From positions 2,328,332-2,392,331 of the forward strand of contig NC_009253.1 of assembly GCF_000016165.1 (NCBI RefSeq): a DNA stretch of 64,000 nt, written 5' to 3'. Both the position numbers and the translations under genes were made by a program. This stretch comes from Desulforamulus reducens MI-1. GTDB lineage: Bacteria > Bacillota > Desulfotomaculia > Desulfotomaculales > Desulfotomaculaceae. Shown piece after piece: positions 1-64,000 of the stretch. The notes under the pieces were generated by a model. The model made no database searches. It was given only the letters and a program-made list of their open reading frames with translations, and had not been told where the DNA came from. Numbering within the stretch: the first letter of the stretch is position 1; every line of letters begins with the position of its first letter.

Positions 1-8258: not shown

Positions 8259-8302
8259 TTGGGAGCAGGGGGTCGCACGTTCGAATCGTGTCACCCCGAC
8301 CA
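8259..8302 (+). other. 3' fragment of tRNA-Pro, presumed attachment site (attR) of the element
   Basis: The segment reads TTGGGAGCAGGGGG, a T-arm (GCACGTTCGAATCGTGT), then CACCCCGACCA. It equals the 3' half of a Firmicute tRNA-Pro(UGG), from the anticodon loop to CCA. The 5' half is absent; AT-rich element DNA lies there instead. Tyrosine integrases commonly cross over in anticodon loops, leaving just such a displaced 3' end next to the original tRNA terminator. The intact tRNA and integrase should lie beyond the left edge. Confidence 0.75.
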
Positions 8303-8305
8303 TTC

Positions 8306-8348
8306 AAAAACCCACTAAGCCTTAAGTTGCATGGCTTAGTGGGTTTTT
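8306..8348 (+). terminator. Terminator of the original tRNA-Pro
   Basis: AAAAACCCACTAAGCC pairs with GGCTTAGTGGGTTTTT around an 11-nt loop and ends in a T-run, four bases after the CCA of the tRNA fragment. Confidence 0.85.
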
Positions 8349-8946
8349 CTTTATTAAGGAGCTTGATAGCCTTTTCACGTATTTGTGGTTTCCCATTAAT
8401 CAAAAGATAAATATAAAAGTTATGAGAAAGTTATATTAAACAGATTTGTATCAATCCCATTCACCAAAATATTAGGTTATTATGGAACTTAATATTTCCT
8501 TTGCCATATTTACTTCATTTTTTTTGATCATTAGTCTTGCTGGCTCAAATAAAGAAACATAAAGTAAATTTTCACCAAATTTGGTGGTACACCTCAGGGT
8601 TGGGACATTTACCCTTACGCAAATGGTGCTGGTAAAGCATTGCATGTTATTGATGCACCTCAAATTGAAGATATCATAGAACATCTCAATCAATTTAGTG
8701 ACATCTATGATAGGGGTAATATAATTGAAATAGTGGAAAAAAGATAAATCCAAAAATACCATTGAGAAGGGAATTTCCTTTTACTTGCCCTGTTATCAAA
8801 GTGCTTTAGCTGTTATAGGCTTGCCGGCAATTTAGCCGGTGAGCCTTATTAATTAGTCTAGTTCTGAATTACTTATAGCAATGGAATTAAGATTAATGGG
8901 TTTATGAAGAAAATTAGTCTTTGTCATCACTTATTTCCTGGACATA
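8349..8946. other. Non-coding junction region with gene debris
   Basis: Contains the coding fragment listed at 8567-8747 and a possible 26-codon hydrophobic peptide at 8482-8562 without a clear binding site. A stable hairpin lies at about 8817-8849 (AGGCTTGCCGGC pairs with GCCGGTGAGCCT). I see no intact gene. Confidence 0.5.
8567..8747 (+). pseudogene. C-terminal fragment of an unidentified gene
   Basis: The frame between a stop at 8564 and the stop at 8745 encodes TKFGGTPQGWDIYPYANGAG, then HVIDAPQIEDIIEHLNQF and ends IVEKR. The composition looks like real protein, but there is no start codon. It lies next to the integration scar, so it may be the stump of a gene lost when the element arrived or decayed. 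Family not recognised. Confidence 0.4.
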
Positions 8947-9636
8947 TTACAAATCATCCTGCTTCTTGTCTACAAAAAGGTTCCCTGACGTATCCAAACT
9001 GGCGTAGGTGACTTCATTTACGTTGTGAATGCCCTGTTTTTTTAATTGGTCCATTAACCACTGCTCTGATAAATTATTCTGAGTCAGATTTTGTTTAATC
9101 AATTTTCCATCAACAATTAATTCTGACGGGATGCCAATATAGTTTGTTGAAATTTTTAAATCACTGGCGGTCAGGGGCTGTTTGTTGCTCTTTAACAGAA
9201 CACTTAATCTGCCATTTGGTTCTAATACAGCAAATTCAACATCTGCGATATTAAATATATTTTTCTCCCGGAGCTGCATTGTTAGGTTATCCATGCTGTA
9301 TCGTTCTTTGCTCATATTCTTTTCTAAAACCTTGCCGTTGTGGATCATAACTGTTGGTTCACCTTCTAACATCTTTCTGGCAGGTCTGTATTTTAATGAA
9401 ATTAAATTTGTGAGGTAGGTTAAGCTACCAAAGATAATAATTCCAATAATGTAATAGTTCACGTTTTCTTTATGGTCTGTGGCCATAGACGCCGCTATAG
9501 ATCCAATGGCAATGGCATTTGCAAAATCACTAACTGTCAATTGCCCTAACTGTTCTTTACCTACTATTCTAGTGATGACTAATAATGCAAAAAAGGCACC
9601 AATTGACCGAAGTGCAATTTCCCAAATAGGACTCAT
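8947..9636 (-). CDS. DUF421 (YetF/YcaP-type) membrane protein
   Basis: 229 residues. Residues 1-85 hold three membrane helices (ALRSIGAFFALLVITRIVG, then YYIIGIIIFGSLTYLTNLIS). The rest is the cytoplasmic DUF421 domain, seen as two repeated blocks, GEPTVMIHNGKVLEKNMSKE and SELIVDGKLIKQNLTQN, each followed by a segment beginning L..QLR/KK. Function of the family is unknown; in spore formers members appear in the membrane of developing spores. Monocistronic, followed by a gap and the copper operon on the same strand. Confidence 0.9.
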   Translation of the reverse strand: MSPIWEIALRSIGAFFALLVITRIVGKEQLGQLTVSDFANAIAIGSIAASMATDHKENVNYYIIGIIIFGSLTYLTNLISLKYRPARKMLEGEPTVMIHNGKVLEKNMSKERYSMDNLTMQLREKNIFNIADVEFAVLEPNGRLSVLLKSNKQPLTASDLKISTNYIGIPSELIVDGKLIKQNLTQNNLSEQWLMDQLKKQGIHNVNEVTYASLDTSGNLFVDKKQDDL

Positions 9637-9742
9637 CTGTACCCCTCCAAAGAGTATTCTAAGGTTATTCTTTGTCCTTGGCTAAAGATTATTCTTTAGT
9701 TGCCCCATTTAGGAAGAATTGTACCCCGCTTAGATATGTAGA

Positions 9743-9770
9743 CAAAAAAAATAAACCACGGTGTGGTTTA
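9743..9770 (-). terminator. Terminator of the copper operon
   Basis: TAAACCAC/GTGGTTTA stem with a 3-nt loop and an eight-base T-run on the minus strand, about 50 bp after copZ. Confidence 0.8.
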
Positions 9771-9821
9771 TAAAAATCAAATAATATTAATAGGTTAACA
9801 AAACCTTGTAACTAAACATTT

Positions 9822-10022
9822 TTATCCAATCACGTCATAACCAGCTTCTTCAATGGCTTTAACAATTTCTTCTTTGGGGACTGATCCTGTAACAACAACT
9901 TCCTTTTGCTCCAGATTTACAGTGGCATTTTCCACTCCATTTATGGCCTTAGCAGCCTTTTCAACAGCCATTTTACAATGGTTACAACTCATTCCGTCTA
10001 CTTTAAGTACTATTTCGCTCAA
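9822..10022 (-). CDS. copZ: Copper chaperone CopZ (HMA domain)
   Basis: 66 residues, one heavy-metal-associated fold with the Cu(I) site GMSCNHC (Cys13, Cys16). It carries Cu(I) in the cytoplasm and hands it to CopA and CsoR. Third gene of csoR-copA-copZ, 16 bp after copA, with GGAGGTG before the ATG. Confidence 0.93.
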   Translation of the reverse strand: MSEIVLKVDGMSCNHCKMAVEKAAKAINGVENATVNLEQKEVVVTGSVPKEEIVKAIEEAGYDVIG

Positions 10023-10038
10023 TATCGTTCACCTCCTT

Positions 10039-12486
10039 TCATATTGATGGATTATATCTTTTTAATAACAGAGAGTTTGTTACAACAGATACTGAACTAA
10101 AGGCCATGGCTGCGCCACCCATCACCGGGGTAAGCAAGCCGAATACTGCTAAGGGTATACCAATTACATTATAGATAAAAGCCCAAAAAAGATTTTGTCG
10201 AATTTTACGCAATGTCTGTCGCGATAGCCTTATGCCCGCAGCAATGGCTCGTAAATCCCCCCGCATCAAGGTGATGGCTGCACTTTCTATTGCCACATCG
10301 GTTCCGGTGCCAATGGCCATTCCCACATCTGCAGTGGCCAATGCCGGTGCATCATTAATTCCGTCTCCCACCATCGCCACAACCTTGCCTATACCTTTTA
10401 GGTTTTCCACTTCCTTGGCTTTATGTGCAGGTAATACTTCCGCAATTACATGATCAATGCCAACCTGTTTAGCTATGGCCAAGGCAGTACGTCTTTGGTC
10501 GCCAGTTAGCATATAAACCTCCAGCCCCATTTCCTTCAGTTCGGCTATGGCTTCCCTGGCATTTTCTTTGACCGCATCCGCCACCGCAACCAATCCTGCT
10601 AAATCATCCCCTGCCACGGCAATCATGACAGTCTTGCCATCTTCCTCCCATTTATCCTTTTCTGCTCTGACAGGAGACAGATCAATGTGAAGTGAATGGG
10701 CCAATGCTTCATTTCCTATATACCAGAGGTTATTATCTAGTTTAAAACGAATTCCTTTACCCGGCAGTGCTTCGAATTCGGCTGTTTCCATTAAAGGCAA
10801 CTTACGTTCATCAGCTTCCTGAATAATAGCCTGGCCAAGGGGATGTTCGGATTTTTTCTCTCCAGAAGCAACTGCTTGTAATACTTCATTTTCCTGAAAG
10901 GGTGCTAAAACGAATAAATTTGTTAGAGAAGGTTCTCCCTTAGTTATGGTCCCTGTTTTATCCAATACAATGGTATCAAGTCGACCCGCCCTTTCTAGAT
11001 ACTCACCACCCTTAATAAGAATTCCCTTTTCAGCACCCACACCAGTTCCCACCATAATAGCCGTAGGAGTTGCCAGACCTAGAGCACAGGGACAGGCTAT
11101 GACCAGCACAGTGGTCATATGAATCAATGCTTCGGTGATTGTTGCTCCTGTGGAATACCAGCCCAGAAAGGTCAGTGCAGCAATGACTATAACCACAGGT
11201 ACAAAGATACCAGAAACCCGATCTGCCAACCGCTGAATTGGGGCTTTAGAACCCTGGGCTACTTCCACCATGCGAATAATCTGAGCCAACGCAGTGTCTT
11301 TGCCAACCTTGGTGGCTCGGAATGTAAAACTGCCTTGTTTGTTGACCGATGCTCCCACCACTTCATCGCCGGGGCCTTTTTCTACTGGTATGCTTTCACC
11401 CGTTAACATGGATTCGTCCACATTGGATAATCCATTGAGAACCACCCCATCCACGGGAATTCTTTCACCCGGACGGACCAGAATGGTATCTCCCACTTCC
11501 ACCTCGTCAATAGGGGTGTCAACTTCCTCTCCATCCCGCACCACCCGAGCTGTCTTTGGCTGTAGGCCCATTAATTTTTTAATGGCTTCGGAAGTCTTGC
11601 CCTTGGCTATGGCTTCCAATATCTTTCCTAATAGGATTAGGGTGATCACAATGGCTGCAGATTCAAAGTATAGCGTTTTCCATCCTTGCAAAACAGCAAT
11701 AAGGCTATAAAAATAAGCAACTGACGTGCCCAGCACTACCAGTACATCCATGTTGGCACCACCGGATTTTAAGGCGTAATAAGCACCCCGATAAAATGTC
11801 CAACCAGCATAAAACTGAACCGGAGTCGCTAGTGCTAATTGAATCCACGGATCAATCATAAACTGGTGCCAACCTAACACTTCGGTAACCATCATCCAGG
11901 CCAGAGGAAGGGATAACACTGTTGCAAGGACAAACTTAAGAATCTGATAACGAATCTCTTTTTGACGTGCCTTTCCCTCTTGATCCTGGGATAGGTCATT
12001 GGCCCGCTGGGCTTTATAGCCGAGTTTTTCCACTGTTTTGCGTATTTCTGTAGCATGAATGAGCCCAGAAATGTATTTCACGGTTGCTTTATTTGTAGCA
12101 AGATTTACCGCTGCTTCCTGAACACCGGGTAAAGCATTCAGCCTTTTCTCAACCCTGGCTGAACAAGCGGCGCAGGTCATACCAGAAATAACCAACTCAA
12201 GGGTTTCAACTGGTACGTCATAACCAAGGGTTTGTATCTTGGTGATTATATCTTCTACCTTCGTTTGGTTAGAGTCAAAGGAGATGGTGGCTTTCTCTAT
12301 TGCCAGATTAACATTGGCTCCTGCAACGCCCTGCAGTTTTTTCAACCCCCGTTCTACCCGGGCAGAACAGGCCGCACAGGTCATACCCGTAACTGGTATG
12401 GTACATGTTGCTAGATTATTTTTCTCTGTGACCTGTGTTTGATTTTCCATTACCTTCGTCCTTTGGTTTTCCACTTTCATCACCAC
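10039..12486 (-). CDS. copA: Cu(I)-translocating P1B-type ATPase CopA
   Basis: About 815 residues. Two N-terminal HMA domains, each with [12 protein letters not shown] (near residues 35 and 103), bind Cu(I). Eight membrane helices follow, with the transport motif CPC in [13 protein letters not shown] (near 465). The phosphorylation site is DKTGTITKG and the hinge is [10 protein letters not shown]. It exports copper from the cytoplasm. The open frame starts GTG GTG ATG; the ATG at 12480 is a likely start but its binding site (AGGTGG) is close, so the exact start is uncertain. It lies 8 bp after csoR, in one operon. Confidence 0.96.
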
Positions 12487-12494
12487 CTATTAAC

Positions 12495-12827
12495 TTATCT
12501 CATCATTTTAAAAATAGTTTTCAGTACTTCATCAATGACCTGTTCGTCACCCTCCTGTAGTTGTTCTAAAATACAGGATTTCATGTGTTTCTCCAGCAAC
12601 AATTTAGCTACCCCGTGTAAAGCAGCATTAGCCGAAGAAATCTGATTTAATATTTCATCACAGTAAACATGTCTCTCAATCATTCCCTTAATACCACGTA
12701 ACTGTCCCTCTATGCGATTAATCCGATTTACAAGTTCCTTAATGGTTCTCTCGTCGTGATGGCTTAGTCGATTATTGGTTGCATTTCCCTGACAACCTAC
12801 ACAAGGTGTTTTTTCTATTTGATCCAT
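12495..12827 (-). CDS. csoR: Copper-sensing repressor CsoR
   Basis: 110 residues of the all-helical CsoR/RcnR family. The Cu(I) ligands are present in the W-X-Y-Z pattern: Cys56, His81 and Cys85 (HVYCDEIL, EKHMKSC). An added N-terminal CVGC pair (Cys9, Cys12) precedes the core and is not part of the usual site. It represses the operon and releases DNA when Cu(I) binds. First gene of csoR-copA-copZ, so it autoregulates. Confidence 0.94.
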   Translation of the reverse strand: MDQIEKTPCVGCQGNATNNRLSHHDERTIKELVNRINRIEGQLRGIKGMIERHVYCDEILNQISSANAALHGVAKLLLEKHMKSCILEQLQEGDEQVIDEVLKTIFKMMR

Positions 12828-12855
12828 ATCCTTATCACCGCCCTTGATAGTATAG

Positions 12856-12873
12856 TATACCCCCCTACCCTAT
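12856..12873. promoter_or_regulatory. Candidate CsoR operator
   Basis: Read on the minus strand, TAGGGTAGGGGGGTATA, 29 bp upstream of csoR, resembles the G-tract-rich CsoR operators of Firmicutes, which end in GGGGGTAT. The left half differs from the usual TACCC, so the match is partial. Confidence 0.5.
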
Positions 12874-12879
12874 TTAGTC

Positions 12880-13040
12880 AAGAATATCTGCAACATTATA
12901 CATGGTATTATTGTTCCAAGAATATAGGTGATTCTTGTAATTATGCAAAGCCAGTTTTACCATATTATTTATCCATTAATAAAAGGGGGATGTATTTAAT
13001 ATTTTCTCTTAATTTCTAATAATAAGTATCTTAAGGTGAA
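12880..13040. other. Gap without visible features
   Basis: Between the csoR promoter region and the terminator at 13041. I see no gene or structure. Confidence 0.5.
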
Positions 13041-13076
13041 TAAAATAGCTAGTAACCGTTTTTAGCAGTTACTAGC
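13041..13076 (-). terminator. Terminator after the 121-residue protein gene
   Basis: GCTAGTAAC/GTTACTAGC stem, about 11-nt loop, followed on the minus strand by TATTTTATT. Confidence 0.75.
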
Positions 13077-13182
13077 CATAAAATTATAATACTTTGTGTT
13101 TTTTTACAACCAACTGGAACTTATTTTCCTTTTTTGTATGATATGGAACAAAGCATCAAAGTAGTTACTCTATGTCTAGCGA

Positions 13183-13548
13183 TTATTTATCACCATACTT
13201 TAATATCAACTGGTTTAACTCCTCTAGGAATGACTCTAATTTATCCAAGCTAGATTCAGATAATCTGGAGAGTACTTGTTCAGTTACTTGCTTGGCATTT
13301 CTCCCATCTTTCATGATCATGGTTGTAAAGGGTTGCTGTTGATTTGTTAATTCCTTTGGAGTTGACTGGGAAGCAGCTAAAGACAGCATAGACGCTTCAT
13401 ATTCGCTCATTGCATTTTGAATGGAAGCTAGGGATTCTCCTGTTTGCTTTAGCCAAAGACTAAAATTTTGCATTCTTTCTAAAATATCTGGATGATTTTG
13501 ACTTAATAGCGTTAAGCTAAATAGGGCAAACCTGGGGTCGTTGAACAT
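13183..13548 (-). CDS. Hypothetical protein, 121 residues
   Basis: Not recognised. Helical and soluble, with no signal or membrane segment. Notable stretches are LLSQNHPDILERMQNFSLWL, LASIQNAMSEYEASMLSLAA and, at the C-terminus, DKLESFLEELNQLILKYGDK. It resembles small spore-former proteins that form helical bundles, but that is only composition. AAAGGAGGT precedes the ATG. It stands alone between two terminator-like hairpins. Confidence 0.75.
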   Translation of the reverse strand: MFNDPRFALFSLTLLSQNHPDILERMQNFSLWLKQTGESLASIQNAMSEYEASMLSLAASQSTPKELTNQQQPFTTMIMKDGRNAKQVTEQVLSRLSESSLDKLESFLEELNQLILKYGDK

Positions 13549-13997
13549 GGAAAAACCTCCTTTATAACTTTACTTCCTTAGGTTGAATTAAGGTATCACA
13601 GACTACATTTTTGTTTCCTTTGTCATATAACATATTATGGTTTTAATTCCACAGAGTGACAGAATGTTTAATGAATAATTACTTAAAACCAAAAGCCGTT
13701 TATTTTTCGCTATCTTCTATACATCTTAGTCCTATACACATGCTAGGGATTTAATCATATGGATATACAAATAAAAAGAAGGACTATCTACAATAGCCCT
13801 TCCTCTTCCTGAGATGATTTATATTGCTAATAATAACATTTCACAGGGTCTATCGCCCCAAATTCCTTTGTTCTACCTATCCAAGAGGTGGATGTCAGTC
13901 ATGCTCCTAAACTGGGTCTTTGCCCTTATGGATAAAAATCAACCTGACTAATCCTGGCTCACTTTATCAATGTTCTGGTTTTCAGAGGTATCCAGAA
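13549..13997. other. 449-bp gap
   Basis: Contains one terminator (13771-13802). The stretch 13911-13925 includes TTTGCCCTTATG, reminiscent of the 3' part of the dispersed repeat described elsewhere, but the rest does not match. No supported gene. Confidence 0.5.
13771..13802 (-). terminator. Terminator, minus strand
   Basis: GAAGGGCTAT/ATAGTCCTTC stem with a 5-nt loop followed by TTTTTATTT, about 200 bp after the RsiV-like gene. Confidence 0.75.
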
Positions 13998-14603
13998 TCA
14001 AGAAATAATTTTGCTGATTAGCCCATTTTCACTTATAATATCGCTTATCTTATAATAGGGTATTATAAATTCTGGAATCCCTGCGACCCTTGGGGTATAC
14101 TCATATTGCTGAAAATAAATAACTAATGCATCATCAGTTAGATAATAGTCTTCTGTATCACTAATTCCCTTAAACTCCGTGATTAAGACTAACTCCTTTT
14201 CTTTAATTTGCTCTCTTATAATTCGGTTAAGTCTTACTTTGTGATGTTTCCCTCTTTGAAACAGTTCATAAAGCTGATAACTTTTCCCCATGCTTAAATC
14301 AACATTAATAGACTTTTGAATATTTAACCCGTTGGCAGCACCTTTAGGAAACGTGTAAAATTGTAAAATAATACTAAGAACACCCTTTTGATTAAACTTC
14401 ACCTCATAGCGACCAAATATTTCTGCGTAAACATCACAACCCTCTGATGGTATTAATTTATTGACCTGTTGAGTAATATATTGATTAATTCTTTTTTCAA
14501 CTTCTTTATCGGTTAGTTCGACCTGAGGATAAATGATATCGGTACATTCATTTTGAATTGCTTCCTCATAGATATTAGCCACAGAATTTGGATTACGTTT
14601 CAT
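13998..14603 (-). CDS. DUF3298/DUF4163-type (RsiV-like) protein
   Basis: 201 residues. It begins MKRNPNSVANIYEEAIQNEC; an N-terminal part with YPQVELTDKEVEKRINQYIT matches the DUF4163 region. LYELFQRGKHHKVRLNRIIR and DDALVIYFQQYEYTPRVAGI match the DUF3298 fold found in the anti-sigma factor RsiV. There is no signal peptide or membrane helix, so it is probably cytoplasmic rather than a true anti-sigma factor. The last residues (PEFIIPYYKIS) are the usual end of the fold. Function unknown. Confidence 0.8.
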   Translation of the reverse strand: MKRNPNSVANIYEEAIQNECTDIIYPQVELTDKEVEKRINQYITQQVNKLIPSEGCDVYAEIFGRYEVKFNQKGVLSIILQFYTFPKGAANGLNIQKSINVDLSMGKSYQLYELFQRGKHHKVRLNRIIREQIKEKELVLITEFKGISDTEDYYLTDDALVIYFQQYEYTPRVAGIPEFIIPYYKISDIISENGLISKIIS

Positions 14604-14844
14604 CTTTTCCCACTCCCCTTCATCTTGGTATTAGCTTTCCGCTTGTCTTACCATGTTAAGAAAAGATTTTATCTACGATTTAGTTCTAAAATATTCAGAT
14701 GCGCACAGCAGGGTTCCGGGGAGCATTAACATTTTTAAAGTTGTTTATTAAAGCAGAAGAACCCGTCTTGAATTACGGGTCCTTCCGATAGAAATCACTC
14801 TTTGGTTATAGACAAATATAGAACACCAGAGCTAAGCACCGGTG
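14604..14844. other. Gap with two hairpins
   Basis: GACCCGT/ACGGGTTC at about 14759-14780 and AACACC/GGTGTT at about 14821-14846; the latter follows the next gene on the minus strand and is its likely terminator. No gene seen. Confidence 0.45.
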
Positions 14845-15054
14845 TTATTTAATAAATTGCAAATCTTTAAGGCTTTTGTATTTTCTTTTATCCTTTTTCG
14901 TTTCATTCTTTTGTTCTTCGTAAATATGCAGAAAGGCGTTAACTTCATCTGTGGATATTTTTTTATTTAACTGAAGATAATTTAAGAAACACATGAGCAT
15001 GTCCTCATTTTCACATAGCAATTCATGTAATTTGAAAATTTTAATGCCCCCCAT
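14845..15054 (-). CDS. Hypothetical protein, 69 residues
   Basis: Not recognised. The central part, MCFLNYLQLNKKISTDEVNA, is followed by a lysine-rich tail (EEQKNETKKDKRKYKSLKD). AAGGTGA lies six bases before the ATG. Its layout resembles the 53-residue protein 127 bp upstream (FMDYLIETGRLTEDEVIEVI): both have a helix, a turn with (S/T)-(T/E)-DEV, and a helix, so they may be distant paralogs. Confidence 0.6.
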   Translation of the reverse strand: MGGIKIFKLHELLCENEDMLMCFLNYLQLNKKISTDEVNAFLHIYEEQKNETKKDKRKYKSLKDLQFIK

Positions 15055-15181
15055 TCAAGGTCACCTTTCCCCTAATGTCATTTCTAAGACAAATTCTACG
15101 TTTTACAATCTTTTTCCTGCTATATGTGAAAAAAAGTTTTTTTAAAAAAATAGTTTTACTTTTCGAAAAATATTAAATATT

Positions 15182-15343
15182 TTACTCAGTTTTTTCATTC
15201 TTTAGTAATTCACTGATCTTGCTTTGTCTGATTACTTCTATGACTTCATCCTCTGTTAAACGTCCTGTTTCAATTAAATAGTCCATAAAAGCGAGAAATT
15301 TTTCTTTATCTTTGCTAATTTGTTCTAAAAGTGCTTTAACCAT
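15182..15343 (-). CDS. Hypothetical protein, 53 residues
   Basis: Read by hand: MVKALLEQISKDKEKFLAFM, then DYLIETGRLTEDEVIEVIRQ, ending LLKNEKTE. GGGGGGTG sits just before the ATG. Acidic, helical and soluble. No family recognised; shape shared with the 69-residue protein downstream. It has a good start site and a natural composition, so I take it as a real small gene. Confidence 0.6.
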   Translation of the reverse strand: MVKALLEQISKDKEKFLAFMDYLIETGRLTEDEVIEVIRQSKISELLKNEKTE

Positions 15344-15494
15344 AAGCACCCCCCACTTACTTTTATAATATGATGCTTGCTTCTACTTAATTTTTTATAA
15401 TTCTTGCCACTGCTAATCATTAATTTTTTCCAAGGAGGCTAAAGCCCCCTTGGAAAGCTGAAGATGGCACCACTACTTAAATAATAACTCATTT

Positions 15495-16571
15495 TTAATA
15501 TCTACCAATTTCCCTTACCCAACCGAAGGGATCTTCCTCTCTGCCGTATTGAATATTAACCAATTTATCATAAAGTGTTTGTGTAACGGAACCAACTTCG
15601 TTATGGTTAATAACAAAATCCTTTTCTTTATAATAGAGAGAGCCCACAGGAGAAATTACAGCGGCCGTCCCAGAACCAAAGGCTTCGGTAACTTCTCCCG
15701 AACTAATTCCATCTATAACATCGTCAATACTTATTATTCTTTCTTCGGTCTCTAATCCTAAGTATCGAGCAAGTTCTAATACAGACGCCCGGGTAATACC
15801 TGGTAAGATCGAACCTGTGAGTTTAGGAGTTACCAATTTTTTACCATAAACAAAGAACATATTCATAGCGCCAACTTCTTCTATATATTTCCTCTCACGG
15901 CCATCCAACCACAGAACTTGAGAAAAACCTTTCTGTTGGGCTCGGTATCCTGCCATTAAACTGGCCGCATAATTTCCGCCGGTTTTAATATCTCCGACAC
16001 CGCCCACATTTGCTCTTACATAGGTATCCTCAACATAAAGACTGATGGGTTTAAAACCACCCTTATAATAAGCTCCCACAGGACTTAAAATAACGTAAAA
16101 AATATACTCTGCAGACGGATGAACCCCCAAAAATGCTTCTGTTGCAATCATAGTGGGTCTAATATAAATAGAAGTCCCCGGTTGCTTGGGTAGCCATCTT
16201 TTTTCTGCCAACACCAATTCTTCAATGGCCTGTATGATATCTTCCTCTGGTATAGTAGGCATGACCAAGCGCTCTGCAGACCGATTCATCCTTCGTGCAT
16301 TTTGATCAGGTCTAAAAAGAAGAATTCTACCATCCGGTGCTGCATAGGCTTTCAATCCCTCAAAAATTTCCTGGGAATAGTGAAACACGCAAGAAGATGG
16401 ATCAAGAGTAAAGGATCTATATTTTTCAATACGCGCCTCATTCCATGCATTATTGACGAACCGCATACTAAACATCCGATCGGTAAATATGCGACCAAAA
16501 CCAAGCTGGGAATCATCTTGATACAGGGGTTTTAATTGGCTTCCTTCTAACTGTTCTACTGTAATTTTCAT
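15495..16571 (-). CDS. ilvE: Branched-chain amino acid aminotransferase IlvE
   Basis: 358 residues, fold-type IV PLP enzyme of the large BCAT2-like subgroup, which transaminates Leu, Ile and Val with 2-oxoglutarate in the last synthetic or first breakdown step. The PLP lysine is in GDIKTGGNYAAS (near residue 200). The phosphate-binding SSGEVTEAFGSGTAAVISPV lies near 312. FHYSQEIFEGLKAY near 68 is the family signature. The start is the ATG at 16571, ten bases from GGGAG; the GTG at 16580 is too close to it. No ilv or leu gene is beside it and no T-box leader is visible. Confidence 0.95.
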   Translation of the reverse strand: MKITVEQLEGSQLKPLYQDDSQLGFGRIFTDRMFSMRFVNNAWNEARIEKYRSFTLDPSSCVFHYSQEIFEGLKAYAAPDGRILLFRPDQNARRMNRSAERLVMPTIPEEDIIQAIEELVLAEKRWLPKQPGTSIYIRPTMIATEAFLGVHPSAEYIFYVILSPVGAYYKGGFKPISLYVEDTYVRANVGGVGDIKTGGNYAASLMAGYRAQQKGFSQVLWLDGRERKYIEEVGAMNMFFVYGKKLVTPKLTGSILPGITRASVLELARYLGLETEERIISIDDVIDGISSGEVTEAFGSGTAAVISPVGSLYYKEKDFVINHNEVGSVTQTLYDKLVNIQYGREEDPFGWVREIGRY

Positions 16572-16723
16572 TTTGTTCACACTCCCGTTTTATACCATAG
16601 CCGAGTTAATTGTCATTAAGAATTCTCCCTGCATGTTTAATTATCCTTTTAGCATGGACTAAAATATATTTTTCACATCCGAAAGGAAATATCCAAAAGG
16701 CGGCAAAGATTAAATAAATTCCC

Positions 16724-16771
16724 AAAAAGCAATCCCGTACCACTTTCAAAGTGGTACGGGATTGCTTTTTT
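16724..16771. terminator. Strong terminator, usable in both directions
   Basis: AAAAAGCAATCCCGTACCAC pairs perfectly with its complement ending GGGATTGCTTTTTTT, with a 5-nt loop. It ends the kinase gene on the minus strand. Confidence 0.92.
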
Positions 16772-16806
16772 TACGACATTTTATCCCTAAGAAGATCTCC
16801 CCTATG

Positions 16807-19800
16807 CTATTCTTTCGTATTTGAAAGTTCCTCTTCCAGTACCTTTGTATATAACTCTCGTAATTGATTGACCCTCATTTTTACTAAGACCACATCTTCA
16901 TCCAGAGCAGCACGTTCAATTTCCGCCCCACTGGCCGAAAACTCTGGGAAACCATAAGCTCCTCCTGAACCCTTTAAGCCATGCCCAATATAACGAACTG
17001 CATTAAAATCACATATTTTCGCAGCATTCTTTAATTTTTCCATTTCCCTCCCTATATCCTGTAGGTACCAGGGAACCAGAGATTCTATTCCTTTATCTCT
17101 AATTCTAATTTTTTGAGGAGTACCAGTTGATAAAACAAACTGCTGTTTTATCGTTTTTATTAATTGGTCTCGCTTAACGGGTTTTGCAAGATAACCGTTG
17201 CATCCCGCTGCCATACATTTTTCCGAGTCCCCTTTCATAGCATAGGCTGTTAGAGCAATAATGGGTAAATTCTTATATTTATTTTGTTTGCGAATCAGAC
17301 GAGTGGTTTCATAGCCATCCATCACTGGCATTTGCATATCCATTAATACTAGGTCAAATTTTTGCTCTTCCAGTATCTCCAAGGCCTGCACACCATTCTC
17401 GACCTCCACTATTGAATAATCATCAGACAGCATATGTGTCACCAATCGTTGATTAAAGTGGTTATCCTCAACCAATAGTATCTTAATCCGCTCAATTCCC
17501 CCTTGAGTCTTTGAACAACCAGTAACCCCCTTTAGAATTTCCGATAATTCTTCTAACAAATCATGGGGATGTACTAAACTCTTGTTTAATATCTTCTCAC
17601 ACTTAAGGTTTAGTTTTTGATAATCTTTCTGAGTTAGATCCTTTGCTGTATTGATTATTACAGGTATGTCCCTAAACTCTGGCTTCAGCCGCAGGCTTTC
17701 CAAAAATTCGAAGCCATTCATACCCGGCATTAAGAGATCTAATAGTATTGCATGGACTGCACCACCTTGCATTAGGTAATAAAATGCGTCCCCTGCCCTA
17801 GCAAAGGTGTGCGTTCTATATCCTTCATTTTCTATTATCTTCTTCAGGAATTGCAAAGTAGCTTCTTCATCATCAATCAATACAATATGAGTATCATCCT
17901 TTTTTTTGCCCGAGATGAGTTTTCCTAAACGAGAAATTAATACTTTTTCTGAAATAGGCTTTTCAATGAAATCCACCGCTCCCAGAGAAAAGGCCTGTTC
18001 TTTTTCTGGCATCACAGAACATACAACAATGGGAATATCCTTAGTTTCTTCATAGGTTTTAATCCTTTTTAGAATTTCCCAACCTGTTAGATCAGGCAAC
18101 AAAATATCAAGAATCATTACATCTGGTCGATATATTTTGGCTAAGGTTATGGCCTGTTTTCCTTGTTGGGTAGTTATTACCGAATAGCCTACCTTTTCCA
18201 AATAGTTCGAAATCAATTGCTTTGTAGTCCAATCATCCTCTACCACCAAAACAGTTCCATTTTTGCCCTGCATCATTTCTGATTCCATTAACTTTTCTTC
18301 TTCACTTATTTCAACCTTGTTGACAGGAATATAGAAAGAGAAGATTGAACCTTTGTTTACTTGACTTTCTACATTTATCTCTCCACCCATTAATTGGGTA
18401 AGGCTTTTACATATGGTTAAACCCAGACCTGTACCCCCGTACTTACGGGTTGTGGAACCATCTGCTTGGGTAAAGGCATCAAAAATTAACTTTAACTTTT
18501 CCTTAGGTATCCCTATTCCTGTATCTTCTATACAAAACCTTAACTTTATTTGGTGATCAGCACCACTTATTGATTCCTCTGCCACTGAAATTTTCACATA
18601 TCCTTGATGAGTAAATTTCGCCGCATTGGAAATTAGGTTGTATAAAACCTGTCTTATCCGGGTGGGATCTCCTTTAAGCTGATCATGAAGATTTTGTTCT
18701 ATATCAATCTTCATTTCTACATTTTGCTCCAAAAATTTGCTTTCAATCACATTAACTGCCTCATGGATCAGTTTGCGCAAACTAAAACTCGTTTCTTCCA
18801 TAACTAATTTACCCGACTCTATTTTAGAGAGATCTAAAATATCATTAATGAGATCCATTAGTTGCTCGCCACATTGTTGGATGATTTTAACACTTTCCTG
18901 TTGTTGGGGACTTAATTCTTGTTGTATTAACACCTCTGCAAATCCCAGGATACCATTCATGGGAGTCCTTATCTCATGACTCATGTTGGCCAAGAATTCT
19001 GATTTCGCTTTGCTGGCCTTTTCCGCCACTAGAAGGGCCTGTTCAGCCTGCCTTTTGGCCTTAGCCACTTCCGTTACATCCACCACCATCAATAATACAC
19101 CATCGTATGTTTTATCACGGTAAACCGGCTGGATGTTCATAATAACATCCATTCCCCCAACCCTCCGTGTTATGGTGACCGGAGAAGAATTACGGTTGAG
19201 GCGAAAATTTGCAATCATCTTCTGAATTTTTTCAAGGATTTTACCGTTGTGGAGACTCTCAAGCTTCTTGCCAATCAGGTCCTCTCTGACTTTTCCTGTT
19301 ATAGTCAGGCATTGTTCATTTATTTCAGTAATAATACCCTCTGCATCCACCAGTGCAATGGCCGCATTCATTATAGAGATAATTGCTCTTAGTTTGGCAG
19401 CTTCCCTTTCGGTCTCTTCTCTGGCCTGCTGTAATTTTAACTGGGTTGCCTTATGGGCGGTAATATCTCTGGCAGAAACATAAAAACCGATAATATTCCC
19501 CTTGGGTAATCTTATGGGATTGGCATGAATATATAGTATCTTGCCGTTCTGGCTCACTTCTCCCTTCCAGGATTTACCACGAATTAAAGATAAAAGTACC
19601 ATTTCCCCACCCTGGTAGGCCTGTTCAATGCCCAGGCCCAGCAACTGGCTACCATCCATACCAAACAAATCTTCCGCCGCAGGGTTGGCATAGGTTAAAT
19701 TACCGCCAATGTCAAATATACTGACAGATTCAACGGAACTATTATTGGCATGCATGTGTAAACGAAGGGATTGTTCCATTAGATTGCGCTCTGTAATATC

Positions 19801-20622
19801 GGCAAAAACCTGAACCCCTCCGGCATATTTTCCACTAATATCATGAAGAAAAGAACCACTGGTTAAGATACGCCTTCGCCCTTTTTGTGTCTTAATTTCC
19901 AGTTCCACATCTTTATAACAACCGCCACTTTTCATAGCATGAAAAAGATGACAATCCTCTTCTCTACATTCACAACCCATTAACTCAGAACAGTTTAGGC
20001 CCAATACCTCCTCTGGGTTGACTTGAAAATAAGCTGCAGCTGCAGCATTTATTTCAGTGATCTTCATATTAGAGTCAACGACAAAGACACACTCCGTCAT
20101 ACTTTCAAAGATAGTCCATAATTTATTTTTCTCATTGGTTAACTTTCTATTAATTGACTGCAATTCAGCAAGTCTTGATTCCGGTCCTTCACCTACCCAT
20201 TCACTGCAAAAACCGATCTCAAAACGATCAAAAAAGGTATTCATTGCTTCTTCAGCTTGTTTTTTCTCCTGGTTTGTTAAATTGCTTTCAATAACCATAT
20301 CCAAGTATGCTCGGCGGTAGTATTTAAAGAGTCCCAAGAACATCTTTAGGGTAATTCCCCTGGCCCGGTGCAGTTTTGCGCTTTCTATTCCAAAATGAGT
20401 TACTGAATCTTCCCCTACCTGCTCTTCCACATAAATTTGATCATTGTCATAACTTTTTAGGTAATATGTCAATGCATGAATGATTTCATGCACTGACAGA
20501 CGCCAATCTCCTCGGCGTGTGGAACTATATCTGGTAAACCCGCCTGCTTTAGCATAGTCAATTAGTCGTTGTATGATATCATCTTCCCTGCGGGTGAGTA
20601 ATTCAACCAGCTTTTCTCTCAC
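16807..20622 (-). CDS. Hybrid sensor histidine kinase: 3 PAS, HisKA, HATPase, 3 receivers, HPt
   Basis: About 1271 residues, no membrane segment, so cytoplasmic. In 1276-codon numbering from ATG 20637: residues 10-155 are a helical RsbRD-like N-terminal sensor; PAS domains lie at about 180-295, 300-410 and 425-540. HisKA has His554 in NMSHEIRTPMNG. The HATPase domain has its N, G1 and G2 boxes (LISNAAKFTH, DTGIGIPKE, GGTGLGLTI). Three receivers carry phospho-acceptor Asp in MILDILLPDLTG, ILLDLLMPGMNG and VLMDMQMPVMDG. An HPt domain ends it (IGHGLKGSGGAYG). The GTG at 20622 follows GGGAGGT, so it is preferred over the ATG at 20637. PAS1 has a Cys cluster (GCECREEDCHLFH). No output gene is adjacent. 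Confidence 0.93.
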   Translation of the reverse strand: MREKLVELLTRREDDIIQRLIDYAKAGGFTRYSSTRRGDWRLSVHEIIHALTYYLKSYDNDQIYVEEQVGEDSVTHFGIESAKLHRARGITLKMFLGLFKYYRRAYLDMVIESNLTNQEKKQAEEAMNTFFDRFEIGFCSEWVGEGPESRLAELQSINRKLTNEKNKLWTIFESMTECVFVVDSNMKITEINAAAAAYFQVNPEEVLGLNCSELMGCECREEDCHLFHAMKSGGCYKDVELEIKTQKGRRRILTSGSFLHDISGKYAGGVQVFADITERNLMEQSLRLHMHANNSSVESVSIFDIGGNLTYANPAAEDLFGMDGSQLLGLGIEQAYQGGEMVLLSLIRGKSWKGEVSQNGKILYIHANPIRLPKGNIIGFYVSARDITAHKATQLKLQQAREETEREAAKLRAIISIMNAAIALVDAEGIITEINEQCLTITGKVREDLIGKKLESLHNGKILEKIQKMIANFRLNRNSSPVTITRRVGGMDVIMNIQPVYRDKTYDGVLLMVVDVTEVAKAKRQAEQALLVAEKASKAKSEFLANMSHEIRTPMNGILGFAEVLIQQELSPQQQESVKIIQQCGEQLMDLINDILDLSKIESGKLVMEETSFSLRKLIHEAVNVIESKFLEQNVEMKIDIEQNLHDQLKGDPTRIRQVLYNLISNAAKFTHQGYVKISVAEESISGADHQIKLRFCIEDTGIGIPKEKLKLIFDAFTQADGSTTRKYGGTGLGLTICKSLTQLMGGEINVESQVNKGSIFSFYIPVNKVEISEEEKLMESEMMQGKNGTVLVVEDDWTTKQLISNYLEKVGYSVITTQQGKQAITLAKIYRPDVMILDILLPDLTGWEILKRIKTYEETKDIPIVVCSVMPEKEQAFSLGAVDFIEKPISEKVLISRLGKLISGKKKDDTHIVLIDDEEATLQFLKKIIENEGYRTHTFARAGDAFYYLMQGGAVHAILLDLLMPGMNGFEFLESLRLKPEFRDIPVIINTAKDLTQKDYQKLNLKCEKILNKSLVHPHDLLEELSEILKGVTGCSKTQGGIERIKILLVEDNHFNQRLVTHMLSDDYSIVEVENGVQALEILEEQKFDLVLMDMQMPVMDGYETTRLIRKQNKYKNLPIIALTAYAMKGDSEKCMAAGCNGYLAKPVKRDQLIKTIKQQFVLSTGTPQKIRIRDKGIESLVPWYLQDIGREMEKLKNAAKICDFNAVRYIGHGLKGSGGAYGFPEFSASGAEIERAALDEDVVLVKMRVNQLRELYTKVLEEELSNTKE

Positions 20623-20784
20623 GCCATGACCTCCCATTGATAATCAAGTATGTAGTTGGATAATAACAAAATAATCTTGTTTTTATTTAACTTAAACCTT
20701 ACAAAAGAATTAAATTTTTTCGTTAACTAATATTATATAGCAAAGAAACATTAAACTTTATGTCAAAATACTTTAGATAAACAC

Positions 20785-20813
20785 TTGCCTGGAAGAATAT
20801 GATTTGTTATAAT
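20785..20813 (+). promoter_or_regulatory. Promoter of the tRNA-Glu-Tyr-Gln unit
   Basis: TTGCCT (20785-20790), 17-bp spacer, TATAAT (20808-20813), then GAATTTTG. The same layout and downstream bases occur before both tRNA-Leu genes. Confidence 0.88.
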
Positions 20814-20842
20814 GAATTTTGTTGTGAGACAAAATCAAATAC

Positions 20843-20918
20843 GGCCCCTTGGTCAAGTGGTCTAAGACACCGCCCTTTCACGGCGGTAACACGGGTTCGA
20901 ATCCCGTAGGGGTCACCA
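20843..20918 (+). tRNA. tRNA-Glu (TTC)
   Basis: 76 nt with encoded CCA. The acceptor GGCCCCT/AGGGGTC pairs with one G-U. The anticodon loop CTTTCAC gives UUC. T-arm ACGGGTTCGAATCCCGT. First gene of a three-tRNA unit. Confidence 0.97.
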
Positions 20919-20924
20919 TTAAAT

Positions 20925-21010
20925 GGAGGGGTTCCCGAGCGGCCAAAGGGAGCAGACTGTAAATCTGCCGGCGATTGCCTTCGAAGGTTCGAATCCTTCT
21001 CCCTCCACCA
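20925..21010 (+). tRNA. tRNA-Tyr (GTA)
   Basis: 86 nt, class II with a long variable arm and encoded CCA. The anticodon loop within GACTGTAAATC gives GUA; acceptor GGAGGG/CCCTCC. Confidence 0.97.
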
Positions 21011-21013
21011 TAT

Positions 21014-21088
21014 TGGGGCGTCGCCAAGCGGTAAGGCACCGGACTTTGACTCCGGCATTCGTTGGTTCGAATCCAGCCGCCCCAGCCA
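21014..21088 (+). tRNA. tRNA-Gln (TTG)
   Basis: 75 nt. Acceptor TGGGGCG/CGCCCCA, anticodon loop CTTTGAC (UUG), 3' end GCCA encoded. Last gene of the unit. Confidence 0.97.
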
Positions 21089-21089
21089 G

Positions 21090-21125
21090 AAAAAAGCTGA
21101 GAGTTCATATACTCTCAGCTTTTTT
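21090..21125 (+). terminator. Terminator of the tRNA unit
   Basis: AAAAAAGCTGAGAGT pairs with ACTCTCAGCTTTTTT around a 6-nt loop, directly after tRNA-Gln. Confidence 0.93.
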
Positions 21126-21127
21126 GA

Positions 21128-21625
21128 CACATTGGAAGGTGTAAAACTTTCCATAGGCATCAGTTCTAACTAAATTCACATGCAAGACTATGACCTTTAG
21201 GTTATGCTCGCAGAGTGTATCAAAAACCCTCGTGCCAATTTGGGTATGGAAAAAATAGATTTTTCTAACTCTTTAAGTGGAAGGTCTGTTAATCCCGGTA
21301 AGCCTTTGTCTTTTTTTAATATTATTGGTTCCGGTATCCCAAGTGTCGTGATAGCCTCCATATTTTCCAACCAATGTTCCTTCTCCTGTGGTACCAGAAT
21401 TTTTTATAAGACCTTTAAAGCGTTTAGGCATCTTGTGTCCCCCTCTCTAAGTTTTATTTTCTCCGAATTACGATTATTTACTATAGGTTTCTATATTATT
21501 TTACAAATTGTCAGCTAAATATCATTATTTTTTTATATATTGTGACATAATATTATTACACTTGAAAGTTACTCTCTTATCCCGGTTCAAATACCGGGTT
21601 TTTTTACATTATCTAGATTTTATGC
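21128..21625. other. Intergenic region with two doubtful minus-strand frames
   Basis: On the minus strand two overlapping frames look protein-like. One is 52 codons from ATG 21431 (MPKRFKGLIKNSGTTGEG...). The other is 54 codons from ATG 21361 to the stop at 21197 (MEAITTLGIPEPIILKKDKG...). They could be parts of one decayed gene in different frames. Neither has an ideal binding site. I recognise no family. Confidence 0.3.
21581..21605 (+). terminator. Terminator-like hairpin upstream of tRNA-Leu 1
   Basis: CCCGG/CCGGG stem, 8-nt loop, then eight T. It isolates the tRNA-Leu gene from upstream reading; no plus-strand gene before it is recognised. Confidence 0.7.
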
Positions 21626-21654
21626 TTGCACTGATAACTATCCTTTGTTATAAT
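21626..21654 (+). promoter_or_regulatory. Promoter of tRNA-Leu copy 1
   Basis: TTGCAC (21626-21631), 17-bp spacer, TATAAT (21649-21654), then AAATTTTG. Confidence 0.88.
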
Positions 21655-21692
21655 AAATTTTGCACTGGTAATGTCGTGCTCCAATAAAATAT

Positions 21693-21779
21693 GCGGTCGT
21701 GGCGGAATTGGCAGACGCGTAAGATTCAGGTTCTTATGCCCGTCAGGGTGTGGAGGTTCAAGTCCTCTCGACCGCACCA
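21693..21779 (+). tRNA. tRNA-Leu (CAG), copy 1
   Basis: 87 nt class II tRNA, acceptor GCGGTCG/CGACCGC, CCA encoded. The anticodon loop TTCAGGT gives CAG. The sequence is identical to the copy at 21929. Confidence 0.97.
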
Positions 21780-21782
21780 TTA

Positions 21783-21809
21783 AGCCCCGGTTTTTTAGCC
21801 GGGGTTTTT
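21783..21809 (+). terminator. Terminator of tRNA-Leu copy 1
   Basis: CCCCGG/CCGGGG stem followed by five T. Confidence 0.88.
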
Positions 21810-21858
21810 CATTTTTCTAACAAGATATATAATAAATGTCTAAACAATAAATTTAGTC

Positions 21859-21887
21859 TTGCATGTTTCAAAAAGGTGCTGTATAAT
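21859..21887 (+). promoter_or_regulatory. Promoter of tRNA-Leu copy 2
   Basis: TTGCAT (21859-21864), 17-bp spacer, TATAAT (21882-21887), then AAATTTTG. Confidence 0.88.
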
Positions 21888-21928
21888 AAATTTTGTCAGT
21901 TGGACAAACCCACGTGATAAAATAATAT

Positions 21929-22015
21929 GCGGTCGTGGCGGAATTGGCAGACGCGTAAGATTCAGGTTCTTATGCCCGTCAGGGTGTGGAGGTTCAAGTC
22001 CTCTCGACCGCACCA
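21929..22015 (+). tRNA. tRNA-Leu (CAG), copy 2
   Basis: 87 nt, identical to copy 1, with its own promoter and terminator, so the duplication includes the whole transcription unit layout although the flanks differ in sequence. Confidence 0.97.
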
Positions 22016-22020
22016 GCTAA

Positions 22021-22048
22021 AACCTCAGTTTTAAACTGAGGTTTTTTT
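22021..22048 (+). terminator. Terminator of tRNA-Leu copy 2
   Basis: AACCTCAGTTT pairs with AAACTGAGGTT and is followed by a T-run. Confidence 0.9.
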
Positions 22049-22078
22049 TACTGTTTTTTGACAAAAGAAAAACGGGCT

Positions 22079-22411
22079 TTATATTTCAACCCGCTTTTCT
22101 CCAGCACGAATTTTAGAATTGATAACTTCTACTAAAAACATGGTGGAAAATACATGATACAGTTCTCCAATAACCCCTTCGATGGAGCCCTCCTTGTTAT
22201 TTAGCTGCCCCAGCAACACAATTTCAAATCCGTATTGCTGCTCGTTCAATCGGATAAACTCACGGATTGTTTTCTCCCGAATTTCACTGTCCCCCATTGT
22301 AAGCCAAGAATCACAGGTATTTACATTCATCCCTGTAATTTGATGAAGCGTCATCAAAAAACTCTCTCGAAATTGAGCAAAGGTTGGTTTCTCTTGATTT
22401 CCGATTTTCAA
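22079..22411 (-). CDS. Hypothetical protein, 110 residues
   Basis: Not recognised. Soluble alpha/beta composition. It starts MKIGNQEKPTFAQFRESFLM and has a central GFEIVLLGQLNNKEGSIEGV followed by a helical end (STMFLVEVINSKIRAG). GGGGGGC precedes the ATG. It is alone on its strand and ends close to the tRNA-Leu terminator. Confidence 0.7.
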   Translation of the reverse strand: MKIGNQEKPTFAQFRESFLMTLHQITGMNVNTCDSWLTMGDSEIREKTIREFIRLNEQQYGFEIVLLGQLNNKEGSIEGVIGELYHVFSTMFLVEVINSKIRAGEKRVEI

Positions 22412-22506
22412 TTATGATGCCCCCCTATAGTATATTATCTTTTATTATAAGAGCTTTTCCAACCTAAGTTCAATAAAGAAAACTTTACGGGTTTGGCTTC
22501 TAAAGA

Positions 22507-22580
22507 AAAACTTGGCTTACGCCATACCTATAGGGTACGAAATTCTTTAGGTAACGGTGTAAGCCTTAGTTACCCTTATG
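22507..22580. repeat. Dispersed palindromic repeat, copy A
   Basis: AAACTTGGCTTACGCC, then a short spacer, TTTAGG, GGTGTAAGCCTTAGTT, then ACCCTTATGCAAGTC. The arms GGCTTACGCC and GGTGTAAGCC form a stem with one G-U. Same family as the copies near 26357, 48472 and 43144. Confidence 0.8.
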
Positions 22581-22597
22581 CAAGTCTTTTATAAATT

Positions 22598-23677
22598 TTA
22601 CAGTGTCTGTGTGAATGACCTCAGATTAGGAAAAAAATCAATATTACTCACACCGAAGATACTTTTATGTTTATTCAGTAAAGATTCCAATTGATATCCT
22701 TCAGCAGTATCGATAATGGTAACTTTCTTTAACACTTTGTTATCCACCATCGCTTTGCGAAACATCCAGTTAGATCGGAAATCCGTTGTGGGAAATGAGT
22801 ACCCAATAACAATAATTTCGGATGCTTGTTGTAAAGCCTTACGGGCCTGATGCCACAGGTCCGGTATGAAAGGAATGGACTGATAATTCTTCATCAAAGT
22901 TGGTGGTATGATCACCCTGCTTAGTTTGTTACAACAGCGTTGCGTTGTACACTTAATCATATTTGCCATCCCATTTATGATTACATTATGTCCAAGGGCA
23001 TCATTGTGCTCATAGACATATACCTGGCCGCACCGGGGGCAATATAGCCAATTTAAGGAACCATGAAGTTTGAGGAGTTTTACTTTAGCATTGCCCGGAG
23101 TGTTATTTTTCTGTTGTTTAAAACTGTCCGCAGAAAAACTACCTCCTAAATGCCGGCATGGCATACCGTAACCATCTTGTATACACCAGAGGCCCCTTTG
23201 GGGGTTAGCCCTCTTTAGCGCGTAGTCCATTAATAATTCATAGTTAAAAGAAATGATAATATCTCCGTAGTCCAAAGACTCTGAAATTTTGTTATGATCG
23301 GGGCAAGGATCCCCATAGAGAATTTTATCAAAGGTTAGTGCCATAAGCAGTAGATATTCTTCATAGGCTTGTAATAGCCTTTCCCGCCCTGGTTCGTCTT
23401 CTTCTATCTCAATATTGAGCAGGGTCAAGACTTCTTCCATATCCAGGTTAGAGTTCTTTACTTTATCCTTAGTAACACCCCAGAGTCTTTCAATAAAATT
23501 AAAAATATGATCAAAGGTTAAATCTTGATCTTCATAATGTCTGTCCCTAATTTGATGAATATTAAGAACCCGCATGGCTTTTTGAAAAAAATTTTTAGCC
23601 ACCGGGCTTGTTTCCCCTAGATATGAACCTGTATAGGCTGCTCCAGCACCGGCCCCCAACACATATACTTTGGTCAC
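22598..23677 (-). CDS. SIR2-like domain protein
   Basis: About 359 residues. VYVLGAGAGAAYTGSYLG at the N-terminus is a Rossmann-type nucleotide-binding start. DIIISFNYELLMDYAL and VKLLKLHGSLNWLYC with a following CPRCG...CC zinc site are the core of the SIR2-like (SIR2_2) fold. EIIVIGYSFPTTDFRSNWMF near the C-terminus completes it. Such proteins bind or hydrolyse NAD; related ones act in phage defence, others are of unknown role. The GTG at 23677 follows AGGGGGAAT and is preferred over the longer frame to 23788, which would overlap a terminator. No partner gene of known defence systems is adjacent. Confidence 0.8.
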   Translation of the reverse strand: MTKVYVLGAGAGAAYTGSYLGETSPVAKNFFQKAMRVLNIHQIRDRHYEDQDLTFDHIFNFIERLWGVTKDKVKNSNLDMEEVLTLLNIEIEEDEPGRERLLQAYEEYLLLMALTFDKILYGDPCPDHNKISESLDYGDIIISFNYELLMDYALKRANPQRGLWCIQDGYGMPCRHLGGSFSADSFKQQKNNTPGNAKVKLLKLHGSLNWLYCPRCGQVYVYEHNDALGHNVIINGMANMIKCTTQRCCNKLSRVIIPPTLMKNYQSIPFIPDLWHQARKALQQASEIIVIGYSFPTTDFRSNWMFRKAMVDNKVLKKVTIIDTAEGYQLESLLNKHKSIFGVSNIDFFPNLRSFTQTL

Positions 23678-23728
23678 CGGATTCCCCCTATCTTTAAACT
23701 CACTAACCTTATTATGGCTTTGGATGTG

Positions 23729-23755
23729 ATAAAATAACCCGCTCTGCGGGTTATT
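23729..23755 (-). terminator. Terminator of the small SOS-type gene
   Basis: AATAACCCGC/GCGGGTTATT stem with a 3-nt loop and T-rich end, overlapping the stop codon of the 68-residue gene, so that gene is a separate unit from the SIR2-like gene. Confidence 0.85.
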
Positions 23756-23960
23756 AATTAAACAAAATCCGAATAATTTGGCCAACAAAATAGAAGCCTG
23801 TTAAACCAATAATTCCCATGGCCAGTTGGCCCGTTGCTAAACTGTCTTTTCGTTCCAGCCAGCACCTCGTATTCTCATAAAAGTTGACCCCCATTGACTT
23901 CGATTCCAATTGTTTGGTTATAGTTGAAAAATCCATTGCCAATTCCGCACTCTTCATCAT
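23754..23960 (-). CDS. Small single-span membrane protein under apparent SOS control
   Basis: 68 residues. Residues 1-40 are polar (MMKSAELAMDFSTITKQLES); residues 43-66 form one membrane helix, QLAMGIIGLTGFYFVGQIIR. GGAGGG precedes the two ATG codons. The promoter region carries two LexA-like boxes. Damage-induced small membrane proteins in bacteria act as division inhibitors (YneA type) or as membrane-active peptides, but no homology to either is visible here. It is monocistronic, with its own terminator. Confidence 0.7.
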   Translation of the reverse strand: MMKSAELAMDFSTITKQLESKSMGVNFYENTRCWLERKDSLATGQLAMGIIGLTGFYFVGQIIRILFN

Positions 23961-23970
23961 ACGGCCCTCC

Positions 23971-24017
23971 GAACATTTGTTTTGTTTATTTTATTACCAA
24001 ACAAATGTTCCTGTCAA
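23971..24017 (-). promoter_or_regulatory. Promoter with two LexA/SOS boxes
   Basis: On the minus strand TTGACA (24017-24012), 18-bp spacer, TAAAAT (23993-23988). One box, GAAC-ATTT-GTTT, fills the spacer (24010-23999). A second lies just after the -10 at 23971-23982 (GAAC-ATTT-GTTT on the plus strand). Each matches GAAC-N4-GTTC in 7 of 8 bases. The two boxes are inverted copies of each other. Confidence 0.75.
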
Positions 24018-24024
24018 TACTATA

Positions 24025-24058
24025 TAAAAAATCCTGCCATTTTTATGACAGGATTTTT
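24025..24058 (-). terminator. Terminator after the aminomutase gene
   Basis: AAAAAATCCTGcCAT pairs with ATGaCAGGATTTTT; loop of 4 nt. Confidence 0.88.
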
Positions 24059-24065
24059 CGTATCA

Positions 24066-25334
24066 CTAATGTTTTCCGCTAATATTATAGGGAATAATCC
24101 TCTTTTCCCAGGTTCTAAGGGTAACTTGATCATTTTTATTCTCAATAATATACTGGGGAAGTACAGGAGTTTTACCATAACCATTGGGGGCATTAATGAT
24201 ATACGTAGGAACAGCAAGTCCTGAGGTATAGCCTCTTAATTGTTCCATAATAGCAATGCCGTCATCTACTCCAGTGATAAAATGTCTGGTTCCTTTTACG
24301 GCTTTAGCATGGAATATATAGTAAGGGCGAACTCGAATGGTTAGGAGACTTTGGTTTAACCTCTTCATAACATCCGGTTGGTTATTTATATTTTTTAGTA
24401 GTACAGCTTGATTACCTAGAACAACACCTGCTTTTACCAACATATCACAGGCCTTTTTTGCTTCTGGTGTAACTTCCAAAGGATGATTAAACTGGGTGTT
24501 GATATAAATCGGTGGATGGTTCTCTAAAATCTTACATAACTCCGGTGTAATTCTTTGGGGCATAGTAACCGGAGTACGTGTTCCCAATCTCTTAATTTCC
24601 ACATGAGGAATATTATCTAATTCAGTCAGCAGCCATTCAATTTGTCGGTCTGATAACAATAAAGCATCCCCACCAGTTATTAATACATCCCTTATCTCCT
24701 TATTTTCCCTAATATACTGCAGGGCACCTTCTAAAACCTTACGTGATTTGTGAACATCAATTTCCCCGATATTTCTACGTCGTTGGCAGTGGCGACAATA
24801 CATAGCACATTGATTTGTTACATTAATAATCAAACGGTCTGGGTAGCGTCTTGTTACCCCTTCCACAGGTGAAGTGTATTCTTCTCCCATGGGATCTTCT
24901 ACACCGTAACGATCCTTTACTTCTTCTATACAGGGTATAGCCTGTAACCAAACAGGGCCACCGGAACCACTTACCATTGCCAGAGCCATATAATAGGGTG
25001 ATACCGCCCAACGGTACTGGCGCCCCACTTTTTCAATGGCCTCTTTTTCAGCCGGGGAAAGATCTATTAACTGGCTTATTACTTTAACATCTTTAATACG
25101 ATTTGCCATTTGCCAGTGCCAATTTTCCCACTGCTCATTATCTGCATTAAAAAAATTTAGTAAAGTTTGTTTTGCCCGATTGTACTGTTCTTGCACCTCA
25201 AAACCATTTTTAATTTGATCCTTGTTCTCAAGATAATCAGTGATACGAGCTTTTAACTCCTTTGCCCTTTTTAGAGCAATTTTTCGTTTTTCTTGTCTTA
25301 GCCGGAACTCTTCTTGCTTTAAATGAACAGACAT
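24066..25334 (-). CDS. eam: Glutamate 2,3-aminomutase (radical SAM, PLP)
   Basis: 422 residues of the lysine 2,3-aminomutase family, with the radical SAM cluster in CAMYCRHCQRRRN (CX3CX2C). It interconverts L-glutamate and beta-glutamate, an osmolyte. In true lysine aminomutases two Asp residues 37 positions apart hold the substrate's side-chain amine. Here they are Lys344 (FHAKAVKG) and Asn381 (YIINAPNGYGK), with the same spacing of 37, exactly the change described for clostridial glutamate aminomutase. A c-di-AMP riboswitch lies in its leader and a BusR-like regulator gene lies upstream, which fits osmotic control. AAAGGGGAG precedes the ATG. Confidence 0.85.
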   Translation of the reverse strand: MSVHLKQEEFRLRQEKRKIALKRAKELKARITDYLENKDQIKNGFEVQEQYNRAKQTLLNFFNADNEQWENWHWQMANRIKDVKVISQLIDLSPAEKEAIEKVGRQYRWAVSPYYMALAMVSGSGGPVWLQAIPCIEEVKDRYGVEDPMGEEYTSPVEGVTRRYPDRLIINVTNQCAMYCRHCQRRRNIGEIDVHKSRKVLEGALQYIRENKEIRDVLITGGDALLLSDRQIEWLLTELDNIPHVEIKRLGTRTPVTMPQRITPELCKILENHPPIYINTQFNHPLEVTPEAKKACDMLVKAGVVLGNQAVLLKNINNQPDVMKRLNQSLLTIRVRPYYIFHAKAVKGTRHFITGVDDGIAIMEQLRGYTSGLAVPTYIINAPNGYGKTPVLPQYIIENKNDQVTLRTWEKRIIPYNISGKH

Positions 25335-25354
25335 AAAAACTCCCCTTTCTTTAA

Positions 25355-25486
25355 AGCCTACGAAGTTAGCTGACGGGTTCGGGCCGAAAGGTTAAAACCC
25401 TACCGGCGTTAAAAACCGGACTCACCCCAAAAGTCGGGTCCTCCGTTCCCATATATTTACAGGATTAAGCTATTATTTACAGGCAC
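25355..25486 (-). ncRNA. c-di-AMP riboswitch (ydaO/yuaA type)
   Basis: On the minus strand the conserved blocks occur in order: GCTTAATCC, GGAACGGAGGACCC, TTTTGGGGTGAGTCC, CGGTAGGG, CCTTTCGGCCCGAACC, then CGTCAGCTAACTTCGTAGGC. The closing stem is GCCT/AGGC. The class normally turns genes off when c-di-AMP is high. No terminator separates it from the aminomutase start, 20 nt downstream, so control may be translational or the terminator overlaps the 3' arm. Confidence 0.92.
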
Positions 25487-25500
25487 GGTACTGATAATTG

Positions 25501-25517
25501 TAAGTTGTCACAACTTA
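25501..25517. promoter_or_regulatory. Palindrome at the start point of the aminomutase leader
   Basis: TAAGTTGTCACAACTTA is a perfect palindrome with 8-bp arms. It abuts the -10 hexamer at 25517-25522 and covers the expected start point, a natural repressor site. It contains TGTCA/TGACA halves like those in known BusR sites. Confidence 0.55.
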
Positions 25518-25546
25518 TTATATCATTAAAGTTGCTTGTGCATCAA
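25517..25546 (-). promoter_or_regulatory. Promoter of the riboswitch-aminomutase transcript
   Basis: TTGATG (25546-25541), 18-bp spacer, TATAAT (25522-25517) on the minus strand. Confidence 0.75.
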
Positions 25547-25588
25547 TAAAAAGAAAGGCTCTCTATTTCATAGATTACCTTTCTTTTG
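25547..25588 (-). terminator. Terminator after the BusR-like gene
   Basis: AGAAAGG/CCTTTCT stem with a long loop; the minus strand ends in TTTTTAT. Confidence 0.75.
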
Positions 25589-25594
25589 CCCTAT

Positions 25595-26206
25595 TTATAG
25601 CCTTACTAAGCCTTCCCGTGCTGCAGTGTCCAAGCGGCCATAAATCGTGAGGATATCTCCTGCTAATATTAGACTGTCTGGCGACGGATCAATAATATCT
25701 CCCTGCCCCTTACGTAGAATGGCCAATACTCTACTATCGTTCAATTCAGTTTCAGCCAACATCTTCCCCACCAAGGGAGAATCGGTTAAGACCTTCCATT
25801 CTTCAATTTTGTTCAATCGACTCTCCAGTTGATAGGTATGTTGCAACAATTCTTCCATCAGTTTCGATATCTCATTATTTAGCCTGTCTCTTTCCTTTAC
25901 TAACTGATGTAACTTTTCATGGATACCTGCAAGAACTAATCGTTGGTCAAAATCATGTAAGTAATTTTGAGCTTCTGCAACAGATTTAACAACCACCCCG
26001 ATACCCGGCGCAACATCAACAATACCAACTTCCTGTAATAATGTGAGAGCACGCCGAATGGTTTCTGGAGAAACACTGTATTTCCCCGCAAGGGTAGAGC
26101 GCCCAAATACCTTCTGCCCCTCCTGATATTCTCCCCGTACAATTTTCTCTGCTATATCTGCAGCAATGGTAATGTACCTTGCTAAATGTACATCGTTGTT
26201 TGACAA
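25595..26206 (-). CDS. GntR-type regulator with RCK_C (TrkA_C) domain, BusR-like
   Basis: About 203 residues. The N-terminal winged helix includes YITIAADIAEKIVRGEYQEG and STLAGKYSVSPETIRRAL. A central coiled coil follows (LHQLVKERDRLNNEISKLME). A C-terminal RCK_C domain includes DSRVLAILRKGQGDIIDPSP and ends GDILTIYGRLDTAAREGL. This is the architecture of BusR, which represses compatible-solute uptake when c-di-AMP binds its RCK_C domain. A TTG at 26206 with GGAGGG is preferred; a TATAAT lies at 26243-26248, so the longer frame to 26296 would start upstream of the promoter. Confidence 0.85.
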   Translation of the reverse strand: MSNNDVHLARYITIAADIAEKIVRGEYQEGQKVFGRSTLAGKYSVSPETIRRALTLLQEVGIVDVAPGIGVVVKSVAEAQNYLHDFDQRLVLAGIHEKLHQLVKERDRLNNEISKLMEELLQHTYQLESRLNKIEEWKVLTDSPLVGKMLAETELNDSRVLAILRKGQGDIIDPSPDSLILAGDILTIYGRLDTAAREGLVRL

Positions 26207-26242
26207 AACATTACCCTCCAAAACTAATTGATATAAATACAT

Positions 26243-26248
26243 ATTATA
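26243..26248 (-). promoter_or_regulatory. -10 element of the BusR-like gene
   Basis: TATAAT on the minus strand, 36 bp before the TTG start; the -35 (TTTTGC at 17 bp) is weak. The position supports the shorter reading frame. Confidence 0.55.
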
Positions 26249-26355
26249 TCCTTGTAAAGAAAAAAGCAAAAGACTTACCAACTTTTTTATTGGCAAAGTT
26301 TTTTGCTAAGCATTTTTAGTGACAAAAAAATACCCCTTGGATAAACTCCACTAAA

Positions 26356-26452
26356 ATAAACTTGGCTTACGCCATACCCTATATGGCGCGAGAATCTTTA
26401 GGCGACGGCGTAAGCCTTAGTTGCCCTTATGCAAGTCGGAGAGTTTTATACT
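26356..26452. repeat. Dispersed palindromic repeat, copy B
   Basis: AAACTTGGCTTACGCC, spacer, TTTAGGCGAC, GGCGTAAGCCTTAGTT, GCCCTTATGCAAGTCGG, then a second hairpin GTCGGAGAG/ACTTCTGAT. The arms GGCTTACGCC/GGCGTAAGCC are a perfect 10-bp inverted repeat. Best-preserved copy. Confidence 0.85.
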
Positions 26453-26470
26453 TCTGATTTCCAATAAATA

Positions 26471-26499
26471 GAAAAGCCGCAGTAGCACTGCGGCTTTTC
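26471..26499 (-). terminator. Terminator of the hyd operon
   Basis: GAAAAGCCGCAGT/ACTGCGGCTTTTC stem, 3-nt loop, directly after hydG. Confidence 0.93.
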
Positions 26500-26501
26500 T
26501 A

Positions 26502-27971
26502 TTAAAAATAAAGATCCCTTTCTCCTGCCTCAATTTGTTTTAATCTTTCTTCTGTTATCTTACGAACTTGCTCATTTTTAATTTCTCCCAGGTGCTGACG
26601 GATGGTTTCTTCTCCCACTGCCTTTGTCTCGGGGGATGCATAGTCCAATAAGTATTCCTTAAAGGTCAAAATAGCATTGGGCTGGCAAACATTTTGAATT
26701 TCTCCACTCTTAGCCAGAGTCATAAAGCGGTCACCAGTACGACCTTTGCGATAGCAGGCCGTACAATAACTGGGTAACCACCCGGATTGACAAATATTGC
26801 GCAGAACTTCATCAGGACTGCGGTGATCATCAACCATGAATTGAGGGCTATCCTCTTCACCACAGCCACAATTGTTACTACCGCTGGCAAGGCGTGCCTT
26901 ACGCTCTAATTCTTTCTTATAACCTCCTACCCCGGTGCAGGAACCGGCGGAAATTTGGGATATTCCTCGATTTAACAACAGATCCCTGTATTCAGGACTT
27001 TCTCGGGTAGAAATAATCATGCCGGTATAGGGAACTGCCAGACGAATAATGGTAACCAGTTTCATAAATTGCTCATCATTTACTAAATAGGGCAAGTTTT
27101 CTCGATTTACTCCCAAGGCAGGGCGAATACGGGGTACTGAAATGGTGTGAGGCCCTACTCCAAAACGTTCTTCCATATGAAGGGCGTGGAACATAAGACC
27201 CATCACTTCATATTTATAATCATAAAGACCAAACAGAGGACCAAGCCCTACATCATCAATACCAGCCATCATAGCCCGGTCATGGGCAGTGGTATGCCAG
27301 TCGTAATCTGCTTTGGGCCCACTGGGATGCATTTTCTTATAGGTTTCCCTATGATAGGTTTCCTGGAACAAAATATAGGTTCCAATACCAGCATCCTTTA
27401 ACATTTTGTATTCCTCAATGGTGGTGGCCGCAATATTTACGTTGCAACGACGAATACTACCGTTGTCAAACTTAATGCTGTAGATGGTTTTTAAACACTC
27501 CAAAACATACTCGATGGGACATTCACCTGGATGTTCCCCGGCCTCCACTGCCAATCTCTTGTGACCTAGGGATTCTAAAATCTTGATTTCCTCTTCCACC
27601 TCTGCCTGGGTCAGCTTACGACGATTAAATTTGTTATCACAACGGTAACCACAATAAACGCAGTTATTTACACAGTGGTCGCTAACATATAAAGGAGCAA
27701 ACAAGACCAAGCGCTTACCATAGATTTTAAGCTTTATTTCGCTAGCAACCTGAAACATGAAATTAATTAAATCTTGGTCATCATTTTGCAGTAAAATAGC
27801 CACTTCTTCTGGTGTTAGCCCCCGGGCCTCTCTGGCCTTCTCAATGATTTCCCGCACTCTAGCAGGAGAAGTCTTTTTGCCTTCTTCCAATAAACGGTTG
27901 ATTTCTTCCTCATTAATAAAATCTGCCGGTTCCCATTGGTTATTATAAATTTCAGCCTTATTTATTGCCAC
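26502..27971 (-). CDS. hydG: [FeFe]-hydrogenase H-cluster maturase HydG
   Basis: 489 residues, a radical SAM tyrosine lyase that makes the CO and CN ligands of the H-cluster from tyrosine. The radical SAM cluster is CVNNCVYCGYR (near residue 92). The second, C-terminal cluster is CTACYRKGRTGDR...QNVCQ, the HydG-specific CX2CX22C motif. GERDLYF ends the protein. Last gene of TM1266-hydF-hydE-hydG, 10 bp after hydE. Confidence 0.97.
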   Translation of the reverse strand: MAINKAEIYNNQWEPADFINEEEINRLLEEGKKTSPARVREIIEKAREARGLTPEEVAILLQNDDQDLINFMFQVASEIKLKIYGKRLVLFAPLYVSDHCVNNCVYCGYRCDNKFNRRKLTQAEVEEEIKILESLGHKRLAVEAGEHPGECPIEYVLECLKTIYSIKFDNGSIRRCNVNIAATTIEEYKMLKDAGIGTYILFQETYHRETYKKMHPSGPKADYDWHTTAHDRAMMAGIDDVGLGPLFGLYDYKYEVMGLMFHALHMEERFGVGPHTISVPRIRPALGVNRENLPYLVNDEQFMKLVTIIRLAVPYTGMIISTRESPEYRDLLLNRGISQISAGSCTGVGGYKKELERKARLASGSNNCGCGEEDSPQFMVDDHRSPDEVLRNICQSGWLPSYCTACYRKGRTGDRFMTLAKSGEIQNVCQPNAILTFKEYLLDYASPETKAVGEETIRQHLGEIKNEQVRKITEERLKQIEAGERDLYF

Positions 27972-27980
27972 GCCTATCTC

Positions 27981-29045
27981 CTACCTTTCGTCTTTAAATT
28001 TATCTTTTGGGCTATGACCCTGTCCTGTACTTATACGTCTTCCCATTTCTTTTACCAATGAAGTAATTTTTTCATGGGACTCATCGGCATTCTCTTTGCT
28101 GCCGGCTTTTTCAGGATAAATTTGATACTTTTCCCGATAACTGGCAGGGGATAAATTAGGCATAATAACATTGGCGCCACAACGTAGGGCCATCTTTCGA
28201 CCATCCGGATGTAAGGTGCCCACCGCTGTGGTGGCAGGCAAATGTGTTTGGGGCAGTATCAGTCGTGCCACAGCAAGGGTTTTCAGGGTCAGTGCCAGAT
28301 CACCGGTTTTGCTGTCCCGTAAGGGAGTCTGTTGGTGTGGTATAAATGGCCCAATGCCGGCCATTTCAACATCTAAGGCCCTTAGTAAGAGAATATCATC
28401 TGCCAGGGTTTCCATTGTTTGGCCAGGTAACCCAACGATATTTCCAGAACCCACTTGATAGCCTAATTCCTTCAGCCAAGTTAACCCTTTAATTCTTTCT
28501 TTGAGTGTAGTACCGGGTCTGAGCTGGGTAAACAAACCAGAATCTGCAGTTTCATGTTTTAATAGGTAGCGATCTGCCCCTGCCTTTTTCATTAATTCAT
28601 AATCTTCACGGCTGCGTTCCCCTACGCAGATTGTAACAGCAAAATTACCTACTTTCTTAACCTGGCGTATTATCTCCGCCAAGTCTTCCCCACTGTAACG
28701 GGAGTCTTCTCCTGACTGCAAGACAATGGTACCGTATCCCAATTGAGCGGCGTATTTAGCTGTTTCAACAATTTCCTCTATGGGTATACGATATCTTTCA
28801 ATATCTTTATTACTACGCCTTAGCCCACAGTAGTGGCAATCATTCCGGCAGTAGTTAGAGAATTCGATAATTCCTCTTAGGTGTACCTCGTCTCCAAAAT
28901 GTTTCTTTCTTACTTGGTCAGCCATGTCAAACAATTTGGTTTCTTCATCCCCTGGCAAAGCACCTAATAGGGTGATAACATCCTGTCGTGTCAGTTCGTT
29001 TCCTGCGGCGGCTTTGGTTAGAGCTTTAAAAAAATTATCTTGCAA
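27981..29045 (-). CDS. hydE: [FeFe]-hydrogenase H-cluster maturase HydE
   Basis: 354 residues, a radical SAM protein that helps build the di-iron subcluster and its bridging dithiolate. The cluster motif is CRNDCHYCGLRRSN (near residue 63). ETADSGLFTQLRPG and GNIVGLPGQTMETLADDI are typical of HydE/BioB-like barrels. Between hydF (19 bp) and hydG (10 bp). The tail beyond residue 320 is charged and variable. Confidence 0.96.
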   Translation of the reverse strand: MQDNFFKALTKAAAGNELTRQDVITLLGALPGDEETKLFDMADQVRKKHFGDEVHLRGIIEFSNYCRNDCHYCGLRRSNKDIERYRIPIEEIVETAKYAAQLGYGTIVLQSGEDSRYSGEDLAEIIRQVKKVGNFAVTICVGERSREDYELMKKAGADRYLLKHETADSGLFTQLRPGTTLKERIKGLTWLKELGYQVGSGNIVGLPGQTMETLADDILLLRALDVEMAGIGPFIPHQQTPLRDSKTGDLALTLKTLAVARLILPQTHLPATTAVGTLHPDGRKMALRCGANVIMPNLSPASYREKYQIYPEKAGSKENADESHEKITSLVKEMGRRISTGQGHSPKDKFKDER

Positions 29046-29064
29046 AGGCTATGCCCCCTTTCCA

Positions 29065-30294
29065 TTACTTTTTGTCGTTAAGCATTTGTTGTATGGTCGG
29101 AAAGGGTGAAAGGGCCCGTCGCAGGATGCCCATTACAAAGGCAATACAGACACCGTAATTAACAATGGGTACCCCTACCTGCTGGACCTGCATAATACGG
29201 GAAAGCATTTCTCGACGGTTGACCATACAGGCCCCGCAATGTACCACCAGTTTATAATCCGATAAATCCTCTGGGAAACGGTGGCCACTGCTCCAGTGGA
29301 ATTCTAAATCTCCTCCTACAACCTGACGTAACCAGCGAGGGATTTTCACGGTACCGATATCATCTTCCATCCGGTGATGGGTACAGGCCTCGGAAATCAG
29401 TACCTTATCGCCAGGTTTTAAACGTTCTATGGCTTTGGCTCCTGCCACCAGAGTTTCTAGATCCCCCTTATAGCGGGCAAAAAGAATAGAGAAAGAAGTA
29501 AGCAGAATGTCCTCTGGGGTATCTTTTTCAACTTCCCTAAAGGCTTGGGAGTCTGTAATAACCATTTTCGGCTTTTTTATAAAGTTAGCTATACATTCCT
29601 TTAACTCGCTCTCTTTGGCTACATAGGCCATTGCATCATGGTCTAAAATATCCCTGATGGTTTGTACCTGGGGTAAAATCAAACGGCCCTTCGGCGCAGC
29701 TGAGTCAATGGGTACCACCAAAACCGCAGTGTCGCCGGGATTTAATAGGTCCCCCACAATGGCTTGGTCATCCCAAGTGGCCGGAGCAGTATTAACAATG
29801 GCAATTTTCAAATCGCCAATACCCTGACCATTAAGGGCACTAACCACCACTGTCGGGCCTGCCAACTGCGTTTTTGCCTCCTCGATTTGTTGCTCTGTAA
29901 CATGGTGTGCATCAATCTTATTAAAGACCACAACCACCGGGAGTTTTTTCTCCTGACAGCGTCTTGCAATCTTTAACTCATAATCGGTAACCCCGCTTCC
30001 AGCGTCAATAACCAGTAAAACCATGTCTGCTTTATTTAACACATCCATTGACCGTTTTACCCTAAGTTCTCCCAAATCACCACTATCGTCAATCCCTGCC
30101 GTATCAATGATCACCACCGGTCCAACTGGTAAAATCTCCATTGCTTTGTATACCGGGTCAGTGGTGGTTCCTGGGATATTGGAAACCACTGCAATATCCT
30201 GGCTCGTTAGGGCGTTAATCAGACTTGATTTACCAGCATTGCGCCTACCAAAAATCGCAATATGTAGTCTATTACCCCGGGGTGTGTTTTCCAT
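29065..30294 (-). CDS. hydF: [FeFe]-hydrogenase maturation GTPase HydF
   Basis: 409 residues, scaffold that receives the di-iron subcluster and delivers it to the hydrogenase. G1 is GRRNAGKSSLINAL, G3 DTAGIDD, G4 NKID. A dimerisation domain follows. The Fe-S ligands are CTHH (near residue 302) and HCGACMVNRREM (near 353). Second gene of the operon. Confidence 0.97.
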   Translation of the reverse strand: MENTPRGNRLHIAIFGRRNAGKSSLINALTSQDIAVVSNIPGTTTDPVYKAMEILPVGPVVIIDTAGIDDSGDLGELRVKRSMDVLNKADMVLLVIDAGSGVTDYELKIARRCQEKKLPVVVVFNKIDAHHVTEQQIEEAKTQLAGPTVVVSALNGQGIGDLKIAIVNTAPATWDDQAIVGDLLNPGDTAVLVVPIDSAAPKGRLILPQVQTIRDILDHDAMAYVAKESELKECIANFIKKPKMVITDSQAFREVEKDTPEDILLTSFSILFARYKGDLETLVAGAKAIERLKPGDKVLISEACTHHRMEDDIGTVKIPRWLRQVVGGDLEFHWSSGHRFPEDLSDYKLVVHCGACMVNRREMLSRIMQVQQVGVPIVNYGVCIAFVMGILRRALSPFPTIQQMLNDKK

Positions 30295-30367
30295 TGTTGA
30301 TGCCTCCTTCTGCGTACCTCTGGTATTTAAATTGGTTGGACTATCTTTTAACTGGCATCCCCCTATC

Positions 30368-30616
30368 CTAGTATTTTGTACTAAGGGCTGATTTGACCTG
30401 AACTCCTTTAATGTTTCCTAACTTACCGGTCATGGCACCAATTTCATCATTGGTCCCTTCAACAATAAGAGAAATAACTGAAAGGGCCCTTTCCCTATGG
30501 GGAATTCCCATACGACCTATGATAATTCCCGAGTACTGGCTGAGGATACTATTGATTTCAGGTGCTTTGGCCCTGTCCTCTATGACAATACCTACAACCC
30601 CAATGCGACGCAACAT
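30368..30616 (-). CDS. TM1266-family iron-only hydrogenase system regulator
   Basis: 82 residues with an ACT/NikR-C-like ferredoxin fold: RRIGVVGIVIEDRAKAPEIN, then GIIIGRMGIPHRERALSVIS. The family is regularly found with hydEFG and is annotated as a putative regulator of the iron-only hydrogenase system, though it has no DNA-binding domain. First gene of the operon, after a terminator-containing leader. AAGGAGTGG precedes the ATG. Confidence 0.9.
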   Translation of the reverse strand: MLRRIGVVGIVIEDRAKAPEINSILSQYSGIIIGRMGIPHRERALSVISLIVEGTNDEIGAMTGKLGNIKGVQVKSALSTKY

Positions 30617-30634
30617 TCAAACCACTCCTTGTAA

Positions 30635-30670
30635 AAATAAAAAACCGTCTGTCCAGAGAAAGGCAGACGG
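30635..30670 (-). terminator. Terminator in the hyd operon leader
   Basis: CCGTCTGCC/GGACAGACGG stem then a T-run on the minus strand, 19 bp before the first gene, between a promoter and the operon, so it is an attenuator rather than an end-of-gene terminator. Confidence 0.85.
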
Positions 30671-30804
30671 GTAGTGTACACTTAAAACGGCACACCCCTT
30701 GGTCCAAGGCAGATAAGCCTCTCTCCTTAGGGAAATTGCATACTTTTTTCGGCCCTCCAAGCTAGGTAAATCATCCCAACTTGTCAGGCTTTATGATGGT
30801 TACT
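30671..30804 (-). ncRNA. Unclassified structured leader RNA of the hyd operon
   Basis: About 130 nt between the promoter start point and the attenuator. Visible pairings on the minus strand: CAAG/CTTG near 30782 and 30762, AGGG/CCCT near 30753 and 30727, and CCTTGG/CCAAGG near 30708 and 30698. It includes GGAGGGCCGAAAAAAG and AAGGAGAGAGGCTTATC. It does not match the riboswitch classes I can recall, and no leader peptide is obvious. Likely a regulatory element. Confidence 0.6.
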
Positions 30805-30810
30805 ATACTA

Positions 30811-30838
30811 ATTATACTATTTTTGAATTATCAGTCAA
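30811..30838 (-). promoter_or_regulatory. Promoter of the hyd operon
   Basis: TTGACT (30838-30833), 16-bp spacer, TATAAT (30816-30811) on the minus strand. Confidence 0.8.
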
Positions 30839-30988
30839 TATTTCCTTAAACTTTATCTAGAAATAAATAAAACTGTAGGTATTCTGAGTATCAACATCTT
30901 GTTTTGGTAAAGGAAAACGTTCTAGGGATGTCGAATACTACCCACACAAAATCTTTTGGTAATGCGTAAATAAAGGAGTGATCGCATA

Positions 30989-31408
30989 ATGGTTGCAGGT
31001 CAAGAAGAACAGTTGGTGGTTTTTCAACTAAATGATCAGCAATATGCACTACCCATTAATGAGACCCAGGAAATTATCCGTATGGCTGAAGTAACGAAGT
31101 TACCAAATACTACTTTTTATATTGAAGGCATTATTAATTTACGAGGAACCATCCTGCCTGTAATTAGCCTCAATCGTAGACTTGGACTGCCGGAGACGGA
31201 GCAAAACGAAGATACACGTATTATTGTGGTGGAAAACAAGGGTAACAAAGTAGGTATGATTGTGGACAGTGTCCTTGAAGTAGGTCGTTACACCGAGGCT
31301 GAAGTGGAACCCCCAAACATGATTGGCAATAATGTGGATTACTTAAAGGGTGTTGTTAAAAAGGAAGATCAGCTCTGGTTGTTGATTAATCTAGACACTG
31401 TTTTATAA
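30989..31408 (+). CDS. cheW: CheW-like chemotaxis coupling protein
   Basis: 139 residues, one complete CheW domain: EEQLVVFQLNDQQYALPINE at the start, IEGIINLRGTILPVISLNRR as the signature, and VGMIVDSVLEVGRYTEAEVE. It couples chemoreceptors to CheA. No other chemotaxis gene is in the window, so it is an orphan copy that may serve a distant cluster or a single receptor. AAAGGAGTG precedes the ATG. Divergent from the hyd operon, with its own terminator. Confidence 0.93.
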   Translation: MVAGQEEQLVVFQLNDQQYALPINETQEIIRMAEVTKLPNTTFYIEGIINLRGTILPVISLNRRLGLPETEQNEDTRIIVVENKGNKVGMIVDSVLEVGRYTEAEVEPPNMIGNNVDYLKGVVKKEDQLWLLINLDTVL

Positions 31409-31468
31409 AGAATACTTGTCTAGCCCACCCTTTAGAACCTACGAACTTAAATAAAGTGGGATATTATT

Positions 31469-31497
31469 AAAAAGCACGGCCAATGCCCGTGCTTTTT
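31469..31497. terminator. Terminator shared by cheW and the YbjQ-type gene
   Basis: AAAAAGCACGG/CCCGTGCTTTTT hairpin between convergent genes; T-runs on both strands. Confidence 0.9.
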
Positions 31498-31510
31498 ACA
31501 TCCATACCTA

Positions 31511-31822
31511 TTAGATTTGTACAGCGGTACCGCTGGCAGAAACCATTAGCATACCCTCCCGGATCACTTCGTAGTCCAGGTCCACACCCACAATGGCATT
31601 GGCCCCCATGCGGCGGGCCTGTTCTGTCATTTCTTCCAGGGCAATTTCCCGGGCATGGGCCAGTTTGCTTTCATATGCACCACTACGTCCACCAACAATA
31701 TCAGTGATACTGGCAAAGATGTCCCGCACCACATTGGCACCCATAATGGCTTCTCCATTAACTAAGCCAAAATACTGCCGGATGGGTTTCCCCTCAATGA
31801 TTCCTGTTGTTGTGATAATCAT
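31511..31822 (-). CDS. YbjQ-family (UPF0145, DUF74) protein
   Basis: 103 residues, full length for the family. [20 protein letters not shown] starts it, [20 protein letters not shown] is the conserved core, and [13 protein letters not shown] ends it. The family forms ring-shaped pentamers of unknown function. GAGGAAAG precedes the ATG. Not linked to the heme genes that follow on the same strand by any clear overlap (92-bp gap). Confidence 0.93.
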
Positions 31823-31913
31823 AACATCTTTCCTCCTGATACATATATTTTTCGTAATATGGATTATTTTTATACAACAAAAGGATAGGGCCTGACCTAT
31901 CCTTTTGTAAAAT

Positions 31914-33212
31914 TTATTCCTTTGCAGCAGCCCTAAAGGCGTTAAAGGCCGCTTCCACTGTACGCTCTATATCATTCTCAGTATGGGCCAATGAAACAAA
32001 GGTTGCTTCAAACTGTGCAGGTGCCAGGTAAATACCCTGCTCCAACATGTTTCTAAAGAAGGCTGCATACTGCTTGGTATCAGAGGAGGAAGCTGTGGCG
32101 AAGTCCCTTACATCCTGCTGGGTGAAGAAACAGGTTTGCAAGGATTGTACCCGGTTAAAGGATGCCTCCACACCAGCCGCTTTCGCAGCTTGAATCAAAC
32201 CCTGGGCCAGGAGGTCTGACTTGTAATCAAGCTCTTCATAAACACCCGGTTGCTGTAATTGCTTAAGGGTTGCGATACCCGCAGTCATCGCCAAAGGATT
32301 GCCGGAAAGCGTTCCTGCCTGGTACACCGGACCCGCAGGAGAAACCATCTGCATAATCTCCCTGCGGCCACCGTATGCCCCCACAGGTAACCCGCCACCT
32401 ATGATTTTACCCAGGCAGGTTAAATCAGGCATAACATTATAATAGGCCTGAGCACCCCCATAACTTAAGCGGAAACCTGTAATAACTTCATCAAAAATTA
32501 ACAGGGCACTATGTTTGTTACAAAGGTCCCTTAGTCCCTGCAGAAAACCCTCTGCTGGAGGAACAACCCCCATATTTCCTGCTAAGGGTTCCACAATAAT
32601 AGCTGCTATATCCGAACCCACTTCAGTAAAGATCTTCTCCAACAATTCCAGATCATTATAACGTGCATTAATTGTATTGCTGGCAATGTTTTCTGGCACC
32701 CCTGGGCTGGTGGGAACACCATGGGTAAGGGCTCCTGAACCGGCTTTAATCAAAAGGGAATCATGGTGGCCATGGTAACAGCCTTCAAATTTTATAATTT
32801 TGCTTCGATTTGTATAGGCTCGGGCTAAGCGCAGGGCACTCATGGTTGCCTCTGTACCAGAGTTCACCATGCGAACCATTTCCACCGATGGTAATGCCTC
32901 TGTCAACATTTGAGCCAGGGTTACCTCCAGATCCGTAGGAGCCCCATAGGTGGTTCCTTTCTCTAAGCAGTCTTGAAGGGCGTGAATCACCGCAGGGTGA
33001 CGATGTCCTAGAATCTGCGGTCCCCAGGAACAAATATAGTCGATATATTCATTGCCATCCACGTCCCACATACGGGAACCATTAGCCCTAGCAATGAAGG
33101 GTGGGTTCATCCCTACGGATTTAAAGGCTCGTACGGGGCTGTTTACACCGCCAGGGATAATCCTTTGGGCTTGTTCAAACATTTCCTCTGATTTTTGGTA
33201 GCTGGGAGCCAT
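31914..33212 (-). CDS. hemL: Glutamate-1-semialdehyde 2,1-aminomutase HemL
   Basis: 432 residues, PLP enzyme that converts glutamate-1-semialdehyde to 5-aminolevulinate. [16 protein letters not shown] holds the Asp that contacts PLP; the Schiff-base Lys is in [15 protein letters not shown] (near residue 269). [14 protein letters not shown] near the N-terminus is the family gate. Last gene of the heme cluster, 10 bp after ahbB. Confidence 0.97.
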
Positions 33213-33222
33213 TAGGTACCTC

Positions 33223-33696
33223 CTAATCCATGAAATATTTCATGCTGCTTTTCTTTAATTCTGTTACACTGTAGAGCAAGCGATAATTTGTGACACCGGC
33301 AATCTCTGAAAGTCTTACCGCAATGTTTTGACATTCTTCCCGGCTCTGACCATGTACCATGGTGTAGAAATTATAAGGCCATTGGGGCAAGGCTGCCCTC
33401 TGATAGCAATGGGTTACTTCTGGCAATTTTGCCATCTGTTCCCCAACTTCTAGAATTTTATCCTCTGAAATTTGCCAGACAATCATGGCATTGGCTTTAA
33501 AACCAACCCGGTGATGCCTCAGAGCAGCACCAATTCGGCGCATAATGCCAGCTTGCTGGATAGCATGGACCCGTGTGATAAGCTCTTCTTCTGTGATGTC
33601 TAATTTTCTAGCCAAGGTTTCAAAGGGTCTGCTCACCAGTGGTAATCCGGCCTGTAATTCTATAACGATCTTTTTATCTAGATCCGTTAACGTCAT
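33223..33696 (-). CDS. ahbB: Siroheme decarboxylase subunit AhbB
   Basis: About 157 residues of the Lrp/AsnC-like siroheme decarboxylases. The HTH-like region is [40 protein letters not shown], with the paired His residues, and [17 protein letters not shown] are conserved in this enzyme. With AhbA it removes two acetate carboxyls from siroheme to give 12,18-didecarboxysiroheme. The ATG at 33696 follows GAGGGAGA. 26 bp after ahbA. Confidence 0.9.
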
Positions 33697-33722
33697 ATTC
33701 TCCCTCACTAAACAAATTATTC

Positions 33723-34184
33723 CTATGTCTCACGAACTTTAAAATTCACCAAGACTTTAAAGAACCTTTGGGATGGCAGATTAATCACATCATTAATTCC
33801 TGTCTTTGCTTTTATTTCGGTAAGAATCTGCTCTACTTTTTCCGATGACTGTGCCAGAATAGTAAACCACATATTGTATTCGTGATCCCGGAGGTAGTTG
33901 TGAGTAATGCCGATATAATTATTAATCACCTCAGCTACTTCATCAATACGCTCTGAAGGAACTTTAATAGCACAAAGCGTTCCCTTATAGCCAAGCTTCC
34001 TAGAGTCAAAAACCCCACCTAATCGACGGATCACATCCTGCTGCATCAGACATTCTAAACGTGCTAGAACCTCCTGTTCGGAGATACCAATTTTTTCACC
34101 AATCACCCTGTAGGGTTCCGTACAAATGGGAAAATCCGTTTGGACAACATCAAGCAGGTGTTTATCAATATGATCCAGCTGCAT
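33723..34184 (-). CDS. ahbA: Siroheme decarboxylase subunit AhbA
   Basis: 153 residues, paralog of AhbB: IGEKIGISEQEVLARLECLM, then VIRRLGGVFDSRKLGYKGTL, and YLRDHEYNMWFTILAQ. The subunit lacks the paired His of AhbB at the equivalent place (GGVFDSRKLG). The two act as a heterodimer. The ATG directly follows the stop of ahbD (one-base spacing), so the two are coupled. Confidence 0.9.
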   Translation of the reverse strand: MQLDHIDKHLLDVVQTDFPICTEPYRVIGEKIGISEQEVLARLECLMQQDVIRRLGGVFDSRKLGYKGTLCAIKVPSERIDEVAEVINNYIGITHNYLRDHEYNMWFTILAQSSEKVEQILTEIKAKTGINDVINLPSQRFFKVLVNFKVRET

Positions 34185-35177
34185 TTAATACCCCTTTCGA
34201 CCGTGGTATAAGCACCAGGGTTCTTCCGCCATATAGTCCCCGTGGTAAAAATATGCTCTGGCCCGACATCCACCACAAACTTTCTTATAGCCGCAGGTGC
34301 CGCAACCTCCCTTATAATCCATCGTCCGCAGTTCCTTTAACACAGGATTGTCTTTCCAGATATCCGCAAAGGACATCTCTTTTACATTGCCCAGAGGGAT
34401 GTTTAAGTAAGCACAGGGCTGCACATCACCCTTGGGACCAATAATACAATAGGCAGTACCTGCCAAGCACCCTCGCTGGAATCGGGTATCCACACCCATT
34501 TGCTTGGCAATGCGCATAAATTGGGGAGCACAGGTGGGCTTCAACTCAATGTCCACTTGCTTTTGCTTTTCCATAATGCGATGCAATAGGTTTTCATACT
34601 GTTCAGCCCGCAGGGATTCCTGCTCAATGTTAACAGCTCTGCCAGTGGGTACCAAGAAGAATACATGGTGGGCCACTGCCCCCTCCTGTACCGCAAAATC
34701 CGTAAGATCCTCTACTTCCTCGTAATTCCAGTCCATTACCGTGGTGTGAATCTGGAAGGGAAGACCCGCCCTGCGACAATTCCTCATACCTTCTACGGCT
34801 GCCTGCCAACATCCTTCCTGAGCCCGGAATTTATCGTGTTTGGCAGGGTCCACACTGTCTAGGCTGATGCCCATGCCAAGGGCACCAGATTCCTTCAACC
34901 GCTTGGCCACTTCAGGGGTAATTAGGGTGCCATTTGTACCAAAAACCGGGCGCAGCCCCTTAGACCTAGCATGGGCCACCAGTTCATAAATGTCTGGTCT
35001 CATTAAGGGTTCTCCGCCGCTGAAAATCATGATTTTAAAACCCACTTCGGCAATTTGATCCAGTAGTCTCTTGCCTTCGTCGGTAGAAAGCTCTTCCTCT
35101 GCCTTTACACCTGCATCCCGGTAGCAGTGTTCACAATACAAGTTACAGGCGTTGGTTGTATTCCAAGATATAATCAT
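34185..35177 (-). CDS. ahbD: Heme synthase AhbD (radical SAM)
   Basis: 330 residues. The radical SAM cluster is CNLYCEHCYRDAG near the N-terminus. A C-terminal SPASM-like region binds a second cluster: CLAGTAYCIIGPKGDVQPCA and GGCGTCGYKKVCGGCRARAY. It oxidatively decarboxylates the two propionates of Fe-coproporphyrin III to the vinyl groups of heme. NirJ2-type; distinguished from AhbC by its short N-terminus. Three bp after hemB. Confidence 0.87.
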   Translation of the reverse strand: MIISWNTTNACNLYCEHCYRDAGVKAEEELSTDEGKRLLDQIAEVGFKIMIFSGGEPLMRPDIYELVAHARSKGLRPVFGTNGTLITPEVAKRLKESGALGMGISLDSVDPAKHDKFRAQEGCWQAAVEGMRNCRRAGLPFQIHTTVMDWNYEEVEDLTDFAVQEGAVAHHVFFLVPTGRAVNIEQESLRAEQYENLLHRIMEKQKQVDIELKPTCAPQFMRIAKQMGVDTRFQRGCLAGTAYCIIGPKGDVQPCAYLNIPLGNVKEMSFADIWKDNPVLKELRTMDYKGGCGTCGYKKVCGGCRARAYFYHGDYMAEEPWCLYHGRKGY

Positions 35178-35179
35178 GC

Positions 35180-36160
35180 TTATCCCTCCTTCAGCCAGTT
35201 GGCAACCTCCGGAGCATGGTAGGTAATAAGCATATCTGCCCCAGCCCGTTTTAAGCCGGTAAGTGTCTCGAGAACAATCTTCTTTTCATCGATCCAGCCC
35301 AACTGGGCAGCGGCCTTCACCATTGAATATTCACCACTGACGTTGTAGGCAGCCACCGGGTAATTAAACTGATCCTTAACCCGACGAATGATATCCATAT
35401 AGGCTAGGGCAGGTTTCACCATCACAATGTCCGCACCTTCTTCAATATCCTGCAGGGTTTCCCGGAGAGCCTCATCTCCGTTGGCAGGATCCATTTGGTA
35501 CGTCTTACGGTCACCAAACTGCGGTGTGGACCCCGCAGCCTCCCGGAAAGGTCCATAATAGGCTGAAGCGTACTTGGCTGAATAAGCCATAATGGGCACA
35601 TTAGTATAGCCCTCTGCGTCCAATCTGGCCCGGATAGCTGCCACCCGCCCATCCATCATATCCGAGGGAGCCACCATATCGGCCCCGGCCTGCACATGGG
35701 ACAAGGCAGTTTGGGCAAGTAGGTCCAGAGTTGTGTCGTTCTCTACGGTATCTCCTTTAATTAAACCGCAGTGGCCATGGCTGGTATATTCACACAGGCA
35801 AACATCGGTAATTACCAACATCTCGGGATACGCCTTTTTTATAGCCCTAACAGCTTGCTGCACAATGCCTTCGGGATCATAGGCACCAGAACCAACTTCA
35901 TCCTTTTGTTCCGGTACACCAAAAACCATAATCCCCGGTATACCCAGTTCTTCAATGTTCTTTAAGTCCTCTATTAAAAGATCAATGGAAAGGTTGTAGA
36001 CACCCGGCATACTGGTTACTTCCCGACGTACCCCCTGACCATAGGTGGCAAAAACAGGGTAAATAAGGTCGTTCACTGAAAGGTGGTTTTCTCTAACCAG
36101 TCGTCTTACACGATCATTCAGTCTTAGACGCCTGTGACGGATAGTAGGAAATTGGGGCAT
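35180..36160 (-). CDS. hemB: 5-aminolevulinate dehydratase (porphobilinogen synthase) HemB
   Basis: 326 residues, zinc-type enzyme condensing two 5-aminolevulinate to porphobilinogen. Zinc ligands lie in [14 protein letters not shown]. The two active-site lysines are in [14 protein letters not shown] and [13 protein letters not shown]. The ATG at 36160 ([13 protein letters not shown]) follows GGAGGTG; the longer frame to 36223 is rejected. Between ahbC and ahbD. Confidence 0.96.
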
Positions 36161-36256
36161 GGTTAGCACCTCCATGATTGGTTTATTATGGAACCTATAA
36201 TTATAGGATAAGCCAACAACCACTGGTCATAGGCCAGTAAGTTAATGGCTAGACAT

Positions 36257-37429
36257 TCAAGCAATCCCTATTTCTTCATCGGTTAAATAACAGGCGGGGT
36301 CTTCCATCCAAAAGTCTCCATAGACAGCTTCAGCCCGGGCTCGGAAATTACCGTTGCAGAGGTTCAGCCATTTGCATTGGGCACAGCGTCCTTTGAGAAG
36401 TGGTTTTCGATCCTTGAGCCCAGCCAGAATGGGATGGCTTAGGTCGGTCCAAACCTCTCCGAATTTCCGTTCTCTGACATTCCCAAAGCGGTGATTTCGA
36501 GTAAACTGGTCGGCATGTACATTTCCTTCCCAATCCACCTCACCAATGGCGATGCCAGTACGATTGCCACCATTACGGGACAAGAGTTCAAGTACCTTCT
36601 GGGCCTGTGCTGGGTTCTCTTTAAGGAGTTTCAGGTAAAGATAAATGGCGTCAGCATGGTTATCAACAGTCAAAATCTCTTTGTCCAGACCCCTGCGGTG
36701 AAAATCCAGTGTGCGTTCCATTATTAAATCCAGAACGGCACGGCTTTCTTCCAGAGAAATATCTTCCTTAATCATTTCACTGCCCCGACCAGAGTAAACC
36801 AAGTGGTAAAAACATACCCTTGGGATATTCTCTTGTTCAATAAGATCAAAGATTTGGTTTAATTCCGTATGGTTATGGCGATTAATGGTAAAACGCAGAC
36901 CTACTCTTTGTCCCACCGCCAAACAGTTGCGAATGCCCGCTAGGGCTGCTTCATAGGCCCCTTTGCGACCTCTAAATGTATCATTAACTTCGCCAATACC
37001 ATCAAGGCTGATGCCTACATAGCCTACACCTATATCCTTGATGCGGGCTGCAGCCTCTGGTGTAATCAAAGTACCGTTAGTGGAGATGGTGGTCCGAATG
37101 CCCTTTTGCGTAGCATACCCGGCCAGTTCAAAAAAGTCCGGGCGTACCAAAGGCTCACCACCTGAGAATAGGATTACTGGTACTTTGAATTCAGCCAAAT
37201 CGTTAATAAATTGCTTGGCTTCCTGGGTGTTAAGTTCGTTATATTTTTTACTGTCGGACTCTGAATAGCAGTGACGACACCTCAGGTTACAGGTACGGGT
37301 CGTGTTCCAAACCACCACCGGTCCATGACCGGCCACAGCACCGTGCACCTGCCCCTTGGCGCCATGGTCATAGCGCAAAGAGTCTCCGTAATTTTGTGTA
37401 TCACAGAGCAGCTTACTAATACTAATCAT
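36257..37429 (-). CDS. ahbC: 12,18-didecarboxysiroheme deacetylase AhbC (radical SAM)
   Basis: 390 residues, NirJ1-type. The N-terminal extension ISISKLLCDTQNYGDSLRYD is specific to AhbC. The radical SAM cluster is CNLRCRHCYSES; a C-terminal cluster region is GRCAQCKWLNLCNGN. It removes the two acetate side chains to give Fe-coproporphyrin III. Between cobA/hemD and hemB in the cluster. Confidence 0.88.
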   Translation of the reverse strand: MISISKLLCDTQNYGDSLRYDHGAKGQVHGAVAGHGPVVVWNTTRTCNLRCRHCYSESDSKKYNELNTQEAKQFINDLAEFKVPVILFSGGEPLVRPDFFELAGYATQKGIRTTISTNGTLITPEAAARIKDIGVGYVGISLDGIGEVNDTFRGRKGAYEAALAGIRNCLAVGQRVGLRFTINRHNHTELNQIFDLIEQENIPRVCFYHLVYSGRGSEMIKEDISLEESRAVLDLIMERTLDFHRRGLDKEILTVDNHADAIYLYLKLLKENPAQAQKVLELLSRNGGNRTGIAIGEVDWEGNVHADQFTRNHRFGNVRERKFGEVWTDLSHPILAGLKDRKPLLKGRCAQCKWLNLCNGNFRARAEAVYGDFWMEDPACYLTDEEIGIA

Positions 37430-37477
37430 AAAGCTCCCACTTTTCTATAGATTTTTAATCCAGCCGTAAAAGATATC

Positions 37478-39010
37478 TTAAGAATCTTTTTGACCGGTAA
37501 AATGCTCGGTTATAGCCTGTACAAGACCGCCAATGGTATATTCCTTGGCTTCTACATCCACCCGCAGGCCCAATTTCCTAGCTGTGTCAGATGTAATGGG
37601 TCCGATGCTGGCTACTACCACCTTTTCCATTAATCGTGGTAAGTCTTCTTCTGCTATTAGTTTAACAAAATTTTGCACGGTAGACGAACTAGTAAATGTA
37701 ACCACACTGATATCACCATTGGCTAGACTCTCACGGATGGCCTTAGCATTGCCGTCCCCTAAAACTGTCCGGTAGGCAACTACTTCATGTACCAGAGCAC
37801 CCATTTCCTCCAAGGCCTTAGGCAATAATTTACGAGCAATGTCTGCCCGGGGTAATAAAACCCGATCTCCCGGCATCACTTTACCCCTGAGGCCTGCGAC
37901 AATTTCCTCGGCCCGATATTCTCCCGGGACGTAATCCACCATCAATCCTCTTTTTTCCAATTCCTCCCGGGTTTTGGGTCCAATGGCACATAGGCGGACA
38001 TCACTAAGATCCCGAATGTCTTTTTTATTATTACGCATACGTTCAAAGAACCTTTGAACACCGTTAACACTGGTGAAAATTACCCAACGATAGGAACGTA
38101 CATCGGTGATGGCACTATCCAGCATTGTAAAGTCCTCAGGCTCGGCAATTTGAATGGTGGGGAACTCCCATGGTTCGCCACCCAAGGCTTCAATTGCTGA
38201 GGATAAGACACTGGCCTGTTCCCGGGAGCGGGTGACAATGACCCTTTTACCAAACATAGGTCTATTCTCGAACCATGCTAGTTTTTCTCTTAACTTTACA
38301 ACCTCACCCACCACAATAACCGCCGGGTTTTTAAAGTTTGCTTCCAGTGCCCTTTGATGAATATTCTCCAAGGTACCAATCAGCGTTCTTTGTTCCGGTC
38401 TGGTACCCCAGCGTATTAATGCCACCGGTGTTTCAGTTGAACGGCCAAATTCCATTAATCTGGTGCAAATCGCTGGTAAATTAGCCATGCCCATTAAAAA
38501 TATCAATGTTCCTGCACCAGTAGCAATTTTATCCCAGGCAATGCTGGAATCATCCTTATTGGGGTCTTCATTACCGGTAACAATAGCCAATGTGGAGGTA
38601 TAACCCCGGTGGGTCACCGGTATCCCAGCATAGGCCGGTACTGAAATGGCAGAAGTAATGCCCGGTACCACTTCAAAGGGAAGGTTGTTTTCCACCAGCA
38701 ATTCAGCTTCTTCACCACCCCTGCCAAAGACAAAGGGGTCTCCGCCCTTCAGTCGAGTTACAACCTTACCTTCCTTGGCCTTATCCACCAGCAGTTGGTT
38801 TATATCTTCCTGTGACATGGCATGGCGGTCCGGTGATTTTCCCACATAAATTATTTCTACATCCGGACGGGCGTAAGCCAAAAATCTTGGGCTGGCCAAA
38901 CGGTCGTAAACTAGAACATCCGCCTTACGAATACACTCCAATCCTTTTACTGTAATTAATCCCGGGTCACCTGGGCCAGCTCCTACTAAATATACAATAC
39001 CCTTTGTCAT
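37478..39010 (-). CDS. cobA-hemD: Fused uroporphyrinogen-III C-methyltransferase / uroporphyrinogen-III synthase
   Basis: About 510 residues. Residues 1-245 are the SAM-dependent methyltransferase ([20 protein letters not shown], then [16 protein letters not shown]) that gives precorrin-2. Residues 255-500 are HemD ([20 protein letters not shown], ending with [18 protein letters not shown]) that closes the uroporphyrinogen-III ring. The fusion is common in clostridia. The ATG at 39010 is eight bases from GGGGG; ATG 39016 is too near. It touches hemC. Confidence 0.95.
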
Positions 39011-39012
39011 TT

Positions 39013-39942
39013 TCATTCCCCCGCCCTAACTTCTTCCAGTATTTTTTTACCGCCCATTGCCATTAGTTTCTCAGCCACTTCAATACCTAATTCCACCGCC
39101 TTGTTAACCTCGTTCTCTCCTTGGGCCCGAATAACTTTAGTCCCATCTAGGGTGGCCACAACAGCGGTGAGCATAAGCCTATTATTCTTAACTTCACTGT
39201 GGGCTCCAATGGGCACCTGGCAACCGCCTTCTAAGTAACGGAGTAATGACCTTTCTGCTTCAGTGGCAGCTTTGGTCTCTGTATGTTCAATACCTTTAAG
39301 TAGATTAAGAATTTCTGGATCGTCCTCCCGACATTCCACAGAAATGGCACCCTGTCCCACTGCCGGTAGACAAACCTGAAAGGGAATAATTTCCGCAATC
39401 ATATCTTCCCAGCCCATGCGGGTTATGCCCGCTGCAGCCAGAATAATGCCATCTAGTTGCTCGGACACCAACTTTTTCATACGTGTATTCAGGTTACCCC
39501 GTAGGGCCTCCAGTTGAAAATCCGGACGGTAGTTTAATAACTGCGCACAGCGGCGTAAAGAAGATGTACCGATTCTAGCACCCTTAGGAAGCTCATCTAA
39601 TTTCCGTCCATCCTTGGAAATCAGTGCATCGCCGGGGTTATCTCGCTTGCATACTGCACCAATGATTAAGCCTTCTGGCAAAGCAGTGGGCATATCCTTC
39701 AGACTATGCACTGCAAAATCGATTTCCTTCTGCAACATAGCCACTTCTAATTCTTTGGTAAATAGACCTTTATCCCCAATTTTGGCCAGGGCCACATCCA
39801 ACATTTTGTCTCCCTTAGTCTTCATGGTTGTAATTTCAAAGGTAACATCAGGGTTTTGTTTTTCCAGCTGTTCAACTACCCAGCGAGTTTGCCACAGTGC
39901 CAGCGCACTGTCCCTGCTGCCAACGGTTATTTTATGTTTCAT
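39013..39942 (-). CDS. hemC: Hydroxymethylbilane synthase (porphobilinogen deaminase) HemC
   Basis: 309 residues. It joins four porphobilinogens on a dipyrromethane cofactor held by Cys in EGGCQVPIGAHSEV (near residue 242). KITVGSRDSALALWQTRWVV starts it; the catalytic Asp is in HSLKDMPTALPEG. Between hemA and cobA/hemD. Confidence 0.97.
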   Translation of the reverse strand: MKHKITVGSRDSALALWQTRWVVEQLEKQNPDVTFEITTMKTKGDKMLDVALAKIGDKGLFTKELEVAMLQKEIDFAVHSLKDMPTALPEGLIIGAVCKRDNPGDALISKDGRKLDELPKGARIGTSSLRRCAQLLNYRPDFQLEALRGNLNTRMKKLVSEQLDGIILAAAGITRMGWEDMIAEIIPFQVCLPAVGQGAISVECREDDPEILNLLKGIEHTETKAATEAERSLLRYLEGGCQVPIGAHSEVKNNRLMLTAVVATLDGTKVIRAQGENEVNKAVELGIEVAEKLMAMGGKKILEEVRAGE

Positions 39943-39955
39943 GGTAGCCTCCCTT

Positions 39956-41350
39956 TTATTCCCTGGATCGACTGTCTGCCACCATTGCAGCTATCCCCTT
40001 GTCCCAACCGCTGTTAAGGGTGGAACCACCGGCAACCTTTTTCTTCTTTTCTGGGGGGATTATTTCAGTCTGGGGCTTTTGACCTTCCACTTGCAGGTTA
40101 AAAATATTCTGGGTTAATTCCGTATATAAATGTCCCTCCGGTGTTAGGGCGTATTGTTTAAGTTTAATTACCGGGTTATGCAAAAGTTGGTTAACAATGG
40201 AGTTTGCCAGCGAGCCAATAATTTTTTTCTCTCGTTCCGTCAGATCCCCTAGGCGGTTATAGGCCCGGACCAATTCCCGTTGTTTAATTTCTTCCCCCAT
40301 CTTCTTTAACGCTGTGATGGTCGGAACAACAAAACGGGTAGAGAGCCAGCGCATAAATTCATTGAGTTCCTCTTCAATAATGCCTTCGGCCTGTACCGCT
40401 GCCCTACGCCGTTCCTCCAGGTTAGCATCCACAACGTTTTGCAAGTGATCCACATCATACAACTTTACATTGGGAATCCTACGAACTTCCGGGTCAATAT
40501 CCCGTGGAACCGCAATATCGATCATCATGATGGGTTGATCCACCCGTTGCTCCATTACCTTCTGCATGTCAGATGTTTTAATTACGTAATGCTGGGCTGC
40601 AGTGCTGGAAATGACAATATCAGCACGGTTCATGTATTGAAACAATTGATCAAATTTAACCGCAGTTCCATCAAATTTTTCCGCCAGTTGAACCGCCCTG
40701 TCATAGGACCGATTGGATACAATCACACTGGAAACCCCGTTGGCCACCAGATTTACCACCGTTAATTCACTCATCTCCCCGGCACCCACCACCAGGACAG
40801 ATCGACCACTTAAGGTACCAAAGCCCTGCTTTGCCAGTTCAACCGCAGCATAGGGAATGGAAACCGGGTTTTGATCAATGCCTGTCTCGGTTCGCACTCT
40901 CTTTCCAGTGGTAATTGCTTGCTGAAATAATGTGTTTAAAACTACATTGGTGGTTTTTGCCTCCAGTGCCAGTTCATAAGCCTTTTTTACCTGTCCTAAA
41001 ATTTGCGTTTCTCCTAAGATCATGGAGTCTAAACCCGAGACCACTCGGAACAGGTGTCGAATGGCATCATACAGAGTATGGCAAAAGGTGAAGTTTTTTA
41101 TCTCAGAAATATCCAGGCCTGATTTCTCAGATAAAAAAGACCACACCGAACTCATCCCTGAATCTAACTCCATTGGGGCTATATATATTTCTGTTCTGTT
41201 GCAGGTAGAGACAATGGCGCAACCGTCAATGCCTGGATAAGACATTAGTCTTTTCAACGAATCTTTCATACCCCATTCAGTAAAAGCAAGTTTCTCTCGC
41301 ACTTCAAGGGGGGCAGTGCGGTGGTTAACTCCGATAACCGCAATAAGCAT
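39956..41350 (-). CDS. hemA: Glutamyl-tRNA reductase HemA
   Basis: 464 residues. The catalytic Cys is in [13 protein letters not shown] (near residue 50). [17 protein letters not shown] is the NADPH site. [20 protein letters not shown] is the tRNA/substrate region, and a C-terminal helical dimerisation domain follows. The last about 30 residues ([19 protein letters not shown]...) are a basic tail beyond the usual end. It starts the C5 route to heme. Overlaps the end of sirC by 26 nt. Confidence 0.97.
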
Positions 41351-41966
41351 TTTTAATGCGCTCCTTTACCTGGTCGTACTTTTTCTCTCTCAGTAATTCT
41401 AAAATGTCAGATTCCACTAATTTCTTAAATATAGTCCTTCTTGCATGAATATCTTCAATGTCATTAAGTACCTGATTTCGTACTTCCGTAAGGACATCTG
41501 CAAACTCTTCATACTCCGTGCCAAATTGCTTTTCCAATTGCCGCCTTATCTTGGCAGCCAGCAGGGGACTGGCCCCACTGGTTGATACAGCAATGGAAAG
41601 TTTGCCCCTTCTAATCACAGAAGGCACAAAAAAGTTACTATTGGATGGGTCGTCTGCAATATTCACTGCCAGATGCCCCTTCCTGCAGTCCTCGGTCACA
41701 CGATGATTGACCCGGGAACTGTTTGTGGCAGCAAAGACCAAAAATGATCCTTCCAGATCAAAGGTTTGGTAGTGCCTTTGTCGGAGTTCCAATCGGCCTT
41801 CATCGGACCACTCTTTTATAAGGGGAGTAACTTTTGGGCTTACCACTCTGACTGAGGCACCACACTCCAGCAGTGCATGAATTTTTCGTTCTGCCACTTG
41901 TCCACCACCCACAACTAGGCAGAGGCAGTTTTCTAAATTCAGAAAAACAGGATATAAATTAGTCAT
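41325..41966 (-). CDS. sirC: Precorrin-2 dehydrogenase (siroheme synthase N-terminal type) SirC
   Basis: 213 residues. [20 protein letters not shown] is the NAD site; [20 protein letters not shown] and [20 protein letters not shown] follow, as in the CysG N-terminal domain. It oxidises precorrin-2 to sirohydrochlorin with NAD. No separate SirB/CbiX chelatase is in the cluster, so either this protein also inserts iron (Met8p-like) or the chelatase is elsewhere. 10 bp after hepT. Confidence 0.9.
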
Positions 41967-41976
41967 CTAGATCTAT

Positions 41977-42939
41977 TTAGAACCTCCGAATACCGATAAA
42001 ATCAGCAATCTGATAAAAGGTTTCTTTAACTGGCTTATTGGGAAGATGAGTTAAGTTTTTCTTGGCTTTTTCGATATATTGCTTTGTGGCATTAAATGCA
42101 TACTCAATACCGCCAGCTTCTTTAATAATTTCAATGGCTTCTTTTACCTGCTCGTCCGTTTTTTCTTCAATTTCCACCAATTGGCGCAGGCGTGTTCTTT
42201 GAGGGCTTCTTTCCAAAGAGTATATCACTGGCATGGTCAAAATTCCCTGGCGCAAATCACCGCCAATGGGTTTGCCAAGAAGACTCTGGTCAGCCACCAT
42301 GTCTAGAATATCATCCGTAATTTGAAAGGCCATACCGAGATGGTGCCCATATCTTCTAAGGTTCTTGTACTCTTCCTCTGGTGCTCCCACCGCCACCGCG
42401 CCTAATTGGCAACTGGCCGCAATTAATAAAGCTGTCTTTCGTTTGATCCGATAGAAATAGTCCCTCCAACTTTGTTCCGCACTATAGGCTGTTGAAATTT
42501 GGTGCATTTCACCTTCGCACATCATGACACTGGTATCAGCCAGTACCTGAGCAATTAATGGGTTCTCATATTGAGAAATCAGTACCAGTGATTTGGCAAA
42601 CAGGTAATCTCCTGTATGCATGGAGATTCGATTGCCCCAATTGGCTTTAACGGTGGGGGTACCCCTTCTGGTTAGGGAGTCATCCACCACATCATCATGT
42701 ACCAGAGTGGCCATGTGAATAAGTTCCAATGCAACTGCCAAAGGTAAAAGCTTTTCTAAGCTATAATGATAGAACTTACCTGCCAAAAGCGCAAAAGCCG
42801 GACGTAAACGTTTTCCGCCGGCATTTAATAAATGAATTGAGGTTTGGGTTAAAAGCGGATCTCGGGACTGAACGATGGTTTTTATTTCATGCTCAACAAC
42901 CTGAAGATCTTTCCTAACCTGGCTAAAAAAATCGAGCAT
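41977..42939 (-). CDS. hepT: Polyprenyl diphosphate synthase (heptaprenyl type, HepT/IspB)
   Basis: 320 residues, all-helical prenyltransferase that makes the side chain of menaquinone. First Asp-rich motif LVHDDVVDDSLTRRGTPTVK, second QITDDILDMV, GGKRLRPAFALLAG near residue 40. First gene of the heme cluster on this strand; linking a quinone side chain with heme fits a shared role in respiration. It starts just below a degenerate repeat copy. Confidence 0.93.
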   Translation of the reverse strand: MLDFFSQVRKDLQVVEHEIKTIVQSRDPLLTQTSIHLLNAGGKRLRPAFALLAGKFYHYSLEKLLPLAVALELIHMATLVHDDVVDDSLTRRGTPTVKANWGNRISMHTGDYLFAKSLVLISQYENPLIAQVLADTSVMMCEGEMHQISTAYSAEQSWRDYFYRIKRKTALLIAASCQLGAVAVGAPEEEYKNLRRYGHHLGMAFQITDDILDMVADQSLLGKPIGGDLRQGILTMPVIYSLERSPQRTRLRQLVEIEEKTDEQVKEAIEIIKEAGGIEYAFNATKQYIEKAKKNLTHLPNKPVKETFYQIADFIGIRRF

Positions 42940-43299
42940 ATATTATCTGTCACCTACTCGCAAAACTTATCTTACTACCACAACTGGTAAATATTCGCCA
43001 GTAGTTAAAGAATTCCTCCCTTATTAAACAATACAGGGGTAGCTATATAAAAAATGAATTCAGAGGTATTTTTCCCCCTATGACAAATTCTTATCCCAGC
43101 AGGAAAAAATAGTTTGATATTGAAATAGTATTTTTAAAATTAGAAAAGCTTAGCTTACACCATTCCCAAAGGAACTAGAGAGTTCTTAATGTACTCTTTG
43201 AGCAAAAACAGCCGGAGCCTAGTTTGCTCTTATGTATGGTAAATTTTATAATTTTTGATAGGCTAAGAAATATGTATCTCTTTTAGGAGGTATTGCTAT
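42940..43299. other. 360-bp divergent intergenic region
   Basis: Between hepT (minus) and the next plus-strand gene. It holds the degenerate repeat copy D. No gene or clear promoter pair is seen. Confidence 0.5.
43144..43265. repeat. Dispersed palindromic repeat, degenerate copy D
   Basis: AAGCTTAGCTTACACC, a longer spacer, then GGAGCCTAGTTTGCTCTTATG and an AT-rich hairpin ending in GATAGGC. It matches the other copies in order and in the GCYCTTATG block, but the spacer is expanded and the stem damaged. Confidence 0.55.
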
Positions 43300-43596
43300 A
43301 TGACAAAACGGTTTATTTCCCAAAGGGGTATCCTTATATCAATGGACATAGAAATCATGAAAGACTTCATTAGTGAAGTCTTGGACCAGATTGACGCCTG
43401 CCAGTCCCCTCCTTATTATAATCCAAATCTGGATAAGTTGGGACATGAAGTTCTCAGGGCCGCCTTCGAGTATGGTCTGGTTAATCTGGATGGAAGTTGC
43501 CCGAATCCAGGTAAACCCCACGACAATCATTCTAAGGACAACAAATCGCAGGGCACAGGTAAGGTTATACCCTTTAGGAATCCTCAACGGCCGTGA
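43300..43596 (+). CDS. Hypothetical protein, 98 residues
   Basis: Not recognised. It has an N-terminal helical part (MDIEIMKDFISEVLDQIDAC), then LDKLGHEVLRAAFEYGLVNL and a disordered, basic end (SKDNKSQGTGKVIPFRNPQR). TTAGGAGGT precedes the ATG. It overlaps the end of the carbonic anhydrase gene, convergent, by 13 nt. Confidence 0.7.
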   Translation: MTKRFISQRGILISMDIEIMKDFISEVLDQIDACQSPPYYNPNLDKLGHEVLRAAFEYGLVNLDGSCPNPGKPHDNHSKDNKSQGTGKVIPFRNPQRP

Positions 43597-44141
43597 ACAA
43601 CGACATCTAGTTTTCCTGTTTCCGGATCAATTACAAACCCATGTACCAAAATTCCTGGAGGCATTAGCGGGTGCTTTTTTATAATCTGAACACTATTTCT
43701 TACGCTGTCTGTTACATTGTCAAAACCATGCAACCACCTTTCTATATTAAGTCCAGCATATTCAAAGGTAGTTATGGTTTCTTTTGAAATTCCCCGTTGT
43801 ACCATATTTTCTAATGTGCGATGGGGATTGATGTTGGCCATTCCACAATCATAGTGCCCGATAACAAAAACTTCTTCTGCCCCAAGCTCATAAATAGCAA
43901 CTAAGATACTTCGCATAATACTACCCAAGGGGTGTGAAACTAATCCTCCAGCGTTTTTAATTATTTTAGCATCCCCATTTTTTAAATTCATGGCCTTTGG
44001 TAGCAATTCTGTTAACCTAGTATCCATACAGGTAAGAATAACCATCTTTTTATCGGGGTATTTTGTGGTTTGGTATTTCTCAAATTCCTTTTGGTCTACA
44101 AAATTTTGGTTAAATGCAATAATTTCTTCAAAACGACTCAT
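43584..44141 (-). CDS. Beta-class carbonic anhydrase
   Basis: 185 residues, short clade. Zinc ligands: Cys in LTCMDTRLTELLPK with its Asp-Arg pair, and His and Cys in VIGHYDCGM. It interconverts CO2 and bicarbonate. The ATG at 44141 (MSRFEEIIAFNQN) follows AAAGGGTGA; the GTG at 44150 lies inside that site. C-terminus VIDPETGKLDVVVHGR is usual for the clade. Stand-alone gene. Confidence 0.93.
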   Translation of the reverse strand: MSRFEEIIAFNQNFVDQKEFEKYQTTKYPDKKMVILTCMDTRLTELLPKAMNLKNGDAKIIKNAGGLVSHPLGSIMRSILVAIYELGAEEVFVIGHYDCGMANINPHRTLENMVQRGISKETITTFEYAGLNIERWLHGFDNVTDSVRNSVQIIKKHPLMPPGILVHGFVIDPETGKLDVVVHGR

Positions 44142-44254
44142 GCCAGTCACCCTTTACGTTTTACGCTACAGAATAGGATTATTTTATAGCATAGAAAAAA
44201 CTTATGCTAGCATTTTCCATATTAAATTTATGCAAGAAATAATACTTCAGGGAT

Positions 44255-44683
44255 CTAGCCTAGTGGTCTATTGTTAAGAACCAGTACTGGTTCTTTTGTT
44301 GTTTTAGCCGTCTCTTTTGTTTGTTTTACAACCTTCACTATATGCTGATAGGCTTGCTGGGACCCTATTAGCAAGAGATGCACTCCGATAAAATCGATTT
44401 CTTTTAGATTACATTCATTATGAAAAACCGAGATAAGATTTTCTAGGCAGGGTAGTAATACCTTTGAAGAGCCTCTTCCCAGGGTAAATACTTTATTTCC
44501 CTCTTCATCAATCCCACGGTATATAACCCTGCCCATATCTTTATAGGAAAGCTTATTAAAATAATCAGTCTTTAAGATTTCTTCTTTGGTTGTTATTCTA
44601 TCAAATGGCAGTTTATTTAAATGAATTGCCGATGCCAGGGAAGAGGAATGGGTTCCCCAAAAACAGTTATAGATAAAAATCAT
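44255..44683 (-). CDS. DUF3189 protein
   Basis: 142 residues of a Firmicute family of unknown function: MIFIYNCFWGTHSSSLASAI at the start, FTLGRGSSKVLLPCLENL in the middle, IDFIGVHLLLIGSQQAYQHI near the end. The GTHSSS segment is its hallmark. It lies 59 bp after the tRNA-Sec terminator on the same strand but is unlikely to be co-transcribed. Confidence 0.85.
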   Translation of the reverse strand: MIFIYNCFWGTHSSSLASAIHLNKLPFDRITTKEEILKTDYFNKLSYKDMGRVIYRGIDEEGNKVFTLGRGSSKVLLPCLENLISVFHNECNLKEIDFIGVHLLLIGSQQAYQHIVKVVKQTKETAKTTKEPVLVLNNRPLG

Positions 44684-44741
44684 AGTATCACCAAAAGTAT
44701 TATTAACCTTTTATTCAAATAATAAGCTTCTATATAAAAAA

Positions 44742-44799
44742 AATAAAAATTTCCTTTTGCCACTTGATCATGATCAAGTGGCAAAAGGAAATTTTTATT
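44742..44799 (-). terminator. 58-bp perfect palindrome, terminator of tRNA-Sec
   Basis: Twenty-nine bases (ending CACTTGATCA) are followed without any loop by their exact complement (starting TGATCAAGTG). In RNA it can form a long hairpin; a T-run lies beyond it on the minus strand. It begins at the CCA of the tRNA. Confidence 0.85.
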
Positions 44800-44896
44800 G
44801 GCGGGAGTGTGTGAGAATCGAACTCACCATGGACAGGAACACTGCCCAACGACTGGTTTTGAAGACCAGGAGCACCACCAGGCACCATCCACCCCC
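44799..44896 (-). tRNA. selC: Selenocysteine tRNA (TCA)
   Basis: 98 nt. Anticodon arm CTGGTCTTCAAAACCAG reads UCA. It has a long variable arm (TTGGGCAG/CTGTCCA), an extended D stem and encoded CCA. Acceptor GGGGGTG/CACTCCC with one G-U. It works with SelA and SelB, whose genes are at 58.5-61.9 kb. Confidence 0.95.
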
Positions 44897-45137
44897 AAAA
44901 CTTTAAGTTTGTTACACATTTTATTCTGGGTAGTTTATTTTATCAAAAAAAGCAGTTTATTATTATTTTGACTGTTTTAAATTTTACATTATAATTTATG
45001 TTAAGTCAAACATAATATAAATTTGACACTTTTAATAAAACTCCTTCTAAATAAAGGCATGCCATTTATTGCCTAAACAGTTTATTCGCCTTGTACAATT
45101 TTAACAACATAAAATATGATAAAGAAAAAACATATTA
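44897..45137. other. Intergenic region upstream of tRNA-Sec
   Basis: AT-rich, no supported gene. Confidence 0.4.
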
Positions 45138-45185
45138 TAAAATAAAAGAATCGAAGGCGATTGGGTTAGGTCCGCCTTCGATTCT
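45138..45185 (-). terminator. Terminator of the 25-residue peptide gene
   Basis: AAAGAATCGAAGGCG/CGCCTTCGATTCTTT stem with T-rich end, immediately after the stop codon. Confidence 0.85.
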
Positions 45186-45263
45186 TTACTCTTTCTCTTC
45201 AGTTTTAGGTATCTCTTCTAAGCCAACATCTTCTAAGATTTTGTTAATGAGATCTTTAGACAT
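45186..45263 (-). CDS. 25-residue acidic peptide
   Basis: The frame encodes MSKDLINKILEDVGLEEIPK followed by TEEKE. AGGGGGTGG lies just before the ATG and a strong terminator directly after the stop, so this is a complete, separate transcription unit. Acidic and helical with no membrane segment. Unknown family; too short for standard gene finders. Confidence 0.55.
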   Translation of the reverse strand: MSKDLINKILEDVGLEEIPKTEEKE

Positions 45264-45433
45264 CGTTCCACCCCCTCTATATTTAAATAATTTTATCACT
45301 ATCATTTCGAAATGTCAACAGTAAAATTAAATTATTTTCTGTATGAAATGCTTTTAAAGTTTATTTTAGATTAAACGGTATAAAACCCAGCATAACTGTC
45401 AAATTATGTACTATTATGTAAATAGTTTCCAAC

Positions 45434-45463
45434 TCATCCACATTATTCACAGGTTTATCCCCA
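45434..45463. promoter_or_regulatory. Cluster of three DnaA-box-like sequences
   Basis: TCATCCACA (45434), TTATTCACA (45443) and TTATCCCCA (45455), nearly contiguous and in the same direction. The middle one fits TTATNCACA; the others differ by one base from TTATCCACA. Confidence 0.4.
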
Positions 45464-45464
45464 C

Positions 45465-45512
45465 TTTTTACCATTTATATAAAAATAACCATTTTTATAT
45501 AAATGGTAAAAA
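45465..45512. repeat. Perfect 21-bp AT-rich inverted repeat
   Basis: TTTTTACCATTTATATAAAAA and its exact complement, with 6 bp between them. It directly follows the DnaA-box-like cluster. Confidence 0.8.
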
Positions 45513-45543
45513 CATTGAACCCGGCTGTTTAAGCCGGGTTCAA
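45507..45543 (-). terminator. Terminator of the 64-residue coiled-coil gene
   Basis: TTGAACCCGGC/GCCGGGTTCAA stem, 7-nt loop, then TGTTTTTACC on the minus strand. Confidence 0.85.
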
Positions 45544-45604
45544 ACGGAGAGTTATTTATTAGCCGCTATGGCTACTATTATAGTTCCCAATAGGTTAAAA
45601 TTTA

Positions 45605-45799
45605 TTAGTCTTCTTTCACATTATATTCCGGTTCTCTCCAGTCTAGTTCCTTTGCAAGTTCCTTGATGGTATCTCTTAACTGGCTTTCCTCGATCTTTAA
45701 TCCACGAATTTTCGACCTGATGGTCATTAATTCTTTGATCAGCTCATTAATCCTAGTTATTTTTTGTTTATGGCGGTAGGTATTAATATCAGTAATCAT
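45605..45799 (-). CDS. Hypothetical coiled-coil protein, 64 residues
   Basis: The ATG at 45799 (MITDINTYRHKQKITRINEL) is preferred to a TTG at 45823 that has no binding site. Residues 15-50 are one heptad-rich helix (IKELMTIRSKIRGLKIEESQ). Unknown family. It lies 36 bp below the Cys-cluster gene on the same strand and may share its transcript. Confidence 0.6.
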   Translation of the reverse strand: MITDINTYRHKQKITRINELIKELMTIRSKIRGLKIEESQLRDTIKELAKELDWREPEYNVKED

Positions 45800-45835
45800 A
45801 TGGATAGTATTTCCTTGCTTCAATTTTTTAACCCG

Positions 45836-46504
45836 TTATAATTTTTGAGAATTTTCTTTATATATATTATTCCATACTTCTAAACTACAAACCTCTTTTA
45901 GCAGCACATCTTTGTATGTTTTTTTACCGGTAAAACCATTTTCAGGATAATCTTCCCCTTGAGGGCTTGCTTGGTACTCTTCGTGGTAAAATAATCTAAT
46001 ACCAGCGTCTTTACACTGGCTCATCCATAAGCGAACCAATTCATCCATACCTGTATTTACCAATTCCGAACGAAAATCCTGGGCAGACTTAGTACTTTCC
46101 ATACAAATAAAACTCTGACAAACCAGGGATCTGGCAGTATAACTACCACAGATATGCTGCTCCTGATCAAGGAAATGGCAAGCACCCTCCTGGGTAAAGC
46201 CCAGACTAATATCCACAGCGCCACCTTCAGCATAAATATAGGTATACTGATCTAAGAAATCCAATAGAGGCCATTCATTATCCAGGACCAGTGCTCCCCC
46301 TAACTGATTAATATAGTTTAGTACATCAATACTGGTAAGGGGAATTCTTTCCCAACAGCATTCATCACAGCCTCGACAAGGTGGATTCGTGTTTTCATCG
46401 ATAAATTTATTGATAGCATCTAAATAATCCTGTACAGAAGCAGTCTCATCTAAAATCTGTAAATCGTAAACATCTTTATTTTTTATAAAAACTTTTACTT
46501 TCAT
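45836..46504 (-). CDS. YkgJ-type Cys-cluster (Fe/Zn-binding) protein
   Basis: 222 residues. The family cluster is PPCRGCDECCWERIPLTSID, with later conserved CHFLDQEQHICGSYTARSLVC. Proteins of this UPF0153/YkgJ group bind iron or zinc through these Cys; function unknown. Lower part of the sequence is poorly conserved. GGGAGAGC precedes the ATG. Confidence 0.8.
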   Translation of the reverse strand: MKVKVFIKNKDVYDLQILDETASVQDYLDAINKFIDENTNPPCRGCDECCWERIPLTSIDVLNYINQLGGALVLDNEWPLLDFLDQYTYIYAEGGAVDISLGFTQEGACHFLDQEQHICGSYTARSLVCQSFICMESTKSAQDFRSELVNTGMDELVRLWMSQCKDAGIRLFYHEEYQASPQGEDYPENGFTGKKTYKDVLLKEVCSLEVWNNIYKENSQKL

Positions 46505-46596
46505 AACGCTCTCCCTTTTACAAAAATATTATTTTAACTTTTTGTTTTTTATATATAACCTCTCAGATAGGTTTCAAACAAAATTGACAGGAAATA

Positions 46597-46622
46597 AAAA
46601 AAAGCAGGGTCAATACCCTGCC
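46597..46622 (-). terminator. Terminator of tRNA-Gly
   Basis: GCAGGG/CCCTGC stem, then a run of eight T on the minus strand. Confidence 0.88.
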
Positions 46623-46627
46623 TTTAC

Positions 46628-46702
46628 TGGAGCGGAAGACGGGATTCGAACCCGCGACCCTCGCCTTGGCAAGGCGATGCTCTACCACTGAGCCACTTCC
46701 GC
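46628..46702 (-). tRNA. tRNA-Gly (GCC)
   Basis: 75 nt, acceptor GCGGAAG/CTTCCGC, anticodon loop within CGCCTTGCCAAGGCG reads GCC, T-arm GCGGGTTCGAATCCCGT, CCA encoded. Confidence 0.97.
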
Positions 46703-46997
46703 ATTAACAATAAATATATTAGCATAGATCATCAAGATTGTCAAATATTTAGCATTTTATTTATTTATATCTGATTATTTTACCTTTCTTTTACTTCTGA
46801 AACAAATTTTATCTCCTATTGTTTGCTTCTAATTTATCTGTACCCAACATATGATTGAACTAAGAAAGCAGGGGGGTGATATATGAGAAAATTCACATAA
46901 ATATTTTTATGCCATCCAGTGGGCTTTTTTTAGATTCACTCTGGAATTATTAGGAAGAACCCCTTACAATAAGAAATAAATAAAAGGAGGCTCTACT
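46703..46997. other. Region upstream of uspA with a small hairpin
   Basis: GGGGGGTG then ATG opens a frame of only five codons (46883). GCC/GGGC with a T-run lies near 46911-46930. This could be a leader-type attenuator, but the stem is short. Confidence 0.3.
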
Positions 46998-47435
46998 ATG
47001 TATAAAAAGATTCTAGTGCCCCTGGATGGTTCGGAACGTTCAATTAAGGCCCTGTCCCACACTGTTGCGTTAGCAGAAAAATTGGCAGCTAAAGTAACCC
47101 TAATGCATGTCGTTCCCAGTTTGCCACCCTATGTTAATACAGCAGTTGATCATTTAGGTCAGGTACAGCAATCTATCATTGAAGAATTAATGAAAAATGG
47201 CAAGGAGATGCTAGAACAATTTGTTTCCTCCATTTCAGATAAAAATATAGAAGTGGACACATATACCGTCATGGGCCAACCAGCAGATGAAATTTTAGAA
47301 AAAGCGAATCAGGATAATTATGAATTAATAGTGATCGGAAGCCGTGGCTTGGGAGAAATAAAGGGGTACATCATGGGAAGTGTCAGTAACCGCGTCTCTC
47401 GTCATGCATCCTGCCCAGTTTTAATTATAAGGTAA
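46998..47435 (+). CDS. Universal stress protein, UspA family
   Basis: 145 residues. KKILVPLDGSERSIKALSHT starts the fold; the ATP-binding GSRGLGEIKGYIMGSVSNRV is near the end, followed by SCPVLIIR. An ATP-binding Usp-fold protein tied to stress or stasis in other bacteria. AAAAGGAGGC precedes the ATG. Monocistronic with a shared terminator downstream. Confidence 0.94.
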   Translation: MYKKILVPLDGSERSIKALSHTVALAEKLAAKVTLMHVVPSLPPYVNTAVDHLGQVQQSIIEELMKNGKEMLEQFVSSISDKNIEVDTYTVMGQPADEILEKANQDNYELIVIGSRGLGEIKGYIMGSVSNRVSRHASCPVLIIR

Positions 47436-47470
47436 AATAGTAGTTTTCCAAAAGGTTTTTCATTATATCA

Positions 47471-47507
47471 AAAATTAACACCAACCATTGGTTGGTGTTA
47501 ATTTTTT
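47471..47507. terminator. Terminator between uspA and the SLH gene
   Basis: ATTAACACCAACC/GGTTGGTGTTAAT with T-runs on both strands. It overlaps the last codons of the SLH gene. Confidence 0.9.
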
Positions 47508-48397
47508 AAGTCTTTAACAAGCTTGATATCCAATTTTGTTGGATAGTTTGATGGGATTGGTTTGCTGTCTTTAGGTTCCGTTATAACCGTTGAATTATAG
47601 GAACTGGGAGTAGGTTCTTTAGTTTGATAGTAAACCATCAATGTATTGCCTTGCAAGTCTATTTTAGAAATAGTTAATTCATACCCACTGGATGGCTTTT
47701 CACCCCAAGAAATTTCTACTTCTCGGCAACCTTCTTTTCCAGTCACAACCTCCGCAGTTATATCATTAGTTTTTACTTTAAGGAAAGGTTCTAACCGTTT
47801 TATAACGTTTTTAAGTTCCTCTGCCAATACTCCTCGATCCGGCTGGAAATTGCCATCCTCTGTAAGCACCATTATTTTTAAACCAACTAGCAACTTAATA
47901 TCGTCAACTGCTACTTTGTTTGCTTTGTTCAAATCATTAATTTGAGGACCAACTTCCATTTGCACTTGCCCCTGGGCTTTTCGCTGCAACAGACCACCAC
48001 AAATTTGGGCTATTTCTTCACGGGTAATAAGCTCTGAGGGGCAAAAACTACGATCATCAGTATGAAGAACCCCATTATATCCTAGGATCATAATTTCATT
48101 AGCTGAAGGGTCCGCTGCAACTACATCATCGAAAAAGTCACTAACTTCCGGGGCTTTATAAAAACGAAAGCCATCAAGATTTAATTCTAGAGAGTTAACC
48201 AGCAATTCAGCAGCTTCTGCCCTTGTAATATAAGGCAATGTCTTACTGACATTGGTTTTCTTATCATCTACCTGCTGTTCTTGGGCCTGCTGTGTATTAT
48301 TTATATTTTCGTCAGCTAACCCCGATGCAATGGGCCATAGAGAAACAGCTCCTATCAAGGTTGCACCTATTAGTAAAAATCCAAACTGCCTTCTCAT
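47498..48397 (-). CDS. Exported SLH-domain-like protein
   Basis: 299 residues. ATG 48397 follows GGGAGGG and opens a signal peptide (RRQFGFLLIGATLIGAVSLW) with a polar linker after it. Two SLH-like repeats follow: YITRAEAAELLVNSLELN and, after FFDDV, NEIMILGYNGVLHTDDRSFC with ELITREEIAQICGGLL. The C-terminal 100 residues (EVVTGKEGCREVEISWGEKP) resemble a PrcB-type protease-complex domain. Secreted and probably cell-wall associated. Confidence 0.75.
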   Translation of the reverse strand: MRRQFGFLLIGATLIGAVSLWPIASGLADENINNTQQAQEQQVDDKKTNVSKTLPYITRAEAAELLVNSLELNLDGFRFYKAPEVSDFFDDVVAADPSANEIMILGYNGVLHTDDRSFCPSELITREEIAQICGGLLQRKAQGQVQMEVGPQINDLNKANKVAVDDIKLLVGLKIMVLTEDGNFQPDRGVLAEELKNVIKRLEPFLKVKTNDITAEVVTGKEGCREVEISWGEKPSSGYELTISKIDLQGNTLMVYYQTKEPTPSSYNSTVITEPKDSKPIPSNYPTKLDIKLVKDLKN

Positions 48398-48471
48398 AGA
48401 TTTCCCTCCCGTTATTTTATTGACGCTGTTAACAACCAATAAGTTCCATGTCACTGTGAATAAAAATTAGA

Positions 48472-48560
48472 AAAACTTGGCTTCGCCAAGTCTTTAGACG
48501 TCGGCGGAGCCTTAGTTTGCCCTTATGCATATCGGAAAGTTTTATACTTTCTGATATGCT
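48472..48560. repeat. Dispersed palindromic repeat, copy C
   Basis: AAACTTGGCTTCGCC, CTTTAGACGTC, GGCGGAGCCTTAGTTTGCC, CTTATGCATATCGG and a second hairpin, GCATATCgGAAAG/CTTTCtGATATGC. The spacer is shorter than in A and B. Confidence 0.8.
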
Positions 48561-48586
48561 AAAAAAGACCGGCATAGTAACCGGTC
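48561..48586 (-). terminator. Terminator of the purine operon
   Basis: GACCGG/CCGGTC stem, T-run of six on the minus strand, 20 bp after xpt. Confidence 0.88.
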
Positions 48587-48606
48587 ATATCTGTTGATAA
48601 CTTTTT

Positions 48607-49173
48607 CTATTCCTCCAGATGCAGTTTTCCACCTTCGAGACTACTTACTTTGATCAGAGACTCAATTCTAACACCAGCATCCCGCAAAGCCTTACCGCCC
48701 CCCTGAAAGGCCTTTTCTATGACAATGCCTACCCCAACTAGTTCGGCATCTGCTTGCTTTACCAGATGAGCTAACCCCTTGAGAGCTTCGCCCCGGGCCA
48801 AAAAATCATCCACAATAAGTATTTTATCGTCGGATTTCAAATATTGCTTTGCCACAGAAACAGTTACAGACTCGTTCTTGGTAAAAGAATAAATGTTCGA
48901 TACATAGGAGTCGCCCAGCGTAGATGGAACCTTTTTCTTGGCAAATAGTAACGGTGTTCGTAGTGCCAGAGCGGTTGTTAAACCAATGGCAATCCCAGAG
49001 GCTTCTATGGTTAACACTTTAGTTATTTTGTCGTCCCTAAAACGACGTGCAAATTCTTCTCCGATTTCCATCATAACATTTGGGTCAATCATATGGTTGA
49101 TAAAGGAATCTACCCTTAATATTTGATCCGAAACAACTTCGGCATTGTTTTCTATGATTTCTTTCAATTGCAT
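48607..49173 (-). CDS. xpt: Xanthine phosphoribosyltransferase Xpt
   Basis: 188 residues. The PRPP site is [18 protein letters not shown]; the N-terminal part, [20 protein letters not shown], and [16 protein letters not shown] are typical. It converts xanthine (and poorly guanine) to the nucleotide with PRPP. The ATG at 49173 follows AGGGGGAG. Last gene of the operon, coupling uptake with salvage. In B. subtilis xpt is itself under a guanine riboswitch. Confidence 0.95.
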
Positions 49174-49196
49174 ATTAACTCCCCCTAATGTCATTA

Positions 49197-50129
49197 TCAG
49201 CGTTCTTCACGGTCATAGGGCAAGCCTAATGCGCCTGGAGAACCAACCCGGTTAGCCATAGCCTTTCGAGTTACCATAATTAAAACAAAAATAGTAAAGA
49301 AATAAGGTAACATTTTCAAGAAGAACGAAGGAATCATCACACCCATGGCCTGTGCACGAAAGCCAAGGGCATCAATCCCACCAAAAATATAACTACCAAA
49401 CATCGCCCTAAGGGGATTCCACGTGGCAAATATTACCAGGGCCACCGCAATCCACCCTCTGCCCGCTGTCATATTTTCTAACCAGGTGGGTGCATAGGCC
49501 AGTGAAAGGTACGCCCCACCGATTCCAGCCAGCATACCGCCCATAATTACATAGATGTAACGAATTCGATAGACACTAACCCCTAGGGAGTCCGCAGAAG
49601 CTGGGTTTTCACCCACTGCCCTTAGGTTCAAACCCGGTCGTGTCCGGTAAATAAGAAACCAGAGGGTTGGCACCAACAGATAGGTTACATACACTAGATA
49701 ATCGTGATGAAAAAAGATCGGTCCTAAAAATGGGATATCGCTTAAAAAGCCAAGGGTTACTGGCTTAAAGGAATTCACCACAGGAATTCCTATATAGGAT
49801 TTCCCAATAAAGCCAGATAACCCTGTGCCAAATATTGTAAGAGCCAGTCCACTTACAACCTGGTTGGCCTGCAAGGTTACTGTTAGGAAAGCATGGATCA
49901 GAGCCATTGCCCCGCCACCTAGCATAGCAGCTAAAACACCCAGCCACGGATCATTGGTTTTAATGGCAAAGGCAAAACCACTGACAGCTCCCACCAGCAT
50001 CATACCTTCAACCCCCAGATTGAGAATACCAGATCTCTCGGTCATTACTTCGCCCAGTGCCGCATATAGGATTGGGGTGCCAGCCGTAATGGCGGTGGCC
50101 AAAATAGTTATTAATAATTCCTGTGACAT
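49197..50129 (-). CDS. Nucleoside/purine ABC transporter permease 2
   Basis: 310 residues, about eight membrane helices, BPD_transp_2 fold (as NupQ). [20 protein letters not shown] starts it and [20 protein letters not shown] is the typical loop. [20 protein letters not shown] contacts the ATPase. Second permease of a BMP-type nucleoside importer; substrate (guanosine-like) is inferred from family and context. Four bp after the first permease. Confidence 0.93.
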
Positions 50130-50132
50130 TGG

Positions 50133-51227
50133 CTACACCTCCATCTTGGTTTTGCCTCTATAGACAATTTTATAGCGATTAAATATTTCTCCACCTAAAA
50201 TAAAAAACAACAAAGCACCTTGTATCATAAATACAATGGCCGCAGGCACCCCACTGGATTGCACGCTATAACCACCAACCTGTAAAGCACCCAGTAAGAA
50301 GGAAACAAACAGGATTGCAAAGGGATTTAATTTTCCTAGCCAAGCCACAATAATGGCAGTGTAGCCATAACCAGGACTAATGCCCTGCTGCATCCTTTGA
50401 GCAATGGCTGAAACCTCGGCCATACCAGCAAGTCCTGCCATGGCCCCGCTGAGAAACATCACCATGAGAATATTCTTGGTTATATTCATGCCTGCATAGC
50501 TTGCCGCTCTGGAACTCTCCCCAATCACTGTTACCTCATAGCCCCAGCGAGATTGCCTCAGGGCAAACCAGAGAAACACTGCTATAACCAGTGCAAAAAC
50601 CAGCCCAAAATGAACTCTGCTGTTACCCAGTGTTGGCAGAATGGCTGAGGGTTCAAAGGGTTTACTTAATGGAAAGTTCATGCCCTGGGGATCTTTCCAT
50701 GGGCCAAAAACTAGATAATTCACCCAAAGTATAGCTACATAGTTCAACATCAGAGTAGTGATGGTTTCATTCACACCCAGATATGCCCTGGGAATACCAG
50801 GCAGTAAGCCCCAGATCCCGCCACATATTATCCCAGCTAAAACCATTAACGGCAGCATAACATAAGCTGGTAAATGAGAAAAGTTTAAGGCAACCCAGGC
50901 AGCTCCAAAGGCCCCCATATGAAACTGACCCTCGGCACCAATGTTCCAAAGCTGCATACGAAAGGCAATGGATACTCCTAAACCACAAAGCATCAAAGGA
51001 ATGGCTTTTACAATGGTTTCGGACAAGCCGTAGGAAGATCCAACTGCTCCTTCCAACATACCGAAATAAACTGCAAAAACCTGCCCCCAAGTAATACCCT
51101 TGGGGGAGGTTAATCCGTTGATATAAAGGAAGATGGCTCCGGTGATCAGTGCTAGAAAAATAGCGGTAAGTGGAATTAAGATCATGCCAGCCAGAGAAGG
51201 TGCTGACCGTCTCTCCAGTTTAATCAT
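50133..51227 (-). CDS. Nucleoside/purine ABC transporter permease 1
   Basis: 364 residues with an added N-terminal helix, BPD_transp_2 fold (as NupP). LCGLGVSIAFRMQLWNIGAE is the signature; YEVTVIGESSRAASYAGMNI is the coupling loop. Overlaps the ATPase gene by 4 nt (ATGA). Confidence 0.93.
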   Translation of the reverse strand: MIKLERRSAPSLAGMILIPLTAIFLALITGAIFLYINGLTSPKGITWGQVFAVYFGMLEGAVGSSYGLSETIVKAIPLMLCGLGVSIAFRMQLWNIGAEGQFHMGAFGAAWVALNFSHLPAYVMLPLMVLAGIICGGIWGLLPGIPRAYLGVNETITTLMLNYVAILWVNYLVFGPWKDPQGMNFPLSKPFEPSAILPTLGNSRVHFGLVFALVIAVFLWFALRQSRWGYEVTVIGESSRAASYAGMNITKNILMVMFLSGAMAGLAGMAEVSAIAQRMQQGISPGYGYTAIIVAWLGKLNPFAILFVSFLLGALQVGGYSVQSSGVPAAIVFMIQGALLFFILGGEIFNRYKIVYRGKTKMEV

Positions 51228-52753
51228 GATGCCATAACCTCCCCTGATTTTGCCCCTAACATCATTAGACCAATGACCTCTGGTTCTGCTTTCTCCACCG
51301 GAAGAATACCCACTAAAGAACCCTTATATAGGACACCAATATTATCGGAAAGTTTCAGTAGTTCTTCCAAATCCTCCGAAATTAATACTATTGCCGCTCC
51401 CTTGCTTCTCTGCTCAAGCAGCATTTTATGAATGAATTCAGCGGCAGCAATATCAAGACCCCGCACCGGGTAAACTGCAACAATGACTTTGGGCGAACAG
51501 GCCAATTCTCTTGCCAGCAGAAGTCTTTGTAAGTTTCCACCGGAAAGCATTTTAACCGGAGCATCCATGCCTGTAAGCTTAACTCCCACTTCGTTGACCA
51601 ATTCATTTGTATATTCATTGGCCTTATTACGGTTAATAAACGGACCACTGCCCAGCCCAGGACGGCGATATTCTTTTAAGATAAGATTCTCAACCGCTCC
51701 AAGGTTGGGCACCAATCCGGTACCCAAACGGTCTTCTGGAATATAACTGACTCCTTCATCAATAACTTCTAAGGTGGATAGGTTGGTAACATCCTTTTCT
51801 TCAATATAAATTTTGCCGCTGGAAACTTGCCGTAATCCTGCAATGGTTTCTGCCAATTCCCTCCGACCGTTCCCTGCTATGCCGGCAATACCCATAATTT
51901 CTCCAGCCCTTACCTGCAAAGAGATGTCTTTAATACCTGCTCGACGACTATCGCTGCCAGCACTTAAATTATCTAGTTTGAGTACTGTCTGCCCAAATTT
52001 ACCAGGTTTCTTTTGGCTGGGAACCACTATATCCTGACCCATCATTAACCTAGCCAATTCACGTTCGTTAACCTCATGCTTTTCCCGGGTCGCAATAGAC
52101 CTGCCACCTCGTAAAATGGTAACCCGGTCAGATACTTCCATTACCTCGTTTAATTTATGGGTGATTAGAATGATAGATTGTCCTTTAGCTGTCATTTGCC
52201 GCACTGTTTGGAATAACTCCCTTGCTTCCTGAGGGGTTAACACAGCAGTAGGTTCATCCAGAACCAAGAGCTTAGAACCCCGGTACAGCATTTTAACAAT
52301 TTCAACCCTTTGTTTTTCGGCAACAGATAACTGCCAAACCTTTGCGGTAGGGTCCACATGAAGCCCATAGCCAAGAGAAATATCTTCAATCTCTTTTTCT
52401 ACTTTCTTGGCATTTATAAAGAATTTAGCTTCTTTACTGCCAAGAATAACATTCTCAGCTACGGAAAAAGTGTCGACTTGCTTGAAATGTTGGTGAACCA
52501 TGCCGATCCCTGCGTCAATTGCTTCCCGAGGAGACTTAAAAATTTGTTTCTTGCCCGAAATATAAATCTCTCCCTCATCAGGACGGTAAAGCCCGGAAAG
52601 AATAGACATTAATGTACTTTTGCCGGAACCGTTTTCCCCAAGTAAAGCCAATACTTCACCCTTTTTCACTTGAAGATTTACCCCATCGTTGGCCAGCACA
52701 CCAGGAAATCTTTTGGTGATTTGTTTCATTTCAACCAAATAATTGGCAGTCAA
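51224..52753 (-). CDS. Nucleoside/purine ABC transporter ATPase (two domains)
   Basis: 509 residues. First domain: Walker A GENGSGKST, signature LSVAEKQRVEI, Walker B LLVLDEPTAVL. Second domain: degenerate P-loop GIAGNGRRELAE, signature LSGGNLQRLLL, and VIVAVYPVRGLD in place of the usual D-E box. This asymmetry is normal for sugar/nucleoside importers. Separated from the BMP gene by a hairpin. Confidence 0.95.
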   Translation of the reverse strand: MTANYLVEMKQITKRFPGVLANDGVNLQVKKGEVLALLGENGSGKSTLMSILSGLYRPDEGEIYISGKKQIFKSPREAIDAGIGMVHQHFKQVDTFSVAENVILGSKEAKFFINAKKVEKEIEDISLGYGLHVDPTAKVWQLSVAEKQRVEIVKMLYRGSKLLVLDEPTAVLTPQEARELFQTVRQMTAKGQSIILITHKLNEVMEVSDRVTILRGGRSIATREKHEVNERELARLMMGQDIVVPSQKKPGKFGQTVLKLDNLSAGSDSRRAGIKDISLQVRAGEIMGIAGIAGNGRRELAETIAGLRQVSSGKIYIEEKDVTNLSTLEVIDEGVSYIPEDRLGTGLVPNLGAVENLILKEYRRPGLGSGPFINRNKANEYTNELVNEVGVKLTGMDAPVKMLSGGNLQRLLLARELACSPKVIVAVYPVRGLDIAAAEFIHKMLLEQRSKGAAIVLISEDLEELLKLSDNIGVLYKGSLVGILPVEKAEPEVIGLMMLGAKSGEVMAS

Positions 52754-52775
52754 ATCCCTTCGCCCCTTAAATTAT

Positions 52776-52801
52776 GCTGCTGGCGGGTGACCGCCAGCAG
52801 C
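52776..52801 (-). terminator. Intercistronic hairpin between the BMP and ATPase genes
   Basis: GCTGCTGGCGG/CCGCCAGCAGC stem, 4-nt loop, without a strong T-run. It probably lowers expression of the membrane genes relative to the binding protein, as is common. Confidence 0.7.
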
Positions 52802-52829
52802 TTATTTATTTAACATGAAAATGCTTGTC

Positions 52830-53936
52830 TTATTTAGGAATGGTACCCTCTACACCTTCCACAAACCAATCAAGGGAAAGCATATCGGCATCGGACATTT
52901 TCTGTCCAGCAGCAACTCTTTCCTTGCCGGCCTGGTCTTTAATGGGACCTGTAAATACATCGAACTTACCTTCAATAATCTCTTGTTTTTTAGTTTCAAC
53001 AACTTTCTTAATATCGTCAGAAACCATCGGACCATATGGTGCTAAATCAACAATGTTATCAGACATGGGTCCCCAATATTGGTCGCTTTTCCAGGTGCCT
53101 GCTTGAATTGCTTTTACAGTGTCAACATAATAGGGTCCCCAATTCCAAACAGCAGAGGTCATAACGGCCTTGGGTGCCATTTTACTCATATCACTGTTGT
53201 AACCAATGCCAAACTTACCCTTTTCTTCAGCAGCTTGCTGGGGACCAGGGGTATCCTGGTGTTGGGTTACAACATCGGCACCTGCTTCCAGCAAACTCTT
53301 GCCAGCTTCCTTTTCAGCAGCGGGATCATACCAGGTATTGGTCCAAACTACCTTTACCTTGGCTTCGGGGTTTACAGATCTAACCCCTAAAGTAAAAGCA
53401 TTAATACCACGAATTACTTCAGGAATTGGGAATGCGGCAACGTAGCCAATAACATTGCTCTTAGTAGTTTCACCAGCTAAAACACCAGTCAGATAACGGG
53501 CCTGATACATACGACCAAAGTAGGTTCCAACGTTTTCAGCGGTTTTATAGCCTGAGCAATGCAGGAATTTAACATCTGGATACTTCTGGGCCACTTTAAT
53601 AACGCTATCCATATATCCAAAGCTGGTGGCAAAGATAATTTTGTTACCTTTTTCTACAAGTTCAGTTAAAACACGTTCGGAATCAGCACCTTCTGGAACA
53701 GACTCAATATAAGTAGTTTCCAAGCCGGGTATTTCCTTTTCTAAATACTGGCGTCCTGCATCATGGGAATAGCTCCAACCACCGTCACCCACCGGACCGA
53801 CATAGATAAAACCGATTTTTAACTTATCTTCCTTTTTTCCTTCCTGGTCTTGTGGTTTTTCACTGCCACACCCCACCACTGCAAAGGTAAACAAAAGAGT
53901 TAAAACAAGTGCAAAAAACTTTTTGTTTAATTTCAT
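52830..53936 (-). CDS. BMP-family nucleoside-binding lipoprotein
   Basis: 368 residues. The signal peptide ends in a lipobox (LLFTFAVVGCGSEK; Cys near residue 23). KIGFIYVGPVGDGGWSYSHD and IIFATSFGYMDSVIKVAQKY are the BMP/PnrA fold. It captures purine nucleosides outside the cell for the permease. First gene of the operon. I see no convincing promoter in the 230 bp before it, which makes read-through from the upstream riboswitch plausible. AGGAGG precedes the ATG. Confidence 0.94.
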   Translation of the reverse strand: MKLNKKFFALVLTLLFTFAVVGCGSEKPQDQEGKKEDKLKIGFIYVGPVGDGGWSYSHDAGRQYLEKEIPGLETTYIESVPEGADSERVLTELVEKGNKIIFATSFGYMDSVIKVAQKYPDVKFLHCSGYKTAENVGTYFGRMYQARYLTGVLAGETTKSNVIGYVAAFPIPEVIRGINAFTLGVRSVNPEAKVKVVWTNTWYDPAAEKEAGKSLLEAGADVVTQHQDTPGPQQAAEEKGKFGIGYNSDMSKMAPKAVMTSAVWNWGPYYVDTVKAIQAGTWKSDQYWGPMSDNIVDLAPYGPMVSDDIKKVVETKKQEIIEGKFDVFTGPIKDQAGKERVAAGQKMSDADMLSLDWFVEGVEGTIPK

Positions 53937-54168
53937 TTCCTAACCTCCTAAAATTTTAACTTATATTGGTTTAAATAGGTTTTTTCCGCTCCCCCACCCC
54001 CTGAAAAGACAGCTTTTAACTTTAAACTATTATCAAAAAAACTCGTTTTACAAAACACATAAGAATACAACTGGATTATTTATTACTCAATAGGAATAGA
54101 TTGGTTATGAATTGCCAATACTCTAGGGTGTAAGCAGTTTGCTTTATAAATATTGAGGAGGAAATACA

Positions 54169-54366
54169 TTGCAAGGTAAGGTTAAATGGTTTAATGCCAA
54201 CAAAGGGTATGGCTTCATTGAGTCAGAAATTGGTACTGATGTTTTTGTGCACTACTCTGCAATTCAGTCAGAGGGCTATCGTACCCTGGAAGAAGGAGAG
54301 CCCGTGGATTTTGAAATTATTGAAGGTACCCGTGGCCCACAGGCTGCGAATGTGATAAAACTGTAA
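54169..54366 (+). CDS. Cold-shock protein (CspA family)
   Basis: 65 residues with RNP1 KGYGFIE and RNP2 VFVHYSAI, so an OB-fold RNA chaperone. It starts with TTG, placed seven bases after GAGGAGG. It lies on the strand opposite the riboswitch and its operon, exactly between them. The riboswitch terminator hairpin, read on the plus strand, ends the csp transcript (CTGGGCTTTTAT). Confidence 0.95.
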
Positions 54367-54382
54367 AACAGTCTTATCAATT

Positions 54383-54439
54383 AAAAAAAGCCCAGCACGA
54401 TAGGATTCCTCTTAGCAGAGTGAAACCTACCGCCTGGGC
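54383..54439. terminator. Riboswitch terminator, also ending the csp gene
   Basis: GCCCAG/CTGGGC base with inner pairing TAGG/CCTA. Minus strand ends in seven T; plus strand in TTTTAT. The 5' arm is the AAAAGCCCAG block of the ykkC aptamer, so aptamer folding and termination are exclusive. Confidence 0.88.
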
Positions 54440-54531
54440 TTTTATCCCTCTAGGTGTAGCGCTGTAATACGCCTGTACCGCTTGGACCAAACCAACCTAA
54501 AAAGATTGTGGAACCCTAGGTACACTTTCCC
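54433..54531 (-). ncRNA. ykkC subtype 2 riboswitch, probably PRPP-sensing
   Basis: On the minus strand: GTACCTAGGGTTCC, then GGTTTGGTCCAAGCGGTACA, GGCG...CGC, CTACACCTAGAGGGATAAAA and GCCCAG. CTAGGGTTCC, GGTCC.AG and GGGATAAAAGCCC are ykkC-family landmarks; the rest fits subtype 2 (ppGpp or PRPP) better than guanidine. A guanine aptamer directly upstream points to PRPP, since such tandems are known. Confidence 0.82.
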
Positions 54532-54532
54532 T

Positions 54533-54595
54533 CCGTAGTCGGGCAATTACGGTTGCCCGGTAGAAACACTTAAGCCAATTCCTAAGCATATACGG
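54533..54595 (-). ncRNA. Guanine (purine) riboswitch aptamer
   Basis: 63 nt. P1 CCGTA/TACGG; L2 GGAATTGG; J2/3 GTTTCTACC; P3 GGGCA.../TTGCCC with L3 CCGTAAT; J3/1 GACTA. The C in GACTA predicts guanine, not adenine. L3 differs by one base from CCGTAAAT. Confidence 0.9.
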
Positions 54596-54616
54596 AATCT
54601 ATTTCATTATGAGTAA

Positions 54617-54645
54617 ATCCTACCAAGATTATAGACTCTTGTCAA
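54617..54645 (-). promoter_or_regulatory. Promoter of the tandem riboswitch
   Basis: TTGACA (54645-54640), 17-bp spacer, TAGGAT (54622-54617) on the minus strand, about 20 bp before the guanine aptamer. A TATAAT inside the spacer region offers an alternative. Confidence 0.7.
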
Positions 54646-54712
54646 CGAGTAATTATTTTTAAAATCGTCAATAATAGACAAGTATTGATACAGTCTTTGT
54701 GCACTTGTAGTC

Positions 54713-54743
54713 AAAAATCCGGGAAATCTCCCGGACTTTTTTT
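54713..54743. terminator. Terminator between the zinc-ribbon/phosphatase pair and the riboswitch
   Basis: AAAAATCCGGGA/TCCCGGACTTTTTTT hairpin; usable on both strands, so it insulates the riboswitch promoter from the phosphatase gene. Confidence 0.85.
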
Positions 54744-54807
54744 GTATTTAGGCATATCATATAATAACTATTACACTATCCTTCCCTTTCAAGGAGGTTA
54801 ATAAAAT

Positions 54808-54987
54808 ATGATTATCTGCCCTTATTGTCAAAGAGAAATGGATGGTAGTCACGACACTTGCCCCCATTGCGGTGTGACACTAATCTATTTTTATTGCTGT
54901 AAACGATGTAACCAAGAATTTGCCGCCACTGGAATCTTAAAATTTTGCCCTCTCTGTGATGCAGATCTATCCTTTCAAATAAACTAA
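54808..54987 (+). CDS. Small double zinc-ribbon protein, 59 residues
   Basis: Read by hand: MIICPYCQREMDGSHDTCPH and CG; later CCKRCNQEF and FCPLCDADLSF. Four CxxC-type pairs predict two zinc ribbons. AAGGAGGT precedes the ATG. Convergent with the phosphatase gene (stop codons two bases apart). Role unknown; similar proteins are common in clostridia. Confidence 0.75.
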   Translation: MIICPYCQREMDGSHDTCPHCGVTLIYFYCCKRCNQEFAATGILKFCPLCDADLSFQIN

Positions 54988-54988
54988 T

Positions 54989-55765
54989 TTAGCCAATCGA
55001 TACTTCTATTTTTGTACCGTCTCTTATGTAGTAAACAGTTCTAGCTGGTACCTGTACAATTTTTCTCTCGGGATATCTTAATGCGGTTAACTTGCCTCCC
55101 ATTGCACAAGCAGTATCGATATCAATAGTATTATTTTTAAAAACGGGCTCTTCAACGGGGGTATGTCCATAAACAATTAACGCTTTACCCCGATAATGTT
55201 TGGCCCAATCCCTACGAACCGGCAGACCTTCTGGAGTAACATCTCCGGTGGTATCTCCATAAAGACAGAAGCTTTTAATACGCTTGTTTACCTGCCCAAT
55301 CATTTCTTCCTTTATGCCAGCATGGGTTGCCACCAGATTTCCTGCGTCCAAGATGAGGTATAGTGGGGATGCTTCATAAAAGGAGATGAACTCCCTGGAG
55401 AATATATCTCTTTCCATAGGATTTAGGGATTTCAATTCTGCCACTGTCTTTTCCATTCCATACTTGACCTGTACATTGCTGCCTTGAAGATATCTGTATA
55501 GCTTATTACAATGGTTTCCAGGAACATACAGACCGTAGCCCCCATGAATCATCCCCATAACCAAACGAATACTTTCCACGCAGTATGGCCCTCTATCACC
55601 TAGATCACCTAAAAAAATAGCCTTTCGTCCCGTCGGATGTATATAGCTTTTCTTTTCCTCGCGGTAACCAAGGATATATAAAAGCTCTCTTAATTCCTCT
55701 AGGCAACCGTGGACATCGCCTATGATATCAAAGGGGCCCCTTTCATTTTTTCTGTTGATTTTCAA
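54989..55765 (-). CDS. Metallophosphatase of the PrpE/ApaH-like type
   Basis: 258 residues, calcineurin-like fold. Metal motifs in order: GDVHGCLEE, GDLGDRGPYC, GNHCNKL, THAGI, VYGHTPVEEP. Firmicute relatives are bis(5'-nucleosyl)-tetraphosphatases or Ser/Thr phosphatases, so either activity is possible. TTG start at 55765, eight bases after AAGGAGGGG. Monocistronic. Confidence 0.88.
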   Translation of the reverse strand: MKINRKNERGPFDIIGDVHGCLEELRELLYILGYREEKKSYIHPTGRKAIFLGDLGDRGPYCVESIRLVMGMIHGGYGLYVPGNHCNKLYRYLQGSNVQVKYGMEKTVAELKSLNPMERDIFSREFISFYEASPLYLILDAGNLVATHAGIKEEMIGQVNKRIKSFCLYGDTTGDVTPEGLPVRRDWAKHYRGKALIVYGHTPVEEPVFKNNTIDIDTACAMGGKLTALRYPERKIVQVPARTVYYIRDGTKIEVSIG

Positions 55766-55810
55766 GACAGCCCCTCCTTATTATATTGCAGTCATAAGAT
55801 AGATTTTCTT

Positions 55811-55840
55811 AGAAAAACGTCCGGCAAACCGGACGTTTCT
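55811..55840 (-). terminator. Terminator after the DUF2892 gene
   Basis: ACGTCCGG/CCGGACGT stem, 4-nt loop, T-rich ends. Confidence 0.85.
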
Positions 55841-56050
55841 TTAAAAGAAATCATCATCGTCGTCCTGTTCCAACCAATCAATAAGGGGATTGTATCCCAA
55901 TACCCCCACTGCAGTAGATTTAATACCAAGCAAAGTCATGCTTTTCCCCAGCCAGGACTTTCGATAATTTTCAGAGCGGCCTAATCCGGTAAAGGCAATA
56001 CCTCCCAATACGTTCAATAATCGCTCGGTGGAATTTATATTGCGCCGCAT
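55841..56050 (-). CDS. DUF2892-type small membrane protein
   Basis: 69 residues. N-terminal NINSTERLLNVLGGIAFTGL is the start of the YgaP-like inner-membrane (DUF2892) fold. The usual second helix is KSMTLLGIKSTAVGVLGYNP. The end is a string of acidic residues (EQDDDDDFF). Unknown function. GGAGGTG precedes the ATG. Confidence 0.75.
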   Translation of the reverse strand: MRRNINSTERLLNVLGGIAFTGLGRSENYRKSWLGKSMTLLGIKSTAVGVLGYNPLIDWLEQDDDDDFF

Positions 56051-56123
56051 GTTATCACCTCCATTTATATTATGGTCGATGAACTGTTATGTCTACCGGC
56101 GTAAATTATGTTAAATTAGGGAT

Positions 56124-56384
56124 TTAATTGGTCACATCTTCTTCCGAAAAACGTTTCATGGCTCGAAATTCTTTTAAGTCACAAAGATTACAAACAAGCA
56201 GGTGAACACAACATTCGCTGGTATAACCTTTGTAACCATCTTCATAAATTTCTTGATCTAAATATGCACTATAGGGATCATAAAAATCTTGAACCAGTCC
56301 AAGGTCAGCCAAATTATACCCACAATTTGGACAGCTAATGGTTACATGATATAGTCCATTGCACAAAATACATAATTTATTCAA
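56124..56384 (-). CDS. Cys-rich hypothetical protein, about 86 residues
   Basis: Cys pairs CILCNG, ISCPNCGYNLADLG, ECC and CNLC suggest a zinc-binding protein. The start is probably a TTG at 56384, seven bases after GGGGTG. That stretch is also the T-run of a terminator for the gene upstream, so initiation and termination signals overlap. Family not recognised. Confidence 0.6.
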   Translation of the reverse strand: MNKLCILCNGLYHVTISCPNCGYNLADLGLVQDFYDPYSAYLDQEIYEDGYKGYTSECCVHLLVCNLCDLKEFRAMKRFSEEDVTN

Positions 56385-56459
56385 AAAAAACACCCCATCT
56401 TTACGACCTTCATTTAATCTTTCCCATGAAGGGCAAATTCATAAAGACGGGGTTCCAAA
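56385..56459 (-). terminator. Long hairpin after the LpdD-like gene
   Basis: CCCCGTCTTT/AAAGATGGGG base and inner CCTTCAT/ATGAAGG, then TGTTTTTTTT on the minus strand. Confidence 0.75.
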
Positions 56460-56462
56460 ATA

Positions 56463-56858
56463 TCATTTGTTTTTCGAATTTGATTGAGGGCCTTCCATAA
56501 GTTTTTTGGCTGCTTGCCAACAATTTTTTATTATGTTATTTATTTCTTCCTTTGTCGCATGATCAATGTGTATGCCTGCCACCATTACTACTGGTTCTTT
56601 AAAGTAAATGGCTAAACTCTCTGCCAGAGGTTTGGCAATTTCATCATCTTTATGTCCCAGCAGGGGTAGTACACTGGAATTACTGCTTATTTGCACTGAA
56701 TCCTGCAGACTCGGTCTGGGTATGGATAGAACCACCGCTCCCACATGGTATTTTTCCCCACCATACAGTTGACAAACTAACCCCTCTGAGGTAAATGTAG
56801 TTACCAAATGTACCTTCAATCGACCCTCTCCAACTGTGCATGAGACTGTTTTCATCAT
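56463..56858 (-). CDS. Small protein, possibly LpdD-like
   Basis: 131 residues. Core: YHVGAVVLSIPRPSL, VLPLLGHKDDEIAKPLAESL, VVMVAGIHIDHATKEEINNI. This fits the small LpdD/prenylated-flavin-chaperone-like family (PAC4-like fold), judged by eye only. It overlaps the stop of the gate protein gene (ATGA), so the two are coupled, which suggests a role beside a small-molecule membrane protein. Confidence 0.55.
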   Translation of the reverse strand: MMKTVSCTVGEGRLKVHLVTTFTSEGLVCQLYGGEKYHVGAVVLSIPRPSLQDSVQISSNSSVLPLLGHKDDEIAKPLAESLAIYFKEPVVMVAGIHIDHATKEEINNIIKNCWQAAKKLMEGPQSNSKNK

Positions 56859-57370
56859 TGCTTCGTTAACCCCTTTTCACAATGAGAGCACTGGGGAACC
56901 AGCATTTTCCCCGCCAGTAATGGTTCTAGCTTTGCCAAGCCGCCCCAGCGGGATAGTAGAAAGGTTACAATCAGTGCTAATATAATTCTGCCTCCCAGTA
57001 TAACCGTACCATCCGCTCCTATGGCGATAAAAAGGGCGGTATCTTCCACCACCGAATGACAAAGAATAAGAAATATATTAATGAGGAATAAATCCCGCCA
57101 GGATAAATGTCCCTCTTTTACACTTTCAATAATAACACCCGCGCCATAGGCCAGACCAAAGGTTAATCCAATCAGTAGGGGAAATGCTCCTTCTTTGGGT
57201 AGGCGAAAAAATTTCATAGCCGGTACCATCCATTTCGCCACTCTATCTAAGATTTTCATATCCCTTGCAATTTCTAGAATTAGCATCAGAGGGATGATAA
57301 TTAATGCCATTTGGAATATATTTTTCAGACTACCCGCTAGGGCAACCTTTATAAATTCGATCCAATCCAT
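56855..57370 (-). CDS. Nucleoside-recognition (Gate) domain protein, 171 residues
   Basis: Membrane protein with LIIPLMLILEIARDMKILDR, GAFPLLIGLTFGLAYGAGVI and ALFIAIGADGTVILGGRIIL. Gate-domain half-protein like SpmB, but the gene order and length match unnamed pairs found in many Firmicutes. With the next gene it would form a full Gate pair. Substrate unknown. Confidence 0.82.
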   Translation of the reverse strand: MDWIEFIKVALAGSLKNIFQMALIIIPLMLILEIARDMKILDRVAKWMVPAMKFFRLPKEGAFPLLIGLTFGLAYGAGVIIESVKEGHLSWRDLFLINIFLILCHSVVEDTALFIAIGADGTVILGGRIILALIVTFLLSRWGGLAKLEPLLAGKMLVPQCSHCEKGLTKQ

Positions 57371-57414
57371 TTATCCTTCTTTCCTTCCCTTCTTTAAAGA
57401 CTTTTCTAAAGAAT

Positions 57415-57837
57415 TTACAACGTAATGTTTAAAACAAGACCAGCCAAAACAGCTATAGTAATACGAACTAACCCAATAATCCATGGATTAATCCCGCATT
57501 TACCTGCCACGGCACATTCCACAAAAAGGGTATGAGAAAAAAGTAACATCATTGCAATAATGGTGATTTCCCTAGGATTTAAATGTATGGATACAATAAC
57601 ACCGATGGCTGCGTACATATTTAAAACATTACCAACGACCAGTGCCAAGGAAGCTTCCCCAGGAAGACCCAGATACTTCATAAACGGAGCACATAAATCA
57701 GCTATTTTTTCTAATAACGGGGTGAAACTCAAAAATGTTACAGCTACATAAATTGGAACCACCACCTTGGATAGTACCCAGGTGGTGGATAGGCCCTTAT
57801 GAATACCCCTTTTAAATGTATCTATTGTAACCATCAC
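57415..57837 (-). CDS. Nucleoside-recognition (Gate) domain protein, 140 residues
   Basis: Membrane half-protein with VVPIYVAVTFLSFTPLLEKI, LGLPGEASLALVVGNVLNMY and FSHTLFVECAVAGKCGINPW. Pairs with the 171-residue protein 44 bp downstream. It may start at GTG 57837 or ATG 57834, both after GGAGGTT. Confidence 0.82.
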   Translation of the reverse strand: MMVTIDTFKRGIHKGLSTTWVLSKVVVPIYVAVTFLSFTPLLEKIADLCAPFMKYLGLPGEASLALVVGNVLNMYAAIGVIVSIHLNPREITIIAMMLLFSHTLFVECAVAGKCGINPWIIGLVRITIAVLAGLVLNITL

Positions 57838-57976
57838 GTTAATAACCTCCTGATGTCCTTATCATTATTTTTTACTTTTTTAAGTTCTCGAAACTAATTT
57901 ATTTCCCTTCTAAAATACGGATGCTTTTTCATTCCAGGGAAAAACTAGAGTCACATTCATTTTTATGAGGTGCAGT

Positions 57977-58465
57977 ATGCAGAAAAATGCTATAGTAGCT
58001 ACGGAATCGCAGAACGCCAGTATGCTTTCCATATTTAATCCCATTGCAAAGGAAATGGCGGAAGTAGAAAAATCTTTGGTTGCTCTTTTCCCCTCCAATC
58101 ATTTATTGGGTTCCGCCCATAACTTAATTATCGCTGGAGGCAAACGAATAAGACCAGCCTTGGTTTTACTGGCTGGAAAACAGGGGTTAGTAAATAAACA
58201 AGTGATGCAATTAGCCATAGCGGTGGAAATCCTTCATCTGGCCACCCTTACCCATGATGATATCATTGATAACGCTGCTACACGACGGGGTAAACCCGCA
58301 GCCCATTTCAACAGGGCTTTTCTTTGGTCGTTGCCCTTCGGCCTTCTCTGTACCGTAATAACTTCCCAAATACATCTAGAGAATGTAAAAAGTATTACTA
58401 TAGGAGAGTTGATTATTATATCCCTTGTAGTTCTACAAAGCGGCTTACTAGCCTATATCCTGTAA
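57977..58465 (+). pseudogene. Truncated polyprenyl synthase
   Basis: The first 110 residues are a normal prenyltransferase start: GGKRIRPALVLLAG and LTHDDIIDNAATRRGKPAAH, with the first Asp-rich motif. After that the sequence changes to a hydrophobic, unrelated segment (FNRAFLWSLPFGLLCTVITS) and stops. The second Asp-rich motif is missing, so it cannot be a complete enzyme. It looks like a disrupted paralog of hepT; the tail may be a foreign or frameshifted segment. GAGGTG precedes the ATG at 57977. Confidence 0.75.
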
Positions 58466-58467
58466 GT

Positions 58468-58489
58468 TTAAAAGGACAGCCTTCGCTGT
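58468..58489. terminator. Terminator between selB and the truncated gene
   Basis: AGGACAGC/GCTGTCCT stem, 4-nt loop, usable on both strands. Confidence 0.75.
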
Positions 58490-58525
58490 CCTCAGTTTTG
58501 AAATAATTAGGTATAACAAAGCATT

Positions 58526-60433
58526 CTAGACCAGTACCCTATTATCTCCCACTCGGCGGGTCAGCCTCTCACGATCCATGGTTTCCAGCAAAGGTAGAGT
58601 GAACTTTCGGGAGGTTTTTAACAAATCACGAGTCTGAGCCACTGAGATTTCTTTGTTTTCTTTAAGGTATTCAACAATTTTCGTTTTGGCCTGCTGATAT
58701 CGATCTGCTGTATAATACAGTTCATCATCGCTTAGCTTAACTAATTGGCCCGTACGGAGAAAATACTGCAGATACTCTTGGGACTCAGCATCCTTCAGAC
58801 GGAACTTTTTCACAACTTCCACCCAGGACGGCGGCTGAAAATTGCCTTCTTGTATGGCACATATCATATCCTGTACCAACTTCTGCTGGCTGCCGGATAA
58901 CTCACCAGTAAATTCTGCTAAGGCAAGGGTTTTATCATGAAGCTTCAATAAACCATCTATTTCCATTGCCTGGAGCAAATACTGAAAGTGTTTGTTATTG
59001 ATAAAGGGGAATTTCCTGGAGCGCAGTTCTTCCTTCGGGTACCCTTCTCTTAAGGGGTATTCCCGATGATAGTTGATTACCATACTCTTAATTTCCTGAC
59101 GCCATTTGTTATAAGTAAATTGTGCTATATAGAGACTCTTTTTGTCGACTGGTATGCATTTTACCTGTTGTTCAGACTGTAACTTCTCTATACTAATTTT
59201 TAGATCGTCCCCGGCAAGACCAGTTGCTTCAATAATTTCTTCCGGACTAAACAGGCCCTGCTTTCCAGCTAGAAGTTGGTTTACTAATTCCTCTGGGGTC
59301 CCCTTCTCTTTGGTGGCCAGTCCTTCCAACACCTCTGATCGATAGCGTTTATGCTTGGGTGCATTGGGTTCAATGACAACACCGCCACCAATGGTCCTCA
59401 TAGGAGAATAGGATCGGATAACAAAACGATCCCCTTTACCGGCAATTCCCCTCTCTTCCAATTCCAGCTGAACATAGGCTTCCTGGTTTGGTTCTATTTC
59501 TTCTCGGTCCAGAAGTCTCACCCTACCTAAAATCTCATCAGTTCCCAAATACAACCGAACCCTAGCCCGATTTTTAAGCGGTTTTTCCGCGCTTTCCAAT
59601 AATAGAAATTTAACATCCATACGGTGTGAAGGTTCTACGCTGTTAGGCGTTACCAAAACACTACCACGCTTAACCTCCTCCACCTCCACTCCGATGATGT
59701 TTACTGCCGTCCGTTGACCTGCCCGAGCCTGCTCTACTTTTTTACCATGGACTTGTATGGAGCGAACTCTAGAAACCGTGCCAAGGGGCATGATTTCTAC
59801 GGTATCTCCCGTGGAAACCCGGCCAGATAGCAAAGTACCAGTTACTACCGTCCCAAAACCAGTTACTGAGAACACCCTGTCTATGGGTAACCTTAACTTA
59901 CCACTGCTGTTTCTTTCTTCCGTGTCATCCACAAATTGATCAATTAAATCCAATAGTTGCGGAATCCCCTGCTTAGTTGTAGATGATACAGGTACAACAG
60001 GTGCCTCACTAAGAACAGTATCTTTTAAATACTCCCTAATTTCTTCCGTTACCAAGCTAAGCCATTCCTCGTCCACCATATCTATTTTGGTTAAGACCAC
60101 TATCCCTTTCTTAACTTGAAGCAATTGAATAATATCAACATGTTCTTTGGTTTGGGGCATCACGCCTTCGTCCGCAGCAATTACCAACAATACCAAGTCA
60201 ATTCCGCCGACCCCTGCCAACATGTTCTTAATAAATTTTTCGTGACCCGGGACATCCACAATACCTGCTTGTTTACCACTGGGCAGTTTAAGCTGGGCAA
60301 AGCCAAGCTCAATGGAAATACCTCTTTCCTTCTCTTCTTTTAAACGGTCAGTATCCATTCCTGTTAATGTTTTAATAAGCAAGGTTTTACCATGGTCCAC
60401 GTGCCCTGCGGTTCCAATGATAATATGCTTCAT
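58526..60433 (-). CDS. selB: Selenocysteine-specific elongation factor SelB
   Basis: 635 residues. EF-Tu-like GTPase with [21 protein letters not shown] and TKIDMVD in residues 1-170. Two beta-barrel domains follow. From about residue 380 there are winged-helix repeats that bind the SECIS hairpin, ending with VGDNRVLV. It brings Sec-tRNA to UGA codons. Its start overlaps the end of selA (ATGA). Confidence 0.97.
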
Positions 60434-61857
60434 CGCCGGCTCACCTCCCCGGAATTTAGAACTTTGGCCATGACAGTTGCTAACATATCAATTTCTTCAA
60501 ATTGAACTGTTCGCAAGTCCACCTGATATTTTCCATCTTGAACCCTTGCCACCACCGCAGGTTCCGACATTCGTAGATTTACAGCAAGCTCATCCACCGA
60601 TAAGTTTTCCGGTACACAGGCCAGTATATAGGTTGCCATCTCAGCCGTTGGCATGGAACCACCTCCTACCTGAGAGGTTCCTCCTATGACTTCTATGTCC
60701 ACCTTTACTTTCAGAAGCATCCTAAGTTTCTTTTCTAACTCTCTAGCCCTAGACCTTATTTCCTCTGTTGGTTCTGTAAGCATGCGTAGCGTTGGGATAT
60801 TTTTCAAAACACCTTGTTCATCCAGATATTCTCGCAGTGTTGCTTCCAAAGCCGCCACCGTAAATTTATTGATCCTAACTGCTCGGGTTAAGGGATTTTT
60901 TTTCATCTTTTCAATCCAGTGTCTTTTACCTACAATAATTCCTGCCTGGGGCCCTCCCAACAATTTGTCACCAGAGAAGGTTATTACATCTGCCCCGGCT
61001 GCCACAGTTTCCTGAACACTGGGTTCTTTGGGGAGACCAAATTGGGATAATTCAACCAGGAAACCACTGCCTAGGTCGGACATCACTGGAATATTACCTT
61101 CTTTACCAATTGCCACCAGTTCCTCCACCGTTGTTTCTCTGGTAAAACCAACAATGCGATAGTTACTTGTATGTACATGTAATAAAAGGGCAGTGTTCTC
61201 CGAAATTCCATTGCGGTAATCCCAAGGATGCGTTTTGTTGGTGGCTCCTACTTCCACCAATATTGCTCCACTTTGTTCCATAACCTCGGGAATTCGGAAG
61301 GAACCCCCAATTTCAACAAGCTGTCCTCTAGATACGATAACTTCTTTTCCCTTAGCTAGAGTACCCAATGCCAGTAAAACAGCAGAGGCATTGTTATTTA
61401 CTACCAGTGCAGCCTCTGCACCGGTCAGTCGGGTTATTAATTCCTCCACAGGCTCATACCGGGAACCCCTTTTCCCTGATTCAAGATTGATTTCCAGGTT
61501 ACAAAAGGAAGATGTGACAGCATCTACTGCTTTTCTGGCAGATTTAGAAAGCAATGCCCTTCCTAGATTGGTATGTAATACCACTCCAGTGGCATTAATA
61601 ACTTTTCGTAGGTTCGGTCGGGTTTCTTTTTCCAGCAGATCCACTACCCCTTGAATAACCATTTCTTGCATTTTGTCAATTTGATAAAACTGTCCATTTA
61701 AAATGCCTTTTCTGATTGAATCAATGGAATTGCGGACAGCTTCTACTACCAAAGTCCTAGGGTAGGTATCTAATAGCTTATCAATAGCTGGATTCTTTAT
61801 GATTTGGTCCACTTTAGGTAATTCTCTTAATAAATCTTTATTCTTTTGCAGCTCCAT
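60430..61857 (-). CDS. selA: L-seryl-tRNA(Sec) selenium transferase SelA
   Basis: 475 residues, fold-type I PLP enzyme that converts Ser-tRNA-Sec to Sec-tRNA-Sec with selenophosphate. PLP Lys is in [17 protein letters not shown] (near residue 293). [20 protein letters not shown] is the family start. ATG 61857 ([10 protein letters not shown]) follows GGGGGAA; the frame to 61890 is too long. No selD is in the window. Confidence 0.97.
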
Positions 61858-61920
61858 ACAATTCCCCCGTACAAACTTTTCTTCGTTCAATTATAGGGTA
61901 ACCAATACTGAAAAAGCAAG

Positions 61921-61939
61921 AAACCCAGCATTGCTGGGT
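61921..61939 (-). terminator. Terminator of the first FadR-type gene
   Basis: AACCCAGCA/TGCTGGGTT stem at the stop codon of the regulator, followed by TTCTTGCTTTTT. Confidence 0.8.
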
Positions 61940-62658
61940 TAAATCTTATCTTTATTCATTACTTGGATCAAAACCTGCTCTGTACTGACCAAATGGTTTA
62001 GCATGGCTTTTCTTGCTTCTGCAGGATCTCTATTTACAATGGCCTGGTAAATTTCCTCATGCTGCTTATATAATATTTCAGGTCTGCCAGGCGTTTCATA
62101 CATTCTTTCACGAACCTTTTTCATCTCAGTTTTCATCGTATCAGAAACAGAACTAATAACTCTCGTAAGTAGAGAATTATGCGCCGCTTCTGTAATGGCA
62201 TGGTGAAATATTAAGTCGGATACTTCACCTACTACCCCTTTATTGACATCCTCTTTCATTTTGTCCAAGCATTTTTTAAGGTTAATCAAATTATCCTTTG
62301 TCAAGCGTTCTGCCGCAAGGGCAGCGGCCTCAATTTCAATAATTTTTCTAAGTTCCAGAAGTTCTAATATAGCACCCTTTCCGGTAATCACCGCAAAGGA
62401 CATAATGTCCGTCATAGATTTTGTATTTAATTCACGCACAAAGGTTCCTTCACCAGCTCTGATTTCTATAATGCCAATGGCTTCAAGGGCACGATATGCC
62501 TCACGAACAGCAGAACGGCCAACCTGAAGTTGGTCTGCTAGCTCCCTTTCTGGCAAGAGTTTGTCCCCTGGGCTAAGTTCACCCCTAGTTATCATTCCTT
62601 TAAGCTGATCCACAATTTCTTCGTATATTTTTTTAGGTTTTATAGGCTTAAATTCCAT
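61939..62658 (-). CDS. FadR-family regulator (GntR HTH + FCD), copy 1
   Basis: 239 residues. Winged helix SPGDKLLPERELADQLQVGR, then SAVREAYRALEAIGII. FCD domain with metal-binding His in LIFHHAITEAAHNSLLTRVI. Closely related to the regulator at 62806-63528. Such regulators control lactate or organic-acid genes, and a lactate permease follows upstream on the same strand. GGAG precedes the ATG. Confidence 0.92.
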   Translation of the reverse strand: MEFKPIKPKKIYEEIVDQLKGMITRGELSPGDKLLPERELADQLQVGRSAVREAYRALEAIGIIEIRAGEGTFVRELNTKSMTDIMSFAVITGKGAILELLELRKIIEIEAAALAAERLTKDNLINLKKCLDKMKEDVNKGVVGEVSDLIFHHAITEAAHNSLLTRVISSVSDTMKTEMKKVRERMYETPGRPEILYKQHEEIYQAIVNRDPAEARKAMLNHLVSTEQVLIQVMNKDKI

Positions 62659-62805
62659 AAATTAACAACTCCAATTAGTAAAAAATTACTCTACACTAAT
62701 AATAATTAATTTATTAACTGTTGTAAATCTTTGTGAAAATAAAACTATAAAGTAAACATAATTTTATATTATTTTCTAAAAACCTAACCAACTAGTTTCC
62801 TTAGC

Positions 62806-63528
62806 TTATACTTTATTGCTTTTGTTCTTATATTGTATTAATTCTCTCTCAGCATTGACTAAATGATCTAACATTGCAGCGCGAGCCCCTTCCGCATCTC
62901 CTTTTTTTATAGCCTCAGTGATCACTTCATGCTGATGATAGAGCTTCCAAGGTGTTCTATGGGCTTCATATAAATTTAAACGTACTGTTACCATTTCTTT
63001 TTTCATGGTTTCAGATATTGAATTCATCAGTCTTGTTAATAACGAATTATGAGCAGCATCTGTAAGTGCATAATGAAAGTTTATATCGGAAATATCACCT
63101 AAATTTCCTTTTTCAATGTCTAGCTTCATTTGCTTAAGCCATTTTTCGATATTATTTATATCTTCCTCTGTTCTTCGCTGTGCAGCTAGAGAAGCAGCCT
63201 CTGTTTCTACAATTTTACGTAATTCCAAAAGTTCAAAAAGAGTATCTTTTCCAGTGATAACAGCGAATGACATAATATCAGTCATAGGTTTGTTTCCTAA
63301 TTTGCGAACAAACGTACCCTCTCCAGACCTTATCTCAATAATTCCAATGGCTTCCAGGGCACGATAAGCTTCTCTAACAGCAGAACGACCTACCTGAAGT
63401 CTTTCCGCTAACTCCCTCTCTGGAATCATTTTATCCCCTGCTTGAAGTTCTCCCTTGCTAATCATCTCTTTTATTTGTTGCACAATTTCTTCATAAACTT
63501 TTTTTGCTTTTATAGGCTTAAACTCCAT
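62806..63528 (-). CDS. FadR-family regulator (GntR HTH + FCD), copy 2
   Basis: 240 residues. Near-identical HTH to copy 1 (SAVREAYRALEAIGIIEIRS) and the same FCD layout (INFHYALTDAAHNSLLTRLM); His pattern FHYA instead of FHHA. It lies between copy 1 and the permease and is the likely regulator of it. The ATG at 63528 follows GGAG; the GTG at 63537 lies too close. Confidence 0.92.
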   Translation of the reverse strand: MEFKPIKAKKVYEEIVQQIKEMISKGELQAGDKMIPERELAERLQVGRSAVREAYRALEAIGIIEIRSGEGTFVRKLGNKPMTDIMSFAVITGKDTLFELLELRKIVETEAASLAAQRRTEEDINNIEKWLKQMKLDIEKGNLGDISDINFHYALTDAAHNSLLTRLMNSISETMKKEMVTVRLNLYEAHRTPWKLYHQHEVITEAIKKGDAEGARAAMLDHLVNAERELIQYKNKSNKV

Positions 63529-63609
63529 CTTTTGCACTCCATATAATATATTTTATTTTTGCAAAGCAACTTTATTAAATATTAAAAGATATATTTCTAT
63601 CTGATCATG

Positions 63610-64000
63610 TCATAAAGTTTTCACCCTGTTAGTATGTTCATTTTGCTTGTTATCTTTCCCCTTTAATTTACTGGAGAATAAAGCTAATACTAGAACTAAT
63701 CCTAACATAAGTATCATTAACTTATATCCTTCAATTTTATAATTTACCATTTCAGCCGTAATCCCCAACACTTTATGATAGGAAGGAATTAACCATTTAA
63801 AGGTATAAGCTTGAAGATATGTTAAAAAACATAGGAATGATAGAAAAAACAGACTATGGGTTAATGTATAACTAAAAATATCATCTTCCCTTCCGTTTAA
63901 TCCCGTTGCTGAAGCAGCAGCACCGATGGCCTCGGGAGAAATCATTTTTGCCACTGCGCCACCGGAATGATTGGCAGCTACCGTAAGAACAGGATCAAAA
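63610..64000 (-). CDS. lctP: L-lactate permease, C-terminal part (runs off right edge)
   Basis: 130 codons in the window. The first visible part, FDPVLTVAANHSGGAVAKMI, and SPEAIGAAASATGLNGREDD are the C-terminal signature of LctP. Two last membrane helices follow (THSLFFLSFLCFLTYLQAYT; YKLMILMLGLVLVLALFSSK). It imports lactate with a proton, the usual electron donor in these sulfate reducers. Start lies beyond 64000. Confidence 0.9.
   Translation of the reverse strand, partial: FDPVLTVAANHSGGAVAKMISPEAIGAAASATGLNGREDDIFSYTLTHSLFFLSFLCFLTYLQAYTFKWLIPSYHKVLGITAEMVNYKIEGYKLMILMLGLVLVLALFSSKLKGKDNKQNEHTNRVKTL

Follow-up and report, generated by a model that had tools for sequence, protein, structure and literature searches.

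A tandem guanine-PRPP-type riboswitch beyond an antisense cold-shock gene as the probable switch of a purine uptake operon in Desulforamulus reducens

Which gene is controlled by a riboswitch when its nearest neighbor downstream lies on the opposite strand? This question is raised by a locus of Desulforamulus reducens MI-1 (genome of one contig, 3,608,104 bp), where two aptamers and a terminator on the minus strand are followed by the cold-shock gene csp on the plus strand and then by a minus-strand operon for purine uptake. The window analyzed here is the whole stretch of 64,000 nucleotides (NC_009253.1, positions 2,328,332 to 2,392,331), and all positions below refer to it. From the genomic comparisons we consider it probable that conditional control of the BMP-ABC-xpt operon for purine uptake and salvage lies mainly with the tandem, a guanine-PRPP riboswitch of the known IMPLY type that carries a promoter of its own. 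The features of the locus are as follows.

54718 to 54735, plus strand: T-rich hairpin resembling a terminator for the csp strand, past the tandem (terminator scan)
54617 to 54645, minus strand: sigma-A-type promoter TTGACA-N17-TAGGAT with extended -10 (TG before the -10; consensus scan, conservation and shuffles)
54516 to 54615, minus strand: guanine (purine) aptamer (RF00167, 75.7 bits, cut-off 37; covarying helices)
54422 to 54530, minus strand: PRPP-type ykkC aptamer with P0 at 54529-54526 / 54425-54422 (RF00442; purE/NCS2-type tail)
54383 to 54443, minus strand: shared intrinsic terminator whose 5' arm overlaps P3 and P0 (-35.3 kcal/mol, followed by seven T)
54169 to 54366, plus strand: csp, 65-aa cold-shock domain protein (Pfam CSD, 104 bits), antisense to the predicted read-through RNA
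53937 to 54168, minus strand: csp-BMP gap, holding the csp upstream region (no BMP promoter-like site above chance)
52830 to 53936, minus strand: substrate-binding protein of the BMP family, heading the operon (Pfam Bmp, 226 bits)
51224 to 52753, minus strand: ABC transporter ATPase (Pfam ABC_tran)
50133 to 51227, minus strand: ABC permease (Pfam BPD_transp_2)
49197 to 50129, minus strand: ABC permease (Pfam BPD_transp_2)
48607 to 49194, minus strand: xpt, xanthine phosphoribosyltransferase (NF006671, 249.6 bits, cut-off 177; TIGR01744, 231.7 bits, cut-off 164.45)

The original prediction had placed a minus-strand promoter, a guanine aptamer, a ykkC aptamer and a terminator shared with the latter at 54645-54383, and Rfam searches, conservation and folding bore this out. 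Both aptamers scored above their Rfam cut-offs in the covariance search, the second one as a match to RF00442 (ykkC/Guanidine-I) at 54429-54530 on the minus strand with 65.9 bits against a cut-off of 63. The terminator stem extends from 54443 to 54386, and its 5' arm is formed by the 3' strands of P3 and P0 (within 54443-54422). This shared terminator was not picked up by the simple terminator scan; its orthologues fold at -35.3 to -38.0 kcal/mol in all six genomes with the same layout. For conservation, 18 tandems of the genus were compared, a set that leaves out a second tandem-like pair of genome G002 (contig C3) and the tandem of G009, where the contig ends, and that counts the C18 tandem of G002 despite its degenerate guanine part. 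In these tandems 98.0% of the aptamer-helix cells were paired and 10 aptamer pairs had changed on both sides, compared to a shuffled mean of 4.1; neither the pairing nor the number of double changes was reached in any of 500 shuffles, and sliding the partners by one column left at most 47.8% of the cells paired. Judged from these patterns, the aptamer helices are under selection, and chance aptamers were ruled out by the Rfam scores together with the covariation of the helices relative to shuffles. P0 was paired in all 18 tandems without any variation. The terminator pairs were kept in 90.4% of the cells, with no excess of covariation over shuffles in the same set. In the C18 tandem (locus L123), found at a pur locus, the guanine aptamer is without its core, with the PRPP-type aptamer and the terminator retained; this is possibly a change from a two-input to a one-input switch in an assembly that is 72% complete.

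We are aware of the fact that a consensus promoter scan of the whole 2-kb region performed at chance level (6 sites versus 5.7 expected), and the promoter call for the tandem therefore rests on conservation and on the shuffle score. The promoter is kept in all six orthologues, and its score within 90 bp was equalled in 1 of 200 dinucleotide shuffles; over the six genomes the tandem promoter scored 11, with p-values of 0 to 0.015 against such shuffles. Throughout the genus the promoter is part of the cassette (18 of 18), with TTGACA and a TAGTAT, TACTAT or TAGGAT hexamer. The spacer is 17 nt long in 17 tandems and 18 nt in one, the adenine-deaminase copy of D. reducens itself.

The ligands at the locus would be guanine and PRPP. 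The purine aptamer carries a C in its GACTAC junction, which we take to mark the guanine rather than the adenine type. For the second aptamer the Rfam name Guanidine-I is not decisive, because one model covers the ykkC group in these results. In published work, ykkC subtype 2a, found with branched-chain amino-acid genes, binds ppGpp and subtype 2b, found with purine genes, binds PRPP (PMC5912903), while position 96 tells the two apart, being G in PRPP aptamers (PMC6031431). The tail of the aptamer, CCCAGGNGGNAGGTTTC (CCCAGGNGGNAGGTTTCACT), is invariant in the 18 tandems of the genus. In an order-wide comparison, ykkC RNAs located before purE or an NCS2 permease carried the tail CCCAGGCGG followed by TAGG or a close form and TTTC. 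One set of ykkC RNAs outside the genus comprised 14 members, with one aminotransferase and one purE checked against protein families and the remaining genes assigned by eye; 4 of these RNAs had the purE/NCS2-type tail, while the other 10, located before a branched-chain-aminotransferase-like gene, had GACCC, R or none, AGCGG and AGGTTCC. The tandem tail is unlike all 10 of the latter. By this comparison with other ykkC RNAs the second aptamer is of the PRPP type, in support of the original prediction of a subtype 2, PRPP-type aptamer. A second aptamer of the guanidine or ppGpp type, the outcome which that prediction had named as speaking against itself, was checked on the sequence: the tail does not have the aminotransferase-linked form, which argues against ppGpp, and the invariant P0 strands and subtype-2 tail in 18 of 18 tandems argue against the guanidine class. 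The two P1 stems are spaced by 6 nt, which fits the 5 to 7 nt given for the published guanine-PRPP tandem (PMC5912903).

The gene content downstream was also as predicted. The next minus-strand gene starts at 53936, 450 nt past the tandem terminator, and Pfam and NCBIfam models identified it as the head of a purine uptake operon with xpt in last position. A small minus-strand gene between the terminator and BMP was considered and dropped, since no open reading frame of 50 aa or more is found there in the window; a 73-aa frame opposite csp was reported for one genome of the genus (G004). No minus-strand terminator-like site was found between tandem and BMP in the window with the simple scan. 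A recurrent feature of the genus is a stretch rich in G (GGGGGTGGGGGAG and kin) some 60-80 nt ahead of BMP, in the window at about 53985-54010 on the minus strand; by eye it could be the start of a short upstream open reading frame in several genomes. Elsewhere in the window, the minus strand carries an ordinary c-di-AMP riboswitch (25340-25481, 103.2 bits), a selenocysteine tRNA (44803-44896) and an open reading frame that resembles selB by eye (58526-60433).

The layout of tandem, antisense csp and BMP operon was found in 6 of 9 Desulforamulus genomes, corresponding to 6 of the 8 with BMP. In all six the cassette is complete with promoter, both aptamers and terminator, and the distance from the tandem to BMP is 409-506 nt. 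These six genomes may amount to a single event, as the trees are silent on gain versus loss. Genomes G002 and G007 have BMP without a local tandem; operon reading is broken in the incomplete G002 assembly. Both carry GCAGGATTT-N14-GAATA 127-136 nt before BMP, presumably a sigma-H promoter, and the motif is absent from this position in the six tandem genomes. As the sigma-H-like motif was derived from these two genomes, its score there is by construction; a looser pattern (N12 to N16) gave 28 matches in the nine genomes, including the G002 and G007 sites, versus 1 for the reversed pattern. The lone match of D. reducens outside the locus (L185) yielded nothing informative. In the ninth genome, G005, the BMP-xpt operon is lost and the locus has csp and no tandem; a 7-kb insertion lies between a zinc-ribbon gene and csp, which weakens this case. 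The insertion (L207, G005:C1:403500-412000) holds two molybdenum-cofactor riboswitches and an open reading frame that by eye resembles the reverse transcriptase of a group II intron.

The other 12 tandems of the genus are followed by a purine gene on the same strand, nine by NCS2-type permeases (the one of G002 identified by eye) and three by adenine deaminases. D. reducens itself has a second tandem before an NCS2 permease, purE and purB, a third before an adenine deaminase, and a lone purine aptamer upstream of an NCS2 permease gene. A second BMP gene is found at locus L010 (G000:C1, about 3007800 to 3002500), downstream of a tandem, an adenine deaminase and genes for molybdenum hydroxylases.

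A separate promoter directly before BMP had been named in the original prediction as evidence against a shared transcript. Concerning consensus-type sites, none was found: the six csp-BMP gaps contained no site of the sigma-A or sigma-H type that exceeded dinucleotide shuffles (p-values of 0.36-1.0), mononucleotide shuffles agreed (0.31-1.0), and a non-consensus promoter is possible. We are fully aware that a missing consensus promoter is weak evidence in AT-rich DNA, with the scan at chance overall.

Further indications came from another family of the order (G046, G047, G048 and G051). Here four tandems, both aptamers over the Rfam cut-offs, directly precede BMP and its ATPase at a distance of 37-83 nt. 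Three further tandems of this family are located upstream of an NCS2 permease. A same-strand purine aptamer was seen upstream of BMP at 19 of the 77 BMP loci outside the genus, either directly or past an xpt-like gene, and two of these 19 qualify as tandems at the cut-offs. At none of the 77 loci is csp interposed; in two it is found about 2.9 kb upstream of BMP, past the tandem. Short opposite-strand open reading frames in some of these gaps were judged spurious by eye. For ykkC loci outside the genus, a sequence pattern recognized 27 of 60, 7 of them with a guanine aptamer, and missed the real loci L219, L227, L251 and L259, the last of which has a purine aptamer over the cut-off and a ykkC part under it.

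The two loci of the other family with enough flank (G048 and G046) show the order orf55841 homologue, opposite-strand csp, about 2.6 kb (holding two genes in G048), tandem and BMP, while in the genus csp adjoins BMP and the tandem lies on the far side of csp. By this comparison the switch has apparently moved from one side of csp to the other. An insertion of csp into an existing leader was dropped as explanation, since csp is found beyond the tandem in the other family. A likely history is that a deletion put csp beside BMP and removed the first tandem, that BMP then depended on a sigma-H-like site, which G002 and G007 still have, and that a new copy of the cassette came to lie beyond csp in the ancestor of the six genomes. 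In the five-protein tree G007 and G002 stand outside the six with weak support, and a single gain versus a loss of the local tandem is left undecided, one change being needed in 21% (BMP) and 35% (five-protein) of the bootstraps. In a cassette tree of 25 loci the guanine-PRPP cassettes group by family rather than by target, as if copied or homogenized within the lineage, and the genus BMP cassettes need 3 changes. The genus cassettes are closer to each other than to those of the other family, which fits concerted evolution, too.

Taking these observations together, the comparisons within the genus and with the other family support the original prediction that read-through RNA serves as a long leader to the BMP-xpt operon and is antisense to csp. 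In the proposed mechanism guanine would stabilize its own aptamer and oppose the PRPP aptamer, so that the terminator forms. PRPP binding would hold P3 and P0 together, thereby tying up the 5' arm of the terminator, and the polymerase would pass; this direction of switching is what we infer for the locus from known tandems. As csp lies between terminator and BMP, RNA that continues must cross csp in antisense in order to reach BMP. It would run for about 450 nt past the terminator, through csp and into BMP, and is most likely the leader of the operon. This leader would be about 670 nt long and double as a full-length antisense RNA to csp.

Does csp itself belong to what is regulated? The tandem terminator and csp are encoded on opposite strands, and the end of the former is 17 nt away from the csp stop; this is the 3'-end, against-gene placement of antisense-acting riboswitches. 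The riboswitch might accordingly have csp as its main target, with high PRPP or low guanine leading to antisense RNA and less Csp, and BMP might use an unrecognized promoter of its own. This reading, which we regard as quite unlikely, agrees with published riboswitches at gene 3' ends that are antisense to the gene (PMC9943018; PMC7154746), and read-through RNA would indeed cover csp and its upstream region completely. However, the tandems of the other family serve the same BMP operon directly, the 12 remaining genus tandems serve same-strand purine genes, and csp has stayed in place in G002 and G007, which have no tandem there. G005, with csp and no local tandem, argues against csp as the reason for keeping the tandem, subject to the insertion mentioned above. 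Alternatively, the arrangement might have been selected as a riboswitch-gated excludon, in which uptake and csp expression are mutually exclusive and csp transcription in the cold also reduces uptake. By geometry, convergent transcription is unavoidable if both promoters fire, and long leaders repressing opposite genes are known, for instance for mogR (PMC7154746). Yet no feature of csp tracks the tandem: csp is present at the locus in 9 of 9 genomes, its upstream motifs are similar with and without the tandem, and each genome has 2 to 4 csp genes, which makes such selection unlikely. The same observations did not sustain the functional link from purine state to csp as originally stated. An effect on csp as a by-product is plausible, since RNA spanning csp and its upstream region could bring about polymerase collision or RNase III processing.

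Csp-type proteins such as CspA and CspE of E. coli can melt terminators. A loop is conceivable in which the guanine-PRPP gate governs purine uptake and via the same RNA brings about repression of a cold-shock RNA chaperone, while Csp may open the shared terminator, closing a circuit between purine and cold-shock responses; we consider this doubtful. That csp has cut the tandem off from BMP, leaving a relic from which only the short terminated RNA is made, is very improbable. The long way to BMP (409-506 nt versus 37-83 nt in the other family) would fit such a relic, but promoter, both aptamers and terminator are intact in all six genomes, and over the 18 tandems, these six among them, covariation is seen in the aptamer helices. 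Our preferred reading thus remains the tandem as switch of the BMP-ABC-xpt operon.

The plus-strand position of csp between tandem and BMP was confirmed, while its predicted ending at the tandem hairpin is only possible. On the csp strand this hairpin is followed by just TTTTA (TTTTATCCC), and the T-rich hairpin at 54718-54735 lies beyond. As the end TTTTATCCC is dictated by the conserved aptamer letters GGGATAAAAGCCC, any role of the tandem hairpin in terminating csp would be incidental. A similar hairpin lies directly 3' of csp in G002 and G007, which have no local tandem. Matches to the Rfam cspA thermoregulator over csp and its upstream region (L011-L014, L015-L018, L026-L028, L207-L209) scored 28.7 to 66 bits, under the cut-off of 78, and probably reflect protein-coding similarity. 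The published D. reducens proteome text contains no mention of cold shock, purine or basic membrane.

If the proposed reading is true, the locus represents a two-ligand riboswitch whose ON product serves as operon leader and at the same time as antisense RNA to the whole of an unrelated regulator. Natural contrasts are offered by the genus (tandem beyond csp; no tandem and another promoter-like site; no operon), and the other family adds a switch on the near side of csp. The locus also calls for caution: assigning a riboswitch to the next gene would miss the operon here, or declare csp the target. In listings of open papers on guanine riboswitches and cold-shock antisense RNA, PRPP riboswitches in Desulfotomaculum, and noncontiguous operons with riboswitches, no account of this layout came up. 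A survey of antisense riboswitches, in its accessible parts, gives 20 ykkC and 13 purine cases and seven genes with tandem antisense riboswitches (PMC9943018), among which the present locus may be included.

Compared to known systems, the locus combines familiar elements. As in the tandem guanine-PRPP riboswitch of Bacillus megaterium codA (Sherlock et al. 2018, PMC5912903), one of a class of which a later survey counted 192 (PMC9481103), a guanine aptamer is followed after 6 nt by P1 of a ykkC aptamer of the PRPP type, a single shared terminator overlaps the second aptamer, and purine genes follow downstream. Different from that system, an opposite-strand csp lies here between switch and operon, and the target is a BMP transporter-xpt operon; in the accessible sections of PMC5912903, xpt is not mentioned and no purine transporter is named among the targets. 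Riboswitches on the opposite strand past the 3' end of a gene, with antisense read-through, are described for rli39/aspocR of Listeria and for the S-box at ubiG of Clostridium (PMC7154746; PMC9943018), whereas at our locus the read-through RNA would most likely also be the leader of a purine operon, gated by two aptamers with different ligands. An operon transcript that overlaps an opposite-strand gene, suggested here by genome comparison, is likewise known from the mogR long-5'-UTR excludon of Listeria and the noncontiguous menaquinone operons of Staphylococcus aureus (PMC7154746). Unlike in both, the gate on the overlap would here be a riboswitch with two ligands, and unlike in the menaquinone case csp lies within the leader and not between coding genes of the operon. 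Guanine-PRPP tandems, antisense riboswitches and leaders overlapping opposite genes are thus all known; what is unusual here is the layout.
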